Made by a program: the position numbers and the translations under genes. A stretch of 64,000 nt of DNA from Candidatus Lachnoclostridium stercoravium (lineage in GTDB: Bacteria > Bacillota > Clostridia > Lachnospirales > Lachnospiraceae): NCBI GenBank assembly GCA_019118365.1, contig DWZA01000091.1, positions 1 through 64,000 of the forward strand, given 5' to 3'. Below, piece by piece: positions 1 through 64,000 of this stretch (position 1 is its first letter; the number at the start of each line of letters is the position of its first letter). Under the pieces are notes generated by a model. It had not been told where the DNA came from and did not search any database. It was given only the letters and a program-made list of their open reading frames with translations.

Positions 1-2
1 AT

Positions 3-548
3 GTTACGATGGACGACTATATTCCATTTAACGAGTTCTTTATCATACCTTATCTGCTGTGGTTTTTATACGTAGGCGGAGCGATCCTTTATTTCTTCTT
101 CACTGACAAGAAGAGCTATTACCGGCTGTGCGCCTTCCTTTTTATCGGCATGACCATAAGCCTGATCATCTGCACAGTCTTTCCAAACGGAACTGCTTTC
201 CGGCCTGCGATCAACCCTGAGAAAAATATTTTCTCCTGGATGGTATTCCATCTGTATCGTACGGATACCTGTACCAATGTATTTCCAAGTATCCACGTGT
301 TCAACTCCATTGGAGTCCACCTCGCTGTTATGCACAGTGAAAAGCTTAGCGGCAACCAGCTGATCCGGACCGGATCCTTTATCCTGATGGTCCTCATATG
401 TCTCTCTACTGTATTTTTAAAACAGCACTCTGTACTGGATGGCTTTGGTTCCATCACCATGGCATACTTCCTTTACAGCGCTATATACAGCAAGGCATAC
501 GGGTACAGCCGCCGCAAGGCAGCAGCAGCCAGAAAGGCTTTAAGCTGA
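3..548 (+). CDS. PAP2-family phosphatase, N-terminus outside the window
   Basis: Membrane phosphatase of the PAP2 (type 2 phosphatidic acid phosphatase) family, which dephosphorylates lipid phosphates such as undecaprenyl or phosphatidylglycerol phosphate. The reading frame is open to the first base of the window. The ATG at base 9 lies at a point usually internal in this family, so about 30-50 residues are probably missing. Visible signatures are FRP, FPSIH (the PSxH motif) and KQHSVLD (the HxxxD motif), spread over several hydrophobic segments. A strong terminator follows. Family confident, substrate unknown. Confidence 0.8.
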   Translation, partial: VTMDDYIPFNEFFIIPYLLWFLYVGGAILYFFFTDKKSYYRLCAFLFIGMTISLIICTVFPNGTAFRPAINPEKNIFSWMVFHLYRTDTCTNVFPSIHVFNSIGVHLAVMHSEKLSGNQLIRTGSFILMVLICLSTVFLKQHSVLDGFGSITMAYFLYSAIYSKAYGYSRRKAAAARKALS

Positions 549-571
549 ATATCCTGATCAAGATCCTGCCG

Positions 572-611
572 ATCGGATAGGGGAATCCATCCCCTATCCG
601 ATTATTTTTTT
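572..611 (+). terminator. Rho-independent terminator of the PAP2 gene
   Basis: A 12-bp perfect stem (ATCGGATAGGGG with its complement) around a 7-nt loop is followed by TTATTTTTTT. It sits 24 bp after the stop codon. Confidence 0.9.
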
Positions 612-659
612 GTGTTATGGATCACGGACTCTTCGGGATCCGTTTTCTGTTTTCAGGCA

Positions 660-708
660 TAAAAACGGAGCCGCTGCTCCAGTAGATCTATCTACTTTTG
701 CAGCGGCC
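660..708 (-). terminator. Terminator of the glycosyltransferase gene (minus strand)
   Basis: Read on the minus strand, GCCGCTGC and GCAGCGGC pair around an inner stem AGTAGA/TCTACT, and the hairpin is followed by a run of T. It lies just downstream of the GT2 stop codon. Confidence 0.8.
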
Positions 709-736
709 CCTTTCCCGCCGTCCTGAACGGCTGATC

Positions 737-1756
737 TTAATTGAAACCGAAGAATCTCTGGGTGATCTTATATCCCGCGATGGAAACCTGTCTTCCGCCT
801 TTTCCCGGAAGGTTCATGCTCTGTCCTAAGAATCCCCATCTGAGCCTGAGATACAGCGGGAAATTCTGCTGTTTCAGGTACTGCCAGAGTTCTTTCTTTT
901 TCTCCAGGTTTTCTTCTGTCCCTGACTTGATCGCCAGGATCGAGCATATGGTCATCATGATCTCCAGATATTTGATCATATAGCTTCTCAGCTTTCTGCA
1001 CGGCAGCTTCGTCACGTCATAATATCCCAGCATAAGCTTTGTCACCTTGATCTGCTGGTCGATCCGGCCGATCATAACCTGTTCGTTTACAGACTGGTCC
1101 GATCTTCCGATAAAATAACGGTAAAAGTTCACGTCGAGGTAATATAAAGTCTTCACATGAGGAAGCGGCTGATATACGAAAATATTGTCTACGTAGAACG
1201 TATGCTTGGGAAGTTCCAGCCCGCATTCCTTTAAAAGCTGGGTGCGGTAGATCACCGAATGCATAAGGATGTACTGGCCTACCATAAACATCTTCACCTG
1301 ATCCCAGGTGATCAGCTCGTGCTGAGGAAGGGCCGTCCGGTAATTCATCACCTTTTTCCGTTTCATTCCTTCTTTTTCATAGACAAAGTTGCTTACCAGC
1401 ATGTCCAGCGTCTCCTGCCCATAGACAAACTTGCGCAGGACTTCCAAGATCTGTTTGTATGCTTCTTCATTTACCCAGTCGTCGCTGTCAACGACCTTAA
1501 AATAGATCCCTGTAGCGTTTCTCAAGCCTGCGTTGACCGCTTCTCCATGGCCTCCATTTTCCTGATGGATCGCCCTGCAGATGTTTGGATAATTTCTGGC
1601 GTATTCATCCGCGATCTCGCCGGTACGGTCCTTTGTGGAACCGTCGTCAACGATCAGTATCTCCACCTCGTCCCCGCCAGGGAGCAGGCTCTCAATGCAA
1701 TGGCGCATATAATTTTCCGAATTATAGCATGGGATTGCGATTGACAGTAGTTTCAT
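737..1756 (-). CDS. Family 2 glycosyltransferase
   Basis: Cytoplasmic GT-A fold transferase that moves a sugar from a nucleotide-sugar donor to a glycan or lipid acceptor. The N-terminus LSIAIPCYNSENYMRHCIES, then ILIVDDGS around residue 35 and a DSDDW metal-binding DxD motif around residue 90, are typical of GT2. The C-terminal 150 residues are less conserved. The start is set by GGAGG seven bases upstream, inside the end of the preceding CPBP gene, which it overlaps by 35 bp, implying translational coupling. The acceptor cannot be read from the sequence. Confidence 0.88.
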   Translation of the reverse strand: MKLLSIAIPCYNSENYMRHCIESLLPGGDEVEILIVDDGSTKDRTGEIADEYARNYPNICRAIHQENGGHGEAVNAGLRNATGIYFKVVDSDDWVNEEAYKQILEVLRKFVYGQETLDMLVSNFVYEKEGMKRKKVMNYRTALPQHELITWDQVKMFMVGQYILMHSVIYRTQLLKECGLELPKHTFYVDNIFVYQPLPHVKTLYYLDVNFYRYFIGRSDQSVNEQVMIGRIDQQIKVTKLMLGYYDVTKLPCRKLRSYMIKYLEIMMTICSILAIKSGTEENLEKKKELWQYLKQQNFPLYLRLRWGFLGQSMNLPGKGGRQVSIAGYKITQRFFGFN

Positions 1757-2522
1757 TATCGTTCCTCCTAACTTTTCCTGTACTGCATACCATCATGACA
1801 GTCATAATACAGCCGGAACACAAGCACAGGAAAACCATCGTTCCGGTTCCCAGATCCTGTTTCCCTACTGTCCATGCCAGAATGAGCGAACTTGCATTTG
1901 CCGCCATATGACAGGCCAGGGGCGCTTTTACGGTTCCGAATATTTCCATGGACCAGCATAAGACCAGTCCCAAAAGGAATGCATAGATCCCCTGAACCAG
2001 ATTTCCATGATATATCCCGAAAAACAGGGAGGATAACAATGCTGCCCCTGGAAATCCCAGTTCTTTTCTTAAATGTCTGAAACAGAAGGCTCTGAAAGCC
2101 CCCTCTTCTCCCGCCGGCCCGGCCAGGCAGACTGCAGCAGCCATAAGCAGCAGACTGCTTCCTCCTTCTTCCCGCCCCAAAGGCGCCATCGCCTCTTTTG
2201 TAAAAGGGATCAGGTTCAGGAGCGTGTTAAAAAAGAGGGAGGCGCTTACAGCGAGAACAGTCATACAGATTATTCCCCTGCTCTTCAGGGACGATTCATC
2301 GCCTTCTTCTCTCAGCAGCGGGAAAAGGAAGATCAAAGCCGCTCCCAGCCCCGCCAGCGCCGTAATAAGAAGGCCGCTGTTCTCTAAAATCTCCGCGCCG
2401 AAGCCCCCGCTTTCCAATACCGGAAGAACCGGCATAAGGAGGCAGCCTGCAAAAAAGGCGAAGCAGCTGTACGCTGCCGCCGGAAGCAGGCAGAACACAG
2501 CGACCCTCAGCCATCTCTTCAT
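1722..2522 (-). CDS. CPBP-family intramembrane metalloprotease (CAAX/Abi type)
   Basis: Polytopic membrane protein of 266 residues. The conserved motifs are GEEGAFRAF (EExxxR, about residue 137), FGIYHGNLVQ (the motif-2 histidine, about residue 168) and CHMAANA (motif 3, about residue 204). These form the metal site of CAAX-type intramembrane proteases, which also include immunity and processing proteins. Hydrophobic helices start at residue 5. It is the first gene of a two-gene unit with the downstream glycosyltransferase and has its own good promoter. Its substrate is unknown. Confidence 0.85.
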   Translation of the reverse strand: MKRWLRVAVFCLLPAAAYSCFAFFAGCLLMPVLPVLESGGFGAEILENSGLLITALAGLGAALIFLFPLLREEGDESSLKSRGIICMTVLAVSASLFFNTLLNLIPFTKEAMAPLGREEGGSSLLLMAAAVCLAGPAGEEGAFRAFCFRHLRKELGFPGAALLSSLFFGIYHGNLVQGIYAFLLGLVLCWSMEIFGTVKAPLACHMAANASSLILAWTVGKQDLGTGTMVFLCLCSGCIMTVMMVCSTGKVRRNDNETTVNRNPML

Positions 2523-2626
2523 GTCTTTGTCATACCTTTCCGATCTGTTTGGCAGCGCCTGCCTGGAAACACTGTGCCAGGCGCCTGCCTTTCGATATTA
2601 TCCACGTTTTTCGGACCTGCTTCCTC

Positions 2627-2655
2627 ATTATACCAAATCGCCTTTTCCTTTCCAA
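2627..2655 (-). promoter_or_regulatory. Promoter of the CPBP-GT2 unit
   Basis: Minus-strand TTGGAA, 17 bp, TATAAT: a near-consensus vegetative promoter about 105 bp upstream of the CPBP start. It lies back to back with the carbamate kinase promoter. Confidence 0.75.
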
Positions 2656-2662
2656 GTAGTTC

Positions 2663-2691
2663 TTGCTTTTTTTCCTGCGGCTAACTATAAT
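2663..2691 (+). promoter_or_regulatory. Promoter of carbamate kinase
   Basis: TTGCTT, 17 bp, TATAAT on the plus strand. Only seven bases separate its -35 from the -35 of the divergent CPBP promoter, so one regulator could affect both. Confidence 0.75.
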
Positions 2692-2780
2692 AAATGTAAT
2701 AGTTCAGACGCAGGCTGGATATATCCGCCAAAAAAGCGCGCAGACTTATCAGAATCCACACCAGAAAAGAGGTATTCCAT

Positions 2781-3716
2781 ATGGCGAAAAAAAGACTTGT
2801 AATGGCTCTCGGCCATGATGCCCTTGGCACAAATCTGCCGGAACAAAAGGCTGCTGTTGCCAAAACAGCCAAACTCATCGCTGATTTTATCCAGGACAGC
2901 TGGCAGGTAGCCATTGTCCACAGCAACGCCCCCCAGGTGGGCATGATCCACGCCGCTATGAATGAATTTGGCAAGGTCCACGAGGGTTACACCCCAGCCC
3001 CTATGTCCGTCTGCTCTGCCATGAGCCAGGGTTATATCGGCTACGACCTTCAGAACGGGATTCGCACGGAGCTGATCAAGCGCGGTATCTATAAGCCGGT
3101 ATCTACGATCCTTACCCAGGTTACTGTGGACCCTTATGACGAATCCTCTTATATCCCGGTTAAAAAGATCGGCCGTTTTATGAGCGCGCAAGAGGCAAAA
3201 GAAGAGGAAGAGAAGGGCAATTATGTAACGGAAGTTCCAGGAAAAGGTTTCTGCCGCATCGTAGCTGCCCCGAAGCCGGTGGCCATCGTAGAGATCGACG
3301 CTATCAAGGCCCTTCTGGATGCAGATCAGATCGTGATCGCCTGCGGAGGCGGCGGTATTCCGGTGATGGAGCAGGGTTCCACCTTGAAGGGAGCCAGCGC
3401 CGTTATTGAAAAAGACTTAGCCAGCGGGCTTCTCGCCCAGGAGGTAGACGCCGACGTGCTGATGATCCTCACCGACGTAGACGAGGTTGCCTTAAACTAC
3501 GGAAGTTCCGATGAAAGAGGGCTGACAGAGCTTTCTGCAAAAGATGCGGATAAATACATGGAAGACGGACAGTTCGGTTCCGACACCATGGCGCCGAAGA
3601 TCCAGGCCGCCCTCTCCTTCTTAAGATCCGGCAAGGACCGCGCCGCTGTGATCACATCCCAGAACAAGGCAAAAGAAGCTATGGCAGGCAAATCCGGAAC
3701 CTGGATCCGCCCGTGA
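2781..3716 (+). CDS. arcC: Carbamate kinase
   Basis: Cytoplasmic amino-acid-kinase-fold enzyme that makes ATP from carbamoyl phosphate and ADP in arginine or agmatine/purine degradation. It also works in reverse. The length of 311 residues is normal. Landmarks are the N-terminal ALGHDAL, VHSNAPQVG, the substrate-loop stretch GYIGYDLQNGI around residue 90, IACGGGGIPV around residue 190 and ILTDVDEVALNYG around residue 237. No arginine deiminase or ornithine carbamoyltransferase is nearby, so it stands alone. It neighbours carAB, which makes the same intermediate. Confidence 0.93.
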   Translation: MAKKRLVMALGHDALGTNLPEQKAAVAKTAKLIADFIQDSWQVAIVHSNAPQVGMIHAAMNEFGKVHEGYTPAPMSVCSAMSQGYIGYDLQNGIRTELIKRGIYKPVSTILTQVTVDPYDESSYIPVKKIGRFMSAQEAKEEEEKGNYVTEVPGKGFCRIVAAPKPVAIVEIDAIKALLDADQIVIACGGGGIPVMEQGSTLKGASAVIEKDLASGLLAQEVDADVLMILTDVDEVALNYGSSDERGLTELSAKDADKYMEDGQFGSDTMAPKIQAALSFLRSGKDRAAVITSQNKAKEAMAGKSGTWIRP

Positions 3717-3783
3717 ATAAAACGTATCGCTTACAGCGATATCACCGGGCTTTAGCCCTGCTTGACAGAGCTTTCACAGTAAC

Positions 3784-3840
3784 AAAAAGCCATTGGCCCT
3801 GCAGAAAATATATCTGCCAGCCAATGGCTTTTTCTTGTTT
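3784..3840. terminator. Bidirectional terminator between arcC and the alcohol dehydrogenase
   Basis: The convergent genes share a hairpin, AAAAAGCCATTGGC paired with GCCAATGGCTTTTT, with an inner GCAG/CTGC. It has A before and T after the stem, so it can terminate both strands. Confidence 0.88.
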
Positions 3841-3860
3841 TATATCTGTTTAAATACAGT

Positions 3861-4970
3861 TCAATCTTTTTCGCAGGCTGTGCGGTACATATCTACCACA
3901 TCGTCCCTGGTCACTTCAAAGGCTCCGTTGCGGATATTCTTCGCCTTCATGGCGATGTCGGCGAATTTCTGAATCTCTTCTTCTGTAGCTTTTGTTTTCT
4001 CCTTCAAAAGCTTCTCCATCATCTCTGACAGTTCTGCAGGGTCTTTCATTCCAAGAGCCTGTAAAATAGCTTCCGCCCGCTCTGGAGCTCTTTCTTTCGC
4101 AAGCTTTAAGAATCCGCCCAGCAAAAGCCCGTTGGCCCTGCCATGGTCGTCTCCTTTAAAGTAGGTAAGCTCGTAGCCCATGGAATGGACGGCTGTGGTT
4201 CCTGTGTGGGCGATCACCATTCCCCCAAGGGTGGAGCCGTAAAGCAGCTTTTCCCGCACATCCATGGAAAGTTCTCCTTCAGACAGCAGATCGCCAAAAC
4301 AGGAAGCGATCACGCTGATACTCTCTTTTGCCAGGATGTCGCTGATGCTGGTCGCCTTGCTGGAAAGCATTCCTTCCAGGGAATGGGACAGGGCGTCGAT
4401 CGCCGTATGGACCGTGGTGCGCCTTCCCATGTGCATCATATATTTCGCATCCAGGAAAGAGACGGTAGGGAAGATCAGCGGAGTGCTGATACTGCTCTTT
4501 GTCTGAAGACGGTCATTGGTAAGGATGGCCGCTTTCGTTACCTCAGAGCCGGTTCCAGCGGTGGTGGGGATCATGACCATCGGCGGAAGGCAGTCTTTGT
4601 AATTTCCGGAAAACAGATCTTCTTCCCTGATCTCCTGGCTGTAAAGAAGGGCGATCACTTTGGCCGCATCCATCGGAGATCCACCGCCGATTCCTACGAC
4701 AAAATCCGCGCCGCAGGCCTTCATCTTTTCCGCTCCCTTATAGACAACTTCGATCGTAGGATTGCTCATGATCTCGTCAAATACTTCAAATTCCATTCCG
4801 CAGGCCTTTAACGCCGCTTCCACGTCGTCCTGGGAACCGTTTTTCTTCGCGGAAGACTTTCCTGTAACAATAAACGCCTTCTTACCCAGGGAAGTCCATA
4901 TCTCCGGGTGGGAGGTCACGCAGTCGCTGCCCTGGATCACTTTTACTGGCATATAAAATTCAAAATTCAT
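3861..4970 (-). CDS. Iron-containing alcohol dehydrogenase
   Basis: Group III NAD(P)-dependent alcohol dehydrogenase. The Rossmann segment carries VGIGGGSPMDAAK around residue 93. The metal-binding half shows AIDALSHSLE and HSMGYELTYFKGDDHGRAN, which supply the Asp and His iron ligands. The ORF track starts 22 codons upstream, but AAAGGAGAG sits six bases before the internal ATG of MNFEFYMPVK, so the protein is 369 residues. The substrate could be ethanol, butanol, a diol or another short alcohol. It converges on arcC. Confidence 0.9.
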   Translation of the reverse strand: MNFEFYMPVKVIQGSDCVTSHPEIWTSLGKKAFIVTGKSSAKKNGSQDDVEAALKACGMEFEVFDEIMSNPTIEVVYKGAEKMKACGADFVVGIGGGSPMDAAKVIALLYSQEIREEDLFSGNYKDCLPPMVMIPTTAGTGSEVTKAAILTNDRLQTKSSISTPLIFPTVSFLDAKYMMHMGRRTTVHTAIDALSHSLEGMLSSKATSISDILAKESISVIASCFGDLLSEGELSMDVREKLLYGSTLGGMVIAHTGTTAVHSMGYELTYFKGDDHGRANGLLLGGFLKLAKERAPERAEAILQALGMKDPAELSEMMEKLLKEKTKATEEEIQKFADIAMKAKNIRNGAFEVTRDDVVDMYRTACEKD

Positions 4971-5037
4971 GGCTGTCTCTCCTTTGCTGTGATTTTTATT
5001 GCGGCAGTTCGGGGCGCCCTGAACTGCCGCACGCATT

Positions 5038-8000
5038 TTACCGATTGTCTACCGTTGCGATGTCGATCAGCGTCAGTTCTTTCGCCCGGTTTTCCAGGCT
5101 GGTTGCCAGAGCCGCCGCCGTATCTAAAGAGGTGAGGACGCTGACTCCTGTCTCCACCGCGTTTCTGCGGATCACAAATCCGTCTTTGGAATGCTCCGCG
5201 CCCTGGGGCGGGATGTCGATGATCAGATCGATCTCGTGGCCGAGCACAAGATCCAGGATGTTCGGGGACTCCTGTTCCAGCTTGGGCACGCTCAGCACGC
5301 GCACTCCGTTGTCATAGAGATATTTTGCCGTTCCTCTGGTAGCGAAGATCCGGTATCCCTGAGCCTGGAAACGTTTTGCGATATCCACGGCTTCTTCCTT
5401 TTCCTCGTCTCTTACGGTAATGATCATATTCCTGTATTTCGGGAGCTTGATCCCTGCTCCCTGGAAAGCCTTGTAAAGGGCTTCGTTGAAGGTCTTTGCG
5501 ATTCCCAGGCATTCTCCTGTGGACTTCATCTCCGGCCCCAGGCTTACGTCCGCGCCGTGGATCTTCTCAAAGGAGAATACCGGCATCTTGATGGCGATGT
5601 AATCTCCGTTTTTCTGAAGTCCCGGTTCATATCCCAGCTCCCGGATCGTGTGGCCGCAGATGATCCTGGTGGCAAGCGGAACGATGGGGATGCCTGTAAC
5701 TTTGCTGATATAAGGCACGGTACGGGAAGAACGGGGATTGACTTCGATGATGTAAACGTCTTCTCCGTCAACGATAAACTGGATGTTGATCATGCCCTTT
5801 ACATGAAGGGCGCGGGCCAGCTTCTCCGTATACTCTACGATGGTCTGTTTATTGCTTTCTGTAATGCTCTGGGCAGGATAAACGGAAATACTGTCTCCGG
5901 AGTGGATGCCTGTCCGCTCGATATGCTCCATGATCCCTGGGATCAGGATGTCCTTGCCGTCGCAGATAGCGTCTACCTCGATCTCCTTGCCCATGATATA
6001 TTTATCCACCAGGATCGGGTGCTCCTGGGCGATCTGATTGATAATGCCGATAAATTCGTCGATGTCCTCGTCGTTGATCGCGATCTGCATGCCCTGTCCG
6101 CCCAGCACGTAGGACGGCCTTACGAGCACCGGATAGCCCAGCTGGTGAGCGGCGTTTTTCGCCTCTTCCGCAGTAAATACGGTCTGGCCTGCCGGCCTTG
6201 GAATACCGCATTTTTCCAGGATCTCGTCGAAGCGCTCCCTGTCTTCCGCCGCGTCTACGTCTTCCGCCGCAGTCCCCAGGATCGGAACGCCCATCTTCAT
6301 CAGGGCTTCTGTCAGCTTAATGGCCGTCTGGCCGCCAAACTGCACCACCGCTCCGTCCGGCTTCTCAATGTCCACGATGCTCTCCACATCCTCCGGGGTC
6401 AGCGGTTCAAAATACAGTTTATTTGCAATATCAAAGTCTGTACTTACTGTCTCCGGGTTGTTATTGATAATGATCGTCTCGTAGCCTTCTTTTTCAAATG
6501 TCCATGTGCTGTGTACGGAGCAGAAGTCAAATTCGATCCCCTGTCCGATACGGATCGGGCCGGAACCGAGGACCAGGACCTTCTTCCTGTCGTGCCCTCC
6601 TTCCGCCTCGTTTTCACTGCCGAAGCAGGAATAGTAATAGGGCGTGGCGGCTTCAAATTCCGCGGCGCAGGTATCGACCATCTTGTATGCCGCCCGGATG
6701 CCGCATTCATACCGCATGGCTTTGATCTCTTCCTGGGGGATCGTCGTCAGGCGGGCGATCACATTATCCGGGAACTCGATCCGCTTCGCTTCTCTTAAAA
6801 GTTCCTCTGGAAGATAGTCTCTTGCATTTCCAGAGATCGGGTTTTCCTTGCCTGCAGCGGCTTTTACCCCGCCTTTTCCCGCTCTGGCTGCTTTTACCTT
6901 CCAGCCCACTGTCTTCAGCGCGTTTTCCATCTCCACAAGAGCGGAGATCTTATCAATAAACCACATATCGATCCTGGTGATATCGTGGATCGTCTCATAG
7001 GAAACATTTCTTCTCAAAGCCTCCGCGATCACCCAGATCCTGCGGTCGTCCGGCTGATAGAGCAGGTCTAAAAGCTCGTCGTCGCTTAATTCTGAAAAAT
7101 CATAGGACAGCAGGCAGTCCACATGCTGTTCCAGGGAACGGATGGCCTTCATCAGAGCGCCTTCGAAATTAGTGCAGATGCTCATGACCTCGCCGGTAGC
7201 CTTCATCTGGGTGCCCAGAGTACGGTTGGCGCTGATGAATTTATCAAAAGGAAGCCTTGGCATCTTGACTACGCAGTAGTCCAGCATAGGCTCAAAGCTG
7301 GCGTATGTCTTCTGTGTAACTGCGTTTTTGATCTCGTCCAGGGTGTAGCCCAAAGCGATCTTTGCCGCCACCTTGGCGATGGGGTAGCCCGTAGCCTTGG
7401 AAGCCAGGGCGGAGGAACGGCTTACGCGGGGATTTACCTCGATGACGCAGTATTCAAAACTCTCCGGGTGAAGGGCGTACTGAACGTTGCAGCCGCCGGT
7501 GATCCCCAGCTCTGTGATGATGTTGAGAGCGGAGGTACGGAGCATCTGATATTCCTTATCTCCTAAAGTCTGGGACGGAGCCACAACGATGCTGTCTCCG
7601 GTGTGGATCCCTACCGGATCGATATTTTCCATGTTGCAGACAGTGATCACATTGCCCGCGCCGTCTCGCATTACTTCGTATTCGATCTCTTTCCAGCCTG
7701 CGATACACCGCTCTACCAGCACCTGTCCCACTCTGGAAAGGCGCAGGCCGTTCTGGAGGATCTCTACCAGTTCTTCCTGATCATGGGCAATGCCGCCGCC
7801 GCTTCCGCCAAGGGTGTACGCCGGACGGAGCACCACTGGGTATCCGATGGTATTGGTAAAAGCGATACCGTCCTCTACATTTTCCACCACTTTGGAAGGA
7901 GCCACCGGCTCGCCGATCTTTTCCATCGTCTCTTTAAATTCCAAACGGTCTTCTGCCTTCCGGATCGTCGCCGCAGTGGTTCCGATAAGTCTTACGTTAT

Positions 8001-8331
8001 GAGCCTTTAAGAAACCGGCCTCCTCCAGCTCCATAGCAAGGTTTAAGCCAGCCTGTCCCCCAAGGGTCGGCAGGACGCTGTCTGGTTTTTCCTTTAAGAT
8101 CAGCTGTTCCACTACTTCTACGGTCAGCGGCTCTATGTAAACCCGGTCTGCAATATCCTTATCTGTCATGATCGTAGCCGGATTGGAGTTGAGCAGTACC
8201 ACTTCGATCCCCTCTTCCTTCAGGGAACGGCAGGCCTGGGTGCCTGCATAGTCAAATTCTGCTGCCTGTCCGATGATGATCGGGCCGGAGCCGATCACCA
8301 ATACCTTTTTAATATCTGGATTCTTTGGCAT
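5038..8331 (-). CDS. carB: Carbamoyl-phosphate synthase large subunit
   Basis: Makes carbamoyl phosphate from bicarbonate, ammonia delivered by CarA and two ATP, for pyrimidines and arginine. The layout is two homologous ATP-grasp halves (for example [17 protein letters not shown] at residue 13 and [17 protein letters not shown] near 590) and a C-terminal MGS-like allosteric domain. At 1097 residues it is about 25 longer than the E. coli protein. The extra length seems to lie mainly in an Ala/Lys/Gly-rich linker at about residues 480-510. The start overlaps the carA stop in TAATG. Confidence 0.97.
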
Positions 8332-9404
8332 TATTCATTTCCCTCCATCATCTTTAAGAAACGGTCAAACAGGTAACTGGAGTCCTGAGGGCCTGGGCAC
8401 GCCTCCGGATGGTACTGGACAGTGAAAATATTTTTTCCTGTGTACTTCAATCCCTCATTGGTGCCGTCGTTGACATTGACAAATGCAGGCACGGCAACCG
8501 CAGGATCCAGGCTCTCTGTATCCACCGCGTATCCATGGTTCTGGGATGAAATGTAAACTCTTCCTGTCTCCAGATCCTTTACCGGGTGGTTGCCGCCTCT
8601 GTGGCCGTATTTCAGCTTGTAGGTATTGGCTCCTGTAGCCAGCGCCATCAGCTGATGTCCCAGACAGATCGCAAAGATCGGAACATTGGAGTCGTACAGC
8701 TTTCTGATCTCCCGGATGACCTCCACATTCTCCTTGGGATCCCCAGGACCGTTGGAGAGCATGATGCCGTCCGGAGAAGAGCTTAAGATCTCTTCCGCGC
8801 TTGTATCGGAAGGATATACCGTCACCTGGCAGCCTCTTTTATTTAAAGAACGGGCGATATTTTTCTTCGCTCCCAGATCCAGAAGGGCTACTTTCTTACC
8901 CTCTCCGGGAAGAACGTACTTCTCTTTTGTGGTGGTCGCCTTTACCACTCCCTGGACAGAATATTCTTTCATCCGTCTTACGGCATCCTCCAGATCATAA
9001 TTTTCATTGGTGGTGATCATGCCGTTCATGGTTCCTTTTTCTCTTAATATCTTCGTAAGGGCTCTTGTATCGATTCCGCTGATACCTGGGATGTCGTGGG
9101 ACTCTAAGAAATGCTGGATCGTATCCTCGCTTCTGAAATTGCTGGGGATTCGTGATAATTCTCTGACAATATAGCCGTCCGGCCAGGGCTTTAAAGATTC
9201 CATATCTTCATGGCAGATGCCGTAATTACCGATCAGGGGATAGGTCATAACGACCGCCTGTCCTGCGTAAGAAGGATCCGTCAATACTTCCAGATAACCG
9301 GTCATAGATGTGTTAAAAACGATCTCGCTGATCACTTCTCTGGGAGAACCGATGCTCGTCCCCTGGAATACGGTTCCGTCTTCCAATACCAAAAATGCTT
9401 TCAT
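8331..9404 (-). CDS. carA: Carbamoyl-phosphate synthase small (glutaminase) subunit
   Basis: Class I glutamine amidotransferase subunit that hydrolyses glutamine and channels ammonia to CarB. The N-terminal CPSase domain ([15 protein letters not shown]) is followed by the amidotransferase domain with the nucleophile in [14 protein letters not shown] and the catalytic His-Glu pair in [11 protein letters not shown]. The 357-residue length is typical. It is the first gene of the carAB operon, with a strong promoter and a short leader. No PyrR-type attenuator is visible in the roughly 40-base leader. Confidence 0.97.
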
Positions 9405-9453
9405 AGGGTACCTGTCCTTTCCTTAGTTATCGAAAAATGCCTAAATTGAATAG

Positions 9454-9482
9454 ATTATACACGATTCGACGAGGTTTTTCAA
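9454..9482 (-). promoter_or_regulatory. carAB promoter
   Basis: Minus-strand TTGAAA, 17 bp, TATAAT, about 50 bases upstream of the carA ATG. Confidence 0.8.
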
Positions 9483-9500
9483 CTGAAATTTTGAAAATAC

Positions 9501-9641
9501 TTCAGCCGTGCACCAGGATATATGATACAGAGCGTTACAAGCTTGCTTGTAAAAGCGATTTGACATATATCCTGGCATAAGGATGACATCCAGGGCTTCT
9601 TGTCAGCACATTCTGTGCTGGCAAGAAGATACACGGCTGAA
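9501..9641 (-). repeat. 141-bp palindromic repeat, copy A (inverted relative to copies B and C)
   Basis: Bounded by perfect terminal inverted repeats TTCAGCCGTG and CACGGCTGAA. Three inner hairpins are visible: a roughly 15-bp stem around CAGCACA/TGTGCTG, a stem CCAGGATATATG/CATATATCCTGG, and inside the latter TTACAAGC/GCTTGTAA. Nearly the same sequence occurs at 12431 and 59726. It has no coding capacity and lies between the carAB promoter and a second structured region. Confidence 0.9.
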
Positions 9642-9654
9642 CTTATCAATGCCA

Positions 9655-9833
9655 TCTGAGCGCCGTTCTGTGTGCAAACACGGCGATCGGGGCGGCTTTG
9701 CTGCGCCGCCTATCACAGCCAGAGGAGCGAAACTCACCCTCACGGGTTCAAACAGCGCTCCTCTGGCCGCGCTATGCTCGCAAAGCCACGCCCCGATTTC
9801 GCCGAATCATTTGCCCACAGAACGGCGCTCAGA
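9655..9833 (+). repeat. Structured palindromic element 1 of an inverted pair (about 179 bp)
   Basis: An outer 18-bp perfect inverted repeat starts TCTGAGCGCCGTTCTGTG. It encloses GGCGATCGG/CCGATTTCGCC, a hairpin GGCG/CGCC, and a long hairpin GCCAGAGGAGCG/CGCTCCTCTGGC. The loops match the element at 10083-10258 on the other strand, while several stems differ but still pair, as expected for a folded RNA or single-stranded DNA. The roughly 250 bp between the two elements also contains hairpins, such as CTGCAGAATA/TATTCTGCAG. Confidence 0.75.
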
Positions 9834-10082
9834 CGGCTATTGCTGTTTTCTGCGGAATTCCTCTCAATCAAGCGTATCTATGAAATGTCATGGCAAGCTA
9901 TGCTCGGCAAAACCGCGCAGATCCTGCAGAATATTTTCCGATCAGTCAGGGAAATCTCTATTCTGCAGCTATCTCCAAAGTTTCTCTCATAAATATGCCA
10001 GAAGCCTGGTTTAACCACATATAGAAAACCTCTTCACTTTATCTTTTTAAAAGAGATTCTACAGCAAATAGCGACTGCTCTC

Positions 10083-10258
10083 AAAGAGCCATCCGGCAGG
10101 CAAACGATTCGGCGAAATCGGAGCTTAGGATTTGCGAGCATAGCGCAGGCTAAGGAGCGTTGTCTGAGCCCGTAAGGGTGAGTTTCGCTCCTTAGCCTGT
10201 AATAAGCGGCGCAGCAAAGCCGCTCCGATCGCCGTGTTTGCCCGCCGGATGGCTCTTT
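10083..10258 (-). repeat. Structured palindromic element 2 of an inverted pair (about 176 bp)
   Basis: Inverted partner of the element at 9655-9833. The outer stem is AAAGAGCCATCCGGC with its near-complement, different in sequence from the partner's outer stem. The inner conserved stretches are shared, for example ACACGGCGATCGG, GGCTTTGCTGCGCCG, GGAGCGAAACTCACCC and GCGCTATGCTCGCAAA. It ends 18 bases from the stop codon of the amidase gene. Confidence 0.75.
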
Positions 10259-10276
10259 AAAAGCGATGCCTATTTT

Positions 10277-11176
10277 CTAAATCGCCTGCTTCAGCGCCCC
10301 TTTCTCATCGGTCTTCAGGCAAATTTCCCCTTCAAACATGCTTCCGTCTCCGGTCAGCCGGTACAGCTCGCCTTTCCATACGATCCACTGGTCCCTTGCC
10401 ATAGCGCCGTTTTCCTGGAGGAAGTACCATTTTCCATCGGAACCGGTCTTCCAGGTATTGGAAACCATCATCCCCGCCCCGTCGAACCAGTACCAGTATT
10501 TTCCGTCCTGATACCAGTCGTTCGTCACTGGTTCTCCTGTATTTCCCAGGTAAAATCTCCAGCCGCCGTTTTCATTGTACCAGCCGGATTTCTTTTCCGG
10601 CTCCTGAACACTCAGATTGTAGTAGAGAGCGATGGTGTCTGCCTCCGCCTTTGCCAGCCTGTCCAGATTTTTTTCGTCCAGGAGCCATCTGGCGATCTCT
10701 GTATTAGTGTGGAAGGAATGCTCCAGGATCAGCCCCGGCGTTCCCACGGCTGTCGCGCCCCGGAGGACTCCGTAATAATCGCCGTTCTGACCTCTGCGCT
10801 TTTCGATCCTGGCCGGCTGCTTCGTATGCATGGCGGTTTCCACGCACTGGGCCAGAGCCATGCCGATGCCGTCCGCGCTGCCGTTGATGGCGCACAGAGC
10901 CGCCGGATAATCCACATGATCGTTTACTCCCGCCCCTATGGCGTTGGAATGGTCGGAAATAAAGAGATCGCAGCCTTTGGAAGCGGCGCCTCTTGCGTAC
11001 AGCCCCATATCCTGGCTCTGGCTTTCCCTGGTAGTGATCACCTGGATCCCCAGCTCTTCCAGGTATTTCTTCTGCAGAAGATGAAGCTTCCAGGTCATCA
11101 CTGATTCATAATATCGTTTGTCCGCCGGGCTCTGGTTGTATCTTCCGTAGTGGCCTGCATCAAGACAAATCTTCAT
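10277..11176 (-). CDS. N-acetylmuramoyl-L-alanine amidase with cell-wall binding repeats (endolysin-like)
   Basis: Amidase_3 zinc hydrolase that cuts the muramoyl-L-alanine bond of peptidoglycan. Zinc and catalytic positions are visible at DAGHYG (residue 9), ISDHSN (about 94) and LEHSFH (about 170). From about residue 197 there are aromatic WYxxNGxW/WYQDGKYWYWFD repeats of the choline/wall-binding type. There is no signal peptide, as in phage endolysins or mother-cell lytic enzymes. No holin or phage genes are adjacent. It could be a domesticated prophage lysin. Confidence 0.88.
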   Translation of the reverse strand: MKICLDAGHYGRYNQSPADKRYYESVMTWKLHLLQKKYLEELGIQVITTRESQSQDMGLYARGAASKGCDLFISDHSNAIGAGVNDHVDYPAALCAINGSADGIGMALAQCVETAMHTKQPARIEKRRGQNGDYYGVLRGATAVGTPGLILEHSFHTNTEIARWLLDEKNLDRLAKAEADTIALYYNLSVQEPEKKSGWYNENGGWRFYLGNTGEPVTNDWYQDGKYWYWFDGAGMMVSNTWKTGSDGKWYFLQENGAMARDQWIVWKGELYRLTGDGSMFEGEICLKTDEKGALKQAI

Positions 11177-11247
11177 ATTTTTTCCTTGTCCTTTTTCTTT
11201 ATTCTATGCATATATCAATTTCCCCGTTACATTTTTCATTTTTCCTC

Positions 11248-11276
11248 TTGCTTTTTTTCAGGAATAATGGTATTAT
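11248..11276 (+). promoter_or_regulatory. Promoter of tRNA-Glu
   Basis: TTGCTT, 17 bp, TATTAT, ending 16 bases upstream of the tRNA 5' end. Confidence 0.75.
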
Positions 11277-11292
11277 ATCAAAGCTTGCTCAT

Positions 11293-11364
11293 GGCCTATT
11301 GGTCAAGCGGTCAAGACGCCGCCCTCTCACGGCGGAAACCCGGGTTCGATTCCCGGATAGGTCA
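11293..11364 (+). tRNA. tRNA-Glu, anticodon CTC
   Basis: A cloverleaf can be drawn. The acceptor stem is GGCCTAT/ATAGGTC, the anticodon stem is CCGCC/GGCGG with loop CTCTCAC (anticodon CTC, codon GAG), and the T arm is CCCGG/CCGGG around GTTCGAT-type bases. The discriminator is A and CCA is not encoded. It has its own promoter and terminator. Confidence 0.93.
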
Positions 11365-11367
11365 TTT

Positions 11368-11400
11368 AAGGGATCCTGGATTCAGGGTCCCTTTTCCTTT
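11368..11400 (+). terminator. Terminator after tRNA-Glu
   Basis: Stem AAGGGA(T)CCTG paired with CAGG(G)TCCCTT, followed by TTTCCTTT, four bases after the tRNA. Confidence 0.8.
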
Positions 11401-11488
11401 GCTTTCGAAAGTGTTTCCGGATTTTCTTCACCTTACCTTTCTTCCTGTCTTATACTATAGTAATCAGCGATTTTATCGAGGTATTTCC

Positions 11489-12397
11489 ATGAATCTTCCA
11501 TATGTATCTGCTTCCCAGGCTTCCGGGTCCGATCCTTCCTCCTCTCTTGGAAGCCTGGTAATGGACGTGGTATCTTCTCAGAATAATTTTCCCATTTCCA
11601 ATGCCACTGTAGAAATAGCTTCTGAAACCTCTCCTTCTGATATTATTGAAAAGCTGACCACTGACAGCTCCGGCCAGACTGCCGATATCTCCCTTCCTGC
11701 TCCTCTGGAAAAATACAGTCTGGCGCCTTCGGATGAAAGGCCGTATTCCGAGTATCACCTGCATGTTACCGCCCCTGGATTTAAGCCAGTTGACATCAGC
11801 GGCACGGAGATCCTTGCCGGAGCCACTGCGATCCAGAATGTCCGGCTGGAACCTGTGGACGATCCGACTCCTATAAACAACGATATTGTTATCCCTGAGC
11901 ACACGCTTTACGGAAACTATCCGCCAAAGATCGCAGAGCCGGAAGTCAAACCGGTCACCGACACCGGCGAGATCGTCCTTTCCCGCGTGGTAGTCCCCCA
12001 GACGGTCATCGTCCACGACGGCGTCCCTACCAATGCATCGGCTCCGGATTATTATGTGCCTTACCGGGATTACATCAAAAACGTGGCGTCCAGCGAGATC
12101 TACGCCACCTGGCCAAGAGCCACCATCACCGCCAACGTGCTGGCTATCATGTCTTTTACGTTAAACCGCGTCTATACGGAGTGGTACCGGGGCCAGGGCT
12201 ACAACTTCACCATCACGTCATCCACGGCTTTTGACCACAAATGGATCTACGGACGGAATATTTATGAAAGTATTTCTGTAGTTGTAGACGAGATCTTTGA
12301 CAGCTACCTTTCCCGGCCGGATGTACGGCAGCCGATCCTGACCCAGTACTGCGACGGCCGCATGGTACAGTGCCCGAACTGGATGACCAGATCGTAA
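11489..12397 (+). CDS. SleC/SpoIID-like spore cortex-lytic protein, 5' part (gene split by a recombinase element)
   Basis: First 302 codons of a secreted or spore-associated cell-wall protein. A carboxypeptidase-regulatory-like beta domain (residues 15-125, VASSQN-type VVSSQNNFPISNATVEI) is followed by a SpoIID/LytB-like region containing DYIKNVASSEIYATWP and QYCDGRMVQCPNW. The track ORF begins at 11150, runs through the tRNA and is not real upstream. The GAGG-preceded ATG at 11489 is the likely start. The frame stops at WMTRS just after the shared core CTGGATGACC. The missing C-terminus is at 14777. Rejoined length is about 426 residues, close to SleC (about 438). Confidence 0.8.
   Translation: MNLPYVSASQASGSDPSSSLGSLVMDVVSSQNNFPISNATVEIASETSPSDIIEKLTTDSSGQTADISLPAPLEKYSLAPSDERPYSEYHLHVTAPGFKPVDISGTEILAGATAIQNVRLEPVDDPTPINNDIVIPEHTLYGNYPPKIAEPEVKPVTDTGEIVLSRVVVPQTVIVHDGVPTNASAPDYYVPYRDYIKNVASSEIYATWPRATITANVLAIMSFTLNRVYTEWYRGQGYNFTITSSTAFDHKWIYGRNIYESISVVVDEIFDSYLSRPDVRQPILTQYCDGRMVQCPNWMTRS
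12379..12388 (+). other. Left recombination core (attL side) of element 1
   Basis: CTGGATGACC encodes the last W-M-T of the 5' gene half and is repeated exactly at 14773-14782. GTGGGTA lies ten bases to its right at 12398, one arm of the predicted circular attachment site. Confidence 0.75.
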
Positions 12398-12430
12398 GTG
12401 GGTACGGCTGATACAACAAAAAAGTATCAG

Positions 12431-12570
12431 TTCAGCCGTGTATCTTCTTGCCAGCACATTTTGTGCTGACAAGAAGCCCTGGATGTCATCCCTATGCCAG
12501 GATATATGTCAAATCGCTTTTACAAGCAAGCTTGTAACGCTCTTTATCATATATCCTGGCGCACGGCTGA
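12431..12570 (+). repeat. 141-bp palindromic repeat, copy B
   Basis: Same orientation as copy C at 59726. It starts TTCAGCCGTGTATC and ends GCACGGCTGA, one base shorter at the right terminus. All three inner stems are kept, including TTACAAGC/GCTTGTAA. It lies inside recombinase element 1, near its left end. Shadow ORF 12438-12728 is only this repeat. Confidence 0.9.
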
Positions 12571-12597
12571 CTGTTACCATAAAAAATTTTAAGAATA

Positions 12598-12626
12598 TTG
12601 AAATCAAATTCCGCATATGCTATAAT
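12598..12626 (+). promoter_or_regulatory. Promoter of the candidate antitoxin RNA
   Basis: TTGAAA, 17 bp, TATAAT: nearly perfect, with no coding sequence downstream before a terminator. Confidence 0.8.
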
Positions 12627-12632
12627 GCCAGT

Positions 12633-12703
12633 AGGCAAAGAGAAGTGATGACATTTCCATGTCAGACGACGAAAACCCCGGAGCGGCAACTCCGGGGTTT
12701 TCT
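12633..12703 (+). ncRNA. Short RNA, candidate type I antitoxin
   Basis: A strong promoter and a strong terminator (ACCCCGGAG/CTCCGGGGT with T run, 12674-12701) bound a transcript of about 70 bases with no convincing ORF. It is convergent with a tiny hydrophobic peptide gene 45 bp away. The hairpin is symmetric, so the toxin transcript would end in the same place and overlap this RNA at its 3' end, as in txpA/ratA and bsrG/SR4. The antisense role is inferred, not seen. Confidence 0.65.
12674..12701. terminator. Shared bidirectional terminator of sRNA and toxin
   Basis: AAACCCCGGAG and CTCCGGGGTTT flank a six-base loop, with A before and T after the stem on both strands. Confidence 0.85.
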
Positions 12704-12747
12704 ATTCCATTTTGGTATGGCGGCTTAAACCATAGGCTGATTACCGA

Positions 12748-12834
12748 CTATTCGCCGCCGTCCAACCATTTGATGATGTAATGGCAAATTACACCAGCCG
12801 CGACAGCGACAATAAGAGAAGTGATTATTTCCAA
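12748..12834 (-). CDS. Small hydrophobic toxin-like peptide (28 aa, TTG start)
   Basis: Too short for the ORF track. It reads (M)EIITSLIVAVAAGVICHY followed by IIKWLDGGE. A single membrane helix followed by a Lys-Trp-Leu-Asp tail resembles the small membrane toxins of type I systems and peptides found beside Lachnospiraceae mobile elements. The TTG start lies eight bases after GGGAGG. An upstream GTG overlaps the ribosome site and is rejected. The gene has a good promoter and the leader folds over the ribosome site. Toxicity is inferred from form and context only. Confidence 0.65.
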   Translation of the reverse strand: MEIITSLIVAVAAGVICHYIIKWLDGGE

Positions 12835-12840
12835 GCCAGA

Positions 12841-12870
12841 CACCTCCCTTCTGTACCAGTATAGGAGGCG
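12841..12870 (-). promoter_or_regulatory. Leader hairpin covering the toxin ribosome binding site
   Basis: On the toxin mRNA CGCCTCC can pair across all seven positions (one G-U) with GGAGGTG, the ribosome site. Sequestered ribosome sites are common in type I toxin mRNAs. Confidence 0.6.
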
Positions 12871-12881
12871 GTAACGCTGAC

Positions 12882-12910
12882 ATTATAACATCTGGCAAAT
12901 TATGGCGCAA
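12882..12910 (-). promoter_or_regulatory. Toxin promoter
   Basis: Minus-strand TTGCGC, 17 bp, TATAAT, about 48 bases upstream of the TTG start. Confidence 0.75.
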
Positions 12911-12966
12911 CCAGAAACAGGCCCCTGTCTGATCGCTCCATGTTCGCCTGTCCTTCCGATCTGCTT

Positions 12967-13125
12967 TTAAGAGGACCGGACAACTTCTGCATTTGCGATC
13001 GTTGCAAGCGGCCTGCAGGTCAAATGCTCTGCGATCTGTTCCTGCTGCACCTTTGTAAGTTCATTGAAAGCCTCTCTTCGATCTCCGACCCGTATCCAAT
13101 TGGTAAACGTTATCTCTTTTTTCAT
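12967..13125 (-). CDS. Unrecognised 52-residue protein in element 1
   Basis: Too short for the ORF track. It begins MKKEITFTNWIRVGDRREAF, contains ELTKVQQEQIAEHLTCRPLA and is preceded by GAGGTG six bases before the ATG. It is hydrophilic with mixed charge and one Cys, and has no membrane segment. It is divergent from the recombinase, with about 120 bp between the starts. It might be a regulator or excision-directionality factor, but no motif proves this. Confidence 0.55.
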   Translation of the reverse strand: MKKEITFTNWIRVGDRREAFNELTKVQQEQIAEHLTCRPLATIANAEVVRSS

Positions 13126-13248
13126 ACCGACACCTCACTCTGATAGATTCTATGCCGCGCCGTTTGTACCATTTTCCATAAATTTCCTCACAGGCCCGGA
13201 AGGCGTATTTTTCGTATTCTGCGATCATACATTAGGGCAGGTGATAAA

Positions 13249-14751
13249 ATGAATGACCAGTTAATATCTGCCGCCCTTTACATTCGGGTAAGCACAGAAA
13301 AGCAGGAAGAACTCTCTCCCGATTCCCAGAAACGCCTGCTGCTGGAATACGCAAAGGGACATAGTATGACTGTATCTCAGGAACATATCTACATAGAAAA
13401 CGGCATATCCGGACGGAAAGCCGACAAACGGCCGAAGTTTCAGGCGATGATCGCCGCAGCCAAATCGGAGGAACATCCTTTTGACGTGATCCTTGTGTGG
13501 AAATTTTCCAGATTCGCCAGGAACCAGGAAGAGAGTATCGTATACAAGTCCATGCTGCGGAACAAGTGCCGCGTAGATGTAGTTAGCATTTCAGAACCGC
13601 TGATCGACGGCCCCTTTGGCGGACTGATCGAACGCATCATCGAATGGATGGATGAGTTTTATTCTATCCGCCTGTCCGGGGACGTGACCCGCGGCATGAC
13701 GGAAAACGCGCTTCGCGGCGCGTATCAGTGCCGCCCGCCTCTTGGCTACCGGATCCCTTATCATAAAGCGCCTCCGGAGATCATCCCTGAAGAAGCCGAG
13801 ATCGTCCGGATGATCTTCGACAAATATGTTAATGACCGAATGAGCATCTTTGCCCTTACCAAATACTTAAACAGCCTCGGCCTTAAAACGAACCGGGGAA
13901 ATCCATTTGAGAAGCGCGCCCTGGAATACATCCTGCAAAATCCCGGATATGCCGGGGATATCCGCTGGAACCGTACAGTCCATGGGACCAAAGAAGTACG
14001 GGATCCTTCTCAGTGGATCATCCGTCCCGGCCATCATCCTGCGATCATCAGTAAAGAACTGTTCCTTGCCGCCCAGAAGCGTTTTCACTCTGAACACCAT
14101 CCAAAGAATGCCAAACCGGCTGAAGCCGCAAAGCACTGGCTTTCCGGGCTTTTAAAATGCCCCTCCTGCGGCCGCTCTCTGTCTTCCTGCGTTATGCATC
14201 GAAAGACTGCTCCTGATACCTTTTCTTTCCAGTGCTGCGGCTATCGAAAAGGCAAATGCAGCCACAACTGTTATGTAAGGGAAGAAGAGATCGCCCCGGC
14301 AGTGTTAAAAGCTCTGGAAGACGCGGTCCGGCTCTGCAATGTAAATTATGTGGTACGGAAATGTCCTGACGGGAAGTATGAGAATGCAGAGCTGGCAACA
14401 CTGAAAAAGAATCTGGAACGGATCCGCCAGCGGGAAGCCCGCATGCGGGAAGCTTATCTGGAAGGGATCGACACGAAAGAAGAATACCGGAGAAATAAAG
14501 AGCTCCTGCAAAAGGAACGTGCCGGATTGGAAGATCAGATCGTCCGCCTGGATCAGGCTGCCTCAGATAAAGGCTCCGGCGGCGCCCGGATGATCATCCC
14601 GATCAGCAGCATTCTCGACATTCTGAAGTCTGACCAGTTCACCATGCAGGAGAAGAATACAGCCCTGAAAAGTATTGTTGAACGGATCGTTTTTGATAAG
14701 GGATCTCTGCACATCGATGTAGATTATTATCTGCCCGAATCCCTGCTGTAA
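13249..14751 (+). CDS. Large serine recombinase of element 1
   Basis: Site-specific recombinase of 500 residues. The N-terminal resolvase domain has AALYIRVSTEKQEE (nucleophile Ser about residue 13) and WKFSRFARNQEES. The Recombinase domain contains PPLGYRIPYHKAP. The zinc ribbon is LKCPSCGRSL to FQCCGYRKGKC (residues 303-340), followed by a coiled-coil-like stretch. SpoIVCA of the B. subtilis skin has the same length and plan. AGGTG six bases upstream sets the start. The gene ends 21 bp before the right core, so it is the element's own excisionase candidate. Confidence 0.93.
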   Translation: MNDQLISAALYIRVSTEKQEELSPDSQKRLLLEYAKGHSMTVSQEHIYIENGISGRKADKRPKFQAMIAAAKSEEHPFDVILVWKFSRFARNQEESIVYKSMLRNKCRVDVVSISEPLIDGPFGGLIERIIEWMDEFYSIRLSGDVTRGMTENALRGAYQCRPPLGYRIPYHKAPPEIIPEEAEIVRMIFDKYVNDRMSIFALTKYLNSLGLKTNRGNPFEKRALEYILQNPGYAGDIRWNRTVHGTKEVRDPSQWIIRPGHHPAIISKELFLAAQKRFHSEHHPKNAKPAEAAKHWLSGLLKCPSCGRSLSSCVMHRKTAPDTFSFQCCGYRKGKCSHNCYVREEEIAPAVLKALEDAVRLCNVNYVVRKCPDGKYENAELATLKKNLERIRQREARMREAYLEGIDTKEEYRRNKELLQKERAGLEDQIVRLDQAASDKGSGGARMIIPISSILDILKSDQFTMQEKNTALKSIVERIVFDKGSLHIDVDYYLPESLL

Positions 14752-14758
14752 TTTTTTA

Positions 14759-14782
14759 TACGCACCTGCAGTCTGGATGACC
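14759..14782 (+). other. Right recombination core and arm (attR side) of element 1
   Basis: CTGGATGACC at 14773-14782 repeats the left core. TACGCAC at 14759-14765 forms an inverted pair (6 of 7) with GTGGGTA at 12398 when the element ends are joined. The two arms are 26 bp apart and centred on the TG of the core. Confidence 0.7.
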
Positions 14783-15163
14783 CAATGGGGCTCCTGCGCC
14801 CTTGGGGAAGAGGGCTACAGCCCCATCGAGATCCTACGCTATTTTTACGGGGACAGCATTTATGTAAATACTGCGGAAGAGATCTCCGGGATCCCCATCT
14901 CCTGGCCCGGCTATGACCTGACCGTCGGCTCTACCGGAGACAAAGTCCGCCACGTTCAGGAACAGTTAGACGCCATTGCCACGATCTATTCCGCCATTCC
15001 AAAGATCACTCCCGACGGGATCTACGGCCAGGCTACCAGAGCTGCTGTAGAAGAATTTCAGTCTATTTTCGGGCTCCCCCAGACCGGGGTGATCGATTTT
15101 GCCACCTGGAATAAGATCTCCCACATTTATGTAGGGATCACCGGGATCGCGGAACTGAACTGA
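14777..15163 (+). CDS. SleC/SpoIID-like spore cortex-lytic protein, 3' part
   Basis: Continues the gene half at 11489-12388. After the core-encoded WMT it reads QWGSCALGEEGYSPIEIL, the end of the SpoIID/LytB-like domain, then a peptidoglycan-binding domain from about residue 55 with GDKVRHVQEQLDAIA, DGIYGQATRAAVEEFQ and TGVIDFATWNKI. It has no ribosome site of its own at the ATG, as expected for a displaced 3' fragment. It would be translated properly only after element 1 is removed. Confidence 0.8.
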   Translation: MTQWGSCALGEEGYSPIEILRYFYGDSIYVNTAEEISGIPISWPGYDLTVGSTGDKVRHVQEQLDAIATIYSAIPKITPDGIYGQATRAAVEEFQSIFGLPQTGVIDFATWNKISHIYVGITGIAELN

Positions 15164-15173
15164 CGGGCTGCGG

Positions 15174-16070
15174 TCAGCTTTCCCTGACGTCTCTGGCGTC
15201 AGCTCCGGCCACAGCCAGTGAGCCGGCCGCCGCCAAAAGGATCCCTGCCGCCATCTCTCCTGCAGGGATCGTCCCAAAGGGGATCGTCCGCAAGATGACG
15301 ATCGGAGACGACAGGATCAGGGCCAGGATCATACTGTAGGTAAGGCTTTCATGATCTTTCAGCAGGCGCTCTACCATATGGGCGCAGAGGAAGATGCCCG
15401 CAGCCATGCCTGCGCCGTAAGGCAAAAGCGCCCTTTGTTCCTGCGCAGCCTGCAGCAGATCTCCAGTCAATAGTCCTGTCTGAAGCCGGTTAAAAGCAGA
15501 AAGCACCGGCTGGTAATATCCCATCATCATAAGCAGCATGGTCCCGCTGACCCCAGGGATCACCGTGGCGGCGGCGCCGATCAGGCCGGCACAGAAAAGC
15601 CCGGCCGCCGCCGCGGCCCACGTTGGAAGATCATTGCTGTATACAAGAGACAGGTCCACATTTCCCCGTCCATGTTCCCCTTCTGCGATCGTAAGAATGA
15701 TCATAAGGCAAAATACGATCAGAAAAGCAGAGTAATCCAGGAGCCGGTTATCCCCTGCCGCAGCTTTTCTGCGTACCACAGGCGCTCCGCCAAGGATCAG
15801 CCCGATAAAGGCCATACTGGCTGCAAAGGGATACCTGACAAAAAGGATCTCAATGATGAACGCCAGGCCGCACATGCCCATGCCGATCCCCAGCGCGTAA
15901 GGGAACAGGATCCGCAGGCTTTCCCTGGGCCGGACGGTAATATGTGTGACCGCTCCTATGATCTTGTCATATACCCCCATAGATACGGCGAGGGCTCCTC
16001 CGCTGACCCCCGGCGCTGCGCCGGCTATGCCAATGAGAAGCCCTCTTATGATCTCTTTTATGAATTTCAT
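15174..16070 (-). CDS. DUF368 membrane protein, candidate polyprenyl-phosphate translocase
   Basis: Polytopic protein of 298 residues. The signature LLIGIAGAAPGVSGGALAVSMGVYDKI at the N-terminus, and the second VIPGVSGTMLLMMMGYYQP around residue 170, are the paired motifs of DUF368. DUF368 proteins (PopT) have been implicated in recycling undecaprenyl phosphate across the membrane for wall synthesis. It closes the glnA-dapF run, whose products also feed peptidoglycan. A paralogue lies at 59902. Confidence 0.85.
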   Translation of the reverse strand: MKFIKEIIRGLLIGIAGAAPGVSGGALAVSMGVYDKIIGAVTHITVRPRESLRILFPYALGIGMGMCGLAFIIEILFVRYPFAASMAFIGLILGGAPVVRRKAAAGDNRLLDYSAFLIVFCLMIILTIAEGEHGRGNVDLSLVYSNDLPTWAAAAAGLFCAGLIGAAATVIPGVSGTMLLMMMGYYQPVLSAFNRLQTGLLTGDLLQAAQEQRALLPYGAGMAAGIFLCAHMVERLLKDHESLTYSMILALILSSPIVILRTIPFGTIPAGEMAAGILLAAAGSLAVAGADARDVRES

Positions 16071-16106
16071 CCATACACCCGCCTGTTTCGAGCGTTCTTA
16101 TCTCAA

Positions 16107-16784
16107 TTATATGCCGCCCTTTCTTTCGGCAGAATCATTGAGCTTTGTCAGGATATCCGCCGTTTCCCGCAGATCCCTGATATGATAATCCGCCAGATGC
16201 TGGTCAAAAAGGAAACGGCTGTCATACAGAGCCGCCACTTTCATCCCCGCCCGGTGAGCCGCCAGGATACCTACATTGGAGTCCTCTACCACCAGACACT
16301 CCTCTTCCTTTACTCCCAGCTTTGCCGCCGTATAATGATAGATCTCCGGATCCGGTTTGCTCATGGTAAACTGATCTCCGCTTACCATGGCTTCAAAGTA
16401 TCTGTCGATCTGATTGTCCCGCATCACGCGCTCCACCACTTCCAGCTGCGTGGAGGAAGCTACGGCCATCTTATATCCCCGCTCCTCCAGCCATTTTAAT
16501 ATCTCCCTGGCTTCGGAGCGGAAGACCTTTGTATAATCCGTATTGGTAAAAAGGTCGACCTTGCTCTTAAATTCCATCCGCAGCTCCTGCCAGGTCTGCC
16601 CGTTGTGGATCGCCCGCTCCATCACCGTCCATGCATCCTGCTTGGTGGCTCCTACCATGGGAAACAGTTCTTCATACTTCACATCCGGATTTTTCGTTTT
16701 GGCAAATTCCCACTCGATCTTCAGGTACATCGGCTCGCTGTCGATCAGCACCCCGTCCATATCAAAAATAACTGCTTTTATCAT
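16107..16784 (-). CDS. HAD-superfamily hydrolase, beta-phosphoglucomutase-like
   Basis: Cytoplasmic phosphatase or phosphomutase of 225 residues. HAD motif I is FDMDGVLIDSEP (nucleophile Asp9), motif II is VASST around residue 110, motif III is the Lys in SKPDPEIYHY around residue 146, and motif IV is VVEDSNVGI. A helical cap lies between motifs I and II. The substrate cannot be assigned. It is read together with the neighbouring kinase-like gene, 17 bp apart. Confidence 0.88.
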   Translation of the reverse strand: MIKAVIFDMDGVLIDSEPMYLKIEWEFAKTKNPDVKYEELFPMVGATKQDAWTVMERAIHNGQTWQELRMEFKSKVDLFTNTDYTKVFRSEAREILKWLEERGYKMAVASSTQLEVVERVMRDNQIDRYFEAMVSGDQFTMSKPDPEIYHYTAAKLGVKEEECLVVEDSNVGILAAHRAGMKVAALYDSRFLFDQHLADYHIRDLRETADILTKLNDSAERKGGI

Positions 16785-16801
16785 CTTGCTTTTATATCCT
16801 T

Positions 16802-17434
16802 TCAGATCTCCAGGCCCCTTAAGCTGATGTAGTGTTTGATCGCCTGGACGGCCCCGTCCACTCCCAGCTTCGCCGTATTCAAAAGAAGATCGTAATTTTC
16901 AATGCTGCTCCAGTCATGGCCTGTGTAATAGCGGTAATAGTCCCGGCGCTCTCTGTCCATCCGCTTGATCTGCTTTGGAGCGTCTTCCAGGGAATATAAC
17001 CCCTTGTCGACGATCCTCTTGATCCGCGCCTCAATATCCGCATACAGAAATACCCTTACCAGCCCGTCCATGTCCTGCAGCACATAATCCGCGCATCTTC
17101 CGATGATCACGCAGGACTCTTCCGCAGCCAGCTTGCGGATCACATCCGACTGGAAGCGGAACAGGTTATCCGCGGATACCAGGTCCGATCCAAAAGACGG
17201 AGATTTTTTCTCCGGAGTCATGCTGCTGATGATCCGGTACAGCAGCCGGTTCCCTGCTTTCTCGTCTGCCAGATGAAAATAACTTTCCTTGATCCCGCTT
17301 TCATCAGAATTCATACGGAGAATATTCTTGTCATAACAATTGATCCCCAATTCCTTAGCCAGCCTGGATCCCGTCTCTGCCCCGCCGCTGCCGTACTGCC
17401 TTCCGATTGAAATGATCACCCGTTTTTCTGCCAT
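16802..17434 (-). CDS. Cytidylate kinase-like P-loop protein
   Basis: Protein of the cytidylate-kinase-like family (AAA_26). The N-terminus is RVIISIGRQYGSGGAETGSRLA, a P-loop variant, with VIIGRCADYVL around residue 110 and an Arg-rich lid RIKRIVDKGLYS...RMDRERRDYYRYYTG. AAGGAGGGG upstream marks the ATG of MAEKRV, so the first 36 codons of the track ORF are not translated. The role is unknown. It is unlikely to be the housekeeping Cmk, which is shaped differently. Confidence 0.82.
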   Translation of the reverse strand: MAEKRVIISIGRQYGSGGAETGSRLAKELGINCYDKNILRMNSDESGIKESYFHLADEKAGNRLLYRIISSMTPEKKSPSFGSDLVSADNLFRFQSDVIRKLAAEESCVIIGRCADYVLQDMDGLVRVFLYADIEARIKRIVDKGLYSLEDAPKQIKRMDRERRDYYRYYTGHDWSSIENYDLLLNTAKLGVDGAVQAIKHYISLRGLEI

Positions 17435-17585
17435 AATGCCACCCCTCCTTAGTGATATCTGAGTCTGCGGACTTATCCGCTTCCCGTCTTGTCTTTCTTC
17501 TAGTTTACCATGAATCCCCTTCTCCAACAACTGGATTTTCACGTGGGCCTCCGATCAGCCGCCTCCCATCAGAACGATCGCATTT

Positions 17586-18380
17586 CTACAGCTGCGCTCT
17601 CTCACGCACGATCACGGTCCGATACCCGTCCTGACGAAGCGCCTGCTCCATACGGGCCGCGTTTTCCAGGTTCAGAAACGCTCCCGCCCGGACTTTATAC
17701 AGGCCGTCCACCGGGCTGTATACATAAAACGCCGGGTAGCCCTGGGCTTTCAGCTCAGCTGTCTGCGCCCTTGCCATCTCCGGATCCGAAAAGGCTCCTG
17801 TCTGTACCTGATAATATTCCGGAAGCTGTGCGCTCTCTTCCTCCCCTTCGATGGCGTTTGCGATGCCGTCTGCAATGGCTGCGGCGATCTGCGGAATGTT
17901 TTTGTCAAACATCTGATTATCCTTCTCATTATCGATAAACCCTGTTTCCACCAGCACCGCCGGCGCGTTCGTCCGCTTAAGGACCACAAGCCCCGGCCGC
18001 TCGATCACGCCCAGATCTGTAAATCCTGTTTTTTCCAGCTCTGCGTTTATGCTTTTTCCTATTTTTTCCGCCTGGCCCCCGTTTCCATAGACCAGGCTCA
18101 TGATCCCGGAAGCTGTTCCCGGAACCGGCATGGCGTTCCGGTGGATGGATATAAAATAATCGGCTCCCGACCGGTTTCCTATGGCGGCCTTTTCTGCCGG
18201 CGACTGATAAACGTCGTTTACTCTGGTATATACTACGTCAAACCCCTTGTTTTCCAGATCCTGCCCTACGGCCAGAGCCAGTTTCAGATTGTCGTCTTTT
18301 TCCTTTCGGTCCTGGAAAATGGCTCCCGGCTCCTGGCCGCCGTGTCCGGCGTCTATGATAATGCGCTTTCTCTCTGCCAA
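17586..18380 (-). CDS. N-acetylmuramoyl-L-alanine amidase with SPOR domain (TTG start)
   Basis: Amidase_3 enzyme for peptidoglycan cleavage. It has zinc/catalytic motifs IIIDAGHGGQEPGA (residue about 12), ISIHRNAM (about 85) and VLVETGFIDN (about 160), then a SPOR domain (YYQVQTGAFSDPEMA to the end) that binds denuded glycan strands. GGAAGGAG lies eight bases before a TTG, giving 264 residues, six fewer than the track ORF. There is no evident signal peptide, which leaves the export route unclear. It resembles CwlD/CwlC-type sporulation amidases. Confidence 0.85.
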   Translation of the reverse strand: MAERKRIIIDAGHGGQEPGAIFQDRKEKDDNLKLALAVGQDLENKGFDVVYTRVNDVYQSPAEKAAIGNRSGADYFISIHRNAMPVPGTASGIMSLVYGNGGQAEKIGKSINAELEKTGFTDLGVIERPGLVVLKRTNAPAVLVETGFIDNEKDNQMFDKNIPQIAAAIADGIANAIEGEEESAQLPEYYQVQTGAFSDPEMARAQTAELKAQGYPAFYVYSPVDGLYKVRAGAFLNLENAARMEQALRQDGYRTVIVRERAQL

Positions 18381-18446
18381 AATAAAAACTCCTTCCAACA
18401 GGCTATACTAATACAGTATGCCTGCAGGAAGGAAACGTTCCATTTA

Positions 18447-19355
18447 TCATTCTTTCAGATCGATCTCCCCATGGAAGACTTCTTCTGCTTCTCCTGTCAT
18501 ATATACATGGTTGTCCTGGCTGCTCCAGCGGATCGAAAGGTGGCCGCCTAAAAGGGATACGTCCACGTCTTCATCCTTTTTTACATAGCCGTTAAGGACC
18601 GCCGCCACTACGCTGGCGCAGGTTCCCGTGCCGCAGGCCAAGGTTTCCCCGGAGCCGCGTTCCCAGACCCGCATAAGGAGGCTTCCATCCTCCTTTACCA
18701 CGATAAATTCCGTATTGGTCCGATCCGGAAAACGATCATGATTTTCAAATTCCGGTCCCATGGCATCCAGGTTCAGCTGATCTAAGAGCTTTCCATCCTC
18801 TCCCGTGACGATCTCTTCCCTCCGTCTCACCATAGACGAGAGAAGAGGCCCGCTCTCCAGGTTTTCCCTGTTTTTCCCCTCTGCAAAGATCACCGCATGG
18901 GGATTTCCCATGGAAACGCCGGTAAAATGGTATTCCTTTCTGCCCACTGTCAGCGCTTCCCCGATCTCAGAGGTCAGCTCCGGCTCTCCCATATCCACAG
19001 TCACAGATCTTACCTTTCCATTTTCCTTGTGAAGGGTAAGGTATTTGATGCCAGAAAGCGTTTCCACAGAAAGGCTGTCCCTGTCCGCAGGGACGATCCC
19101 ATGATCATAGGCGTATTTTCCTACGCACCGGATCCCGTTCCCGCACATCGCCCCTCTGGAACCGTCCAGATTGTACATGTCCATCTGGCAGTCCGCGACT
19201 TTGGACGGTTTGATCAGGATCAGGCCGTCGGAACCGATCCCGAAATGGCGGTCGCTTACCTCTGCCGCTGTCCTGGAAGGATCCGCGACCTCTTCCTCAA
19301 AGCAGTTGACATATACGTAATCGTTTCCGATCCCATGCATCTTTGTAAATCTCAT
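18447..19355 (-). CDS. dapF: Diaminopimelate epimerase
   Basis: Interconverts LL- and meso-diaminopimelate for lysine and peptidoglycan. The two active-site cysteines are in AMCGNGIRCVGKYAYD (about residue 77) and LACGTGTCASVVAA (about residue 240). FTKMHGIGNDYVYV is the usual N-terminus. The 302-residue length is a little longer than E. coli DapF. Its start overlaps the ANTAR gene stop by four bases (ATGA), so the two are coupled. Confidence 0.95.
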   Translation of the reverse strand: MRFTKMHGIGNDYVYVNCFEEEVADPSRTAAEVSDRHFGIGSDGLILIKPSKVADCQMDMYNLDGSRGAMCGNGIRCVGKYAYDHGIVPADRDSLSVETLSGIKYLTLHKENGKVRSVTVDMGEPELTSEIGEALTVGRKEYHFTGVSMGNPHAVIFAEGKNRENLESGPLLSSMVRRREEIVTGEDGKLLDQLNLDAMGPEFENHDRFPDRTNTEFIVVKEDGSLLMRVWERGSGETLACGTGTCASVVAAVLNGYVKKDEDVDVSLLGGHLSIRWSSQDNHVYMTGEAEEVFHGEIDLKE

Positions 19356-19918
19356 ATTGCCTCCTTTGCGGAAACCCGTTTCATCTCTATCAGCTTCCTG
19401 GCTGTTTTTGTCAGGCTGCAGCCGTTATCCATGCTGCATCGCTGTATATACTGATGGGCTTCCTCTTCTGTCATATAATTTTCTTCCATTAAAAAGCGCT
19501 TCGCCTCCGAGATCAGCTTCTTTTCTGCTTCCGTACGCACTCTTGGACGCGACCGTCTCTTCCTGCGCTGCCTTTCCTGTTCCCTCGCCGCCATCTCCAT
19601 GGTGCTGACCAGATCATAGACCTTTAACGGGGATCCTAAAAGGATCGCCCGGTCCGGCACGCCTCCCGGCACGCCCTTTGGCCCGGCTAAGAGGATGAAC
19701 GCAAATTCCGGTGGCAGGTCCTCGCAAAGCTCTTCCGCTACCATATCTTCAAAACGGCTCCCGCTTATGACGATGCCGTCTTCCAGTTCCCCGGAAACTG
19801 CCAGCACCTGGGCCCCTGACGTGCAGACAGCCGCCACATGGTATCCGTTCTTTACCAGTATGTTTTTTATGTTCCGCCCATTTTCCGCTTTGGAAAACGC
19901 AACGATCACATTGGCCAT
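19352..19918 (-). CDS. ANTAR-domain response-regulator-like antiterminator
   Basis: Protein of 188 residues. The N-terminal 110 residues look like a receiver fold (VIVAFSKAENGRNIKNILVKNG), but the usual DxxMP phosphorylation site is not evident. After an Arg-rich linker comes an ANTAR RNA-binding domain (EAKRFLMEENYMTEEEAHQYIQRCSMDNGCSLTKTARKLIE). ANTAR proteins bind paired hairpins in nascent RNA to prevent termination. Location directly behind glnA is common in Clostridia and suggests a nitrogen-linked role. Targets are not identifiable here. Confidence 0.85.
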   Translation of the reverse strand: MANVIVAFSKAENGRNIKNILVKNGYHVAAVCTSGAQVLAVSGELEDGIVISGSRFEDMVAEELCEDLPPEFAFILLAGPKGVPGGVPDRAILLGSPLKVYDLVSTMEMAAREQERQRRKRRSRPRVRTEAEKKLISEAKRFLMEENYMTEEEAHQYIQRCSMDNGCSLTKTARKLIEMKRVSAKEAI

Positions 19919-20009
19919 CCGCTCGCCTCCTTCCTTTCCGGGACCGATATCCGCAGCCGGATCCAGCGTCCGGCAGAGCCGGCAAAAACAGCTAAGATCT
20001 GGCCGGCGG

Positions 20010-21344
20010 TCAATATTTCCTGAGGTACTCGTTCACTTCCCAATCCGTTACATGGGTGCAGAACGCTTCCCACTCTTTTTCCTTCGCCGCCAGGTACTTT
20101 TCATAAATATCATTTCCCAGAACGCCGCGGATAAAGCTGCTGTTTCGAAACGCCTCGATCGCGTCTCCCATAGTGCGGGGAAGCCTGCGGATCCCCCGCT
20201 TTTCCCTCTCTTCTTCCGTCATGGCGTAGATATTTTCACAGACGCTTTCCGGCGGGACCATTTCTTTTTCGATCCCGTCTATTCCTGCAGCCAGGCAGAC
20301 AGCGAATACCAGGTACGGGTTGACCGCCGAATCCGGGAAGCAAAGTTCGATCTCAGTTTCTTCCTCTCTGTGGCAGGGCACTCTCATAAATACGCTTCCA
20401 TTGGACTGTTCCGACCACGCGATATAATTGGGCGCGCCGTATCCCGGCGTCAGCCTCTTATAGGAATTGATCAGCGGATTGGTAAGCAGCATCATCTCTT
20501 CCCCATGAGCCATGATGCCGGCGATAAACTGGTAAGCCGTCCTGCTGATACCAAGACGGTCGTTTGTGTCCTGGAATGCATTATTTCCCTGCCGGTCCAG
20601 AAGGCACACGTTTAAATGAAGGCCGGAACCGTTCGTCCCCTCCTTGGGCTTCGGCATAAAAGTTGCGTAAAGTCCGTGACGTTTAGCGATGTTTTTCACC
20701 GCCATGCGGAATGTCATGATATTGTCCGCGCCGGTCAGAGCCTCGCCCATATGCAGGTCGATCTCGTGCTGGGCCGGGGACATCTCATGGTAAGACGCTT
20801 CGATCTCAAATCCCATCTCTTCCAGGGAAAGTACAATGTCCCGGCGCACATTTTCCGCCAGATCGATAGGGCCTACGTCGAAATATCCGCCTCTTTCATG
20901 AGTGCTGGTAGTGGGGCTTCCTTCGTCGTCCGTATGGAACAGGAAAAATTCGCATTCCGGCTTTACCATAAACGTATATCCCCTGTCTTCCGCCGCTTTT
21001 ATTGCCCGCTTCAGCACATATCTGGGGTCGCTTTCAAAGCTCGTCCCGTCCGCCCGGTGGATATCGCAGATAAAGCGCCCTACCTTTCCCTGCTGCGGAC
21101 GCCATGGGAAGATCTCAAAGGTATCCAGATCCGGATACAGATACATGTCCGGCTCCTCGATCCGCATAAACCCTTCGATGCCGGAGCCGTCAAATCTGCA
21201 CTTGTTCTCTATCGCCCGCTCCAGCTGGCTGGCCGTTACCGCCACGTTTTTAAATGTTCCGAAAATATCCGTAAACTGGAGCCGTATAAATTCTACGTCT
21301 TCCTCCTCTGCCATACGGATGATATCTTCCTTTGTATATCTCAT
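20010..21344 (-). CDS. glnA: Glutamine synthetase, type I
   Basis: Makes glutamine from glutamate, ammonia and ATP. At 444 residues it has the size of the Firmicutes GSI-alpha form, which lacks the adenylylation loop. Motifs include FDGSGIEGF, EMSPAQHEIDLH, KEGTNGSGLHLN and GYGAPNYIAWSEQSNGS. It is first of a run continuing with the ANTAR regulator, dapF and wall genes. It has its own promoter overlapped by 12-bp direct repeats, a likely operator. Confidence 0.96.
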   Translation of the reverse strand: MRYTKEDIIRMAEEEDVEFIRLQFTDIFGTFKNVAVTASQLERAIENKCRFDGSGIEGFMRIEEPDMYLYPDLDTFEIFPWRPQQGKVGRFICDIHRADGTSFESDPRYVLKRAIKAAEDRGYTFMVKPECEFFLFHTDDEGSPTTSTHERGGYFDVGPIDLAENVRRDIVLSLEEMGFEIEASYHEMSPAQHEIDLHMGEALTGADNIMTFRMAVKNIAKRHGLYATFMPKPKEGTNGSGLHLNVCLLDRQGNNAFQDTNDRLGISRTAYQFIAGIMAHGEEMMLLTNPLINSYKRLTPGYGAPNYIAWSEQSNGSVFMRVPCHREEETEIELCFPDSAVNPYLVFAVCLAAGIDGIEKEMVPPESVCENIYAMTEEEREKRGIRRLPRTMGDAIEAFRNSSFIRGVLGNDIYEKYLAAKEKEWEAFCTHVTDWEVNEYLRKY

Positions 21345-21411
21345 ATCATTCTCCTATCCGCCGTCCGCCCGCAGAAGGCTTTCCGCTTTTTGTTCATTTG
21401 ACCCTGGTATC

Positions 21412-21440
21412 ATACTATCATACGGAAGCGCAAACTGCAA
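21412..21440 (-). promoter_or_regulatory. glnA promoter
   Basis: Minus-strand TTGCAG, 17 bp, TAGTAT, about 68 bases upstream of the glnA ATG. Confidence 0.65.
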
Positions 21441-21464
21441 TAATCGCAAACTGCAATTCGCAAA
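21429..21464 (-). promoter_or_regulatory. Direct repeats overlapping the glnA -35, candidate operator
   Basis: CGCAAACTGCAA occurs twice, 16 bp apart (21429 and 21445), with a third partial CGCAAA at 21459. The first copy covers the -35. Regular spacing suggests a regulator binding side by side. Confidence 0.55.
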
Positions 21465-21479
21465 GTAAAAGCTTGAAAC

Positions 21480-21539
21480 GGCCATAGAAAAGCGCAGGTT
21501 TCTTTTGCATTTGCAAAAGAAACCTGCACTTTTATGGCC
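21480..21539 (-). terminator. Terminator at the end of the sugar operon
   Basis: A very long hairpin of about 28 bp (core GCAGGTTTCTTTTGCA and its complement) is followed on the minus strand by CTTTTCT. It lies between the xylulokinase stop and the glnA promoter. Confidence 0.75.
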
Positions 21540-21631
21540 TGTTCTATTCCGATCGAAAAGGATTCGTATATGTAATTTTGCGGATCGCAGATAAGGTGAA
21601 ACCGGAACAAGTGAAAGACCGCTTGCCCTTA

Positions 21632-23110
21632 TCAGGTCTGCTCTGCTATCTTATCAAATACATCTTTTAACGCCGGATAGATCTCCTTAAATACCCGGTA
21701 TTTCTTTTCATACTTTTCCGCCAGTTCCGGCTTCGGCTCAACCGTATCCACGATCTCTACGATCGCCCTGGCAGCTTCTTCTACGGAAGGATATTCCCCG
21801 CAGGCTACTGCGGCAAGCATAGCGCCTCCCAAAGCCGGTCCTTCTTCCGAGCGTATCACATCGATCTTCATGTTCAGGATATTCGCGATCATCTTCTTCC
21901 ACAGAGGGCTCTTGGCCCCGCCGCCGCAGATCGTGGCCCGCGGGATCTCCAGCCCCTGGGCTCTGGCTACTTCCAGGGAATCGCGGATGGCAAAAGCCAC
22001 TCCCTCCAGCACGGCCTGGGTCATATCTTCCCTTGTGGTATCCATCGTCAGGCCGGTAAAGGTTCCTCTGGCGTTTGGATTGTTGTGTGGGGAACGTTCC
22101 CCCATAAGATACGGCAGGAAGAATACGTGGTTGTCACCAAGCTTTTCGATCTTTTTCTGCTCTCCGCCGTAATCATCCGTCCGGATGATATCGTCCATCC
22201 ACCACTTATTGCAGGACGCCGCGCTGAGCATGCAGCCCATCAGATGATAATGGCCGTCCGCATGGGCGAAAGCATGGAGCGCATTGTATTTATCCACGCA
22301 GAAATCTCTGCTGGAAATAAAGACCGTACCGCTGGTCCCCAGGGAGATATTGCACTTTCCATTGCCCACCGTGCCTGTGCCGATGGCTGCGGCCGCGTTG
22401 TCGCCCGCTCCCGCGGCGACAATACAGCTTTCCGGAAGCCCCAGCTCCTTTGCTACGTCCGGCAGGACTGTCCCTGTGGCTTCGTAGCTCTCATACAGCT
22501 TTGGCAGCTGCCGTTCTTCTACGCCGCAGATCTCCATCATCTCTTTTGACCAGCAGCGGTTCTTTACATCCACCAGGAGCATGCCGGAAGCATCTGAGTA
22601 ATCGGAAGAATGGACCCCGGTCAGCTTATAGGCGATATAATCCTTCGGCAGCATGATCTTTTCGATCCTTGCAAAATTTTCCGGCTCATTTTCCTTTACC
22701 CATAAGATCTTCGGCGCTGTAAAACCGGCAAAGGCGATGTTGGCCGTATATGCGGACAATTTATCTTTTCCGATCACATTGTTTAAGTAGTCGGTCTGCT
22801 TCTGGGTCCTCCCGTCGTTCCACAGGATCGCCGGCCGGATCACCTGATCGTCCTTATCCAGGATGACGAGGCCGTGCATCTGGCCGCCGAAGCTAAGGCC
22901 CGCTATCTGGCTTTTATCAAAGCCTTCTGTCAGCTGACGGATCCCTTCCTTTGTCTCTCTCCACCAGTCGTCCGGATCCTGCTCCGACCATCCCGGATGG
23001 GGGAATGCGATAGGGTACTCCCTGGAAACGATCCTTTCTATTTTTCCGGAACCGTCCATCATAAGGAGCTTGACGGAAGAGGTTCCCAGATCCACTCCAA
23101 TATAATACAT
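21632..23110 (-). CDS. xylB: Xylulokinase (FGGY family)
   Basis: Phosphorylates D-xylulose with ATP to xylulose 5-phosphate. FGGY kinase motifs: GVDLGTSSVKLLMMD (N-terminus), GLSFGGQMHGLV with WNDGRTQ (substrate pocket, residues 70-105), SLGTSGTVF, and ICGGGAKSPLWKKM (ATP side). The 492-residue length fits XylB. It is the last gene of the sugar operon, 15 bp after an L-fucose/arabinose-isomerase-like gene rather than a classic xylose isomerase. The true substrate may therefore be another ketopentose or deoxyketose. Confidence 0.88.
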   Translation of the reverse strand: MYYIGVDLGTSSVKLLMMDGSGKIERIVSREYPIAFPHPGWSEQDPDDWWRETKEGIRQLTEGFDKSQIAGLSFGGQMHGLVILDKDDQVIRPAILWNDGRTQKQTDYLNNVIGKDKLSAYTANIAFAGFTAPKILWVKENEPENFARIEKIMLPKDYIAYKLTGVHSSDYSDASGMLLVDVKNRCWSKEMMEICGVEERQLPKLYESYEATGTVLPDVAKELGLPESCIVAAGAGDNAAAAIGTGTVGNGKCNISLGTSGTVFISSRDFCVDKYNALHAFAHADGHYHLMGCMLSAASCNKWWMDDIIRTDDYGGEQKKIEKLGDNHVFFLPYLMGERSPHNNPNARGTFTGLTMDTTREDMTQAVLEGVAFAIRDSLEVARAQGLEIPRATICGGGAKSPLWKKMIANILNMKIDVIRSEEGPALGGAMLAAVACGEYPSVEEAARAIVEIVDTVEPKPELAEKYEKKYRVFKEIYPALKDVFDKIAEQT

Positions 23111-23125
23111 CGTTTGTCTCCTTCT

Positions 23126-24607
23126 TTATGCAAACGGATTTTCCGTCGGATACATCATGCCCTTTGGCTGGTTAAATCCGATGTCGGTCACTCCAAGATA
23201 TTTGAATACTTCAAACAGAGCCTTTCCGTAATGGCCGAAAGCTACCGCCCCGTGATGAGGGAAGTTCTTCTCGATCAGGACATGGCGGTAGAACCTGCCC
23301 ATTTCCGGAATAGCGAATATGCCGATGGAACCGAAGGAACGTGTGGCTACCGGAAGCACCTCGCCCTCTGCCACATAAGCGCGCAGCTTGCAGTCTGCTG
23401 TGCTCTGAAGGCGGAAGAAGGTGATGTCTCCAGGAACGATATCTCCTTCCAGAGTTCCCTGGGTCACTTCTTCCGGCAGGGATCTTGCCATGATCATCTG
23501 ATATTTCATGGAGCATGCGGCCAGTTTTCTGGAACAGGTGTTGCCGCAGTGGAAGCCCATAAATGTATCCTTGTGGGTATATGGGAATTTACCCTTGATA
23601 TCCTCCTCATACATGTCGTCCGGAACGCTGTTGTTGATATCCAGCAGGGTAACGGCATCCAGGCTTACGCAGGTGCCGATAAATTCGCTGAGGGCGCCGT
23701 AGATATCCACCTCGCAGGATACGGGGATCCCCATTCCGGTGAGGCGGCTGTTTACATAGCAGGGTACAAAGCCGAACTGGGTCTGGAATGCCGGCCAGCA
23801 TTTTCCGGCGATAGCCACATATTTCCGATAGCCTCTGTGAGCCTCTACCCAGTCAAGCAGAGTCAGCTCATACTGGGCGAGCTTCGGCAGGATCTCCGGC
23901 TTCTGGTTGCCTGCTCCCAGCTCTTTCTCCATATCCTTTACTACGTCCGGGATCCTTGGATCTCCGTCATGTTTGTGGTACGCTTCAAAAAGATCCAGTT
24001 CTGAGTTTTCCTCGATCTCCACGCCCAGATTGTAAAGCTGCTGGATCGGCGCGTTGCATGCCAGGAAATTTAACGGTCTTGGACCGAAGCTTATGATCTT
24101 TAAGCTGGAAAGTCCGATGAGAGTCCTTGCGATGGGAAGGAAATCATGGATCATATCGGCGCATTCTGCAGCCGTGCCTACGGGATATTCCGGAATATAC
24201 GCCTTTACCCCTCTCAGCTTTAAGTTGTAGCTGGCGTTTAACATGCCGCAGTAAGCGTCGCCTCTGCCCTGATGAAGGTTGTCTCCGCTCTCCTCCGCAG
24301 CCGCCAGAAACATCACCGGTCCGTCAAAATGCTTTGCTAAAAGCGTCTCGGAGATCTCCGGTCCGAAGTTGCCAAGATATACCGCCAGGGCGTTGCAGCC
24401 TGCCTTCCTGATATCCTCCAGCGCCTGCACCATGTGGATCTCGCTCTCCACGATGCAGACCGGACACTCGTAGATATCTTTTTCGTCGTATTTCGCCTTA
24501 TATGCCTCTGTAAGAGCATTTCTCCTGTTTACAGACAGGCTCTCCGGAAAGCAGTCCCTGCTGACTGCCACAATACCAACTTTTACTTCAGGAATATTGT
24601 TCATCAT
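23126..24607 (-). CDS. L-fucose/L-arabinose isomerase family protein
   Basis: Predicted aldose-ketose isomerase of 493 residues. Family features are the Rossmann-like N-terminal half (VKVGIVAVSRDCFPESLS, YLGNFGPEISETLL) and the metal site: Glu in SCEVDIYGALSEF, Asp in LLDINN and His in FPHHGAVAFGHYG. It is a distant member, so the substrate (fucose, arabinose, xylose or another) cannot be fixed. Position between a sugar ABC transporter and a xylulokinase argues that it turns the imported aldose into the kinase substrate. Confidence 0.82.
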   Translation of the reverse strand: MMNNIPEVKVGIVAVSRDCFPESLSVNRRNALTEAYKAKYDEKDIYECPVCIVESEIHMVQALEDIRKAGCNALAVYLGNFGPEISETLLAKHFDGPVMFLAAAEESGDNLHQGRGDAYCGMLNASYNLKLRGVKAYIPEYPVGTAAECADMIHDFLPIARTLIGLSSLKIISFGPRPLNFLACNAPIQQLYNLGVEIEENSELDLFEAYHKHDGDPRIPDVVKDMEKELGAGNQKPEILPKLAQYELTLLDWVEAHRGYRKYVAIAGKCWPAFQTQFGFVPCYVNSRLTGMGIPVSCEVDIYGALSEFIGTCVSLDAVTLLDINNSVPDDMYEEDIKGKFPYTHKDTFMGFHCGNTCSRKLAACSMKYQMIMARSLPEEVTQGTLEGDIVPGDITFFRLQSTADCKLRAYVAEGEVLPVATRSFGSIGIFAIPEMGRFYRHVLIEKNFPHHGAVAFGHYGKALFEVFKYLGVTDIGFNQPKGMMYPTENPFA

Positions 24608-24628
24608 GTCCTCTCTCCTTTTTATCCT

Positions 24629-25246
24629 TTAATCTATTGACAGGTTCTCTCCCTTCAGGCCGATAAACGCGCCCTCCGGCAGTCCGCCCTCTTCATGGCC
24701 GATCAGCCACTTGTTGCGGGCAAACAAAAGCCTGTCTTCCGCGATCGTTTTTGACGCTTCTATGTCTGTGTTCGTTCCTTTTGGCAGTATGACCACGCAC
24801 TGGAAACCGCTTTCGTCCACATGGCACGGCGCGTAGTGGAGCGTCGTGGCGTACACCTCGATCACCGTCCCTGCCGGAACAAGGAAAGCCTCCATCTTCG
24901 CCGTATCATAAGTAAAATCCTCTTCAATATCCTGCTGCTTTCCCAGGATCAGGACAAGATCCGTCGCCGCGATATTGATCTCGGAATCCCTGTGATACTC
25001 TACCGCGTTCAGCTTCTTATTATGGCCGTTGCAGTATCCCAGCTGTATCGGCATGCCTCCGTAAAGGCTCTGCGCCGCCGCTTCCGCGTTTTTGCAGGCC
25101 TCCAGCCCTTCGTCCGACGGGGTATAGACCACTCCGTCCGGGACCGGCGTCTTTTTCATAGCCTCCAGGATATCGCCGCAGGGAAATCCCCCGATCATTC
25201 TTCCATAGGGAGCGAACGCCCTGTCCGTTACTTTTTGGATCTTCAT
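24629..25246 (-). CDS. DUF4867-family cupin-like protein of a sugar operon
   Basis: About 205 residues. A cupin-like core has HRDSEINIAATDLVLILG (residues 90-110), FLVPAGTVIEVYATTLHYAPCHV with a likely metal His pair, and FQCVVILPKGTN. The family often sits with sugar-uptake genes and has no settled activity. An epimerase, mutarotase or lyase role is possible. GAGGAG is too close to the first ATG, so the second ATG (MKIQKV) is taken as start. Confidence 0.7.
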   Translation of the reverse strand: MKIQKVTDRAFAPYGRMIGGFPCGDILEAMKKTPVPDGVVYTPSDEGLEACKNAEAAAQSLYGGMPIQLGYCNGHNKKLNAVEYHRDSEINIAATDLVLILGKQQDIEEDFTYDTAKMEAFLVPAGTVIEVYATTLHYAPCHVDESGFQCVVILPKGTNTDIEASKTIAEDRLLFARNKWLIGHEEGGLPEGAFIGLKGENLSID

Positions 25247-25273
25247 GACCATCGTCTCCTCTCTTTTCAGATA

Positions 25274-26446
25274 TTACTTCGCGATAAAGGATTTTCTCTT
25301 GCTGACTACGTCGAAGATTACCGCTGCCAGCAGAACGCCGCCCTTTACAACTTTCTGCAGGTTCTGGTCAACGCCCATGATGCTCATGCCCAGGTTCAGG
25401 ACGCCCATCAGGGTAGCGCCGACGATAACTCCCGGAACTGTGCCAACGCCGCCGTATGCGGACGCGCCGCCGATAAAGCAAGCGCCGATGGCGTCCATCT
25501 CGTAGTTATTTCCTGCCGTCGGGTTGGCGGAATTCAGACGGGCGACGGTTACCATGGCGGCAACTGCTGAAAGAAGGCCCATGTTCAGATATGCCTGGAA
25601 ATATACCAGATTCGTATTGATACCGGAAAGCTTTGTGGCCTTTTCATTTCCTCCTACTGCGTAAAAATAACGTCCTGTAGTGGTCTTGGAAGCGATATAG
25701 CTGTAGATACCGATGATCGCCGCAACCCATACCAGAGAGTTCGGGATTCCCTTGTACTGTGCCAGACGGAACATAAATGCCAGAACGACCGCACAGATGA
25801 TAAACATCTTAATTATAACACCAGTAAGGGGAGGAACGCGATAGCCTTTTGCGATTCTTCTCTGCCTTCCTGAAAAAACGATAATGATATAGACTGCGCA
25901 TGCCAGAAGGCCGGCTGCAAAACAGGTGATATTGAATCCGTCTCCGCCAAAGAAATCCGGAACATAATTGTTAAACAGATCCAGAAATCCTTCCGGAACC
26001 GGAGATAATGTCATACCCTGGAGAACTACGTTGGAAAGGCCGCGGAACATCAGCATGCCTGCCAGCGTAACGATAAACGGTGGGATCCGCACATAGGCGA
26101 TCCAGAATCCCTGCCACGCGCCTACCAGGATACCGATCACTGCCATGACTAAAAGGGTTATGTACGGGTTAAATCCATGCTCGATCATCATCTTTCCGCC
26201 GATGGCTCCTACAAAACATACTACGGAACCTACGGAAAGGTCGATGTTGCCGCCGGTAAGGATACAGAACAGCATACCGGTCGCCAGGATAAATACATAG
26301 GCGTTCTGGGCGATCAGGTTGTTTACGTTCTGAGGCAGGAGCATCTTTCCTTCTGTGTTTACGGTAAACAGAATGATGATCACCGCAAGGGCAATGACCA
26401 TTGTATATTTTTTAAAAGCTTCCGAGATTTTTATCTTATTATCCAT
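25274..26446 (-). CDS. Multiple-sugar ABC transporter permease (GguB/XylH type)
   Basis: Membrane subunit of 390 residues with about ten helices, belonging to the CUT2 (ribose/xylose) permease family. Typical stretches are NIDLSVGSVVCFVGAIG near residue 68, and ATKLSGINTNLVYFQAYLNMGLLSAVAAM with the following YEMDAIGACFIGGASAYGGVGTVPG loop that contacts the ATPase. It is four bases from the ATPase gene and uses the binding protein at 28072. CUT2 systems use a single permease as a homodimer. Confidence 0.9.
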   Translation of the reverse strand: MDNKIKISEAFKKYTMVIALAVIIILFTVNTEGKMLLPQNVNNLIAQNAYVFILATGMLFCILTGGNIDLSVGSVVCFVGAIGGKMMIEHGFNPYITLLVMAVIGILVGAWQGFWIAYVRIPPFIVTLAGMLMFRGLSNVVLQGMTLSPVPEGFLDLFNNYVPDFFGGDGFNITCFAAGLLACAVYIIIVFSGRQRRIAKGYRVPPLTGVIIKMFIICAVVLAFMFRLAQYKGIPNSLVWVAAIIGIYSYIASKTTTGRYFYAVGGNEKATKLSGINTNLVYFQAYLNMGLLSAVAAMVTVARLNSANPTAGNNYEMDAIGACFIGGASAYGGVGTVPGVIVGATLMGVLNLGMSIMGVDQNLQKVVKGGVLLAAVIFDVVSKRKSFIAK

Positions 26447-26449
26447 GAT

Positions 26450-27988
26450 CTATTCTCCTTTATCCGATTTCAGAATACATGCCATGATGGACTGCTGGGT
26501 AGCTTCCTCTGCCTTCATCTCTCCCACGATCTTTCCCTCGTTCATGATGTAGATCCTGTCCGACATTCCCAGGACCTCAGGAAGCTCTGATGAGATCATG
26601 ATCACCGATTTCCCGGCCGCCACAAGGTCGTTGATGATGCAGTAGATCTCATACTTCGCGCCTACGTCGATCCCTCTGGTAGGCTCGTCTAAGATCAGCA
26701 CCTCAGGCTCCGTGAACATCCATTTCGCCAACAGCACCTTCTGCTGGTTGCCGCCGCTTAAGTTTCCTACGTTCTGCTCTACAGACGGGCATTTCGTCTT
26801 CAGTTTCTCCCTGTACTCGTCTGCGATCAGAAATTCTTTGTCTTTATCAATAACCTTATGGCTGCTCACCGCGTCCATATTGGAAAGAGTCGTATTGATC
26901 TTAATCGGGTTGCTTAAGATCAGTCCGTTTCCTTTTCTGTCTTCCGTTACATAGGCGATCTTATGCTTAATGGCGTCTTCGATGGAATGGAGCTTTACCT
27001 CTGTTCCGTTTAAAAACAGCTGGCCACTGATATTGACGCCGTAGCTTTTTCCAAAGACGCTCATTGCCAGCTCTGTCCTGCCTGCCCCCATCAGCCCGCA
27101 GATACCTACCACTTCGCCTTTATGGATGTTCAGAGATACGTTGTCCACCACTTTTCTGTCTGAATACAGCGGGTGATAAACATTCCAGTTTCTGATCTCC
27201 ATAGCTACGCCGCCGATGTGCTTCTTTTCCCTTTTCGGGAAACGGTCGGTCAGTTCACGTCCTACCATTCCCTGGATGATCCTGTCCTCGGAAATATCGT
27301 CTTTCTTCTTGTCGAGAGTCTCTATGGTGGAACCGTCCCGGATGACCGTGATCTTATCCGCTACATAGGCGATCTCGTTCAGCTTATGGGAAATGATGAT
27401 CGATGTCATTCCCTCTGACTTAAATTTTAAAAGGAGTTCCAGGAGGGCTTTGGAATCATCCTCGTTTAAGGAAGCGGTCGGTTCGTCCAGGATCAGCAGC
27501 TTCGCATGCTTTGCAAGGGCCTTGGCGATCTCTACCAGCTGCTGTTTGCCTACGCCAATGTCTTTGACCAGGGTATGGGACGACTCCTTCAGACCCACGA
27601 TCTCCAGATATTTATCCGCTTCTCCATAAGTTTCATTCCAGTTTATACTGTAACTCTTTCCCCGCTCATTTCCCAGGTACATGTTCTCCCCGATGGACAT
27701 GTACGGGATCAGCGCCAGTTCCTGATGGATGATGACGATCCCCTTCTCCTCGCTGTCACTGATCTTGTTGAATTTACATACCTCGCCGTTGTAAATGATA
27801 TCTCCCTCGTAGGAGCCGTATGGATAAATGCCGCTGAGAACATTCATCAGAGTGGACTTTCCGGCTCCGTTCTCGCCTACAAGGGCGTGGATCTCTCCTT
27901 CTTCCACCTGCAGGTTTACGTTATCGAGGGCTTTTACCCCTGGGAAGGTCTTCACGATATTCTTCATTTCCAGAAGTATTTTTGCCAA
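26450..27988 (-). CDS. Multiple-sugar ABC transporter ATPase (GguA/XylG type, TTG start)
   Basis: Two fused nucleotide-binding domains in 512 residues. The first has the Walker [10 protein letters not shown], signature [14 protein letters not shown] and Walker [11 protein letters not shown]. The second has a degenerate Walker [11 protein letters not shown], signature [14 protein letters not shown] and [14 protein letters not shown] weakened second P-loop is usual in CUT2 ATPases. The start codon is TTG, eight bases after GGAGGG. A hairpin separates it from the binding-protein gene upstream. Confidence 0.92.
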
Positions 27989-28008
27989 TCTATTTCCCTC
28001 CTAACTGA

Positions 28009-28039
28009 AGTGCAGGGGGCTTTTCAAACCTCCTGCACT
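28009..28039 (-). other. Intercistronic hairpin between binding-protein and ATPase genes
   Basis: AGTGCAGG and CCTGCACT form a stem without a following T run. Such hairpins often protect the upstream binding-protein mRNA and reduce read-through, giving more binding protein than membrane subunits. Confidence 0.6.
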
Positions 28040-28071
28040 GAATAATTAGCCTGACTTTATGCTGCTGACGA

Positions 28072-29217
28072 TCACTGTAACTGATCTTCTGTATAATAGC
28101 CGGAGTCAATAAGCATTTCTTTGTAGTTATCGATAGTTACTACTACCGGTTCGCAAAGATAGGTAGGAATGATACCTGTTCCGTTGTCGTAGGACTCTGT
28201 ATCGTTTACTTCTGCTTCTCCGCCCTGCATAACCGCGTCAACCATCTTTACTACCTGGGATGCCAGAGTTCTTGTATCTTTAAATACAGACATTGCCTGT
28301 TTTCCTGCTACCAGGTTCTTTACGTTCGCGATATCGCAGTCCTGTCCGGTAATGATCGGATATTCTCCTGTATAAGAAGAAGCCAGAGCGTTTTCTACGC
28401 CAAGGGCCGTGGAGTCGTTGGAGCAGAGAACTGCGTGTAATGTAGTGCCGTCAGAATAGTTGCCTGCGATAATGGTATCCATTCTGTTCTGAGCTTTTTC
28501 AGAATCCCAGTTTGCCGTAGCAACCTGCTCAAATGTGGTCTGTCCGGATTTTACGACCAGCTTTCCGGAATCAATATACGGCTGGAGCACGTCCATAGCG
28601 CCGCCGAAGAAGAATACGCAGTTATTGTCCGCCGGGTCGCCGGTAAAGAGCTCGATGTTGAACGGGCCGTCCTGGTTCTCCAGGTCAAGGGCTTCTACCA
28701 GATATTCGCCCTGTTTCTGGCCTACCATGTAGTTATCAAATGTAGCGTAATAGGTGACCGCGTCGGAGTTCATAAGCAGACGGTCGTAAGAGATTACCGG
28801 GATCCCTGCTTCCTTTGCCTGGCTTAACGGTTCTCCTAAGGAGCTTCCGTCGATGGATGCGATAACCAGCATCTCGCAGCCATTGGAGATCATATTTTCT
28901 ACCTGGGATACCTGGGTCTGTACATCGTTGGACGCATACTGCAGGTCAACCTCATATCCTGCCGCTTCCAGTTCCGCTTTCATATTAGAGCCGTCCTGGT
29001 TCCATCTCTGCAGGTCCTTTGTAGGCATTGCAACGCCGATCAGATGAGAACCGCCTTCCGCAGCATCCCCTGCCTCTGCAGCGTCCCCCGCCGCTTCCGT
29101 TCCTGCCGCTTCAGAAGCCGGAGCCTCTGTCTCGCTTTCAGACGATGAGCCGCAGCCTGCCGCTAAGCCCATAACCATAACGCTGGCCAGCACTGTTGCA
29201 AAAATTTTCTTTTTCAT
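28072..29217 (-). CDS. chvE: Sugar-binding lipoprotein of the CUT2 ABC transporter (ChvE type)
   Basis: Extracellular substrate-binding protein of 381 residues. The lipoprotein signal MKKKIFATVLASVMVMGLAAGC is followed by a Ser/Glu/Ala-rich tether and a Peripla_BP_4 fold (LIGVAMPTKDLQRWNQDG, VISYDRLLMNSDAVTYYATFDN, CSNDSTALGVENAL, ITGQDCDI). AGGAGG lies seven bases before ATG, so the 44 leading codons of the track ORF are dropped. The resemblance is to ChvE/multiple-monosaccharide binders. It is the first gene of the transport-catabolic operon. Confidence 0.92.
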   Translation of the reverse strand: MKKKIFATVLASVMVMGLAAGCGSSSESETEAPASEAAGTEAAGDAAEAGDAAEGGSHLIGVAMPTKDLQRWNQDGSNMKAELEAAGYEVDLQYASNDVQTQVSQVENMISNGCEMLVIASIDGSSLGEPLSQAKEAGIPVISYDRLLMNSDAVTYYATFDNYMVGQKQGEYLVEALDLENQDGPFNIELFTGDPADNNCVFFFGGAMDVLQPYIDSGKLVVKSGQTTFEQVATANWDSEKAQNRMDTIIAGNYSDGTTLHAVLCSNDSTALGVENALASSYTGEYPIITGQDCDIANVKNLVAGKQAMSVFKDTRTLASQVVKMVDAVMQGGEAEVNDTESYDNGTGIIPTYLCEPVVVTIDNYKEMLIDSGYYTEDQLQ

Positions 29218-29250
29218 AGAAATCCTCCTCCATTTGTTTTTGATGGTCTT

Positions 29251-29256
29251 ACTATA
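29251..29256 (-). promoter_or_regulatory. -10 element of the transport-catabolic operon, no clear -35
   Basis: TATAGT on the minus strand, about 35 bases upstream of the binding-protein start. No recognisable -35 lies 17 bp upstream, which fits activation by the AraC-type regulator encoded next door. Confidence 0.45.
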
Positions 29257-29308
29257 CCACAGCCCCGTCTGGACTTGCTTGCCGCCCTTCTGCACAGAAA
29301 TGCCAGGA

Positions 29309-29344
29309 TGCAAAAATGCCCTGTGTGAACAGGACATTTTTGCA
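29309..29344 (-). terminator. Terminator of the sensory operon
   Basis: TGCAAAAATG(T)CCTGT pairs with ACAGG(G)CATTTTTGCA around a short loop. It stands between the sensory genes and the transporter genes. Confidence 0.7.
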
Positions 29345-29367
29345 GTCAAATATGTGCTATCCTTATG

Positions 29368-30408
29368 CTACTTTTCGTTCAGATATACTTCCTCCCTGGA
29401 ATGAAATCCTCCTTTTATGATCACCTCGTCCATATTCTCCTTCGTTACCGCCATCGGCGCCATCTCCACATAGGGCACGTCGTAGGTCCCATCGCTGATG
29501 GTACGGGTTATCTCTGAAATATCCTCTCCCATCGCCAGCCGGTATGCATATCCCGCCGCGATCCTGGCTTCTTCTTCAATGGCTTTGAAGGCCGTCATTT
29601 CCTGGGTTCCCGCGATGATCCTCTGGCAGGCCACCAGATCTCCGTCCTGGCCTGTAAGCACCACCTTTCCCGCCAGCCTCTCTTCTGAAAGACCGCGGAA
29701 TACCTGGGTCGCCAGGTCGTCGTTTCCGCAGATGATCCCCTTTACATTTCTGGTAAGCTTCAGGCCTTCCTTTACGTAAGTATAAGCATTTTCCGCCAGC
29801 CAGTCTTCGCAGTTCGCCTCAAAGACCACTTCCAGTTCTGTTCCTTCCAGAACTTTATCTATGCCTTCCCGCACCTGCGCCACATTGTTGTCTGATTCCG
29901 GTCCCTGGATCAGGAAGATCTCCCCGCCGTCCGGAAGGTTCTCCGCCAGGCTTTCCGCCATCAGCTCTCCCACCTTCTCGTTATTAAAGGAAATGTACAG
30001 ATCCGCGCCGGAATTTTTTATCATTCTGTCGTACGCCACTGTCTTGATCCCTGCGTCCTTGGCTCTGCGCATAACGTCGGTGAGAGCTTCGCTGTCGCCG
30101 GCTACGACTACGATCACATCCACACCTTTCTCTATAAAATACTCGATCTGGGAGATCTGCTCCTCCACGTCTCCGTTGGCGTTCTGCACATTTACTTCCC
30201 CTCCCAGCTCCTTGATCGTGGAAACAAACACGTCCCTGTCCCGGATCCACCGTTCGATCACAAAGGAATCAAAGCTCAGGCCGATCTGAGGCACGTCCCT
30301 TTGTTCTTCTCTCTCCGTGGGGGCAGACGTTTCTTTTTCACCGCAGCCGGACAGTCCCAGCGCGGCTGCAGCAAGCAGCGCAGCTCCCGCACACACCCAT
30401 TTTTTCAT
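29368..30408 (-). CDS. Second sugar-binding lipoprotein (XylF-like)
   Basis: 346 residues with lipobox LGLSGCGEKE at residue 22 and a Peripla_BP_4 fold (IGLSFDSFVIERWIRDRDVF, VAYDRMIKNSGADLYISFNNEKVG, ICGNDDLATQVF, LTGQDGDLVACQRIIAG). It lies five bases after the response-regulator gene and before a terminator, so it belongs with the sensing genes and not directly with the ABC subunits. It could deliver sugar to the transporter or compete with the membrane-bound sensor protein for ligand. Confidence 0.88.
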   Translation of the reverse strand: MKKWVCAGAALLAAAALGLSGCGEKETSAPTEREEQRDVPQIGLSFDSFVIERWIRDRDVFVSTIKELGGEVNVQNANGDVEEQISQIEYFIEKGVDVIVVVAGDSEALTDVMRRAKDAGIKTVAYDRMIKNSGADLYISFNNEKVGELMAESLAENLPDGGEIFLIQGPESDNNVAQVREGIDKVLEGTELEVVFEANCEDWLAENAYTYVKEGLKLTRNVKGIICGNDDLATQVFRGLSEERLAGKVVLTGQDGDLVACQRIIAGTQEMTAFKAIEEEARIAAGYAYRLAMGEDISEITRTISDGTYDVPYVEMAPMAVTKENMDEVIIKGGFHSREEVYLNEK

Positions 30409-30413
30409 AATTT

Positions 30414-32000
30414 CTACCTCTCCCTGTATTCGCTTGGGGTCACGCCCTCATACTTTTTAAAAATACGGCTGAAATAATTCGGATCGCTGTAACCGGACAG
30501 GATGCAGACTTCCTTTATGCTGTATTTCGGATCGGATAACAGAAGCCTGGCCTGTTTCATCCTGGCAGAAGTAAGGTATTCGATAAATGTTTTTCCTGTT
30601 TCCTGCTTAAACAGGCGGCTTAAATAATAAGGGCTTACATCCACCATCCTGGCCGCCTCGTCCAAAGTGATCTCCTTCTGATAGTTCTCGTCGATATAAT
30701 TCTTCACTTTCGATACCAGGCTTTCCGATTCTTTCGCCCTGAGACTTCCCATGCTCTCGCACATCTGCCTGGTCTTTTCCTGGAACCATCTGCGGATCTC
30801 CTCATATCCGGCGGCTTCCTGCACTTCTTTCATGTAATTATGCCTGTAATGGAATCCGTATTTCATGCCGCCTTTCTGGAATCCCCTGTATTCCAGCTGC
30901 ATTACCAGCTCCAGGACTTTTATCTCGATATCTTCCCTGCTGTCCGGATAATTTTTCAGCATCCAGTCAAACAGCTCTCCGGCGCAGCGGACAGCCCCTT
31001 CTGTATCCGCCTTTATCCCGTACTGATAATATTTATTCTCCAGGTTTACCGGATACTCTCCCTCATACTCCTTATAGCTTGGCAGATCCCGGAAATGAAC
31101 TACATGGCTGTCGCTTTCCCGCAGGGCGGTCAGCGCTTCGTTGTAGGATTCCCGCGCTTCTTCCAGGGGCTTTACGGTCCCGATACCGGCGCGGAACCGG
31201 CTGTCGATCCTGCTTTCCAGCTTATGCACCATGTTTCTGGTCCTGGTGATGATCTCCACCCGCTCTTCATACTTCAGCGTTTCGCTTTCTACTGGGATGC
31301 AGATCACGACCCGGTTTCCCATGACGGAACCGATGATGCACTCGAAGTAATCCCTGACCGTTTCTCTCAACTTTGGATAGAACCGGCTGGCTTTTACGCT
31401 GACTCCCACCGCGTTGGTCATGATCCCTTTTTCCTCGCTGTCGCCAAATTCCAGGACAATGACTGTGCAGTATTGTTCCGTGATGTTGAGCATCTCCTTA
31501 TACCGTTCCTGGTAGATCTCCGTATCGTCCTGAAGGATATTGTAAATAAACCCGCTTTCGATCATAGGCACCACGATCTCCAGCTTTTCCTTTATCTTCA
31601 GGTCGTCGCTGCGCTTCTGCCGGATGTCGTCCACCTTATGCATGGCCTTCATGCACACGTCCAGGATCACCTTTTTATTCACCGGCTTTGTCAGATAATC
31701 CATAACTCCCAGGTTCAGCGCCTCCTGGGCATAGCCGAACTTGTCGTAGGCGGAAATAATGATGATCATCATGGTCTTATTGGTCTGCCGTATCTCCTTG
31801 ATCGCCTGTATACCGTTCAGCCCCGGCATCTGAATGTCCACAAAGGCGATATCCGGCCGGAAGCTTTCCGCCTGTTCGATCACTCCCCGCCCTGTTTTTA
31901 CACACACGATCTCGCACTCGCTCCCGAAATTTGATTCTATGATATGCTTCAGAGAGTTCAGCATGATCCCTTCGTCATCTGCCAGCAGGATCCTGTACAT
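30414..32000 (-). CDS. AraC-type response regulator (YesN-like)
   Basis: 528 residues. The N-terminal receiver domain (ILLADDEGIMLNSLKHII, phospho-acceptor Asp in FVDIQMPG about residue 56, Lys in YLTKPVNK) is followed by a long linker and a C-terminal pair of helix-turn-helix motifs (ITLDEAARMVDVSPYYLSRLFKQETGKTFIEYL, SIKEVCILSGYSDPNYFSRIFKKYEGVTPSEYRER). It is phosphorylated by the adjacent LytS-like kinase and is the probable activator of the transporter operon. Its start overlaps the kinase gene by 26 bp. Confidence 0.92.
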   Translation of the reverse strand: MYRILLADDEGIMLNSLKHIIESNFGSECEIVCVKTGRGVIEQAESFRPDIAFVDIQMPGLNGIQAIKEIRQTNKTMMIIIISAYDKFGYAQEALNLGVMDYLTKPVNKKVILDVCMKAMHKVDDIRQKRSDDLKIKEKLEIVVPMIESGFIYNILQDDTEIYQERYKEMLNITEQYCTVIVLEFGDSEEKGIMTNAVGVSVKASRFYPKLRETVRDYFECIIGSVMGNRVVICIPVESETLKYEERVEIITRTRNMVHKLESRIDSRFRAGIGTVKPLEEARESYNEALTALRESDSHVVHFRDLPSYKEYEGEYPVNLENKYYQYGIKADTEGAVRCAGELFDWMLKNYPDSREDIEIKVLELVMQLEYRGFQKGGMKYGFHYRHNYMKEVQEAAGYEEIRRWFQEKTRQMCESMGSLRAKESESLVSKVKNYIDENYQKEITLDEAARMVDVSPYYLSRLFKQETGKTFIEYLTSARMKQARLLLSDPKYSIKEVCILSGYSDPNYFSRIFKKYEGVTPSEYRER

Positions 32001-33498
32001 TTTCCTTCTCTCCTTTCAGTGGGATTTCCAGCGTTACCTCCGTTCCCTTGTCCTCGCCGCCGCTGGTGATCTTCATAATACCTTTACAGTCATAGTACAT
32101 CTCCAGCCTGTTTCTTACGTTGTCCATGCCTATGCCTGTGGAATTGCTGTTCCTTCCGCCATGAAGCAGAGGCTCCCCGCTTAATATCTTATCGATCATC
32201 TCCTGGGACATGCCTTTTCCATTATCTTTTACTGTCATTCTCAATATCTTTCCTTCCCGCCTTATGGCAAGAGAGATCTTCCCTTCCCGTTCGATGTTCC
32301 GTATCCCGTGATTGACCGCGTTTTCCACGATAGGCTGCAGGATCATGCTGGGCATACGGATCTGCTTCACGTCTTTATCTATATCCGCATGATAATGGAT
32401 ATCCCCGTCAAAGCGCACGTTCAGGATGTAGATGTAGTTTTCCACCGCCTCTACTTCCTCTCCTACGGACGCGTCTTCCATTCCTTTCTTTACATTGTAG
32501 CGAAAAAAGTCCGCCATCCTTTCCAGAAACGTACAGGTCTTTTCCGCGTCCTCCATGACCGCTAACTGCGCCCCTGCGTTCAGGGAATTAAAAAGGAAAT
32601 GGGGATTGATCTGGGACTGGAGGTACTTCAGCTGGGCCTCTTTCAGATGAGTCTCCATCAGAAGCTCCCGCTCCATCATCTTCTGCTCCTTTTCCGCGCT
32701 TTCCTTGATCCTGTCAATATAATCTTCCAGGCTTGCGATCATCTGGTTGAACGTCCTGGTAAGGATGCCGATCTCGTCGTCCGATTTTGCAGGGGGCATT
32801 TTCAGATGGAAACAGCCCTGTCCTACCAGTTTCGCCGCGTGAGCCAGGTCTGTCAGCGGATTTACGATATCCTTGGTGATCGCCATAAGGATGGAGATAC
32901 CTGTCAGCATGACGCAGATCAGGATAACGGAACTGACGATCTCCATGTACTCCAGAGCCTGCCTGAGCATCTGGTATCTGGCGGAATTGCTTTTAAACTG
33001 CAGGCTGTTCAGGCTGGAAATGCTGCCGTTAATATACTTGTAATGCCTGCTGGCCAGCTCATAATTGTCTTTATATTTTTCTACGTTCCGGCCTCTTTTT
33101 GCCTGGACCGCTTCCGCCGCTATATGCAGATAAGTGTCCGACATGTTCCGTATATTCTTTTCAAGGATCTTTACCGGATTGTCGATCAGCTCCTGGTTCA
33201 GCCCGTTTAAAAGGGCCGTATACTCCTGCTCGCTCCGATAATAGTTTTCCAGAGCTTCCGAACTCTGGACGGATATGTAGCTGTAAAGATCCTCCTGTAC
33301 CCTGGCAAGCGCGTCCGACAGCTCGCTTAAGTTTACATTGGTGGCGTACACCGTATCCACCTTCTGTATCGTCCGGTTTACCTGCCAGTAGATAAATAAA
33401 TTGCTGGCAAAAAGGACAAGGGCGGTCAGCGTAACTTCAAAAAGGATCTTTTTCCCTAAAGGGAGCCTGTACCAGAACTTCTTTTTTTCCGTCTTCAT
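31975..33498 (-). CDS. Membrane sensor histidine kinase (LytS/YesM type)
   Basis: 507 residues. One membrane helix near residue 25 and another near 185-205 flank an extracytoplasmic helical region. A HAMP-like segment (DIVNPLTDLAHAAKLVGQGCF) comes next, then His_kinase with the phospho-acceptor in SQINPHFLFNSLNA (about residue 305) and an HATPase_c domain (PIVENAVNHGIRN, NGKGMSQEMI, GIGMDNVRNRLEMYY). The ATG overlaps the stop of the upstream binding-protein gene (TGATG), as expected for a sensor complex made together. Confidence 0.92.
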   Translation of the reverse strand: MKTEKKKFWYRLPLGKKILFEVTLTALVLFASNLFIYWQVNRTIQKVDTVYATNVNLSELSDALARVQEDLYSYISVQSSEALENYYRSEQEYTALLNGLNQELIDNPVKILEKNIRNMSDTYLHIAAEAVQAKRGRNVEKYKDNYELASRHYKYINGSISSLNSLQFKSNSARYQMLRQALEYMEIVSSVILICVMLTGISILMAITKDIVNPLTDLAHAAKLVGQGCFHLKMPPAKSDDEIGILTRTFNQMIASLEDYIDRIKESAEKEQKMMERELLMETHLKEAQLKYLQSQINPHFLFNSLNAGAQLAVMEDAEKTCTFLERMADFFRYNVKKGMEDASVGEEVEAVENYIYILNVRFDGDIHYHADIDKDVKQIRMPSMILQPIVENAVNHGIRNIEREGKISLAIRREGKILRMTVKDNGKGMSQEMIDKILSGEPLLHGGRNSNSTGIGMDNVRNRLEMYYDCKGIMKITSGGEDKGTEVTLEIPLKGEKENVQDPAGR

Positions 33499-34535
33499 CA
33501 GCTTTCCTCCAGTCCTTCTCTGAACTTATGAATATTGCTGCTGTCTATAAACTGAAGATCCACGCTGTAATAAGAGTTTACCCGGCCTACGCCCAGGTAC
33601 TCTGTTAAAGCCATGATGCTGTATTCTCCCATCTGCTTTGTATCCACTACCATAGTGACGGGGATCGTGCCATTTTCGATGGCATCCAGGATCTGGTCGG
33701 AATAATAGTACGCGATCACCTGCGCTTCCCCTACTTTGTTAAAGTCAATGATCGCCTGATATACCGCTTCCGTATCCGTCTCATCCATGCAGACAAAAAC
33801 GTCCGGCGGCCCTTCCGGGCTCTGGAAGATATTCCATATCGTCTCTTCCACTTCAAAATTACCGGTGGAGCTTACTGTTCTTTCTTCGATCCCGATCCGC
33901 ACCGGATCATCGTATTCCGTCATAAGCACGTTATTGATCTGGCTTACTACCTGGGCCTGGCTTCCGTCTGCGGAATTGTCCCGAAGGAGCGCCATCACCC
34001 GGACCGGATCGTTTCCGTCCGGCAAAAGATCCAGGATCTGACGGCCGTACTCCTGCCCCAGCTGGTAGGAATTGGCGCCTACAAAGCTGACGCGGCTGGT
34101 GCTGGGCGCATCCTTTAACACCGTGACTACCGGTATTCCATACGCCCCCGCCGCCTCGATCTTCCTGTCCAGGCTCCGTTCTCCCGTATACTCCAGGATG
34201 ATCCCATCTACCTTGGCTGCGATCGCCATATCCATATAATCCGAAGCGGTATATTCCATAGCCGTAGACCTGTTTTCCCCCCACAGCTCCAGCAAAGCAT
34301 CGCACCTCTCCGCTTCTTCCCTCATGCTTTGGACTACGTCCTGCCAGAACGGCAGATCTGAATTTTCTACGATCACGACGAAATGATGCTGATATGTCCT
34401 GATATTTTCCAGCTCGTCCGCCCCGATCCTGTCCAGGACGCTGTTATAATACGAGTGGGTCAGAAATGTAAGAAATCCGATCAAAAACGCTCCTGCCAAA
34501 AGCAGGGCTACCTTTCGGTCCAGCCTGCGCTTCAT
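33498..34535 (-). CDS. Membrane-anchored sugar-binding sensor protein (XylFII-like)
   Basis: 345 residues. An N-terminal anchor helix (VALLLAGAFLIGFLTFLTHSYY) without a lipobox is followed by a Peripla_BP_4 fold (HHFVVIVENSDLPFWQDVVQSM, VDGIILEYTGERS, SFVGANSYQLGQEYGRQIL, VFVCMDETDTEAVYQAI). The order with LytS and YesN genes matches the xylose-sensing XylFII-LytS-AraC system described in Clostridium, where XylFII binds sugar and drives kinase pairing. GGGGGG favours the second ATG (MKRRLD) as start. It is the first gene of the operon. Confidence 0.85.
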   Translation of the reverse strand: MKRRLDRKVALLLAGAFLIGFLTFLTHSYYNSVLDRIGADELENIRTYQHHFVVIVENSDLPFWQDVVQSMREEAERCDALLELWGENRSTAMEYTASDYMDMAIAAKVDGIILEYTGERSLDRKIEAAGAYGIPVVTVLKDAPSTSRVSFVGANSYQLGQEYGRQILDLLPDGNDPVRVMALLRDNSADGSQAQVVSQINNVLMTEYDDPVRIGIEERTVSSTGNFEVEETIWNIFQSPEGPPDVFVCMDETDTEAVYQAIIDFNKVGEAQVIAYYYSDQILDAIENGTIPVTMVVDTKQMGEYSIMALTEYLGVGRVNSYYSVDLQFIDSSNIHKFREGLEES

Positions 34536-34597
34536 ATTTTGTCTACCCCCCATATCCCTGCCGCAGCCTCTGCCGAGTCTGCCTGAATCGTACCATT

Positions 34598-34626
34598 ATT
34601 ATAACTTTCGTCTGAAAAAATCTCAA
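34598..34626 (-). promoter_or_regulatory. Promoter of the sugar-sensing operon
   Basis: Minus-strand TTGAGA, 17 bp, TATAAT, about 63 bases upstream of the sensor protein start. It is a good housekeeping promoter, so sensing genes are likely made without sugar. Confidence 0.75.
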
Positions 34627-34655
34627 CTGAACTGATACACAATTTGTATTAAAGT

Positions 34656-34707
34656 GTAACCGTTCAGCCGTGTATCTTCTTGCCAGCACAAAATGTGCTG
34701 ACAAGAA
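34656..34707 (+). repeat. Fragment of the 141-bp repeat (left end and first hairpin only)
   Basis: GTAACC followed by GTTCAGCCGTGTATCTTCTT and a complete CAGCACA/TGTGCTG hairpin, then unrelated sequence. It lies eight bases after the MATE stop codon. The flanking GTAACCGTTCAG recurs on the other side of the MATE gene. Confidence 0.75.
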
Positions 34708-34715
34708 CGGCGTGA

Positions 34716-36074
34716 TCAGCCCTTCTGCAGGCCGATCTTTTTACGGAATACCATAAGGAATACGGCAGAAGAAACAGCCGCCGGGATAATATCCGATACC
34801 GGCTCGGTAAAGAAGATGTTTTCTACGCCAAAAACCGCAGGGATCAGAAATACTCCCCCGAAAAATATCATTTTACGGAATGCGGACAGGGAGATTGCCG
34901 TTCCGGCCGCGCTAAGTCCGGTGAAGCCGTCCACGATGGTATACTGCACTCCCAGAGGAATGAGTCCCAGAGTATAGATCCGGATAGCCTGCACGGTAAG
35001 GCGGACATACTCTTCGTCCCTGGTAAAGATGCAGACAAAAAGGTGTGGGATCAGCTGGGCGATGATAAACATGATCCCTGTAAAGGCCAGCGCCAGGAAG
35101 AGGATGTTCTTTTCCGCCTTTACGATCCGTTCCGGCCTTTTCGCCCCCAGGTTATACCCAAGGATCGTCTGGGTTCCCGTAGTGATGCCGCCTAAAGGCA
35201 TGGTCACCATCAGCATAAAGCTCTGCACGATAGTCATGCACGTAAGGAGCATATCTCCCCGTTCCGGGCCTCCGTACCGCTGTATCACCGCATTTAGGGA
35301 AATGATCATAACGTTGTCAAAGGCAATGATCAGGCCGTAGGAAAAGCCCAATAAAGCCACCTTCCGTATGATCTTCCACTGTATGCCCATAAGCCGGATC
35401 CTTACAGGCGGGCGTGAGCTGAACAGAAAGCACATCACAAAAAGGAAGGAGGCCAGCTGAGACAGCACCGTCGCCAACGCCGCTCCTTTTACTCCCATAT
35501 CCAGCGCAAAAATAAAGACCGGATCCAGCACGATATTGCTGACCGCTCCCAGTATCACAGACATCATGCCTGTTTTCGCAAATCCCTGGCAGATGATAAA
35601 CTGGTTCATCCCCGTGGTCATAAGAGCAAATACGGTTCCAAGAAGATAGATCGTAATGTATTCATTAGCGTAAGCGAAGGTCTTTTCACTGGCTCCAAAC
35701 CACATCAGCAGGTGGTTTTTCAAAAGCAGGGATATGATCATAACAACTGTGGAAATCGTCAGAAGCATGAAAAAACAGTTAGATAAGATCCTCTCTGCTC
35801 CTTTCATATGCTTCTGTCCCATTTTTATGCTCATCAGCGGAGCGCCGCCGATCCCCACCAGGAACGCGAACGCCGTAAGCAGGGTGACGATCGGACCGCA
35901 CACTCCCACGCCAGCCAGGGCCAGTTCGCCGATCCCTTCAATATTTCCTATATACATCCGGTCAACGATGCTGTAAAACACGCTGACAAACTGCGCCAGC
36001 ATAGACGGAAACGCGAGCCTCCAGACGAGCCCGCGCATATTATCCGTATCAAAATTATTTTCCAGTTTCATCAT
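34716..36074 (-). CDS. MATE-family multidrug/metabolite efflux protein
   Basis: Twelve-helix Na+ or H+ driven exporter of about 452 residues. The repeated halves start at FPSMLAQFVSVFYSIVDRMYIGN (residue 27) and GFSYGLIIAFDNVMIISLNAVI (about 255), and GTQTILGYNLGAKRPERI is typical of the family. The first ATG of the ORF has its SD directly abutting it, so the ATGATG nine bases from AAAGG is preferred. The gene is bounded by copies of GTAACCGTTCAG in inverted order, so it may have arrived as a unit. The substrate is unknown. Confidence 0.9.
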   Translation of the reverse strand: MMKLENNFDTDNMRGLVWRLAFPSMLAQFVSVFYSIVDRMYIGNIEGIGELALAGVGVCGPIVTLLTAFAFLVGIGGAPLMSIKMGQKHMKGAERILSNCFFMLLTISTVVMIISLLLKNHLLMWFGASEKTFAYANEYITIYLLGTVFALMTTGMNQFIICQGFAKTGMMSVILGAVSNIVLDPVFIFALDMGVKGAALATVLSQLASFLFVMCFLFSSRPPVRIRLMGIQWKIIRKVALLGFSYGLIIAFDNVMIISLNAVIQRYGGPERGDMLLTCMTIVQSFMLMVTMPLGGITTGTQTILGYNLGAKRPERIVKAEKNILFLALAFTGIMFIIAQLIPHLFVCIFTRDEEYVRLTVQAIRIYTLGLIPLGVQYTIVDGFTGLSAAGTAISLSAFRKMIFFGGVFLIPAVFGVENIFFTEPVSDIIPAAVSSAVFLMVFRKKIGLQKG

Positions 36075-36097
36075 CGGTTCCATCCTTTTCTTTTTTT

Positions 36098-36127
36098 GTA
36101 ACCGTTCAGGACGTCCTGAACGGTTAC
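36098..36127. repeat. 30-bp perfect palindrome overlapping the AI-2E gene stop
   Basis: GTAACCGTTCAGGAC followed directly by its exact complement. On the minus strand it begins at the stop codon of the AI-2E gene and ends just upstream of the MATE ribosome site. On the plus strand it is followed by TTTTTT and would act as a terminator. On the minus strand it is followed by A, so it would not terminate the operon. Confidence 0.8.
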
Positions 36128-37248
36128 TTTTTTCTAAATGTCTGAATCCCGCGTATGAGTATTTTTATATTTTCGATCATGGAATCAAATGCTCCAAACT
36201 GATACAGGTTCACAATAAACATACCCACTGGCACCGCCAGGATCATTCCGCCGATCCCTGCCACGCGAAACCCTATATACAGGCATACGAGGGTAAGGAG
36301 GGGCGGCATGCCGATGGTATCGCCTACGATCTTCGGCTGTATGACCTGCCTCACTACCTGGGTGAGGATATACAGGAGGATAAGGCCCGCCGCAAAGGCA
36401 TACTCCCCGGAAAGGATCTTAACCACAGCCCAGGGGCCCAGCGCCGTACCGGTCCCGAATATGGGAAGAAAGTCCAGGAGCGCGATGAGCACCGCCCACA
36501 AAACGCTGTAGCGGACTCCCAGGATCAGAAACCCTGCCGCCAGGATCGCCGCCACTACGAACATGATCCGAAACTGAGCCAGAAAATACCCATAGACCAG
36601 TCTTCTTATGGTCTGTTTTAAAAATTCACAGTAGCGCAGACCGGACTCCGGCACATACTTCTTCCAGAACTGGATGATCCTGTCCCTCTCCACGATAAAA
36701 AAGTAGGCGGACAGGATCGTAATGACCGTATAGACCAGGGCCGCAGGGATACGCTTCGCCACATTTCCCGCCGCGCTCACTGTAGGAGGCGCGATATTCT
36801 GGACAGCGATCGTCAGATACTCTTCGATCCGGCTTCCCAGCTGGTCCAGAGACTGCTGCTGTTCAGGGGAGATCTGGACGAAGATCCTTTCGAAATTGGC
36901 CATAGCCTCCCTTAGCTCCGCCAGGATCAGGTCGTACATCTGGGGAAGATCCCGGATAAATCCGGCCGCCAGGCCAATAGCCCTGGAAATGACCAAATAG
37001 ATCAGACCGATCACCACTGCCAGCGCCAGGACTACGATCAGCATGGAGCTGTGTTTTCTCACCAGTTTCATACGCCTTTCCAGGAAACGGACAAGGGGAT
37101 TGGCCATCATCGCCAGGATCCATCCGATCACAAAAGGCATAAAATATATCAGCAGCCTGGGCAGGATGCAGACGGCAAATCCTATGCAGGCCGCCGGAAA
37201 AATGATGTTCAGGATAACTTTTGCATATTTCCTTACCCCGTCACCCAT
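36124..37248 (-). CDS. AI-2E/YtvI-family membrane protein
   Basis: 374-residue polytopic protein of the AI-2E family (formerly PerM), which includes Na+/H+ antiporters, exporters of small molecules and sporulation protein YtvI. Helices lie at residues 10-40 and 60-90. A long amphipathic domain around 100-165 and the conserved C-terminal block follow (LDFLPIFGTGTALGPWAVVKIL, QPKIVGDTIGMPPLLTLVCLYIGFRVAGIGGMILAVP). The substrate is unknown. A YtvI-like role in sporulation is possible in this spore former. Confidence 0.87.
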   Translation of the reverse strand: MGDGVRKYAKVILNIIFPAACIGFAVCILPRLLIYFMPFVIGWILAMMANPLVRFLERRMKLVRKHSSMLIVVLALAVVIGLIYLVISRAIGLAAGFIRDLPQMYDLILAELREAMANFERIFVQISPEQQQSLDQLGSRIEEYLTIAVQNIAPPTVSAAGNVAKRIPAALVYTVITILSAYFFIVERDRIIQFWKKYVPESGLRYCEFLKQTIRRLVYGYFLAQFRIMFVVAAILAAGFLILGVRYSVLWAVLIALLDFLPIFGTGTALGPWAVVKILSGEYAFAAGLILLYILTQVVRQVIQPKIVGDTIGMPPLLTLVCLYIGFRVAGIGGMILAVPVGMFIVNLYQFGAFDSMIENIKILIRGIQTFRKK

Positions 37249-37277
37249 ATCGCCACCACCTTATATTACATAACCCT

Positions 37278-38351
37278 TCAATTCTGATATCCGTTTTCCT
37301 TCAGATAGATTTCCAGGAACCGGAACAATTCTTCCATCTCTTTCCTCGTGCCGACCGTCACTCTGAGATGATCTGCCAGCCGTTCCTCCCGGAAATATCT
37401 CACATAGATATGGCGTTCCTTTAACGCCTCAAAAAGCGTTTCCGCAGGGCAGGCCGGATGAGAGACGAACAGGAAATTCGCCATGGAATCCGGAAACGTA
37501 AATCCCAGCTTCCGGAAACATTCCTTGGACCATTCTCTTGTCTCCATGATCTTTGAAACAGCCGTCTGGAAATAGGCTTCGTCTTTTAACGCCTCTGTTC
37601 CCAGCAGAAGGGACGGCGTATTCATCGTATAGGAATTGTAGGAATACTTCACATTATTCATGGCCTGGATCAGCTTCTGATCTCCAATGGCAAACCCGAT
37701 CCTCATGCCGGCCATGGACCTTGACTTGCTGAACGTCTGCACGACCAGCAGGTTGTCATACTTTTTTGTAAGAGAAAGGGCCGATTTCCCTCCGAAATCA
37801 ATATACGCCTCGTCCACGATCACTACGGAATCCTGGTTGGCGCTTACGATATCTTCCACTGCGTTAAGCTCCAGGAAAAGACCGGTAGGCGCGTTGGGAT
37901 TGGGGAAAATGATCCCGCCGTTTTCCTTTTTATAATCTTCCGGCCGGATCCGAAATTCTTCGTCCAGGACCTGTGTTTCATATGGAATGCCGAAAAGCCC
38001 GGCCCATACTTTATAAAAAGAATAGCTGACGTCAGGAAACAGCAGCGGCTTTCCGGAGTTGAAAAACGTAAGGAAAGCCGTAGCCAGAACGTCGTCGGAG
38101 CCTACTCCGGTAAACACCTCTTTTTCCGATACTCCATAGCGGTCAGCCAGGGCTTTCACCAGGCAGCCGCAGGCCGGATCCGGATACTTCCGGAATACGT
38201 CCGCATCCATCTCATGGAGCAGCTTCTCCACGCCGGGAGCCGGCGGATAAGGATTTTCGTTTGTATTCAGCTTGATCACCTTCTCTGCCTGAGGCTGCTC
38301 CCCAGGCACATACGGCTCTACCTTACGGATATATTTCTCCCATTCTCTCAT
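37278..38351 (-). CDS. hisC: Histidinol-phosphate aminotransferase
   Basis: PLP-dependent class II aminotransferase of 357 residues that makes histidinol phosphate from imidazole-acetol phosphate. It can often also accept aromatic substrates. Features are LNTNENPYPPAP near the start, VGSDDVLATAFLTF, VIVDEAYIDFGG and the PLP lysine in VVQTFSKSRSMAGMRIGFAIG (about residue 222). No other his genes are adjacent. Its start overlaps the upstream aminotransferase stop by four bases, so the two are coupled. Confidence 0.9.
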   Translation of the reverse strand: MREWEKYIRKVEPYVPGEQPQAEKVIKLNTNENPYPPAPGVEKLLHEMDADVFRKYPDPACGCLVKALADRYGVSEKEVFTGVGSDDVLATAFLTFFNSGKPLLFPDVSYSFYKVWAGLFGIPYETQVLDEEFRIRPEDYKKENGGIIFPNPNAPTGLFLELNAVEDIVSANQDSVVIVDEAYIDFGGKSALSLTKKYDNLLVVQTFSKSRSMAGMRIGFAIGDQKLIQAMNNVKYSYNSYTMNTPSLLLGTEALKDEAYFQTAVSKIMETREWSKECFRKLGFTFPDSMANFLFVSHPACPAETLFEALKERHIYVRYFREERLADHLRVTVGTRKEMEELFRFLEIYLKENGYQN

Positions 38352-39544
38352 TTAGAGTTCCTCATTTCTTCCATCACAGCTTTAAATGCCGGAAGAGAAC
38401 GCTGGATCTGCTCATAGGTCACGCAGTACGCGATGCGCACATAGCCGGCGCAGAAGAAGGAGCTTCCCGGAACCACCAGGATATGATGTTTCTTACATAC
38501 GGCGCAGAAACGCTCTTCATCTCCTCCTGGAGCTTTTACAAACAGATAAAAGGCGCCTTCCGGTTTTATGCATTCGTATCCGTATTCCTTCAGGCTCTCA
38601 TATAAAAGCTTCCGGTTCTTATCATATACGCTGATATCCGATGTCTGTCCAATGCAGCGCATGATCACTCTCTGGAACAGAGACGGAGCGTTGACGCTTC
38701 CTAAGATCCTGTTTGCGATCACGGCAGCCTGATATACTTCTTTTCCATCTGTCATCTCGTCCGGGATCACCAGATATCCGATACGCTCTCCTGGGATGGA
38801 AAGAGATTTGCTGTAAGAATAGCCGATCACCGTGTTGTGGTAATATTTTGTGATAAACGGAACCTCCGCGCCGTCGTATACCAGCTCTCTGTAAGGCTCG
38901 TCGGAGATCAGGATGATATCCGTCCCCAGCTCTTTTTCCTTTCTGCACAGGATCTCCGCCATCTTTTTGATCGTCTCTTCAGAATAAACCACCCCAGTAG
39001 GATTGTTGGGCGTATTGATGATCAGGGCTTTTGTCTTTGGAGTGATCTTTGCCTCAAGCTCCGCCAGATTCGGCTGGAAATCTTCTGTGTTGGGGCTGAT
39101 CACTACCAATTCGCCGTCATAGTTCTTTACATAGGAATTGTACTCTACGAAAAACGGCGCGAACGCGATCACTTCGTCTCCAGGATTCAGGATCGTCTTT
39201 AAGATCACGTTTAAGCCGCTGGCAGCGCCTACGGTCATGAGGATATTATCCTCTGTAAAAGAAGTACCAAACCTTTTATTCAGATCCTCCGCAACGGTCT
39301 TTCTTACATCCGGATATCCGCTGTTGCTCATATATCCGTGGACAAATACCGGATCTTCCTGCTCCAGGATATCGATGACTGCCTGTTTTACGCACTCCGG
39401 CGCCGGCACGTTGGGATTTCCAAGACTGAAATCATAGACGTTTTCCGCTCCGTATATCTCGGCCATCTGCCTTCCTTCTTCAAACATTGCCCGGATCGCA
39501 GAATTATTCTGCACCATAGGCTGCATTTTCTCTGATATTACCAT
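38348..39544 (-). CDS. Class I/II pyridoxal-phosphate aminotransferase
   Basis: 398 residues. Fold type I aminotransferase with YDFSLGNPNVPAP near residue 37, MTVGAASGLNVILKTIL, NTPNNPTGVVYSEE around residue 180, and the PLP lysine in VIGYSYSKSLSIPGERIGYL (about residue 243). It closely resembles aspartate/aromatic aminotransferases of Clostridia. The exact amino acid is unknown. It is coupled to hisC. Confidence 0.88.
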   Translation of the reverse strand: MVISEKMQPMVQNNSAIRAMFEEGRQMAEIYGAENVYDFSLGNPNVPAPECVKQAVIDILEQEDPVFVHGYMSNSGYPDVRKTVAEDLNKRFGTSFTEDNILMTVGAASGLNVILKTILNPGDEVIAFAPFFVEYNSYVKNYDGELVVISPNTEDFQPNLAELEAKITPKTKALIINTPNNPTGVVYSEETIKKMAEILCRKEKELGTDIILISDEPYRELVYDGAEVPFITKYYHNTVIGYSYSKSLSIPGERIGYLVIPDEMTDGKEVYQAAVIANRILGSVNAPSLFQRVIMRCIGQTSDISVYDKNRKLLYESLKEYGYECIKPEGAFYLFVKAPGGDEERFCAVCKKHHILVVPGSSFFCAGYVRIAYCVTYEQIQRSLPAFKAVMEEMRNSK

Positions 39545-39655
39545 AATCGATTCCTCCTTAGGGTTTCTTTAATATATGTCCAGGCTGCCGCCGTTTTTGA
39601 CAGCGCGGATACCCGCTCCGTCCGGACCGTAACCACGGATCTTTCACTTGCTCTC

Positions 39656-40933
39656 TCATTCTCTCCACACGCAGTAAAGCGCCGCGGCCCCTGTCACGGC
39701 AAAGTAGAACCATGTGGCAGGATTGGAAAACCACGTTGTAAAAAATGAAAAGGTAAAATATACGGCGATCTGCGCGTAAAACAGGATGCCGGCCGGGTTC
39801 TGCACCCTGCGGATCCCCCGCACCAGCCCGTAGGCGGCCGCTCCCAGAATACAGGCAAAGACCGCTACTCCCACGACTCCAAAATCGTAGTACGCATCGT
39901 AAAACAGGGTAAGCGTCGTAAGCTCTTCTTTGTTCACGATGATCGGATAATTGATCAGGGCCGGATTTAAGAATTTCAGGCCCGTAAGCGCCCACAAAGG
40001 AAACAGTGACTTCATCCCCCAGGCAAAGCCGTCCAGGTAGCGTACCAGACAGTCAAAATTGTCATAATTGTTGGCTATATACATATAGGGCTGGGTGATA
40101 AATATAGGCATATGGCTGTTTCTCATTTCAAAGATGCCGTTTAAGTACTCCACATCGTGGCTCCTGGCTACTGTAAGGATCAGGTACACCGGCACGATGA
40201 CCGCCAGGGCGATCCCCACGTAGGCAAACTGGAAATCGCGGCTGCTTACGATAAATACCACCAGCGCCAGCAGCACGGCCAGTATCATCTGGAACCTGGA
40301 CACGCACAGGATCGGAATGAGAAACGCCGCCGCATCCATAACGATCACCGCGATATGCTTCCAACCGCCCCGTCCCTTTTCCTGCTGGAACCACAGCACG
40401 GAAAAAGCAGGCACCAGGACGCAGGATACAGTAAAATAATGGACGCCTGAAATATGGAAGGACGAATAGGCGTGGGGGACTCCCCTTACAAATAGAGGAA
40501 CAAACCCCAGCACCACGGCTTCCAGGATAAAGGCGGCCGACGACAGGATCGTCAAACCGGCCATAATCTCAAAAAGAGCCCTGGAATAGCCTTTCCGGCT
40601 GCGGTAATGCGCCCGGAAGTTTTCTTCCGGCCCATACCGCCGTTCCAGCAGCTCAAAAGTAAACCAGAATCCCGTAAGCGCCAGCAGGAAACAGATCCAT
40701 GTGACCGGGCTCCAGTCCGTTTGCAGATTGCTTAATTTCAGGCAGGACATCCCCTGGCCGAAGACCCAGAAGAAGGAAAACAGCGCCCGCAGATGAACGA
40801 TGTTTTCCGTTCTCCTGTAATCATACCAGTAAAGATAGGCTGCCGCCATAAAAAGAACAAGACCTGACAGATAGTAATGCTCTGCCCTGGCAAACAAGAA
40901 GGATGCCAGATAGCAAATCAGATATACATCCAT
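39656..40933 (-). CDS. Oligosaccharide repeat-unit polymerase (Wzy-like)
   Basis: Membrane protein of 425 residues with about eleven predicted helices and a large outer loop (residues 255-330, RSHDVEYLNGIFEMRNSHMP). It resembles O-antigen or capsule repeat polymerases, which join lipid-linked glycan units outside the membrane. No flippase or glycosyltransferases flank it, so its glycan is unknown. It starts four bases after the HPr gene. The Arg-rich ORF 39558-39995 is a shadow. Confidence 0.75.
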   Translation of the reverse strand: MDVYLICYLASFLFARAEHYYLSGLVLFMAAAYLYWYDYRRTENIVHLRALFSFFWVFGQGMSCLKLSNLQTDWSPVTWICFLLALTGFWFTFELLERRYGPEENFRAHYRSRKGYSRALFEIMAGLTILSSAAFILEAVVLGFVPLFVRGVPHAYSSFHISGVHYFTVSCVLVPAFSVLWFQQEKGRGGWKHIAVIVMDAAAFLIPILCVSRFQMILAVLLALVVFIVSSRDFQFAYVGIALAVIVPVYLILTVARSHDVEYLNGIFEMRNSHMPIFITQPYMYIANNYDNFDCLVRYLDGFAWGMKSLFPLWALTGLKFLNPALINYPIIVNKEELTTLTLFYDAYYDFGVVGVAVFACILGAAAYGLVRGIRRVQNPAGILFYAQIAVYFTFSFFTTWFSNPATWFYFAVTGAAALYCVWRE

Positions 40934-40937
40934 ACAG

Positions 40938-41201
40938 TTACTCTCCTAATCCATTCTCCACAACCTCGATCATAGCCGCCATAGCAGCTTCTTCGTCCTT
41001 TCCTTCACAGATGAACTCGATCTCATCCCCGCTCTTGACGCACGCGCCCAGAACGCTCAGCACGCTTTTCGCGTTGGCGTTGCTGTTTTCAAACTGAAAA
41101 TGGATGGAACACTCAAATTTCAGCGCCTCTGTACAGAGGATGCCGGCTGGCCTTAAATGAAGTCCTGTAGGGTTCTTAACTGTAACTTTTTTCTTTATCA
41201 T
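40938..41201 (-). CDS. HPr-family phosphocarrier protein
   Basis: 87-residue PTS phosphocarrier. The active histidine is in NPTGLHLRPAG (residue 15) and the regulatory serine in NAKSVLSVLGA (residue 46), the latter typical of Gram-positive HPr phosphorylated by HPr kinase. It is placed downstream of cdaR rather than with ptsI. It may be a second HPr or a Crh-like regulator, but the presence of His15 argues for a working phosphocarrier. Confidence 0.9.
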   Translation of the reverse strand: MIKKKVTVKNPTGLHLRPAGILCTEALKFECSIHFQFENSNANAKSVLSVLGACVKSGDEIEFICEGKDEEAAMAAMIEVVENGLGE

Positions 41202-41219
41202 GTCTTATGCCTCCTTATA

Positions 41220-42554
41220 TTAGTCTTCTTCAGCTGCAGATGATCCCGCCTGGTCATTCGCCCCGTCAGATCCTTCTGATGCTTCTGTGGATTCAGTGTC
41301 AGAGCCGGAACCGGAAGATCCGGGTCCTGACTCGGTTACTGTGATCGTAAAGGGCGTGTAGCCTGTAACTGTGAAAATATCATTGTCCTCAAATTCCAGG
41401 ACGCCGTTATTTTCTCCCGGCGCCAGGCCCTCCAGGTTGATCTGCGCTCCCAGATCCTCTATGGTCAGGGCTTCCAGATCCTCAGCCAGTCCGCTCACCG
41501 TAATATCCACATAAGTGCTTCCGAAGGAGTATCGGTAATTTTCCGAACGCCCCGTCTCCGGGATATCCTTCAGATCCACGCTGAGCGTCAGGCTCTCCAG
41601 CGGCTCTATGTTCAGCTGAACCGTAACCGTATTGTGATTTCCTACTATGGTCACATCCTCCGGAATATAATCATTGATATCCAGGGTAACTGTCACTGAC
41701 TGGGACGCGCCTTCAATATCCAGCTCCTCCGCAGGTATCACAATACTGTCTAAAGAATCGCTGCCTGAGCCGATCACTGGTATCACCTCTTCGCTGCATT
41801 CCATTCCTGTATATCGGTAACCGGAAGCCACCGTACCCTGAACATTCAGGATAAGCGGAAGATTCTTCACTCTCAGCACTTCCTGTGTAAAGGATATCTC
41901 CTTTGTGTCAAGAGTGATCCTGTCTCCCGGCTGGATCTCATTGCCGTTGGCATCATAAAATACCGGAGATGCCGTATCTTCGATGGTGGAGTAAGCGCCG
42001 TCTACATTGTATTCAATGCCTACGCCGCTGATCTGTCCCACCTGGGAGATCGGTCCGTTTACATAGACGTATTCCGGGCTTACTGTTACGTCGCCCAAGG
42101 CATAGCCGTCCCGCACCGTTCCCTGAGGATTGGTTTCCAGAGCGAAACGTTTTCTCTGGAGAGCCTCAGTCTCCACATGGATCACGTTAGGCTTTATGGA
42201 AACGGAATCTGAATCGATCAGTTCCTTGTGATTTACCACTTCTACGGAAACCGGCACCGCGCCTGTCACGTCGTACAGATCCTCCAGGTCGATATAGGCC
42301 CGGAAATCTGAAGAAGAGATCCGATATTCATCCAGGGTGCGGACGCGGTAAGAAACGGTCACGGTATTTTTTCCTACGATCTCATAAGTCTGTCCGGCAG
42401 CCGTCAGGGTTCCCTCGTTAACGATCTCCACCTGAACTTCCCTGCTTCTTTCAACCTCCGGGTTGGACACATTTACGACCAAAAGCCACAGGAAAAAAGC
42501 CAGGAAAAGGGACAGAAGCTTAAGTCCCATATTATTTGTGAGCCTTTCCTTCAT
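41220..42554 (-). CDS. cdaR: CdaR, YbbR-domain regulator of diadenylate cyclase
   Basis: 444 residues. A single N-terminal membrane helix (LKLLSLFLAFFLWLLVVNVSNPE) anchors four YbbR beta repeats outside the cell (for example residues 30-110 and 110-200), ending in a Ser/Glu/Gly-rich acidic tail. CdaR binds CdaA in the membrane and tunes c-di-AMP synthesis. Its start overlaps cdaA by 23 bp. The usual glmM third member is not in the window. Confidence 0.92.
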   Translation of the reverse strand: MKERLTNNMGLKLLSLFLAFFLWLLVVNVSNPEVERSREVQVEIVNEGTLTAAGQTYEIVGKNTVTVSYRVRTLDEYRISSSDFRAYIDLEDLYDVTGAVPVSVEVVNHKELIDSDSVSIKPNVIHVETEALQRKRFALETNPQGTVRDGYALGDVTVSPEYVYVNGPISQVGQISGVGIEYNVDGAYSTIEDTASPVFYDANGNEIQPGDRITLDTKEISFTQEVLRVKNLPLILNVQGTVASGYRYTGMECSEEVIPVIGSGSDSLDSIVIPAEELDIEGASQSVTVTLDINDYIPEDVTIVGNHNTVTVQLNIEPLESLTLSVDLKDIPETGRSENYRYSFGSTYVDITVSGLAEDLEALTIEDLGAQINLEGLAPGENNGVLEFEDNDIFTVTGYTPFTITVTESGPGSSGSGSDTESTEASEGSDGANDQAGSSAAEED

Positions 42555-43410
42555 TTTTCCGCCTTCCCTTCCAAATCTTAAACCGCTTATTGTCCTTTCC
42601 GTCGTCTTTTTTAAGCGCCGCGGAAAGGATCTTCTTTAATTCTTCTCCGTCAGACACTCTTCTCAGCCAGCCGCCTTCCGCCACGGAAATGCGGCCTGTC
42701 TCTTCGGAAACCACGACGGTGATGCTGTCGGTCGTCTCGCTGATCCCTACAGCCGCCCGGTGTCTGGTCCCCAGATCCTTGCTGATGGCCATGTTGTCGG
42801 AAAGCGGCAGGTAGCAGGTAGCCGCGGCAATGCGGTTTCCCCGTATAACGACGGCCCCGTCGTGAAGCGGAGTATTGTGCTCAAATATATTGATCAGAAG
42901 CTGGCTGGTGACAAGACCGTTGATCTCGATCCCCGTGCGTTCGATCTCCTTTAAGGAGACTCCGCGCTCGATCACCATCAAAGCCCCTGTTTTTACCTTT
43001 GCCATTTCTATAGAGCCTTTTACCAGCTCATTGATGGTTTTATCTGTAAATCCCCCGGAATCCTTTGAATCGTCAAAGGACAGGATCCCGGTGATCAGGT
43101 TCTGGCTTCCCAGCTGTTCCAGAGCTTTGCGCAGCTCCGGCTGGAAAATGATCATCAGAGCCGTAGTGGCAAGAAACGCTCCCTTTTCTATGATCCAGAG
43201 GATCGTATCCAGCTGGAGCAGGTATGCTAATACAGAAAAGCCCAGGATCACCACGATGCCCTTTAACAGCGTCCAGGCTCTCGTATTCTTGATCCAGAAC
43301 AGGATCTCATATACTAAAAATGTTATGATTATAATTTCAAGTATGTTGCGGACTGTGATCCTCGGCACAAATGACAGCCAGGAATACAGGCCCTCAAGAA
43401 TCCTTGTCAT
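42532..43410 (-). CDS. cdaA: Diadenylate cyclase CdaA
   Basis: Makes cyclic di-AMP from two ATP, controlling potassium and osmolyte uptake and wall stability. Three N-terminal helices (residues 15-90) precede the DAC domain with the catalytic DGA (NTPLHDGAVVIRGNRI, about residue 180) and RHR (LGTRHRAAVGISE, about residue 213) motifs. The 292-residue length is a little longer than B. subtilis CdaA because of a basic C-terminal tail. It is upstream of and overlapping cdaR. Confidence 0.95.
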   Translation of the reverse strand: MTRILEGLYSWLSFVPRITVRNILEIIIITFLVYEILFWIKNTRAWTLLKGIVVILGFSVLAYLLQLDTILWIIEKGAFLATTALMIIFQPELRKALEQLGSQNLITGILSFDDSKDSGGFTDKTINELVKGSIEMAKVKTGALMVIERGVSLKEIERTGIEINGLVTSQLLINIFEHNTPLHDGAVVIRGNRIAAATCYLPLSDNMAISKDLGTRHRAAVGISETTDSITVVVSEETGRISVAEGGWLRRVSDGEELKKILSAALKKDDGKDNKRFKIWKGRRKNEGKAHK

Positions 43411-43424
43411 ACTTTCACCCCTTT

Positions 43425-44366
43425 TTACAGCTTACTCTTTTTTCTGGCATTGATCTGCTGCACCTTTACATCAGGAGTCGATACTGTGATCTTGGGAACA
43501 GCTTTTACATAATAGTAGTAATCGTCGTCTTCATACTGCAGATATTCCGTCCGGGAGTAGTCCACAGCAAGGACGAAAAACTGATAGATCATCGCCAGCG
43601 CCATAGATATCGCCGTGCCTGCGATCAGCGGTATGATCGGAAGCGTGATATTAAAAAGGAAATCGCCGGTAAAGATCACCGCCAGCTGCGCCACTGTTCC
43701 TACGATGATCGCGATGGTCCACGCATAATCCATGGAAGTATTCCTGATCACCAGCACAGCAAGTATACCCACTGCGAACGCCAGGATCATGACCATCATC
43801 GCCTGATTGGAGAACACATTTTTAATGATCTGGCTATACTTCTCCGTAATGTCCACAGAAGCCGCCCCCGTAAGGACGCCTGCATTTTCCTTTACATAAA
43901 GCAGGATATAGTAAATGACCACTCCGCAGCTGACCGGTATCACTGAGATCAGCCCGCAGGACAGCCCCGCCAGCAGCGGGATCACATACGGGATGTTCAG
44001 AAAGAACAAAGCCGGCGTCAGGATCAGCAGGATGCTGTCTCCCGGCTGGAATCCATAGTACAGAAGCACTACAACTACAAGGAACGCCGCCGTCAGGACC
44101 GCGATCTCCATGGATACCGCGTTGATGTGAGCGAGAGCAAAGGCCGCCGCCACAAGGGATATCACCCCGTAAGGCAATACGCAGCAGACTGCGGACAGCC
44201 CCGCTACCACAAGCGGATTCTTCAGCTGAGCCATAAAACCGATATTCTGGTTCAGTATCGTAAAAACAGCAAAGGCCAGGACAAATTTGATCAGCGGCCT
44301 TACGATCGCCCCATGTCTGCCGTAAAATTCCCTCAGCTGTTCTTTAAATACGAGAAGCCCTTTCAT
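43425..44366 (-). CDS. Conserved polytopic membrane protein upstream of cdaA, function unknown
   Basis: 313 residues with about eight to nine hydrophobic helices between residues 22 and 280 and a short cytoplasmic tail with an acidic and tyrosine-rich run (QYEDDDYYYYVK). No catalytic motif is seen. The 5' end overlaps the next upstream small gene by four bases, and cdaA follows 14 bp later, so the genes are probably co-expressed and may act in envelope or c-di-AMP-related functions. Confidence 0.7.
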   Translation of the reverse strand: MKGLLVFKEQLREFYGRHGAIVRPLIKFVLAFAVFTILNQNIGFMAQLKNPLVVAGLSAVCCVLPYGVISLVAAAFALAHINAVSMEIAVLTAAFLVVVVLLYYGFQPGDSILLILTPALFFLNIPYVIPLLAGLSCGLISVIPVSCGVVIYYILLYVKENAGVLTGAASVDITEKYSQIIKNVFSNQAMMVMILAFAVGILAVLVIRNTSMDYAWTIAIIVGTVAQLAVIFTGDFLFNITLPIIPLIAGTAISMALAMIYQFFVLAVDYSRTEYLQYEDDDYYYYVKAVPKITVSTPDVKVQQINARKKSKL

Positions 44367-44794
44367 TGCGTTCTTCCTCCTTTGCCTGTCAGAGCCCTCG
44401 TCCTCGTACGGAACTCATATCGTTTGTGAAGCCTTTTCAGCTTCGCCATATAAACCCGGACAGTCTTTTTCGAACAGTCGTATTTCTTTGAATAGATACT
44501 ATATGTGATCCACAGATACAAAAACAGGCCGACGCCATAAAAAACAGCCGCCCTGACGCCCATGTGCACAAGATGCTCCACCGTGATCGTAGAAAGCAGC
44601 TGATCAACGGAATAAAGCGCCCATACCATGGCTCCGATCAGGAAGCTGCATGTAAAACGGAAAAAGGACTTCAGCATCTGGCTCCCCACATAATCGCTGC
44701 GGAACATGGATTCCGCCGGGACCATATCTTTTCCTTCCTTCTTTTCAAACATGGCGATCCCTGTCATTAACTGGATCTTATCTTCATTCAGCAT
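44363..44794 (-). CDS. Small two-helix membrane protein, function unknown
   Basis: 143 residues with hydrophobic segments at about 47-65 (FTCSFLIGAMVWALYSV) and 83-103 (VFYGVGLFLYLWITYSIY) and a strongly basic C-terminus (KLKRLHKRYEFRTRTRALTGKGGR). It appears to be the first gene of the operon leading into cdaA-cdaR-HPr. A -10-like TATACT lies in the AT-rich region upstream. No family is recognised. Confidence 0.65.
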   Translation of the reverse strand: MLNEDKIQLMTGIAMFEKKEGKDMVPAESMFRSDYVGSQMLKSFFRFTCSFLIGAMVWALYSVDQLLSTITVEHLVHMGVRAAVFYGVGLFLYLWITYSIYSKKYDCSKKTVRVYMAKLKRLHKRYEFRTRTRALTGKGGRTQ

Positions 44795-44961
44795 AAGCCA
44801 TACTCCATCATTACTGTAAGTGTGTTACAAAATATGTCAACTTAGTATAGCATAAAATTTTTCTATTTGCGAGAGTCTCCCAGAGTTTTTTTAATTTTCG
44901 TAAGATTTTTTCAACATATTTTATGGTTTTTTTCTGTTCTGGCCCTTTTTGAAGGGCGCTC

Positions 44962-46128
44962 TTATTCCCCTGAACAGAAATCAAGGGCATATTGGGCGTA
45001 AAGAGACGCGCCGATCCTTAAGCTGTCCTCGTCAATATCAAACATTCCGTGGTGGTGAGGGAAATTTTTGCTGCTGTCCGCAAACCCGCCTCCTACAAAA
45101 GCGAAGGAGCCTCCCGCTTTTTCAATAAATGCCGCAAAGTCCTCGCCTCCCATCACCGGCGGCAGGGCGGCAATGCTTTCGGCGCCAAACAGCTTTTTTA
45201 TACACCTTTTGGTAAATGCGGCTGCCTCTTCTGTGATCACCAGGGCCGGAGTCCCCTTTCTGTACAGGCTGACTTCACATTCCGCCCGAAAGGCGCGGGC
45301 TGTGTTTTCCCCGATCCGCCGGATCTGTTCCAGATACCCCTCCCTCACTTTTGCGTCAAATGAACGAAGATTTCCTTCTAACACCGCCTCGTCGGCAATA
45401 GTATTGAAACGCTGTCCGGCTGTCATTTTTCCAATGGTGACAACGGCGGCGTCAAGAGGAGACAGTTCGCGGCTCACGATCGTCTGCAGGTTCATTACGA
45501 CCGCGCAGGCCGCTACCAGGGCGTCCACGCCTTCATGAGGCATGGATGCGTGACCGCCTTTTCCCCGTACAGTCAGCTGGAACAGATCCGTCGCCGCCAT
45601 CCTGGCTCCCGCTTCGCAGGAGATCTTCCCCACTGGCAGGCCGCTCCATATATGGATGGCAAAGCAGCCGTCAAGGCCTTCCAGCCATCCTGCTTTTTCA
45701 AACTGTTCCAGGCTTCCTCCTGTCTCTTCCGCAGGTTCAAAAAACAGCCGTACGTTTCCGCACAGCTCGCCTCTCATCTGCATCAATATATTTGCCGCCC
45801 CTAAAAGAGCAGCCATATGTCCGTCATGGCCGCAGGCATGCATCACCCCCGGAACCTGGGAACGGTAAGGCGCCTCTGTCAGCTCCTGAACAGACAGAGC
45901 GTCCATATCCGCCCGGAGAGCGACCGTCCTGCCGGGTCTGGATCCTCTGATCGTACCGACGATCCCCGTTTCCCCTGTCCTTTCATATGGAATACCTGCC
46001 CTTTCTAATTCCTCCGCGATCCGTCCGCAGGTACGATATTCCTTTCCGCTCACCTCCGGATACCTGTGGAACTCTCTTCTTAATGATGTCATATACGGTT
46101 TGAGATTTTCCGCCATTGCCAAAATCAT
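44962..46128 (-). CDS. M20-family amidohydrolase
   Basis: 388 residues. Zinc-dependent amidohydrolase of the hippurate hydrolase / N-acyl-amino-acid hydrolase branch. Metal and catalytic stretches are ALRADMDALSVQE (residue 72), MHACGHDGHMAALLG (97-111), EPAEETGGS (about 134) and FPHHHGMFDIDE near the end, with a lid domain around 180-290. It is downstream of the cupin and M24 genes but separated from them by a terminator-like hairpin. It may act on N-acyl amino acids. The exact substrate is unknown. Confidence 0.9.
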   Translation of the reverse strand: MILAMAENLKPYMTSLRREFHRYPEVSGKEYRTCGRIAEELERAGIPYERTGETGIVGTIRGSRPGRTVALRADMDALSVQELTEAPYRSQVPGVMHACGHDGHMAALLGAANILMQMRGELCGNVRLFFEPAEETGGSLEQFEKAGWLEGLDGCFAIHIWSGLPVGKISCEAGARMAATDLFQLTVRGKGGHASMPHEGVDALVAACAVVMNLQTIVSRELSPLDAAVVTIGKMTAGQRFNTIADEAVLEGNLRSFDAKVREGYLEQIRRIGENTARAFRAECEVSLYRKGTPALVITEEAAAFTKRCIKKLFGAESIAALPPVMGGEDFAAFIEKAGGSFAFVGGGFADSSKNFPHHHGMFDIDEDSLRIGASLYAQYALDFCSGE

Positions 46129-46159
46129 TTCTATTCTCCTTTCAATAAAGCCGCATACA

Positions 46160-46194
46160 AGAAAACCAGGCAGAACGCATACGCGCTCTGCCTG
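46160..46194 (-). terminator. Terminator-like hairpin after the cupin gene
   Basis: CAGGCAGAGCG and CGTTCTGCCTG form a stem, followed by GTTTTCTTGT on the minus strand. It may reduce read-through into the amidohydrolase gene. Confidence 0.7.
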
Positions 46195-46204
46195 AATCCT
46201 GGAA

Positions 46205-46564
46205 TCATTCTCCCTCGTGGTTATATAAAACCATCGCCAGAAAGACGAGGTCTTTGTCTCCGATATTTTCTATGCTGTGACTGCTTCCGTCCCTGCACTG
46301 CATCATATCTCCTGGATGGAGGACAGCTTCTTTTCCGTCGTCGTTTACTTTGGCCGTTCCTTCCAGGATATAATAGATCTCAAATTCCCCTTTATGCTCG
46401 TGATAGCCAATGGATCCTCCGGGCGGTATGGCCGCCTTTCCAAAGAAAGATCCGGCTCCGTAAGAATCTGCGGCTTCCAGGAATTTTACCGCGCTGACAG
46501 ACAATTTTCCGCCCCGCATATGTTCATAATGGTTGATCCCCATTTCTTTTTCCGTCCTGATCAT
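46205..46564 (-). CDS. Small cupin-domain protein
   Basis: 119 residues forming one cupin barrel. Motif 1 is GSIGYHEHKGEFEIYYILEG (metal His-His-Glu) and motif 2 is HPGDMMQCRDGSSHSIEN. Small stand-alone cupins can be isomerases, dioxygenases or ligand sensors. It lies between M24 and M20 hydrolase genes in a run headed by tryptophanase, so it may act on the same amino-acid-derived compounds. This is a contextual inference. Confidence 0.8.
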   Translation of the reverse strand: MIRTEKEMGINHYEHMRGGKLSVSAVKFLEAADSYGAGSFFGKAAIPPGGSIGYHEHKGEFEIYYILEGTAKVNDDGKEAVLHPGDMMQCRDGSSHSIENIGDKDLVFLAMVLYNHEGE

Positions 46565-46595
46565 AAGACTCCCCCTTTCAACGGATCGCAGGCTG

Positions 46596-47798
46596 TTAAT
46601 AATCGATACAGATCAGCTCCTGCGGGATATGGCTCAGCCGCCTGCCGCCTTCTTTTGTCACCACGAAATTATCTACGCAGATAGCAGCCGCATCTTTATT
46701 TTTGCACCTGGGGTGCATGGAAAAATACATATTTTCCTTTAACGTCATGGTTTCTTCTTCACAGAACACCGGGCGATCCACAATATCATAGCCCTGTCCG
46801 TGGGCGTAGAAATGGCCTTCCTGCGCGTATCCGTGCTCGTTCAGCCAGCGGTTCCCCGCCAGGAAGATATCCCCCGGCTTTGCTCCCGGAACGCACATGG
46901 CCGCCAGATCGTTTTCCAGCTTTACCGCGTCCTTCCAGGCTTTTTCCATAGCCTGCGACGGTTCTCCCATGGAATATGTCCGGCCCAGCTCCGCCCATAA
47001 ACCCCCTGGAGCCGCCAGTTCTACAAGGATATAAACATAATCGCCTCTCTGGATCGTGTTGTTCTGGTAAAGATAGAGATTTCCGCCCGGCGTTACCGGA
47101 TGGGCGCCTGTCAGCACCATAAAGTCCGAGCAGTACATATCATCCGCCAGATGGCGCAGGGCCAGGGACACTTCTCTTTCCGTACGCCCTACCCTCAGGA
47201 TAGAAGGCACTGCCGCCAGGATATCTTCATGGAGCCGGACTGCTTTTTCGCACTGTTCCAGTTCATAAGGGGACTTTACCGCCTTGATCTGGTCCATCAT
47301 ATCCGTAGCGTCCACAAAGGATACGCCTGTCAGGGACTCTGTCATATATTTATATACTCCGGCCGGCAAAATATTCATAGCCACAAATCCCACCCGTTTC
47401 CAGCCGTGGCGGCGGATGATCTTACAAAATTCTTCCGCCGGATAACGATCCGTATAATGGATCGAAGGCAAAAACGGCACGGAAATATTATCGATCACGT
47501 CCCGGCAGCAGAGATAGTCTCCGCAGGCGGCCCCTCCCCAGTCGCCGTGCCCTACGATGCTGATCCCTTCCTGGGAAAATAAAAATCCATGGGGATATAC
47601 CGGAACCTGAAGATCTGTCAGATATTTCTGCACGCCTCCGAAGATCTGGTTATCTCCCCAGAGAACGAGGCAGTCGATCTCCTGGCGTTTCATCGCTTCT
47701 CTTGTCGCCTTCCAGCGGCGTTCCATTTCTTTTTCGTCTGTACGGAAGCGGAACCGCCCCGGCCGGTCCGCTTCCATGGAAAATCTTGTCGCGCCCAT
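46596..47798 (-). CDS. M24 (pita-bread fold) protein with altered metal site
   Basis: 400 residues. A creatinase-like N-terminal domain (to about 170) and a pita-bread C-terminal domain. Aligned by eye, the five metal ligands of Xaa-Pro peptidases (D, D, H, E, E) are not kept. The first region reads GDYVYILVELAAPGGLWAEL, the His remains in YAHGQGYD, the first Glu position is His (FSMHPR) and the last is Asp (CVDNFVV). It is therefore more like metal-free or unusual relatives, such as creatinase-type hydrolases or lyases, than a peptidase. The substrate is unknown. Confidence 0.75.
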   Translation of the reverse strand: MGATRFSMEADRPGRFRFRTDEKEMERRWKATREAMKRQEIDCLVLWGDNQIFGGVQKYLTDLQVPVYPHGFLFSQEGISIVGHGDWGGAACGDYLCCRDVIDNISVPFLPSIHYTDRYPAEEFCKIIRRHGWKRVGFVAMNILPAGVYKYMTESLTGVSFVDATDMMDQIKAVKSPYELEQCEKAVRLHEDILAAVPSILRVGRTEREVSLALRHLADDMYCSDFMVLTGAHPVTPGGNLYLYQNNTIQRGDYVYILVELAAPGGLWAELGRTYSMGEPSQAMEKAWKDAVKLENDLAAMCVPGAKPGDIFLAGNRWLNEHGYAQEGHFYAHGQGYDIVDRPVFCEEETMTLKENMYFSMHPRCKNKDAAAICVDNFVVTKEGGRRLSHIPQELICIDY

Positions 47799-47822
47799 AG
47801 TCTCACCTCTTCTTTCCAGCTG

Positions 47823-49184
47823 TTACACGATAAATCCCAATGTTCCGTACAGGATCGTACAGATCACAAGGGTGATCATACGGTAGGGAACCAGGATCTT
47901 TGAAAGATCTACCGGGTCTACTCCGGCGGAAGTGGACGGAAGGATGATATTATCTGAGATCGGTGAAAACTGATCCCCGAACAGCGATCCGCTGAGCATA
48001 GATGCCGTAGTCAGCGGAATGTCCGCGCCAACTGTCACAGCCAGAGGCATGCACAGCGGGACTACGATCACTGCGGAAGCGCTGAGGCTTCCTGTAGAGT
48101 AGGAAATGATACAGCAGAGCAGGAATGTGATCAGCGGTACCAGATCCTTGCTGATCAGGCCGCTCACCAGGCCTACCATATAGGCGGCAAATCCCAGCTG
48201 CCGTACGATCACGCCAAAGGCAAAAGCAAATACGAGGATCAGGTAGATGGCCGCCATATCCTGGAAGCCGCGGATAATGCATCCGCTCACTTTGCTGAAA
48301 GGCACGCTTCCCTTCAGAACGTCATAAACAGCCGCCGTAACCGTCCCGATCAGGATACCTGCGGTGATCGTAGGCTTGCCCTGCATGATAGATACCACCG
48401 CCAGGCCGATAAGAAGCAGCACGATGGGAAGGATAAAAGCCCAGATGTCCGCTTTTACGTCTTTTCCGCCTAAAACGTCCGACATTTCTTCATCGTCAGT
48501 AAAGACTTCTTCTGATCTGCTGTTTTTGATCTCCTCCTCGATCTTTTTCATCCGCCCCAGATCAGGGAATTTTCCAAAGGCGATCAGGCCTGCCATGATA
48601 ATGGAGATAAAGGCGAAGAAAAAGTATGGCCAGGCGGAAAGGTAGATCGAAAATCCATCCATGCCAAGGGATGTGATCAATCCGCTGATAAAGATAAGCA
48701 TCAGGCCGAACGGATACAGGGTACCGGTATTGGAACAGACAGATGCCACGATAAGCGCCGATTTCTCTTTCGGAAGCTTCGTCCTGTAAATAGCAGGACG
48801 CATAAAACGGCTGATACTGATCTGCCCTAATGATCCGGCAACTCCCAGCAGAAGGCTCAGGAAAAAGATGGATATCGCCGTCTGCCTTGCTGTTTTGATA
48901 TGCCTGCCAGACCATTCGGCGAACGCTTTAAATCCGCCTCCCTGCTTAACAAAGTTCAGCATAATGCCCAGCATCATCATACACATCAGGATGCTTCCGT
49001 TGCTCCCGATCCCTTCGATAAAGTAAGTGTCTATGATCGGCGGGATGAACCCGGCGCCATTAAGGATAATAGAACCAAGGACGATCCCCGCAAACAGGGA
49101 AGCAAGCACGTTTTTGCTCCAGAGCGCCAAAACGATAACTACAACCGGTGGGATTACAGATAGCCACGTATTCATACTCGTCAC
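47823..49184 (-). CDS. NhaC-family Na+/H+ antiporter-type transporter
   Basis: 453 residues with about eleven helices. NhaC/ArsB-like features are SNTGTLYPFGLMLIF, SYSTGSLSASAVIVVPLCMPLA and GSLFGDQFSPISDNIILPSTSAGVD, the last being typical of NhaC. A charged loop around 205-245 splits the halves. Members exchange Na+ and H+ or an organic substrate, for example malate/lactate or amino-acid products. Position right behind the tryptophanase gene suggests it may help move a related compound. Confidence 0.85.
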   Translation of the reverse strand: MTSMNTWLSVIPPVVVIVLALWSKNVLASLFAGIVLGSIILNGAGFIPPIIDTYFIEGIGSNGSILMCMMMLGIMLNFVKQGGGFKAFAEWSGRHIKTARQTAISIFFLSLLLGVAGSLGQISISRFMRPAIYRTKLPKEKSALIVASVCSNTGTLYPFGLMLIFISGLITSLGMDGFSIYLSAWPYFFFAFISIIMAGLIAFGKFPDLGRMKKIEEEIKNSRSEEVFTDDEEMSDVLGGKDVKADIWAFILPIVLLLIGLAVVSIMQGKPTITAGILIGTVTAAVYDVLKGSVPFSKVSGCIIRGFQDMAAIYLILVFAFAFGVIVRQLGFAAYMVGLVSGLISKDLVPLITFLLCCIISYSTGSLSASAVIVVPLCMPLAVTVGADIPLTTASMLSGSLFGDQFSPISDNIILPSTSAGVDPVDLSKILVPYRMITLVICTILYGTLGFIV

Positions 49185-49222
49185 TCCTCTCCATAATTAA
49201 ATATTTCATGTTTTCCTGCCGA

Positions 49223-50614
49223 TCAATCTGTGATCGGCTCCAGGTGAGCCTGGAAATGCCTGAGGACCGGAGGTTCCCATGTGATCCGGTATCCATGGCC
49301 GATCTCAGCCGCCCGGTCCCTGACTGCGATCAGGGCTTCCGCGATAATGTCCAGATGAGCCTGCGTATATACCCTTCTCGGAATAGCAAGTCTGGTAAAC
49401 TCAAAATCCGCATGCAGCTGTTTTCCGGTGTCCGGATCGTTGCCCAGCATATAAGAACCGATATCGCAGGCACGTATCCCGGCTTCTTTGTACAGTTCTA
49501 CCGCCAGCACCTGCCCTGGAAATTCATAGTAGGGGATCTGCGGAAACATGGCCGCCGCGTCTACAAAGACTCCGTGTCCACCTACAGGTGACTGATATGC
49601 AATACCTGCATCATCCAGCCGGGAAGCCAGGTATTCCATCTGCCCGATCCGGTAAGCCAGGTAATCTTCTTCGATCGCCTCATACAGTCCGATTGCTATC
49701 GCTTCCAGATCCCGGCCAGCTAATCCGCCATATGTATAAAACCCCTCGAAACTGATACAATTTGCCCGTATCTTCAGGATCAGCGGAGAATCGCCGTCTT
49801 TTACGCCGATCAGACCGCCCATATTGACGATCCCATCTTTTTTCGCAGACATGGTAAACAGGTCCGCGCAGGCGAACATTTCCCGGATGATCTCCTTTAT
49901 GCTCATATCCCTGCAGGCTTCCTCGTCTCTTTTTACAAAATAAGCGTTTTCCGCAAAGCGAGCCGCATCGATATCCAGCGGGATCCCGTATTTTTTGCAG
50001 ACCGCCGCTACCTGGCGCATATTTTCCAGGGAAACCGGCTGTCCGCCGGCAGAATTATTAGTAACTGTCATCACCACCAGGCCGATATTTTCCGCTCCCC
50101 GCTCTCTGATCAGTGATTCCAGTTTTTCCACGTCCATATTTCCCTTAAACGGAGCCCTTTTCGACGGATTTTTCGCTTCCTCCACCACGCAGTCGATGGC
50201 GCGGGCTCCGGCCAGCTCCACATGGGCGCGGGTCGTATCAAAGAACATGTTGGAAATGGCGAACTTACCCGGCCCAAGAAGGAGCGGGAACAATACCTTT
50301 TCCGCCGCCCGGCCCTGGTGCACCGGCTGGATATATTCAAATCCGAAAATATCCTTTCCTGCCTCCACCAGACGGTAATAGCTGGAAGCTCCTGCATAAG
50401 CCTCGTCTCCCTGCATGATGCCGCCCCACTGAGCCGCGCTCATGGCATTTGTCCCCGAATCCGTCAGCAGATCGATATAACAGTCTTCCCCTTTCAGACC
50501 GAACAGATTATAATGCGCTTTCCGGATCGCTTCTTCCCGTTCTTCTCTCGACAACATGTGGATCGTTTCTACCATCTTGATACGAAATGGTTCTGGTACA
50601 TATTTAACTGCCAC
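49223..50614 (-). CDS. tnaA: Tryptophanase / beta-eliminating lyase
   Basis: PLP enzyme of 463 residues cleaving tryptophan to indole, pyruvate and ammonia. [42 protein letters not shown]-like [11 protein letters not shown] and the PLP lysine in [15 protein letters not shown] are family marks. Several stretches follow tryptophanase rather than tyrosine phenol-lyase: [35 protein letters not shown], with Ile where tyrosine phenol-lyase has its substrate-binding Arg. Tyrosine phenol-lyase activity is still possible. No TnaC-type leader peptide was recognised. Confidence 0.88.
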
Positions 50615-50698
50615 AACTAAAACCCCCTCTCCTTTTGCAGCAATTTCTATAATTTAATCATATCATAACAAAAGAGAGGTGTATAATCTGAAAAATTC

Positions 50699-50726
50699 AT
50701 ATTCCAGTTATAACTTTTTGGAATAT
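50699..50726 (-). promoter_or_regulatory. Inverted repeat upstream of tnaA, candidate LysR operator
   Basis: ATATTCC, 14 bp, GGAATAT: a perfect 7-bp inverted repeat touching the stop codon of the LysR gene and about 85 bp upstream of the tryptophanase start. LysR regulators bind such dyads with T-N11-A geometry. A clear -35/-10 pair for tnaA was not found, consistent with activator need. Confidence 0.5.
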
Positions 50727-51632
50727 TCATTTTTTGTAATGTTCTTCCAGCAAGCCGACGAAGATCTCTGCTTCTGAAGACAGTCTTTCTTTGCGTCTCT
50801 TGATCCATCCCATCTCCACGGTGACCTCGCAGTTTTCTATCGGTATCACTCTTAAGCCATACCGTTCATAGTCCTGATGGCTCAGCCACAGGCTGAAGGT
50901 GAATATATCGGTTTCCTGCATCAGACTGATGATCGCCGCGCCGTTGTTCAGGTAGATCGTTTTCTGAAATTCGGATAAGCTGACGGAATCGATGATCAGA
51001 TAGGTGGTCAACGTGGAAAAGTAATCATCCGGCGGCCTTACCACCGTATACTCCAGCAGTTCCCGCATATTTACCGATTCCCTGTAAAAAAGGGGATTAT
51101 TTTTCCCGACCACAGCATACCAGGTATCCTCTGCCAGCAGACGAAATTCCAGATCGTGATAATCCAAAAGGCGGTGGACTTCCTTGCTCTGAGCATTATT
51201 GATATGTAGGACGCCGATCTCCGAGCTGAGGCCGGATACGTCCTCCACGATCTGGCTGATCCTGGATTCCCGAAGGGTGAACAAAATATTTCTCCCCTGG
51301 TAAATATTGTAATACCTGTTTAAAAGATCCGCCGGAATCAGGTTTGGATAAGCGGATACCGAGATCACGCTTGGGATCTCATCCGAAGAGATCTTGGATA
51401 TGAGATCAAACTGTTTCATGATATTTTTTGTGTACATGTAAAGCTTTTTTCCGTCCTCTGTCAGCGCCACTCCACGGTTATTCCGTTCAAAGATCTTAAT
51501 ATCCAGCTCTGCTTCCAGGCCGGATATCATCTTACTGAGGCTTGGCTGAGATACGTAAAGCAATTCTGCCGCGCGGTTCATACTGCCTGTCTCCGCGATC
51601 TGAAGAAAATATTTTAAATGCTGCAGCTGCAT
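50727..51632 (-). CDS. LysR-family transcriptional regulator
   Basis: 301 residues. The N-terminal winged helix-turn-helix reads LKYFLQIAETGSMNRAAELLYVSQPSLSKMISGLEAELDIKIFER, followed by a substrate-binding-like effector domain from about residue 90. It is directly upstream of tnaA on the same strand, with an operator-like dyad between them, so it is the probable activator of the tryptophanase-NhaC-M24-cupin run. The effector is unknown, possibly tryptophan or a related amino acid. Confidence 0.9.
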   Translation of the reverse strand: MQLQHLKYFLQIAETGSMNRAAELLYVSQPSLSKMISGLEAELDIKIFERNNRGVALTEDGKKLYMYTKNIMKQFDLISKISSDEIPSVISVSAYPNLIPADLLNRYYNIYQGRNILFTLRESRISQIVEDVSGLSSEIGVLHINNAQSKEVHRLLDYHDLEFRLLAEDTWYAVVGKNNPLFYRESVNMRELLEYTVVRPPDDYFSTLTTYLIIDSVSLSEFQKTIYLNNGAAIISLMQETDIFTFSLWLSHQDYERYGLRVIPIENCEVTVEMGWIKRRKERLSSEAEIFVGLLEEHYKK

Positions 51633-51654
51633 ATCTCTCCTCCCGTTTTATATC

Positions 51655-51981
51655 TCAGCTGTTCTGGGATTTGTACTCTTCTCCCCATATCTGCATGGCG
51701 TCCAGAATAGGTTTCAGACTCCTTCCCAGGTCTGTCAGGCTGTACTCCACTCGCGGCGGCACCTCCGCATAAACATGGCGGTTTACAAGCCCTTTTTCTT
51801 CCATATCCCGCAGCTGTGCGGTCAATACCTTCTGGGAAACGCTGCCGATGGATTTTTTTAATTCTCCAAACCTCTTTTTTCCAGGCATTAAGTCGCGCAG
51901 TATAAGGACTTTCCACTTATCTCCGATCAACATAAGAGTTGTTTCCACCGGACATGCCGGCAGCTTTTTTACTTCCGCCAC
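51655..51981 (-). CDS. HxlR-family regulator (GTG start)
   Basis: 108-residue winged-helix repressor/activator. Family marks are PACPVETTLMLIGDKWKVLILRDL, including the conserved Cys that senses reactive electrophiles in some members (HypR, QorR), and MEEKGLVNRHVY with PRVEYSLTDLGRSL. GGAAGGAG lies nine bases before the second GTG (MAEVKK), favoured over the first GTG. It is divergent from a flavin-binding oxidoreductase gene, which it probably controls. Confidence 0.87.
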   Translation of the reverse strand: MAEVKKLPACPVETTLMLIGDKWKVLILRDLMPGKKRFGELKKSIGSVSQKVLTAQLRDMEEKGLVNRHVYAEVPPRVEYSLTDLGRSLKPILDAMQIWGEEYKSQNS

Positions 51982-52009
51982 AATAACCACTCTCCTTCCT
52001 GATCATTTC

Positions 52010-52038
52010 ATTATAACATTCCAAAATAGGGGACGCAA
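52010..52038 (-). promoter_or_regulatory. Promoter of the HxlR gene
   Basis: Minus-strand TTGCGT, 17 bp, TATAAT, giving a leader of about 20-25 bases. Confidence 0.75.
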
Positions 52039-52077
52039 CAGCGGACGATCCGGTAATTGCGCAATAGTATCATTCAG

Positions 52078-52104
52078 GTAACTATACCACAATATTGTGC
52101 TTAC
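52078..52104. promoter_or_regulatory. Palindromic operator candidate between HxlR and the flavin protein genes
   Basis: A perfect 12-bp palindrome CACAATATTGTG is flanked by GTAA on the left and TTAC on the right, giving a roughly 27-bp dyad. It lies in the divergent intergenic region, about 85-110 bp upstream of the PNPOx-like start. Confidence 0.55.
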
Positions 52105-52188
52105 TTCTCATCTTTAAAGAACGCTGATACAATTTAACCATCAAAGGGAAATGACCCGAAAACAATCATTTATTTGGAGGTATTTATC

Positions 52189-52590
52189 ATGGACGAAGTC
52201 GTAAAATTTTTACAGGAAAATCCCGTACAGTATCTGGCCACTGTAGGCCGTGACGGAAAAGCCAAGTGCCGCCCTTTTATGTTTGCCGGCGAGATGGAAG
52301 GCAGGCTGTGGTTCTGCACCAATAACACCAAGGAAGTCTACAAGGATATGCAGGCCAACCCCAACATCGAGATTTCCGTTTCCAGCCCGTCCTATGCATG
52401 GATCCGCCTGAACGGCGAGGCTGTTTTCGAGAACAACATGGCCGCTAAGGAGATGTGCATCCAGAATCCTATCGTCAAGGGACAGTACGGCGAAGCCGCC
52501 AACCCCATCTTCGAGGTGTTCTATCTGAAAAACGCTCATGCAGTGATCGCCGACTTCTCCGGCAACCCGCCTGAGGAGTACGACCTGTAA
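52189..52590 (+). CDS. Pyridoxamine-phosphate-oxidase-like flavin protein
   Basis: 133-residue split-barrel protein of the PNPOx-like family, which bind FMN, F420 or haem and reduce small molecules. Typical stretches are NPVQYLATVGRDGKAKCRPF, GRLWFCTNNTKEVYKDMQANPNIEISV, and FYLKNAHAVIADFSGNPPEEYDL at the end. GGAGG sits eight bases upstream of the ATG, so a TTG start five codons earlier is not used. Divergent HxlR control suggests induction by electrophile or redox stress. Confidence 0.87.
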   Translation: MDEVVKFLQENPVQYLATVGRDGKAKCRPFMFAGEMEGRLWFCTNNTKEVYKDMQANPNIEISVSSPSYAWIRLNGEAVFENNMAAKEMCIQNPIVKGQYGEAANPIFEVFYLKNAHAVIADFSGNPPEEYDL

Positions 52591-52597
52591 GACAGCC

Positions 52598-52810
52598 TTA
52601 AAGAGCTGTTTTTCTTTTGGCGGCGCGCAGGCAAGAAAAAGCGGCTACTTTGTAACAGACAAGTGTATCGGGTGCAAGCTGTGCTATTCCAAATGTCCGC
52701 AGAAATATATTGATATTTCGGGTAAACCGGTTGTCATCCGCCAGGAACACTGCCTGCGCTGCGGGAACTGCTTTGAGACCTGCCCTGCAGGAGCGATCGA
52801 ACGGAGGTAA
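52598..52810 (+). pseudogene. Ferredoxin-type 2[4Fe-4S] domain without a start codon
   Basis: The +1 frame after the flavin-protein stop reads YFVTDKCIGCKLCYSKCP and EHCLRCGNCFETCPAGAIERR, two complete CxxCxxCxxxCP cluster motifs. No ATG, GTG or TTG occurs in this frame between the preceding stop at about 52546 and the first motif. It ends five bases before the macrodomain ATG and contains its ribosome site. It is either a decayed fragment of a larger iron-sulphur protein or the end of a gene that lost its 5' part. Expression is uncertain. Confidence 0.6.
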
Positions 52811-52814
52811 CGCC

Positions 52815-53588
52815 ATGACGCAGAATGAACGGCTGGATTTTCTGATCCGCTATTTACTAAATGAACACAGGGAATACAGGGATATCCGGATGCCGGATGA
52901 TCTTTCAGAAAAGCGGCGGCTTCTACGCAGCCTGATGAACATGCGCCCGCCTGCTCCCGCCAGCGAAGATTTCCTAAAAGTGCAGGACGCTTACCTTGCT
53001 GAACGCCTTGCCGAGCGGGGCGTCACAAAACTGGCGGATCTGACGCCGGTACAGCCTGGCCTGTATCTCTGGCAGGGCGATATCACTACCCTGGCTGCAG
53101 ACGCTATCGTCAATGCGGCAAACAGCCAGATGCTGGGCTGCTTCATACCCTGTCACGGCTGCATCGACAATGCCATCCACACTTATGCAGGCGTGCAGCT
53201 TCGCCAGGAATGCGCCCGCATCATGGCCGGTCAAAGGGGCGAAGAGCCCGCCGGAAGCGCCAGGATCACAAACGCTTATAACCTGCCCTGCCGCTATGTG
53301 CTGCACACTGTCGGCCCGGTCATCTGTGGAGCCGTTACCAGAACAGACCGGGATCTGCTGGAAAACTGCTACCGCTCCTGCCTGGAACTGGCGGCGGAAC
53401 ACGGCCTGCACAGCGTAGCTTTCTGCTGCATCTCCACTGGAGAGTTCCATTTTCCAAATGAACCGGCGGCAGCGATCGCGGTCAGTACCGTCCGAGAATG
53501 GCAGCGGCAAGATCCAGATAGAATCGAGGTGATCTTCAATGTCTGGAAGGATAAAGATCTTGAAATCTACAAGCGCCTGCTCCGATAG
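52815..53588 (+). CDS. Zinc-containing macrodomain protein linked to SirTM
   Basis: 257 residues. A helical N-terminal region (LDFLIRYLLNEHREYRDI) leads into a macrodomain with NAANSQMLGCFIPCHGCIDNAIH (about residue 105), GSARITNAYNLPCRYVLHTVGP and CCISTGEFHFPN. The Cys/His cluster CFIPCHGC matches the zinc-dependent macrodomain class that removes ADP-ribose from proteins modified by SirTM. The start is set by ACGGAGGT. It overlaps the sirtuin gene by 50 bp. Its partner writes the modification that it erases. Confidence 0.87.
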   Translation: MTQNERLDFLIRYLLNEHREYRDIRMPDDLSEKRRLLRSLMNMRPPAPASEDFLKVQDAYLAERLAERGVTKLADLTPVQPGLYLWQGDITTLAADAIVNAANSQMLGCFIPCHGCIDNAIHTYAGVQLRQECARIMAGQRGEEPAGSARITNAYNLPCRYVLHTVGPVICGAVTRTDRDLLENCYRSCLELAAEHGLHSVAFCCISTGEFHFPNEPAAAIAVSTVREWQRQDPDRIEVIFNVWKDKDLEIYKRLLR

Positions 53589-54459
53589 TATCGCGCAGCT
53601 CAGACAAAAGCTGAATACGGCGGACGCAGTAGTGATCGGAGCCGGTTCCGGGCTTTCCACTTCCGCCGGATTCACCTATACCGGCGAACGCTTTGACAGA
53701 TACTTTGGAGATTTTATTCAGAAATATGGTTTTCGCGATATGTATTCCGGCGGTTTTTATCCTTTTAAATCGCTGGAAGAACACTGGGCGTACTGGAGCC
53801 GGTATATCTACATCAACCGTTATATGGACGCGCCCCGGCCGGTCTATAAAGAGCTTTTACAGCTGGTACAGGACAAAGACTACTTTGTACTGACTACTAA
53901 CGTGGACCATCAGTTCCAGAAAGCCGGATTTGACAAGCGCCGGCTCTTCTACACCCAGGGAGATTATGGGCTGTGGCAGTGCAGCGCGCCATGCCATAAA
54001 GAAACCTATGAAAATAAGGCTGCCGTCCGCAAAATGGTTGAGTCTCAGGGGTTTACCATAGACGCAGGAAGAAAGCTGATCCTGCCAAAACAGAGAATGA
54101 TTCAGATGGAGATCCCCTCTGAGCTGATCCCATACTGTCCCCATTGCCGCAGACCTATGAGCATGAACCTGCGGACAGACAATACCTTCGTCGAAGATGA
54201 GGGCTGGCATCGCGCCGCCGGGCGATATCGGGCGTTCTTGCAAAACCATCAGGACAAGAAAGTGCTGTTTTTGGAGTTAGCCGTTGGATCTAATACGCCG
54301 GGCATAGTAAAATTTCCCTTCTGGAGGATGACGGCGGCAAATCCCAAAGCGGTCTATGCCTGCGTCAACCTGGGGGAAGCTTACGCGCCAGGAGAAATTG
54401 CAGACCGTTCGATCTGCATGAATGAGGATATTGGCGAAGTATTAAAAAAATTAAAATGA
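53539..54459 (+). CDS. SirTM-type (class M) sirtuin, protein ADP-ribosyltransferase
   Basis: 306 residues. The Rossmann motif VVIGAGSGLSTSAGFTYTGERF (about residue 30) and LTTNVDHQFQKAGFDKRRLFYTQGDYGLWQCSAPCHKETYENK (about 110-155) are hallmarks of SirTM: TTNVDH replaces the TQNIDxLH of deacetylases. Zinc cysteines lie in CSAPC and CPHCRRPM. SirTMs ADP-ribosylate a lipoylated GcvH-like protein in oxidative stress. Neither gcvH-L nor lplA2 is in the window, so the target may be encoded elsewhere or differ. Confidence 0.87.
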   Translation: MSGRIKILKSTSACSDSIAQLRQKLNTADAVVIGAGSGLSTSAGFTYTGERFDRYFGDFIQKYGFRDMYSGGFYPFKSLEEHWAYWSRYIYINRYMDAPRPVYKELLQLVQDKDYFVLTTNVDHQFQKAGFDKRRLFYTQGDYGLWQCSAPCHKETYENKAAVRKMVESQGFTIDAGRKLILPKQRMIQMEIPSELIPYCPHCRRPMSMNLRTDNTFVEDEGWHRAAGRYRAFLQNHQDKKVLFLELAVGSNTPGIVKFPFWRMTAANPKAVYACVNLGEAYAPGEIADRSICMNEDIGEVLKKLK

Positions 54460-54608
54460 ACGCAGCAGATTCATTGGCTATTCGTTACCGGGATACATTT
54501 TATGCCGGTTGCTAAGGTATCAATCGTGTCACGATCGGCTCAGGTGTTTATGCCCCATATTCGGAACGGAGAATTATCGAGATAATTTTACACAGGCAAT
54601 ATAACATT

Positions 54609-54645
54609 GAGGCGGTCTGCCATAAGCAGGCCGCCTCTGCGTTTT
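54609..54645 (+). terminator. Terminator of the macrodomain-sirtuin unit
   Basis: GAGGCGG(T)CTGC and GCAG(G)CCGCCTC enclose a five-base loop and are followed by TGCGTTTT. The remaining bases from 54460 hold no supported gene. Confidence 0.7.
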
Positions 54646-54658
54646 ACTCAGCCTTCTG

Positions 54659-55240
54659 TCAGCTGATCTTATAGATCGTTATGCCAATACCGCTGTAGAG
54701 GAAATTTCCTCCCTGGCCGACTACCTCCAGGACAGCCGGCGCCTGGGTTATCTGAACCGGCGCGGTAAATGATAAGGTGGCGGTATCCGCAGCCGTATTG
54801 AAGGTATGGCTTGCAGTCGCCCCGTCTATAGCCGCGCCTCCCTGCTCCAACGCAAGGCTGATATTCAGCGGGAAGGTGGCTCCTGAAGCAGGGCCCGCGT
54901 TTCCGTGAAAAGCTACTGAATAAATTCCCGGCTGCTGTACTGTAAATTCTGTCCCCGGCTGATCATGGACAATGCTTGTTCCTGCAGTTACTGAATTGCG
55001 GTCAAAGCTTAACGGCTGTCCGCTGGTGCCAGGAGCCGGCGGAGTAGAATAAGCGGATAAAAGTTCAGACGCTGCGGCTGTGCCAGCCGGACCTGTTGGA
55101 CCTGTTGCGCCCGTAGCGCCCGCCGGGCCTGTTGCTCCTATTGCGCCCGCCGGGCCTGTCGCTCCTGTCGCTCCCGCCGGGCCTGTTGCTCCTGCTGCTC
55201 CCGTCGGACCTGTTGCTCCTGTTGCTCCCGCTGCTCCGGT
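54659..55240 (-). CDS. Collagen-like (BclA-type) spore surface protein, C-terminal part (gene split by element 2)
   Basis: The open frame runs from the shared core to a stop at 54659, 193 codons. The track lists only its last 63. About 60 residues of G-x-y repeats ([20 protein letters not shown]) pass into a C-terminal beta-rich domain (LSFDRNSVTAGTSIVHDQPG, FTVQQPGIYSVAFHGNAG) like the TNF-like jelly roll at the tip of exosporium filaments. There is no start codon or ribosome site. The N-terminal half is at 59141-59578. Confidence 0.82.
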   Translation of the reverse strand, partial: TGAAGATGATGPTGAAGATGPAGATGATGPAGAIGATGPAGATGATGPTGPAGTAAASELLSAYSTPPAPGTSGQPLSFDRNSVTAGTSIVHDQPGTEFTVQQPGIYSVAFHGNAGPASGATFPLNISLALEQGGAAIDGATASHTFNTAADTATLSFTAPVQITQAPAVLEVVGQGGNFLYSGIGITIYKIS

Positions 55241-55251
55241 GGCTGCATTCC
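55233..55251 (-). other. Left core and arm of element 2
   Basis: ACCGGAGC (minus strand, 55233-55240), repeated at 59133-59140. GCATTCC at 55245-55251 forms a perfect inverted pair with GGAATGC at 59119-59125 when the element ends are joined. Confidence 0.7.
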
Positions 55252-55266
55252 TGTTTGCACAACGTC

Positions 55267-56898
55267 CTAAGGAAGCGGCGTTTCCTTCAGATATGGCCTG
55301 TATGGATCGGTGAAAGAAAAACAGATCGTCACCGCCCCGTCCTGATGGATGTAAATAGCCTCCACAAGAGCGGCAAGCAGCTCCCGATCCAGGTGTTCTC
55401 TCTCCTTTTCTTTAGAAAATACTGCCGGATACTGCTCGTCCGCGCCTGTTCCTGGGGCGGCAATTTCCTCTCTCAGGCTATCTATGGATTTCTGCAGCTG
55501 CGTACTCCGCGCCTTAAACCCTGCTTTCATCCTCTGGTATTCCTCTTCTGTGATCTCTCCCGCGCTCCAGTCTATATAAAGCTGATCTGACGCGCACACC
55601 AGCTTCTCCAGCTCCTTTTTTCTTGTCTCTATAAGGTTTCTGATCCGTTCCTGCCATGGAAAGGCCGAAGGATACGCTTCCGTTTTCCCTGCGATCTTTT
55701 CCATATCCGCTGCAGCCGCGATCTGTTTTCGGATCGTAATAAGCGCTGCCTTTTCCAGCACGTCCTCCCGTATGGTGTGTTTTGTACAGGCGGTTTTTGA
55801 CTGGCGGGAATAGGTGGAGCAGTTATAGTAAACGATATTTCTTGCCGTCTTGCGGGTCATTGTTTTTTTACAGTCGGCGCAGCGCAGAAAACCGGAAAAA
55901 AGATGGGGCGTTTTCCTGCCGGGAGGCACCCGTACGTTTCTCTGCTGCAGCGTCCTGGCTTTTTCAAAAGTTTCTTTGTCAATAACCGCTTCGTGGGTAT
56001 TTTCCACGAAATACCAGTCCCTTTCATCCACTGCCACTCTGCGGTGCACTTTATAACTGATCACCTTCTGTCTGCCCTGCACCATATTTCCAATGTACAT
56101 CTCGTTGGACAGGATCGCCCCTACGGTTTTTCCGCTCCACAGACTGTTGTCCCCGGAAACCTGCGGATTATAGTATTTCATACCTTTCTGTCTTTTATAA
56201 GCGGCAGGATTCGGGATCCCCAGCCCATTGAGACGTTTCGCGATCCCTCCTTTGCTCATCCTTTCATCCGCGAACCAGCGAAAGATTTCCCGGACAACTT
56301 CCGCGGCTTCTTCATCCACCAGCAGATGATTTTTGTCGTCCGGATCTTTTTTCAGCCCGTAAGGCGGAAAAGCTCCGATAAATTCTCCTTTTCTCCGTTT
56401 TGTATCAAACGTGCGCCTAACGTCGACGCTTGTTTTATAGGCGTACTGCTGGTTCAAAAATCCGGTTATGCCCACCTCCAGACTGTGCACGGCCTCCGGG
56501 TTTAAAAACGTATCGATCTTCGGTTCGTAAAGGGAAATAAAACGGGCGCCGTAAAGGGGGATAAACTCTTCAAGAAATTTTCCCTGATCTGCGCTGTTGC
56601 GGAACGCGCGGGAAAGATTTTTGGTAATGATACAGTTGATCCGCCCGCTTTTTACATCCTCTGTTAAACGCTGAAATTCCGGGCGCACATCGCCGGAGGT
56701 CCCGCTCCGCCCATCGTCGGTATATTCGTCCACAATGTGGTAATCGCCGTTGAAAAATCCTGGGATCTGCTCGTCAAGGATCTTCCGCTGGTTCGTAATA
56801 CTTTCGCTTTCACTGTTTCCATCGTCTCTGGAAAGGCGGATATATTTTCCCACCTTCCAGAAGATCGCTTTTTCACCGTTCTTTCTGCTCCTCCCCAT
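55267..56898 (-). CDS. Large serine recombinase of element 2
   Basis: 543 residues. The resolvase domain has VGKYIRLSRDDGNSESESI (nucleophile Ser about residue 23) and IITKNLSRAFRN. The Recombinase domain carries PPYGLKKDPDDKNHL. The zinc ribbon is LRCADCKKTMTRK to YNCSTYSRQSKTAC (about 350-385), followed by a coiled-coil stretch and a C-terminal DNA-interaction tail. It resembles TnpX-like clostridial recombinases and is only distantly related to the recombinase of element 1. It overlaps the small upstream gene by 26 bp. Confidence 0.92.
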   Translation of the reverse strand: MGRSRKNGEKAIFWKVGKYIRLSRDDGNSESESITNQRKILDEQIPGFFNGDYHIVDEYTDDGRSGTSGDVRPEFQRLTEDVKSGRINCIITKNLSRAFRNSADQGKFLEEFIPLYGARFISLYEPKIDTFLNPEAVHSLEVGITGFLNQQYAYKTSVDVRRTFDTKRRKGEFIGAFPPYGLKKDPDDKNHLLVDEEAAEVVREIFRWFADERMSKGGIAKRLNGLGIPNPAAYKRQKGMKYYNPQVSGDNSLWSGKTVGAILSNEMYIGNMVQGRQKVISYKVHRRVAVDERDWYFVENTHEAVIDKETFEKARTLQQRNVRVPPGRKTPHLFSGFLRCADCKKTMTRKTARNIVYYNCSTYSRQSKTACTKHTIREDVLEKAALITIRKQIAAAADMEKIAGKTEAYPSAFPWQERIRNLIETRKKELEKLVCASDQLYIDWSAGEITEEEYQRMKAGFKARSTQLQKSIDSLREEIAAPGTGADEQYPAVFSKEKEREHLDRELLAALVEAIYIHQDGAVTICFSFTDPYRPYLKETPLP

Positions 56899-57148
56899 AG
56901 AACCTCCTATATGCCGCAGCCCCCCGTCGTTGGATATAATGCTTCAGCTTCGTATCCAGATCTTCGCCCTCCGGCGAGAAACATATCCGGACCGGAGTTT
57001 TCCCGCATAAAAAGCAGTACGGATCTTTTATCCGTTCCAGGTACTGCTTCATCCTCTGCTCCAGAGGCAGAGAACTATCGATCCGGATCTTTTCGATATC
57101 CGCCCGTTTTTCTTCCTGTCCTGTCCCATTTAAGGCATCCATATACAT
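56873..57148 (-). CDS. Small protein resembling DUF6870, co-transcribed with the recombinase
   Basis: 91 residues with IRIDSSLPLEQRMKQYLERIKDPYCFLCGKTPVRI in the middle, a layout seen in small DUF6870-like proteins carried by Lachnospiraceae mobile elements. It overlaps the recombinase start by 26 bp, so the two are translated together. GGGG four to ten bases upstream allows either of two ATGs. It could be a directionality or accessory factor. No known motif proves this. Confidence 0.6.
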   Translation of the reverse strand: MYMDALNGTGQEEKRADIEKIRIDSSLPLEQRMKQYLERIKDPYCFLCGKTPVRICFSPEGEDLDTKLKHYIQRRGAAAYRRFYGEEQKER

Positions 57149-57264
57149 TTTCCCCTCATATTCTCTTAAAACAGCCTATGCGTCTTCCCTTGTCCCCTAT
57201 GTTCCAAAACGCCTGCCGCAGGGCATCCCCACAGAGTCTGCCCCCTGTTTTTCAGGCAAAAATA

Positions 57265-57293
57265 TTTACTTTCCCGCTGTAAAATGGTATAGT
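57265..57293 (+). promoter_or_regulatory. Promoter of paaK-ACT
   Basis: TTTACT, 17 bp, TATAGT, 37 bases upstream of the paaK ATG. Confidence 0.65.
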
Positions 57294-57330
57294 ATTTTTA
57301 TCATTTATCACGAAAGGAAAGAACCTGACT

Positions 57331-58632
57331 ATGGAGCATTATTATCAACCAGAAATCGAGTGTGCCAGCCGGGACCAGATCCGGGCATGGCAGAATGAAC
57401 GGCTTGTCCCTACAGTAAAAAGAGTTTATGAAAGCGTTCCTTATTACCGTCAGCTGATGGATGAAAAAGGCGTGACTCCGGACGATATCAAGTCCGTTGA
57501 CGACCTGCACAAGCTGCCTTTTCTGACAAAAGACGATCTGCGCAAGGCCTATCCGTTTGGTCTTTTAGCTGTCCCGTTAAAAGACTGCGTGCGTATCCAG
57601 TCTACCAGCGGCACCACCGGACGGCGCGTTGTTGCTTTTTATACCCAGCATGATATCGACCTGTGGGACGAGTGCTGTGCCCGCGCGATCATGGCAGCCG
57701 GCGGTACTAACGAAGATGTGGTCCATGTCTGCTACGGCTACGGCCTGTTCACCGGAGGCCCCGGATTAAACGGAGGTTCCCATAAAGTAGGCTCCCTCAC
57801 TCTTCCTATGTCTTCCGGCAATACAGACCGCCAGATCCAGTTTATGTGCGACTTAGGCTCTACCATCCTCTGCTGCACGCCTTCCTATGCGGCATACCTT
57901 GCGGAGAGCATCATCGAGCGTGGCCTCAGGGACCAGATCAAGCTGAAAGCAGGGATCTTCGGCGCGGAAGCCTGGAGCGAGGAGATGCGTCAGGATATCC
58001 AGGATAAGTTAGGCATCAAGGCATATGATATCTACGGCCTCACCGAGATTTCCGGCCCTGGCGTTTCCTTTGAGTGCAGCGACCAGCACGGCATGCACAT
58101 CAACGAGGATCATTTCATTCCTGAGATCATCGACCCCAACACCGGCGAAGTCCTTCCGGAAGGAAGCGTTGGAGAACTGGTCTTCACCTGTATCACAAAA
58201 GACGCGTTCCCGCTGCTGCGTTACCGCACCCGCGATATCTGCGTCCTTAACTATGAAAAATGCCCCTGCGGACGTACTCATGTACGTATGTCCAAGCCAA
58301 TGGGCCGCAGCGATGATATGCTTATTATCAAGGGCGTTAATGTATTCCCGTCCCAGATCGAAGCAGTGCTCCTCAACAAGGGTTATCCTGCTAACTATCA
58401 GATCATCGTCACACGCGAAAATAATACCGACCGCCTGGAGGTTCAGGTAGAGATGACTTCTGAGATGTTCTCCGATAACCTTTCCAAGGTTTCTGCCCGT
58501 GAAAGGGAACTGGTAGAAGCGTTAAAGGCTATGCTTGGCATTTACGCAGTCGTTAAGCTGGTTGCTCCTAAGAGCATCACCCGCAGCGAGGGCAAGGCTG
58601 TCCGCGTGATTGACAAGCGGAAACTGTATTAA
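57331..58632 (+). CDS. paaK: Phenylacetate-CoA ligase family protein
   Basis: 433-residue adenylate-forming enzyme that activates an aryl acid to its CoA thioester. The AMP motif is QSTSGTTGRRVVAFY (about residue 92), further marks are YDIYGLTEISGPGVSFEC (about 235) and LLRYRTRDI, and the C-terminal lysine motif is SEGKAVRVIDKRKL. In anaerobes it usually accompanies indolepyruvate oxidoreductase genes and handles arylacetates from aromatic amino acids. Here it lies inside element 2, with an ACT-domain gene 16 bp downstream and no iorAB. Confidence 0.9.
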   Translation: MEHYYQPEIECASRDQIRAWQNERLVPTVKRVYESVPYYRQLMDEKGVTPDDIKSVDDLHKLPFLTKDDLRKAYPFGLLAVPLKDCVRIQSTSGTTGRRVVAFYTQHDIDLWDECCARAIMAAGGTNEDVVHVCYGYGLFTGGPGLNGGSHKVGSLTLPMSSGNTDRQIQFMCDLGSTILCCTPSYAAYLAESIIERGLRDQIKLKAGIFGAEAWSEEMRQDIQDKLGIKAYDIYGLTEISGPGVSFECSDQHGMHINEDHFIPEIIDPNTGEVLPEGSVGELVFTCITKDAFPLLRYRTRDICVLNYEKCPCGRTHVRMSKPMGRSDDMLIIKGVNVFPSQIEAVLLNKGYPANYQIIVTRENNTDRLEVQVEMTSEMFSDNLSKVSARERELVEALKAMLGIYAVVKLVAPKSITRSEGKAVRVIDKRKLY

Positions 58633-58648
58633 GAAAGGAGTTTTGGCA

Positions 58649-59092
58649 ATGACAATTAATCAGATTTCTGTATTTCTGGAAAACAAACCGGGCCAGCTGG
58701 CGGAATTTACCCGTCTTCTGGAAGAAAACCGGATCGATATGCGCGCTCTTTCCATTGCTGAAACACAGGATTTCGGTATCCTGCGCCTGATCGTTGACGA
58801 TCCTTATAAGACCGTCAATGTGGCGAAAGACGCCGGCTATGTATGCGCTGTCACTCCGGTACTGGCGGTAGAGATCTCCGACAAGCCCGGCAGCCTGGTA
58901 AAGATGCTTACAGCTTTAGGCGAAAGCGGCATCAATGTAGAATATACATATGCTTTCATCACCAGGAAAAAAGACGTGGCATACATGGTATTCCGTGTAA
59001 ATGATCCGGAAAAAGCTTCCGGTGTTCTTGTACGCAACAAGATCCGCCCGCTGGCTCAGGACGATCTCAGCGTTCTGTTTGGCGGAAATTAA
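58649..59092 (+). CDS. Tandem ACT-domain protein
   Basis: 147 residues made of two ACT domains ([63 protein letters not shown]), each a likely amino-acid binding fold. AAAGGAG is nine bases before the ATG, so the first 13 codons of the track ORF are not used. Such proteins regularly follow paaK in Clostridia and probably sense an aromatic amino acid. The stop is 40 bp from the element's right core and no terminator was seen, so its transcript may run antisense into the collagen-like gene. Confidence 0.85.
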
Positions 59093-59578
59093 GTCTTTCC
59101 TGCGGCTGTGCGCATCCTGGAATGCCCCGGTCGCTCCGGTAGGCCCTGTGGGGCCGGTGGCTCCTGTTGTTCCCGCTGGGCCGGTTGCGCCAGTAGCTCC
59201 AGTGGCTCCTGCTGCGCCGGCTGGACCCGTTGCTCCAGTGGCTCCCGCCGGGCCGGTCGCTCCGGTCGGGCCGGTTACTCCGGTTGCTCCAGTCGGGCCG
59301 GTCGGACCTACATATCCCTGCGGTCCCATTGTTCCGGTCGGACCGGTGATCCCGGCGGCTCCTGTGGCCCCGGTCGCTCCGGTCGGGCCGGCTGGACCCA
59401 TTGGGCCTGGATAACCTCTTGGGCCGGTCGGGCCTGTTGGACCCATTGGGCAGGGGCAGGGCCGCGGACATGGCGCCGGACGGCAGCAGCAGCCTCTTCT
59501 GTTCTCTTCTTCTATGATCAAATCTTCTGATCGTCCATTATTTCTATTGCAGTATCCGTTAGGATAATTCTGAAACAT
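58916..59578 (-). CDS. Collagen-like (BclA-type) spore surface protein, N-terminal part (split by element 2)
   Basis: The genuine part is codons 1-146 (59578 to 59141). It has an N-terminal region with [15 protein letters not shown] (cysteine/proline-rich), then about 100 residues of G-P-T/G-A-T repeats. Beyond the core the ORF reads the noncoding strand of the ACT gene ([15 protein letters not shown]), so the last 74 codons are junk. Joined at the shared core to 55240-54659 it becomes a complete 339-residue protein. A sigma-K-like promoter lies upstream, which fits late mother-cell expression. Confidence 0.82.
59119..59140 (-). other. Right core and arm of element 2
   Basis: ACCGGAGC (minus strand, 59133-59140) matches the left core. 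GGAATGC at 59119-59125 is the inverted partner of GCATTCC at 55245, with weaker outer similarity (TGCGCA/TGCACA) beyond. Confidence 0.7.
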
Positions 59579-59607
59579 AAAAGGTTCTCCTGATCTCTTC
59601 TTCCATA

Positions 59608-59636
59608 TATCTTATGCAGTTGTCCACGCGGCAGTT
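59608..59636 (-). promoter_or_regulatory. Sigma-K-like promoter of the collagen-like gene
   Basis: Minus-strand AACT, 16 bp, CATAAGATA. The -10 fits the sigma-K CATAnnnTA pattern exactly and the -35 fits mACm in three of four positions. The leader would be about 25-30 bases with GGAGAACC before the ATG. Pattern match only. Confidence 0.5.
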
Positions 59637-59725
59637 ACTCCCGGACTTTTCGCCGTGCGCCCAGTTAGTTTTTCCTTGCAAAGAATAATCGGAGATAGTA
59701 TAATCCATAGGTATTCTTATATCAG

Positions 59726-59866
59726 TTCAGCCGTGTATCTTCTTGCCAGCACATTCTGTGCTGACAAGAAGATTGGGATGTCATCCCTATGCCAGGATAT
59801 ATGTCAAATCGCTTTTACAAGCTTGCTTGTAACGCTCTTTATCATATATCCTGGCGCACGGCTGAA
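59726..59866 (+). repeat. 141-bp palindromic repeat, copy C
   Basis: The most complete copy. The terminal inverted repeats extend to 13 bp (CAGTTCAGCCGTG at 59723 and CACGGCTGAACTG ending 59869). Same orientation as copy B. The inner stems are intact. It lies between the collagen-like gene promoter and a DUF368 gene, outside element 2. Shadow ORF 59655-59924 is only this repeat. Confidence 0.9.
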
Positions 59867-59901
59867 CTGTTATGTATTCTTTAAGAAAGGCAATATGATT
59901 T

Positions 59902-60741
59902 ATGGACAAACGATCAAATTTTAACCCGATATGGTTTATTTTCCGTGTTTTTCAGGGCGCGCTGATCGGCCTGGGCGCTGTGCTTCCTGGAATTTCCGGC
60001 GGAGTTCTTTCTGTTATTTTCGGCATCTATAAGCCGATCATGGAGCTGATCTCCAATCCTTTTGCGAATTTTAAGACCCATGTGCCAAAACTTTTTCCTG
60101 TCATTTTAGGCGGCGCTATCGGCTTTCTGGGAGTTGCCAATATCCTGGCCTTTTTCCTGGAAAAATATCCGGATCCTTCGGTCTGCCTTTTTATCGGCCT
60201 GATCACTGGCATGCTTCCTTCTCTTTTCCGTGAAGCAGGAGAACAGGGAAGAAGCGCCGGATCCTTTATATCCATGGGCGTCTGCATGTTTGCGATCTTT
60301 GCGATCCTGATCGGGCTGCAGATGACTTCCGTACAGGTCGTTCCGAATTTTGGCTGGTATATATTCTGCGGCTTCTGCCTGGCTCTCAGCGTGATCGCCC
60401 CCGGTATGAGCTTTTCCACCCTGCTTATGCCTCTTGGGCTTTACACGCCTTTTGTAGACGGTATCGGCCATTTTGACCTTGGCATCCTGGTTCCTGCCGG
60501 GATCGGGGCCCTTGTCACTGTCATCTGTCTGGCCAAGGCTGTCAACGCGCTTTTTGACCGCCACTATTCCATAGCCTTCCACGGGATCATCGGCATCGTG
60601 ATCGCGGCTACTGTAATGATCATCCCTGTGTCTGGATTTTCCACTATGGAAGCTGCAGTCCCTAACGGCATATGTATAGCTGCGGGCATTGTGATCGCGC
60701 TCCTTCTGGACCGGTTCAACAGCAGCATCAAAGTCGAATAG
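59902..60741 (+). CDS. DUF368 membrane protein (second copy), candidate polyprenyl-phosphate translocase
   Basis: 279 residues with the two DUF368 motifs GALIGLGAVLPGISGGVLSVIFGIYKPI (residue 18) and ALSVIAPGMSFSTLLMPLGLYTPFVDG (about 155), and about nine helices. It is longer in the first loop than the paralogue at 15174 and clearly diverged from it, so the two are not a recent duplication. It probably recycles undecaprenyl phosphate. Two paralogues may serve different conditions or the spore and vegetative envelope. Confidence 0.85.
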   Translation: MDKRSNFNPIWFIFRVFQGALIGLGAVLPGISGGVLSVIFGIYKPIMELISNPFANFKTHVPKLFPVILGGAIGFLGVANILAFFLEKYPDPSVCLFIGLITGMLPSLFREAGEQGRSAGSFISMGVCMFAIFAILIGLQMTSVQVVPNFGWYIFCGFCLALSVIAPGMSFSTLLMPLGLYTPFVDGIGHFDLGILVPAGIGALVTVICLAKAVNALFDRHYSIAFHGIIGIVIAATVMIIPVSGFSTMEAAVPNGICIAAGIVIALLLDRFNSSIKVE

Positions 60742-60762
60742 ATCATGAGATCTGTTTTCTTG

Positions 60763-60812
60763 ATCCCGCCGGGATCCGGGCCTTTACAGTCCTGGCTCCG
60801 GCGGGATTTTTC
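60763..60812. terminator. Terminator after DUF368, convergent with cotJC
   Basis: ATCCCGCCGG and CCGGCGGGAT form a 10-bp stem around a 25-base loop, followed by TTTTCTG on the plus strand. Confidence 0.8.
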
Positions 60813-60819
60813 TGTTCTC

Positions 60820-61440
60820 CTATCTGCCGAATGAACGCATCATAGTCTTGTCAAATTCCGGATTAAAATAATAAAAATTAGATGGATCCAGCTTTTCCTT
60901 CGTCCGCTCCAAAGCCTCCCCAAATCTTTGAAAGTGGACGATCTCTCTTGCCCGCAGGAATTTAAGCGGCTCCCGTACCTCCGGATCTGTGATCATCCTC
61001 AGAAGGTTGTCATAGACTGTCCTGGCTTTCTGTTCCGCAGCCAGGTCCTCCGTCAGGTCCGTGATCGCGTCTCCCTTTGACTGAAATTCTACAGCTGAAA
61101 ATGGAAGTCCTGCAGCCGCCTGAGGCCAGAGGGCGGAAGTATGGTCGATATAATAGGCGTCAAATCCTGCCGCTTTTGCGTCCTCGATACTCATGTCCTT
61201 TGTCAGCTGATAGACCATGGCGCAGATGATCTCCATATGAGCCAGCTCTTCCGTTCCGATATCTGTAAGCAGCCCCGCCGCTTCTTTTACCGGCATTGTG
61301 TAACGCTGAGCAAGATACCGCATAGAAGCGGACAGTTCTCCGTCCGGTCCGCCGTACTGGCTGATGATCAGCTGCGCGGTCTTCGGACATGTCTTCGTGA
61401 TCTTTACCGGAAACTGCAGCCGTTTTTCATAGATCCACAT
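60820..61440 (-). CDS. cotJC: CotJC, manganese-catalase-like spore coat protein
   Basis: 206 residues. Ferritin-like manganese catalase found in the spore inner coat, where it may remove hydrogen peroxide. Metal ligand stretches are GELSASMRYL, TEELAHMEIICAMVYQL (Glu/His), AAEQKARTVYDNLLRM, and EIVHFQRFGEALE. The ATG at 61440 overlaps the stop of cotJAB (TAATG) and has GGAGG upstream. The first nine codons of the track ORF are not used. It is expected to be expressed in the mother cell. Confidence 0.92.
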   Translation of the reverse strand: MWIYEKRLQFPVKITKTCPKTAQLIISQYGGPDGELSASMRYLAQRYTMPVKEAAGLLTDIGTEELAHMEIICAMVYQLTKDMSIEDAKAAGFDAYYIDHTSALWPQAAAGLPFSAVEFQSKGDAITDLTEDLAAEQKARTVYDNLLRMITDPEVREPLKFLRAREIVHFQRFGEALERTKEKLDPSNFYYFNPEFDKTMMRSFGR

Positions 61441-61922
61441 TATATGCATCCTCCTTCCCACGGGCACGGAGCCTCCTGCCAGCAGAACGCCTCACAGCCG
61501 CTGCATTCTGCCATGCAATCCCTTGTCAGGGGATAAAATTTCTCCGCAAATTTCTTTTTCAGTGCTTTTCTTTCCCTGTTTTTTTCAGTATAGACTTTCA
61601 GCGCTTCCTGTTCCTGCGGATGGGTATCCAGGTAAAGAGTCAGGTCGTCCAGTGCAAAACTGACCTCGCAGATCTGCTGCAGAAGCTGATCCCGCTCCTC
61701 TTCTTCCCTTGTTCTCATTCTTGCGGCAGCCATCCCTCCTGCCGGCTGAAGTCCTGGAAGGATCCCGGCTTTCACAGTCCCCTCCGTTACGAAAAAAGGC
61801 ATATCCAGATCTTCAAATACCGTTCCCGCTTTCATGGCCTGTCCATCTGGATACAGATCTCCCCATGTCTGGCAGGGCACGCCGGCAATCGCCAGATGCT
61901 TCTTGTCCCTGTTTACATCCAT
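61440..61922 (-). CDS. cotJAB: Fused CotJA-CotJB spore coat protein
   Basis: 160 residues. The first half, WGDLYPDGQAMKAGTVFEDLDMPF with the following VTEG, is CotJA-like. After a short charged linker, LLQQICEVSFALDDLTLYLDTHPQEQEAL with FYPLTRDC is CotJB-like. In other Firmicutes these are separate adjacent genes. Here they form one frame of 160 codons followed by a Cys-rich tail (CSGCEAFCWQEAPCPW). AAAGGAG nine bases upstream sets MDVNRDK as start. Its product helps place CotJC in the coat. Confidence 0.82.
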   Translation of the reverse strand: MDVNRDKKHLAIAGVPCQTWGDLYPDGQAMKAGTVFEDLDMPFFVTEGTVKAGILPGLQPAGGMAAARMRTREEEERDQLLQQICEVSFALDDLTLYLDTHPQEQEALKVYTEKNRERKALKKKFAEKFYPLTRDCMAECSGCEAFCWQEAPCPWEGGCI

Positions 61923-62009
61923 TTTTCCCATCTCCTTTCCTGTGAAATGAACATGTCGCCTGACATTCAGGCATGAAGTCCACATCGCCGCCTGACAGAG
62001 CTTTCAATG

Positions 62010-62047
62010 TAAAAAAAACTACCCATGTCTTTTGCGACATGAGTAGT
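62010..62047 (-). terminator. Terminator of the Spx-like gene
   Basis: ACTACTCATGTC and GACATGGGTAGT pair around GCAAAA, followed by eight T on the minus strand. Confidence 0.9.
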
Positions 62048-62070
62048 CTGTGCTGTCCGCGCATATTTCA

Positions 62071-62430
62071 CTATGCCAGAAGTTTGCTTTTTTCCCATTC
62101 TGCTTCTTTAAATCCAACCAGTATCTGATCTTCCAGGATAACGATAGGACGTTTTACAAGCATTCCATCCGTGGCCAGGAGGCTGATCTGCTCGTCTTCT
62201 GTCATCTCCGGCAATTTTTCCTTCAGGTTCAATTCCTTATATTTCATACCGCTGGTATTAAAAAATTTTTTTACAGGAAGGCCGCTCTTTTTGATCCAGG
62301 CCTCTAATTCTTCTTTCTTTGGATTATCTTCTGCAATATGCCGGGATGTATACTGGACTTCATGGCTGTCCAGCCATTTTTTTGCTTTCTGGCATGTGCT
62401 GCATTTTGGATATTGGATAAATGTGATCAT
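62071..62430 (-). CDS. Spx/ArsC-family thioredoxin-fold protein
   Basis: 119 residues. The redox motif YPKCSTCQKAKKWL contains CxxC (residues about 10-13). LVKRPIVILED is the family block around residue 95. The family covers Spx/MgsR transcription regulators, which bind RNA polymerase, and arsenate reductases. The CxxC and overall length fit Spx-like members better than classical ArsC. AAGGAAA favours MITFIQ as start, nine codons into the track ORF. It is separated from the glutamate-synthase-like gene upstream by 19 bp. Confidence 0.8.
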   Translation of the reverse strand: MITFIQYPKCSTCQKAKKWLDSHEVQYTSRHIAEDNPKKEELEAWIKKSGLPVKKFFNTSGMKYKELNLKEKLPEMTEDEQISLLATDGMLVKRPIVILEDQILVGFKEAEWEKSKLLA

Positions 62431-62449
62431 ATCTTGTTTCCTTTTCTTT

Positions 62450-63868
62450 TTATGCATGGGGGATATTGGTAAATTCCGATATCTCTCTGTTTATGGTGCA
62501 CAGGTCGTCCACGGAAAGGCTGTGGATGTCTTTATGGCCGGTTACCCTGGCGAATGTCTTCAGTTCTTCTGTAGAGCAGTTTAAGAAATTCGCCACCCGT
62601 TTTGCCGCCGCCTCTTCTTTCAGGCGCGCTCTTAAGCTTTCATCCTGAGTAGCTATGCCCATAGGGCAGTTTCCGCTTCCGCAGATCCGGTACTGCTGGC
62701 AGGCCGCCGCGATCAGCGGAGCCGTCGCTATTGCCACCGCATCCGCGCCCATGGCGATCGCTTTTGCAAAATCAGAGGATACCCGCAGGCCGCCCGTGAT
62801 AACAAGAGAAATGTCCGAACGCACGGAATCCAGGTATTTTCTCGCACGGTACAGAGCGTATATGGTAGGCACGCTGGAAGCTTCCCTCAAAAACAGCGGG
62901 CTGGACCCTGTGGCGCCGCCCCTGCCGTCGATAGTGATAAAATCCGGCTCCGCGTATACGCAAAATTCCAGATCTCTCTCGATCCTTCCGGCCGCGATCT
63001 TTATACCGATGGGGCGTCCGTCTGACTCTGCTCTAAGTCTGGACACCAGGTCTTTCAGATCGTCTTTTGTCCTGATATCCGGGAACTTCGACGGGCTCTG
63101 CACGTCCTGGCCTACTGGCTTATTCCGGATCGCCGCGATTGCCGGCGTTACCTTTTCTCCCGGCAGGTGGCCGCCCATTCCCGGTTTCGTGCCCTGTCCG
63201 ATCTTGATCTCAATGGCATCGGAGCTTCTCAGATTTTCTCTGGTAACGCTGTATTTATTTGGAACATATTCAAATATGTACCGATAGGCGGCCGTCTTCT
63301 CCTCCGGCAGTATGCCTCCCTCTCCGCTGCACATGGCAGTCTTCGCCATGGCGCTTCCTTTTGATAAAGCAACCTTGATCTCCTTTGACAGCGCCCCGAA
63401 GGACATATGGGAAATATAGACCGGCGTGCTGAGTATCATCGGCTTCTTTGCATGTTTTCCGATCACTGTCATAGTATTTACCGGCTCGCCGTCGTCTAAG
63501 GGCATAGGGTTCAGCTGCGCCCCAAGGATCAGGATATCGTCCCATCCAGGCATCTTCATCTGCGTGCCCATAGAGCCGCCGATAGTCTTTCCTGTAACTG
63601 CCATCTGATGGATCTCATCCATATACCGGCAGGCAGGGTCGTGACGGACAAGTGTCCTGTCATACTCCAGCGAAAGTTCTTCCTCACCTTCTGCTTTTTC
63701 ACCGTTCTCTGCTGCCTGCGGCACCTCCGCCTTCTGATCCCCTTCCACAAGCTCCAGGTTGTCCGGACTCTGGCGGCAGACCGGACACTCCTTCAGCGCG
63801 GAGACCGGGATCCCTTCTTTTTCCTCGTCATAGATAAACCCGCATATCCTGCATTTAAAAACTGCCAT
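62450..63868 (-). CDS. Rubredoxin domain fused to an FMN-binding glutamate-synthase-like protein
   Basis: 472 residues. Residues 1-45 are a rubredoxin-like zinc/iron knuckle (FKCRICGFIYDEE, LKECPVCRQSPD). An acidic linker (45-65) leads to a glutamate synthase FMN/iron-sulphur domain with PVYISHMSFGALSKEIK, PGMGGHLPGEKVTP, IDGRGGATGSSPLF and a cluster motif ACQQYRICGSGNCPMGIA. It lacks the glutaminase domain of GltB. Such proteins may make glutamate from ammonia or oxidise another substrate using an outside electron donor through the rubredoxin part. An extended -10 lies upstream. Confidence 0.85.
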   Translation of the reverse strand: MAVFKCRICGFIYDEEKEGIPVSALKECPVCRQSPDNLELVEGDQKAEVPQAAENGEKAEGEEELSLEYDRTLVRHDPACRYMDEIHQMAVTGKTIGGSMGTQMKMPGWDDILILGAQLNPMPLDDGEPVNTMTVIGKHAKKPMILSTPVYISHMSFGALSKEIKVALSKGSAMAKTAMCSGEGGILPEEKTAAYRYIFEYVPNKYSVTRENLRSSDAIEIKIGQGTKPGMGGHLPGEKVTPAIAAIRNKPVGQDVQSPSKFPDIRTKDDLKDLVSRLRAESDGRPIGIKIAAGRIERDLEFCVYAEPDFITIDGRGGATGSSPLFLREASSVPTIYALYRARKYLDSVRSDISLVITGGLRVSSDFAKAIAMGADAVAIATAPLIAAACQQYRICGSGNCPMGIATQDESLRARLKEEAAAKRVANFLNCSTEELKTFARVTGHKDIHSLSVDDLCTINREISEFTNIPHA

Positions 63869-63951
63869 AAAACGCCCCTCCTTCTTTCTGATCTTTCCCC
63901 CCTGATCATATTCCGATCGTTCCGCGGAATGTATTCTGCGGTCCTGACACC

Positions 63952-63960
63952 ATTATATCA
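63952..63960 (-). promoter_or_regulatory. Extended -10 promoter element of the glutamate-synthase-like gene
   Basis: Minus-strand TGATATAAT (TGnTATAAT). No good -35 lies at 17 bp, as allowed for extended -10 promoters. The last 40 bases of the window are AT-rich with no gene visible. Confidence 0.55.
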
Positions 63961-64000
63961 TACTGGCATCCATTTTTGGTGTTATTTTTTATTGTTATTT

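Follow-up and report, generated by a model that had tools for sequence, protein, structure and literature searches.

A clade of M24-fold proteins with a conserved, putatively rebuilt metal site, one member of which is encoded in a tryptophanase gene cluster

Introduction

What becomes of a metallopeptidase fold when most of its metal ligands have been replaced? This question is raised by a gene for an M24-like protein that lies in a tryptophanase cluster in the window, that is, the whole 64,000-nucleotide stretch of contig DWZA01000091.1 from Candidatus Lachnoclostridium stercoravium analysed here. A preliminary description, made from the sequence, held that four of the five canonical ligands appeared changed and only the His region was kept, pointed to creatinase-like enzymes that work without metal, and suggested from the neighbouring genes a pathway for amino-acid derivatives. 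The positions at issue are well defined. In a Pyrococcus M24 dipeptidase, the conserved active-site residues are D215, D226, H290, E319 and E333 (PMC2814137), and in E. coli aminopeptidase P, H243 and H361 are second-shell His residues of a proton relay (PMC5774706). In a crystal structure of the lyase RdDddP, a further residue, D297, is a metal ligand (PMC4108388).

Results

The open reading frame starts with ATG and runs for 400 codons from 47798 to 46596 on the minus strand (Table 1). Its product scored 83.4 bits against PF00557 (Peptidase_M24, cut-off 23) and barely passed the Pfam cut-off for PF01321 (Creatinase_N), and it approached the cut-off of none of the NCBIfam models, reaching 37.2 bits vs 630 for PepQ, 28.5 vs 393 for PRK09795 and 41.5 vs 613 for the DoeA model TIGR02993. 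The NCBIfam DddP model NF043017 gave no listing for it and matched 4 of 21 clade members weakly (best E 5.7e-8). Structure prediction, proposed in the preliminary description as a check, yielded a pita-bread fold: the AlphaFold2 model, computed with 21 homologues as input, had a mean pLDDT of 88.7 and a pTM of 0.88. Foldseek searches with this model returned E values down to 2e-26, with X-Pro aminopeptidases and prolidases at the top, followed by creatinase and DoeA (TM 0.75-0.78 for each) and DddP. The fold and the PF00557 score above gathering threshold place the protein in the M24 superfamily. It is thus a member of the M24 fold that lies outside the X-Pro peptidase, DddP and DoeA definitions against which it was compared.

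Table 1. Positions of genes, signals and proposed active-site codons in the window.
Feature	Position	Strand	Basis or remark
LysR-family regulator	50727..51632	(-)	PF00126 / PF03466
Promoter-like site upstream of tnaA, extended -10	50657..50685	(-)	consensus match 9/12 only
Tryptophanase (TnaA-type PLP beta-eliminating lyase)	49223..50614	(-)	PRK13238 715 bits, cut-off 285
NhaC-family Na+/H+ antiporter-like carrier	47823..49184	(-)	PF03553 119 bits
M24-like (pita-bread) protein, 400 aa	46596..47798	(-)	translation, Pfam, AlphaFold2 model, fold matches
E260 codon, proposed metal ligand (DddP D297 position)	47019..47021	(-)	E 23/24 clade, Gly 8/8 canonical
E270 codon, proposed ligand (canonical second Asp)	46989..46991	(-)	E 22/24, D 2/24; canonical D 8/8
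H333 codon, proposed ligand (canonical His)	46800..46802	(-)	H 23/24; canonical H 8/8
H362 codon, proposed ligand, in place of canonical Glu	46713..46715	(-)	H 23/24; canonical E 8/8
D376 codon, second-shell Asp	46671..46673	(-)	D 23/24 clade, 8/8 canonical; adjoins lost Glu
Small Cupin_2 protein	46205..46564	(-)	PF07883 66.6 bits
Terminator-like hairpin between cupin and M20	46166..46195	(-)	13 pairs, 8 G-C, T run
M20 amidohydrolase	44962..46128	(-)	TIGR01891 above cut-off

On one strand, the cluster reads LysR - tnaA - nhaC - M24 - cupin - M20, with gaps of 24-38 bp throughout the stretch from tnaA to the cupin gene, and the family matches agree with the neighbours first read from the sequence. 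The tryptophanase clearly belongs to its family: it matches 8sij ('Tryptophanase 1') over nearly its full length with 833 bits and, in an alignment to solved tryptophanases, keeps the SAKKD motif with the PLP lysine. Since it falls below both equivalog TnaA cut-offs (599/750 and 574/826 bits), its substrate need not be tryptophan and may be another compound. The hairpin between the cupin and M20 genes ranked first in strength among 14 hits (shuffle mean 7.3), a number that alone is not significant; because of its position, membership of M20 in the operon is uncertain, and M20 may form a transcription unit separate from the cupin side. Rfam returned no match.

Contig 108 of the window genome carries a second tryptophanase locus (L107:1-3703). 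It encodes a tryptophanase 69% identical to that of the window, an NhaC protein at 45%, a RidA-like protein and a related cupin, and it lacks M24 and M20. Because this locus has the other genes without M24, the core module in this genome is tnaA-nhaC-cupin, to which M24 and M20 have been added in the window. Neither the sampled genomes nor the loci that were fetched contained another tryptophanase-M24 operon; the linkage is peculiar to the window genome. This genome also carries a second, divergent M24 gene of the same clade (L002/L104), whose product has the same residue pattern and which lies near a DASS-like transporter, a similar cupin and an OFA-like MFS gene (names by sequence reading). 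Relatives of the window cupin thus occur near this paralogue and also near the clade members at L010 and L090.

We mapped the ligand positions by aligning a profile of homologues to solved prolidases and counting residues column by column in 24 clade members and 8 canonical proteins. The window protein shares with the M24B X-Pro dipeptidases and aminopeptidases (1wy2, 2zsg) the two-domain pita-bread fold, the family-motif residues K175, E179 and R273, and the His ligand. Unlike these enzymes, which hold a dinuclear center with five ligands (D, D, H, E, E), it has four of the five replaced: the first Asp is L258, the second Asp E270, the first Glu H362 and the second Glu V375, and only the His (H333) is retained. 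This bears out the original reading, whose quoted motifs are all present in the translation, and the alignment did not restore the canonical five at shifted positions. It revealed instead an extra conserved acid, E260, two residues past the lost first Asp. In the clade, the column of that Asp holds Leu, Met or Val and in one case Arg (n = 24), and the last Glu column holds Glu in none of the 24 members, with Cys (12 of the 24), Thr or other residues in its place. The positions aligned with H243 and H361 of E. coli aminopeptidase P are likewise occupied by residues other than His in the window protein.

E260, E270, H333 and H362 are common to 22-23 of the 24 homologues, most of which share 25-47% identity with the query, and for this reason the replacement pattern is more than chance. 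By these columns, the ligand change is a conserved alternative set rather than plain loss. A five-for-five exchange of ligands to E, E, H, H and D was also considered and was overturned by the profile alignment. D376 was rejected as a shifted fifth ligand on two grounds: its column is that of the Asp found directly after the Glu ligand in 8/8 canonical proteins, and a degenerate paralogue retains it. That paralogue (L014:10709-11911) is the third of three clade genes lying close together and has Q, D, N and G at 260, 270, 333 and 362; its orthologue in L009 is intact. The clade protein of L010 shows the converse, with E, D, H and H at the four positions and D376 lost. Together, these changes support a functional set made up of 260, 270, 333 and 362, with D376 outside it. 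It is this loss of the set as a whole in one protein, and of D376 in the other, that leads to the prediction of a one-metal, two-His/two-Glu site. In the AlphaFold2 model, the hairpin strands span 254-262 and 268-276, and from these limits E260 would lie opposite E270. E260 could also point away from a metal, and with Cys in 12/24 members at the lost Glu column, a different ligand arrangement in part of the clade is possible.

The position of E260 is that of D297 in the DMSP lyase DddP. A Ruegeria genome supplied the DddP sequence, which was verified by comparison with 4rzy and 4b28. It aligned with the window protein without gaps in the hairpin, pairing D295 with L258, D297 with E260, D307 with E270, H371 with H333, E406 with H362 and E421 with V375. 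Both proteins are thus acidic at the D297 position and have equal hairpin spacing, and DddP is itself a non-peptidase M24 enzyme. However, DddP keeps D295, D307, H371, E406 and E421 and two metals, whereas the window protein reads L, E, E, H, H and V at the six DddP ligand positions, and the two are far apart in the tree.

When the ligand columns were left out of the tree, the core 24 proteins grouped together with 100/100 support. Near this group, in a placement that is not firm, fell two acidobacterial proteins that share its residue pattern. A clade profile gave at least 315 bits for every pattern-bearing protein and for degenerate or truncated copies, and the next score was 196. Bacillota, Pseudomonadota and Thermodesulfobacteriota are represented, as is one contig of Bathyarchaeota. 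Among 299 genomes sampled from the family to which the window belongs, 3 carried a clade gene, the window genome being one of them. Among 289 genomes of the class of a Ruegeria genome there was one fragment only, a rarity perhaps overstated since only the best few candidates were scored. Copies lie in tandem or near each other in L009, L014, L016 and L017, and the tandem pairs are L014:9474-11911, L009:5623-8035 and L016:5555-9188; the second L014 copy has all four proposed ligands changed. The residues of the L014 pair suggest a pairing of catalytic and non-catalytic subunits. Two M24 genes of another branch from the window's family (L007:1483-2655 and L008:1438-2655) have lost the Asp pair, keep the His and have Asp for Glu, and the next gene downstream of each encodes a solute-binding protein. 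A DddP-sister M24 protein (L020:12566-13798), from a Peptococcaceae genome, is encoded 3.4 kb from a clade member.

Gene neighbourhoods were counted at 22 clade loci and 64 other M24 loci; the loci are partly related, so p-values are optimistic. A D-2-hydroxyacid dehydrogenase gene was nearby at 11/22 clade loci and 1/64 of the others (Fisher p 3e-7, with that reservation). Also enriched were TTT receptor (6 vs 0), cupin (4 vs 0) and CitE-like genes (4 vs 0). The amino-acid derivative pathway first suggested is possible for the window operon. Tryptophanase is not, however, among the genes that recur near clade members as a whole; these encode D-2-hydroxyacid dehydrogenases, carboxylate transporters, citrate-lyase-type enzymes and functions in aromatic catabolism. 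Of three plasmid copies, that of Aminobacter lies beside BKACE, P450 and SRPBCC genes, that of Rhizobium beside FAH, phenylpropionate hydroxylase, cupin and VOC genes, and that of Pacificitalea beside TRAP and amidohydrolase genes, so that annotated aromatic or oxygenase genes are near two of the three. In L017, a Rieske oxygenase gene (Pfam) immediately precedes one M24 gene. Loci from three Bacillota genomes (L011, L015, L106) contain the same cluster of malic enzyme, citrate-lyase subunits, CitE-like protein, clade M24 and D-2-hydroxyacid dehydrogenase, with a TRAP transporter also present at L015 and L106.

Discussion

We favor, at somewhat better than even probability, a non-peptidase M24/creatinase clade in which the two-metal site has been rebuilt, probably around one metal, and which has a role in carboxylic-acid catabolism. 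Without the first Asp and the bridging Glu, the clade proteins would have no second metal position. At the position that remains, E260, E270, H333 and H362 would probably hold one divalent metal (Mn, Fe or Zn), which, by analogy with DddP, would bind a small carboxylate-containing substrate and drive hydrolysis or elimination. Clade genes would serve the catabolism of imported carboxylic acids. In the window genome, judging from gene order in this one genome, an M24 gene would have been recruited to the operon that also encodes tryptophanase, the NhaC-type carrier and the cupin; its product there would most likely convert an imported amino-acid-related compound into the tryptophanase substrate or dispose of a tryptophanase product. 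More tentatively, at somewhat below an even chance, we propose that a widespread M24 branch has lost its dinuclear site and evolved a mononuclear two-His/two-Glu center, that its members are non-peptidases (lyase, decarboxylase or ring hydrolase) of carboxylate or aromatic-acid catabolism, and that the gene has doubled in some bacteria into a catalytic and a pseudo-subunit.

If the protein were instead a metal-free hydrolase of the creatinase or ectoine hydrolase type, the pocket would hold the substrate, and the conserved His and Glu would act as acid-base or nucleophile, as they could without metal. Non-canonical residues at the ligand positions are known in these families. Creatinase (1chm, 7yto) and DoeA (6twk) share the fold, are among the closest by TM and act on small molecules; creatinase was compared by fold and a weak phmmer match only (7yto, E 3.5e-4). 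The replacements in the clade, however, are good metal ligands that stand at or beside the old ligand positions and that changed jointly in a single degenerate paralogue, and in the fetched DoeA-like group (named by resemblance) a Tyr replaces the His ligand. We regard this reading as unlikely, though worth keeping in view. Of the creatinase-like, metal-free idea in the preliminary description, the replaced ligands have stood and the lack of metal is weakened: two Glu and two His that are conserved and change as a set fit a re-formed mononuclear metal site. A protein that still cleaves Xaa-Pro or other dipeptides through a tuned metal site would fit the best matches in sequence and fold, which are prolidases and X-Pro aminopeptidases, and the M20 peptidase-like gene nearby. 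With four of five ligands and both proton-relay His positions changed, NCBIfam peptidase models far off (37 bits vs 630 for PepQ) and neighbourhoods that are catabolic and not peptide-related, peptidase action is disfavoured by the residues and, as a whole, very improbable. The window protein appears not to be a peptidase, and it is probably not metal-free like creatinase.

That the protein is a non-catalytic partner or binding protein is improbable. Multiple copies in L009, L014, L016 and L017, one of them with the whole set changed, suggest that some copies are inactive subunits, but the window copy is the only one in its operon and has every residue of the conserved set, and conservation this strict speaks for active chemistry. 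Nothing found favors sequencing error or gene decay, a reading that has next to no probability and is refuted by the open 400-residue frame and a pattern common to unrelated genomes.

The rebuilt site that we favor has consequences for annotation. Three plasmid-encoded clade proteins are annotated 'M24 family metallopeptidase', which is probably wrong as to function, and a conserved rebuilt metal site in so common a fold points to an unrecognised enzyme activity in gut, soil and anaerobic microbes. We found no published account of this M24 group in a literature search that was incomplete and covered few subscription papers, and none of the naringenin and isoflavone cluster papers searched mentioned an M24 protein.

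Other features of the window were seen in passing. At 52710-54459 (+), a macrodomain-like gene overlaps a SIR2-like gene, as in macrodomain-sirtuin pairs (recognised by eye). Positions 58916-59578 encode a collagen-like protein of Gly-Pro-Thr repeats, the start of which is rich in Cys and Pro. Large serine-recombinase-like genes, also recognised by eye, lie at 13249-14751 and 55267-56898 and are possible marks of mobile elements flanking the region on both sides.
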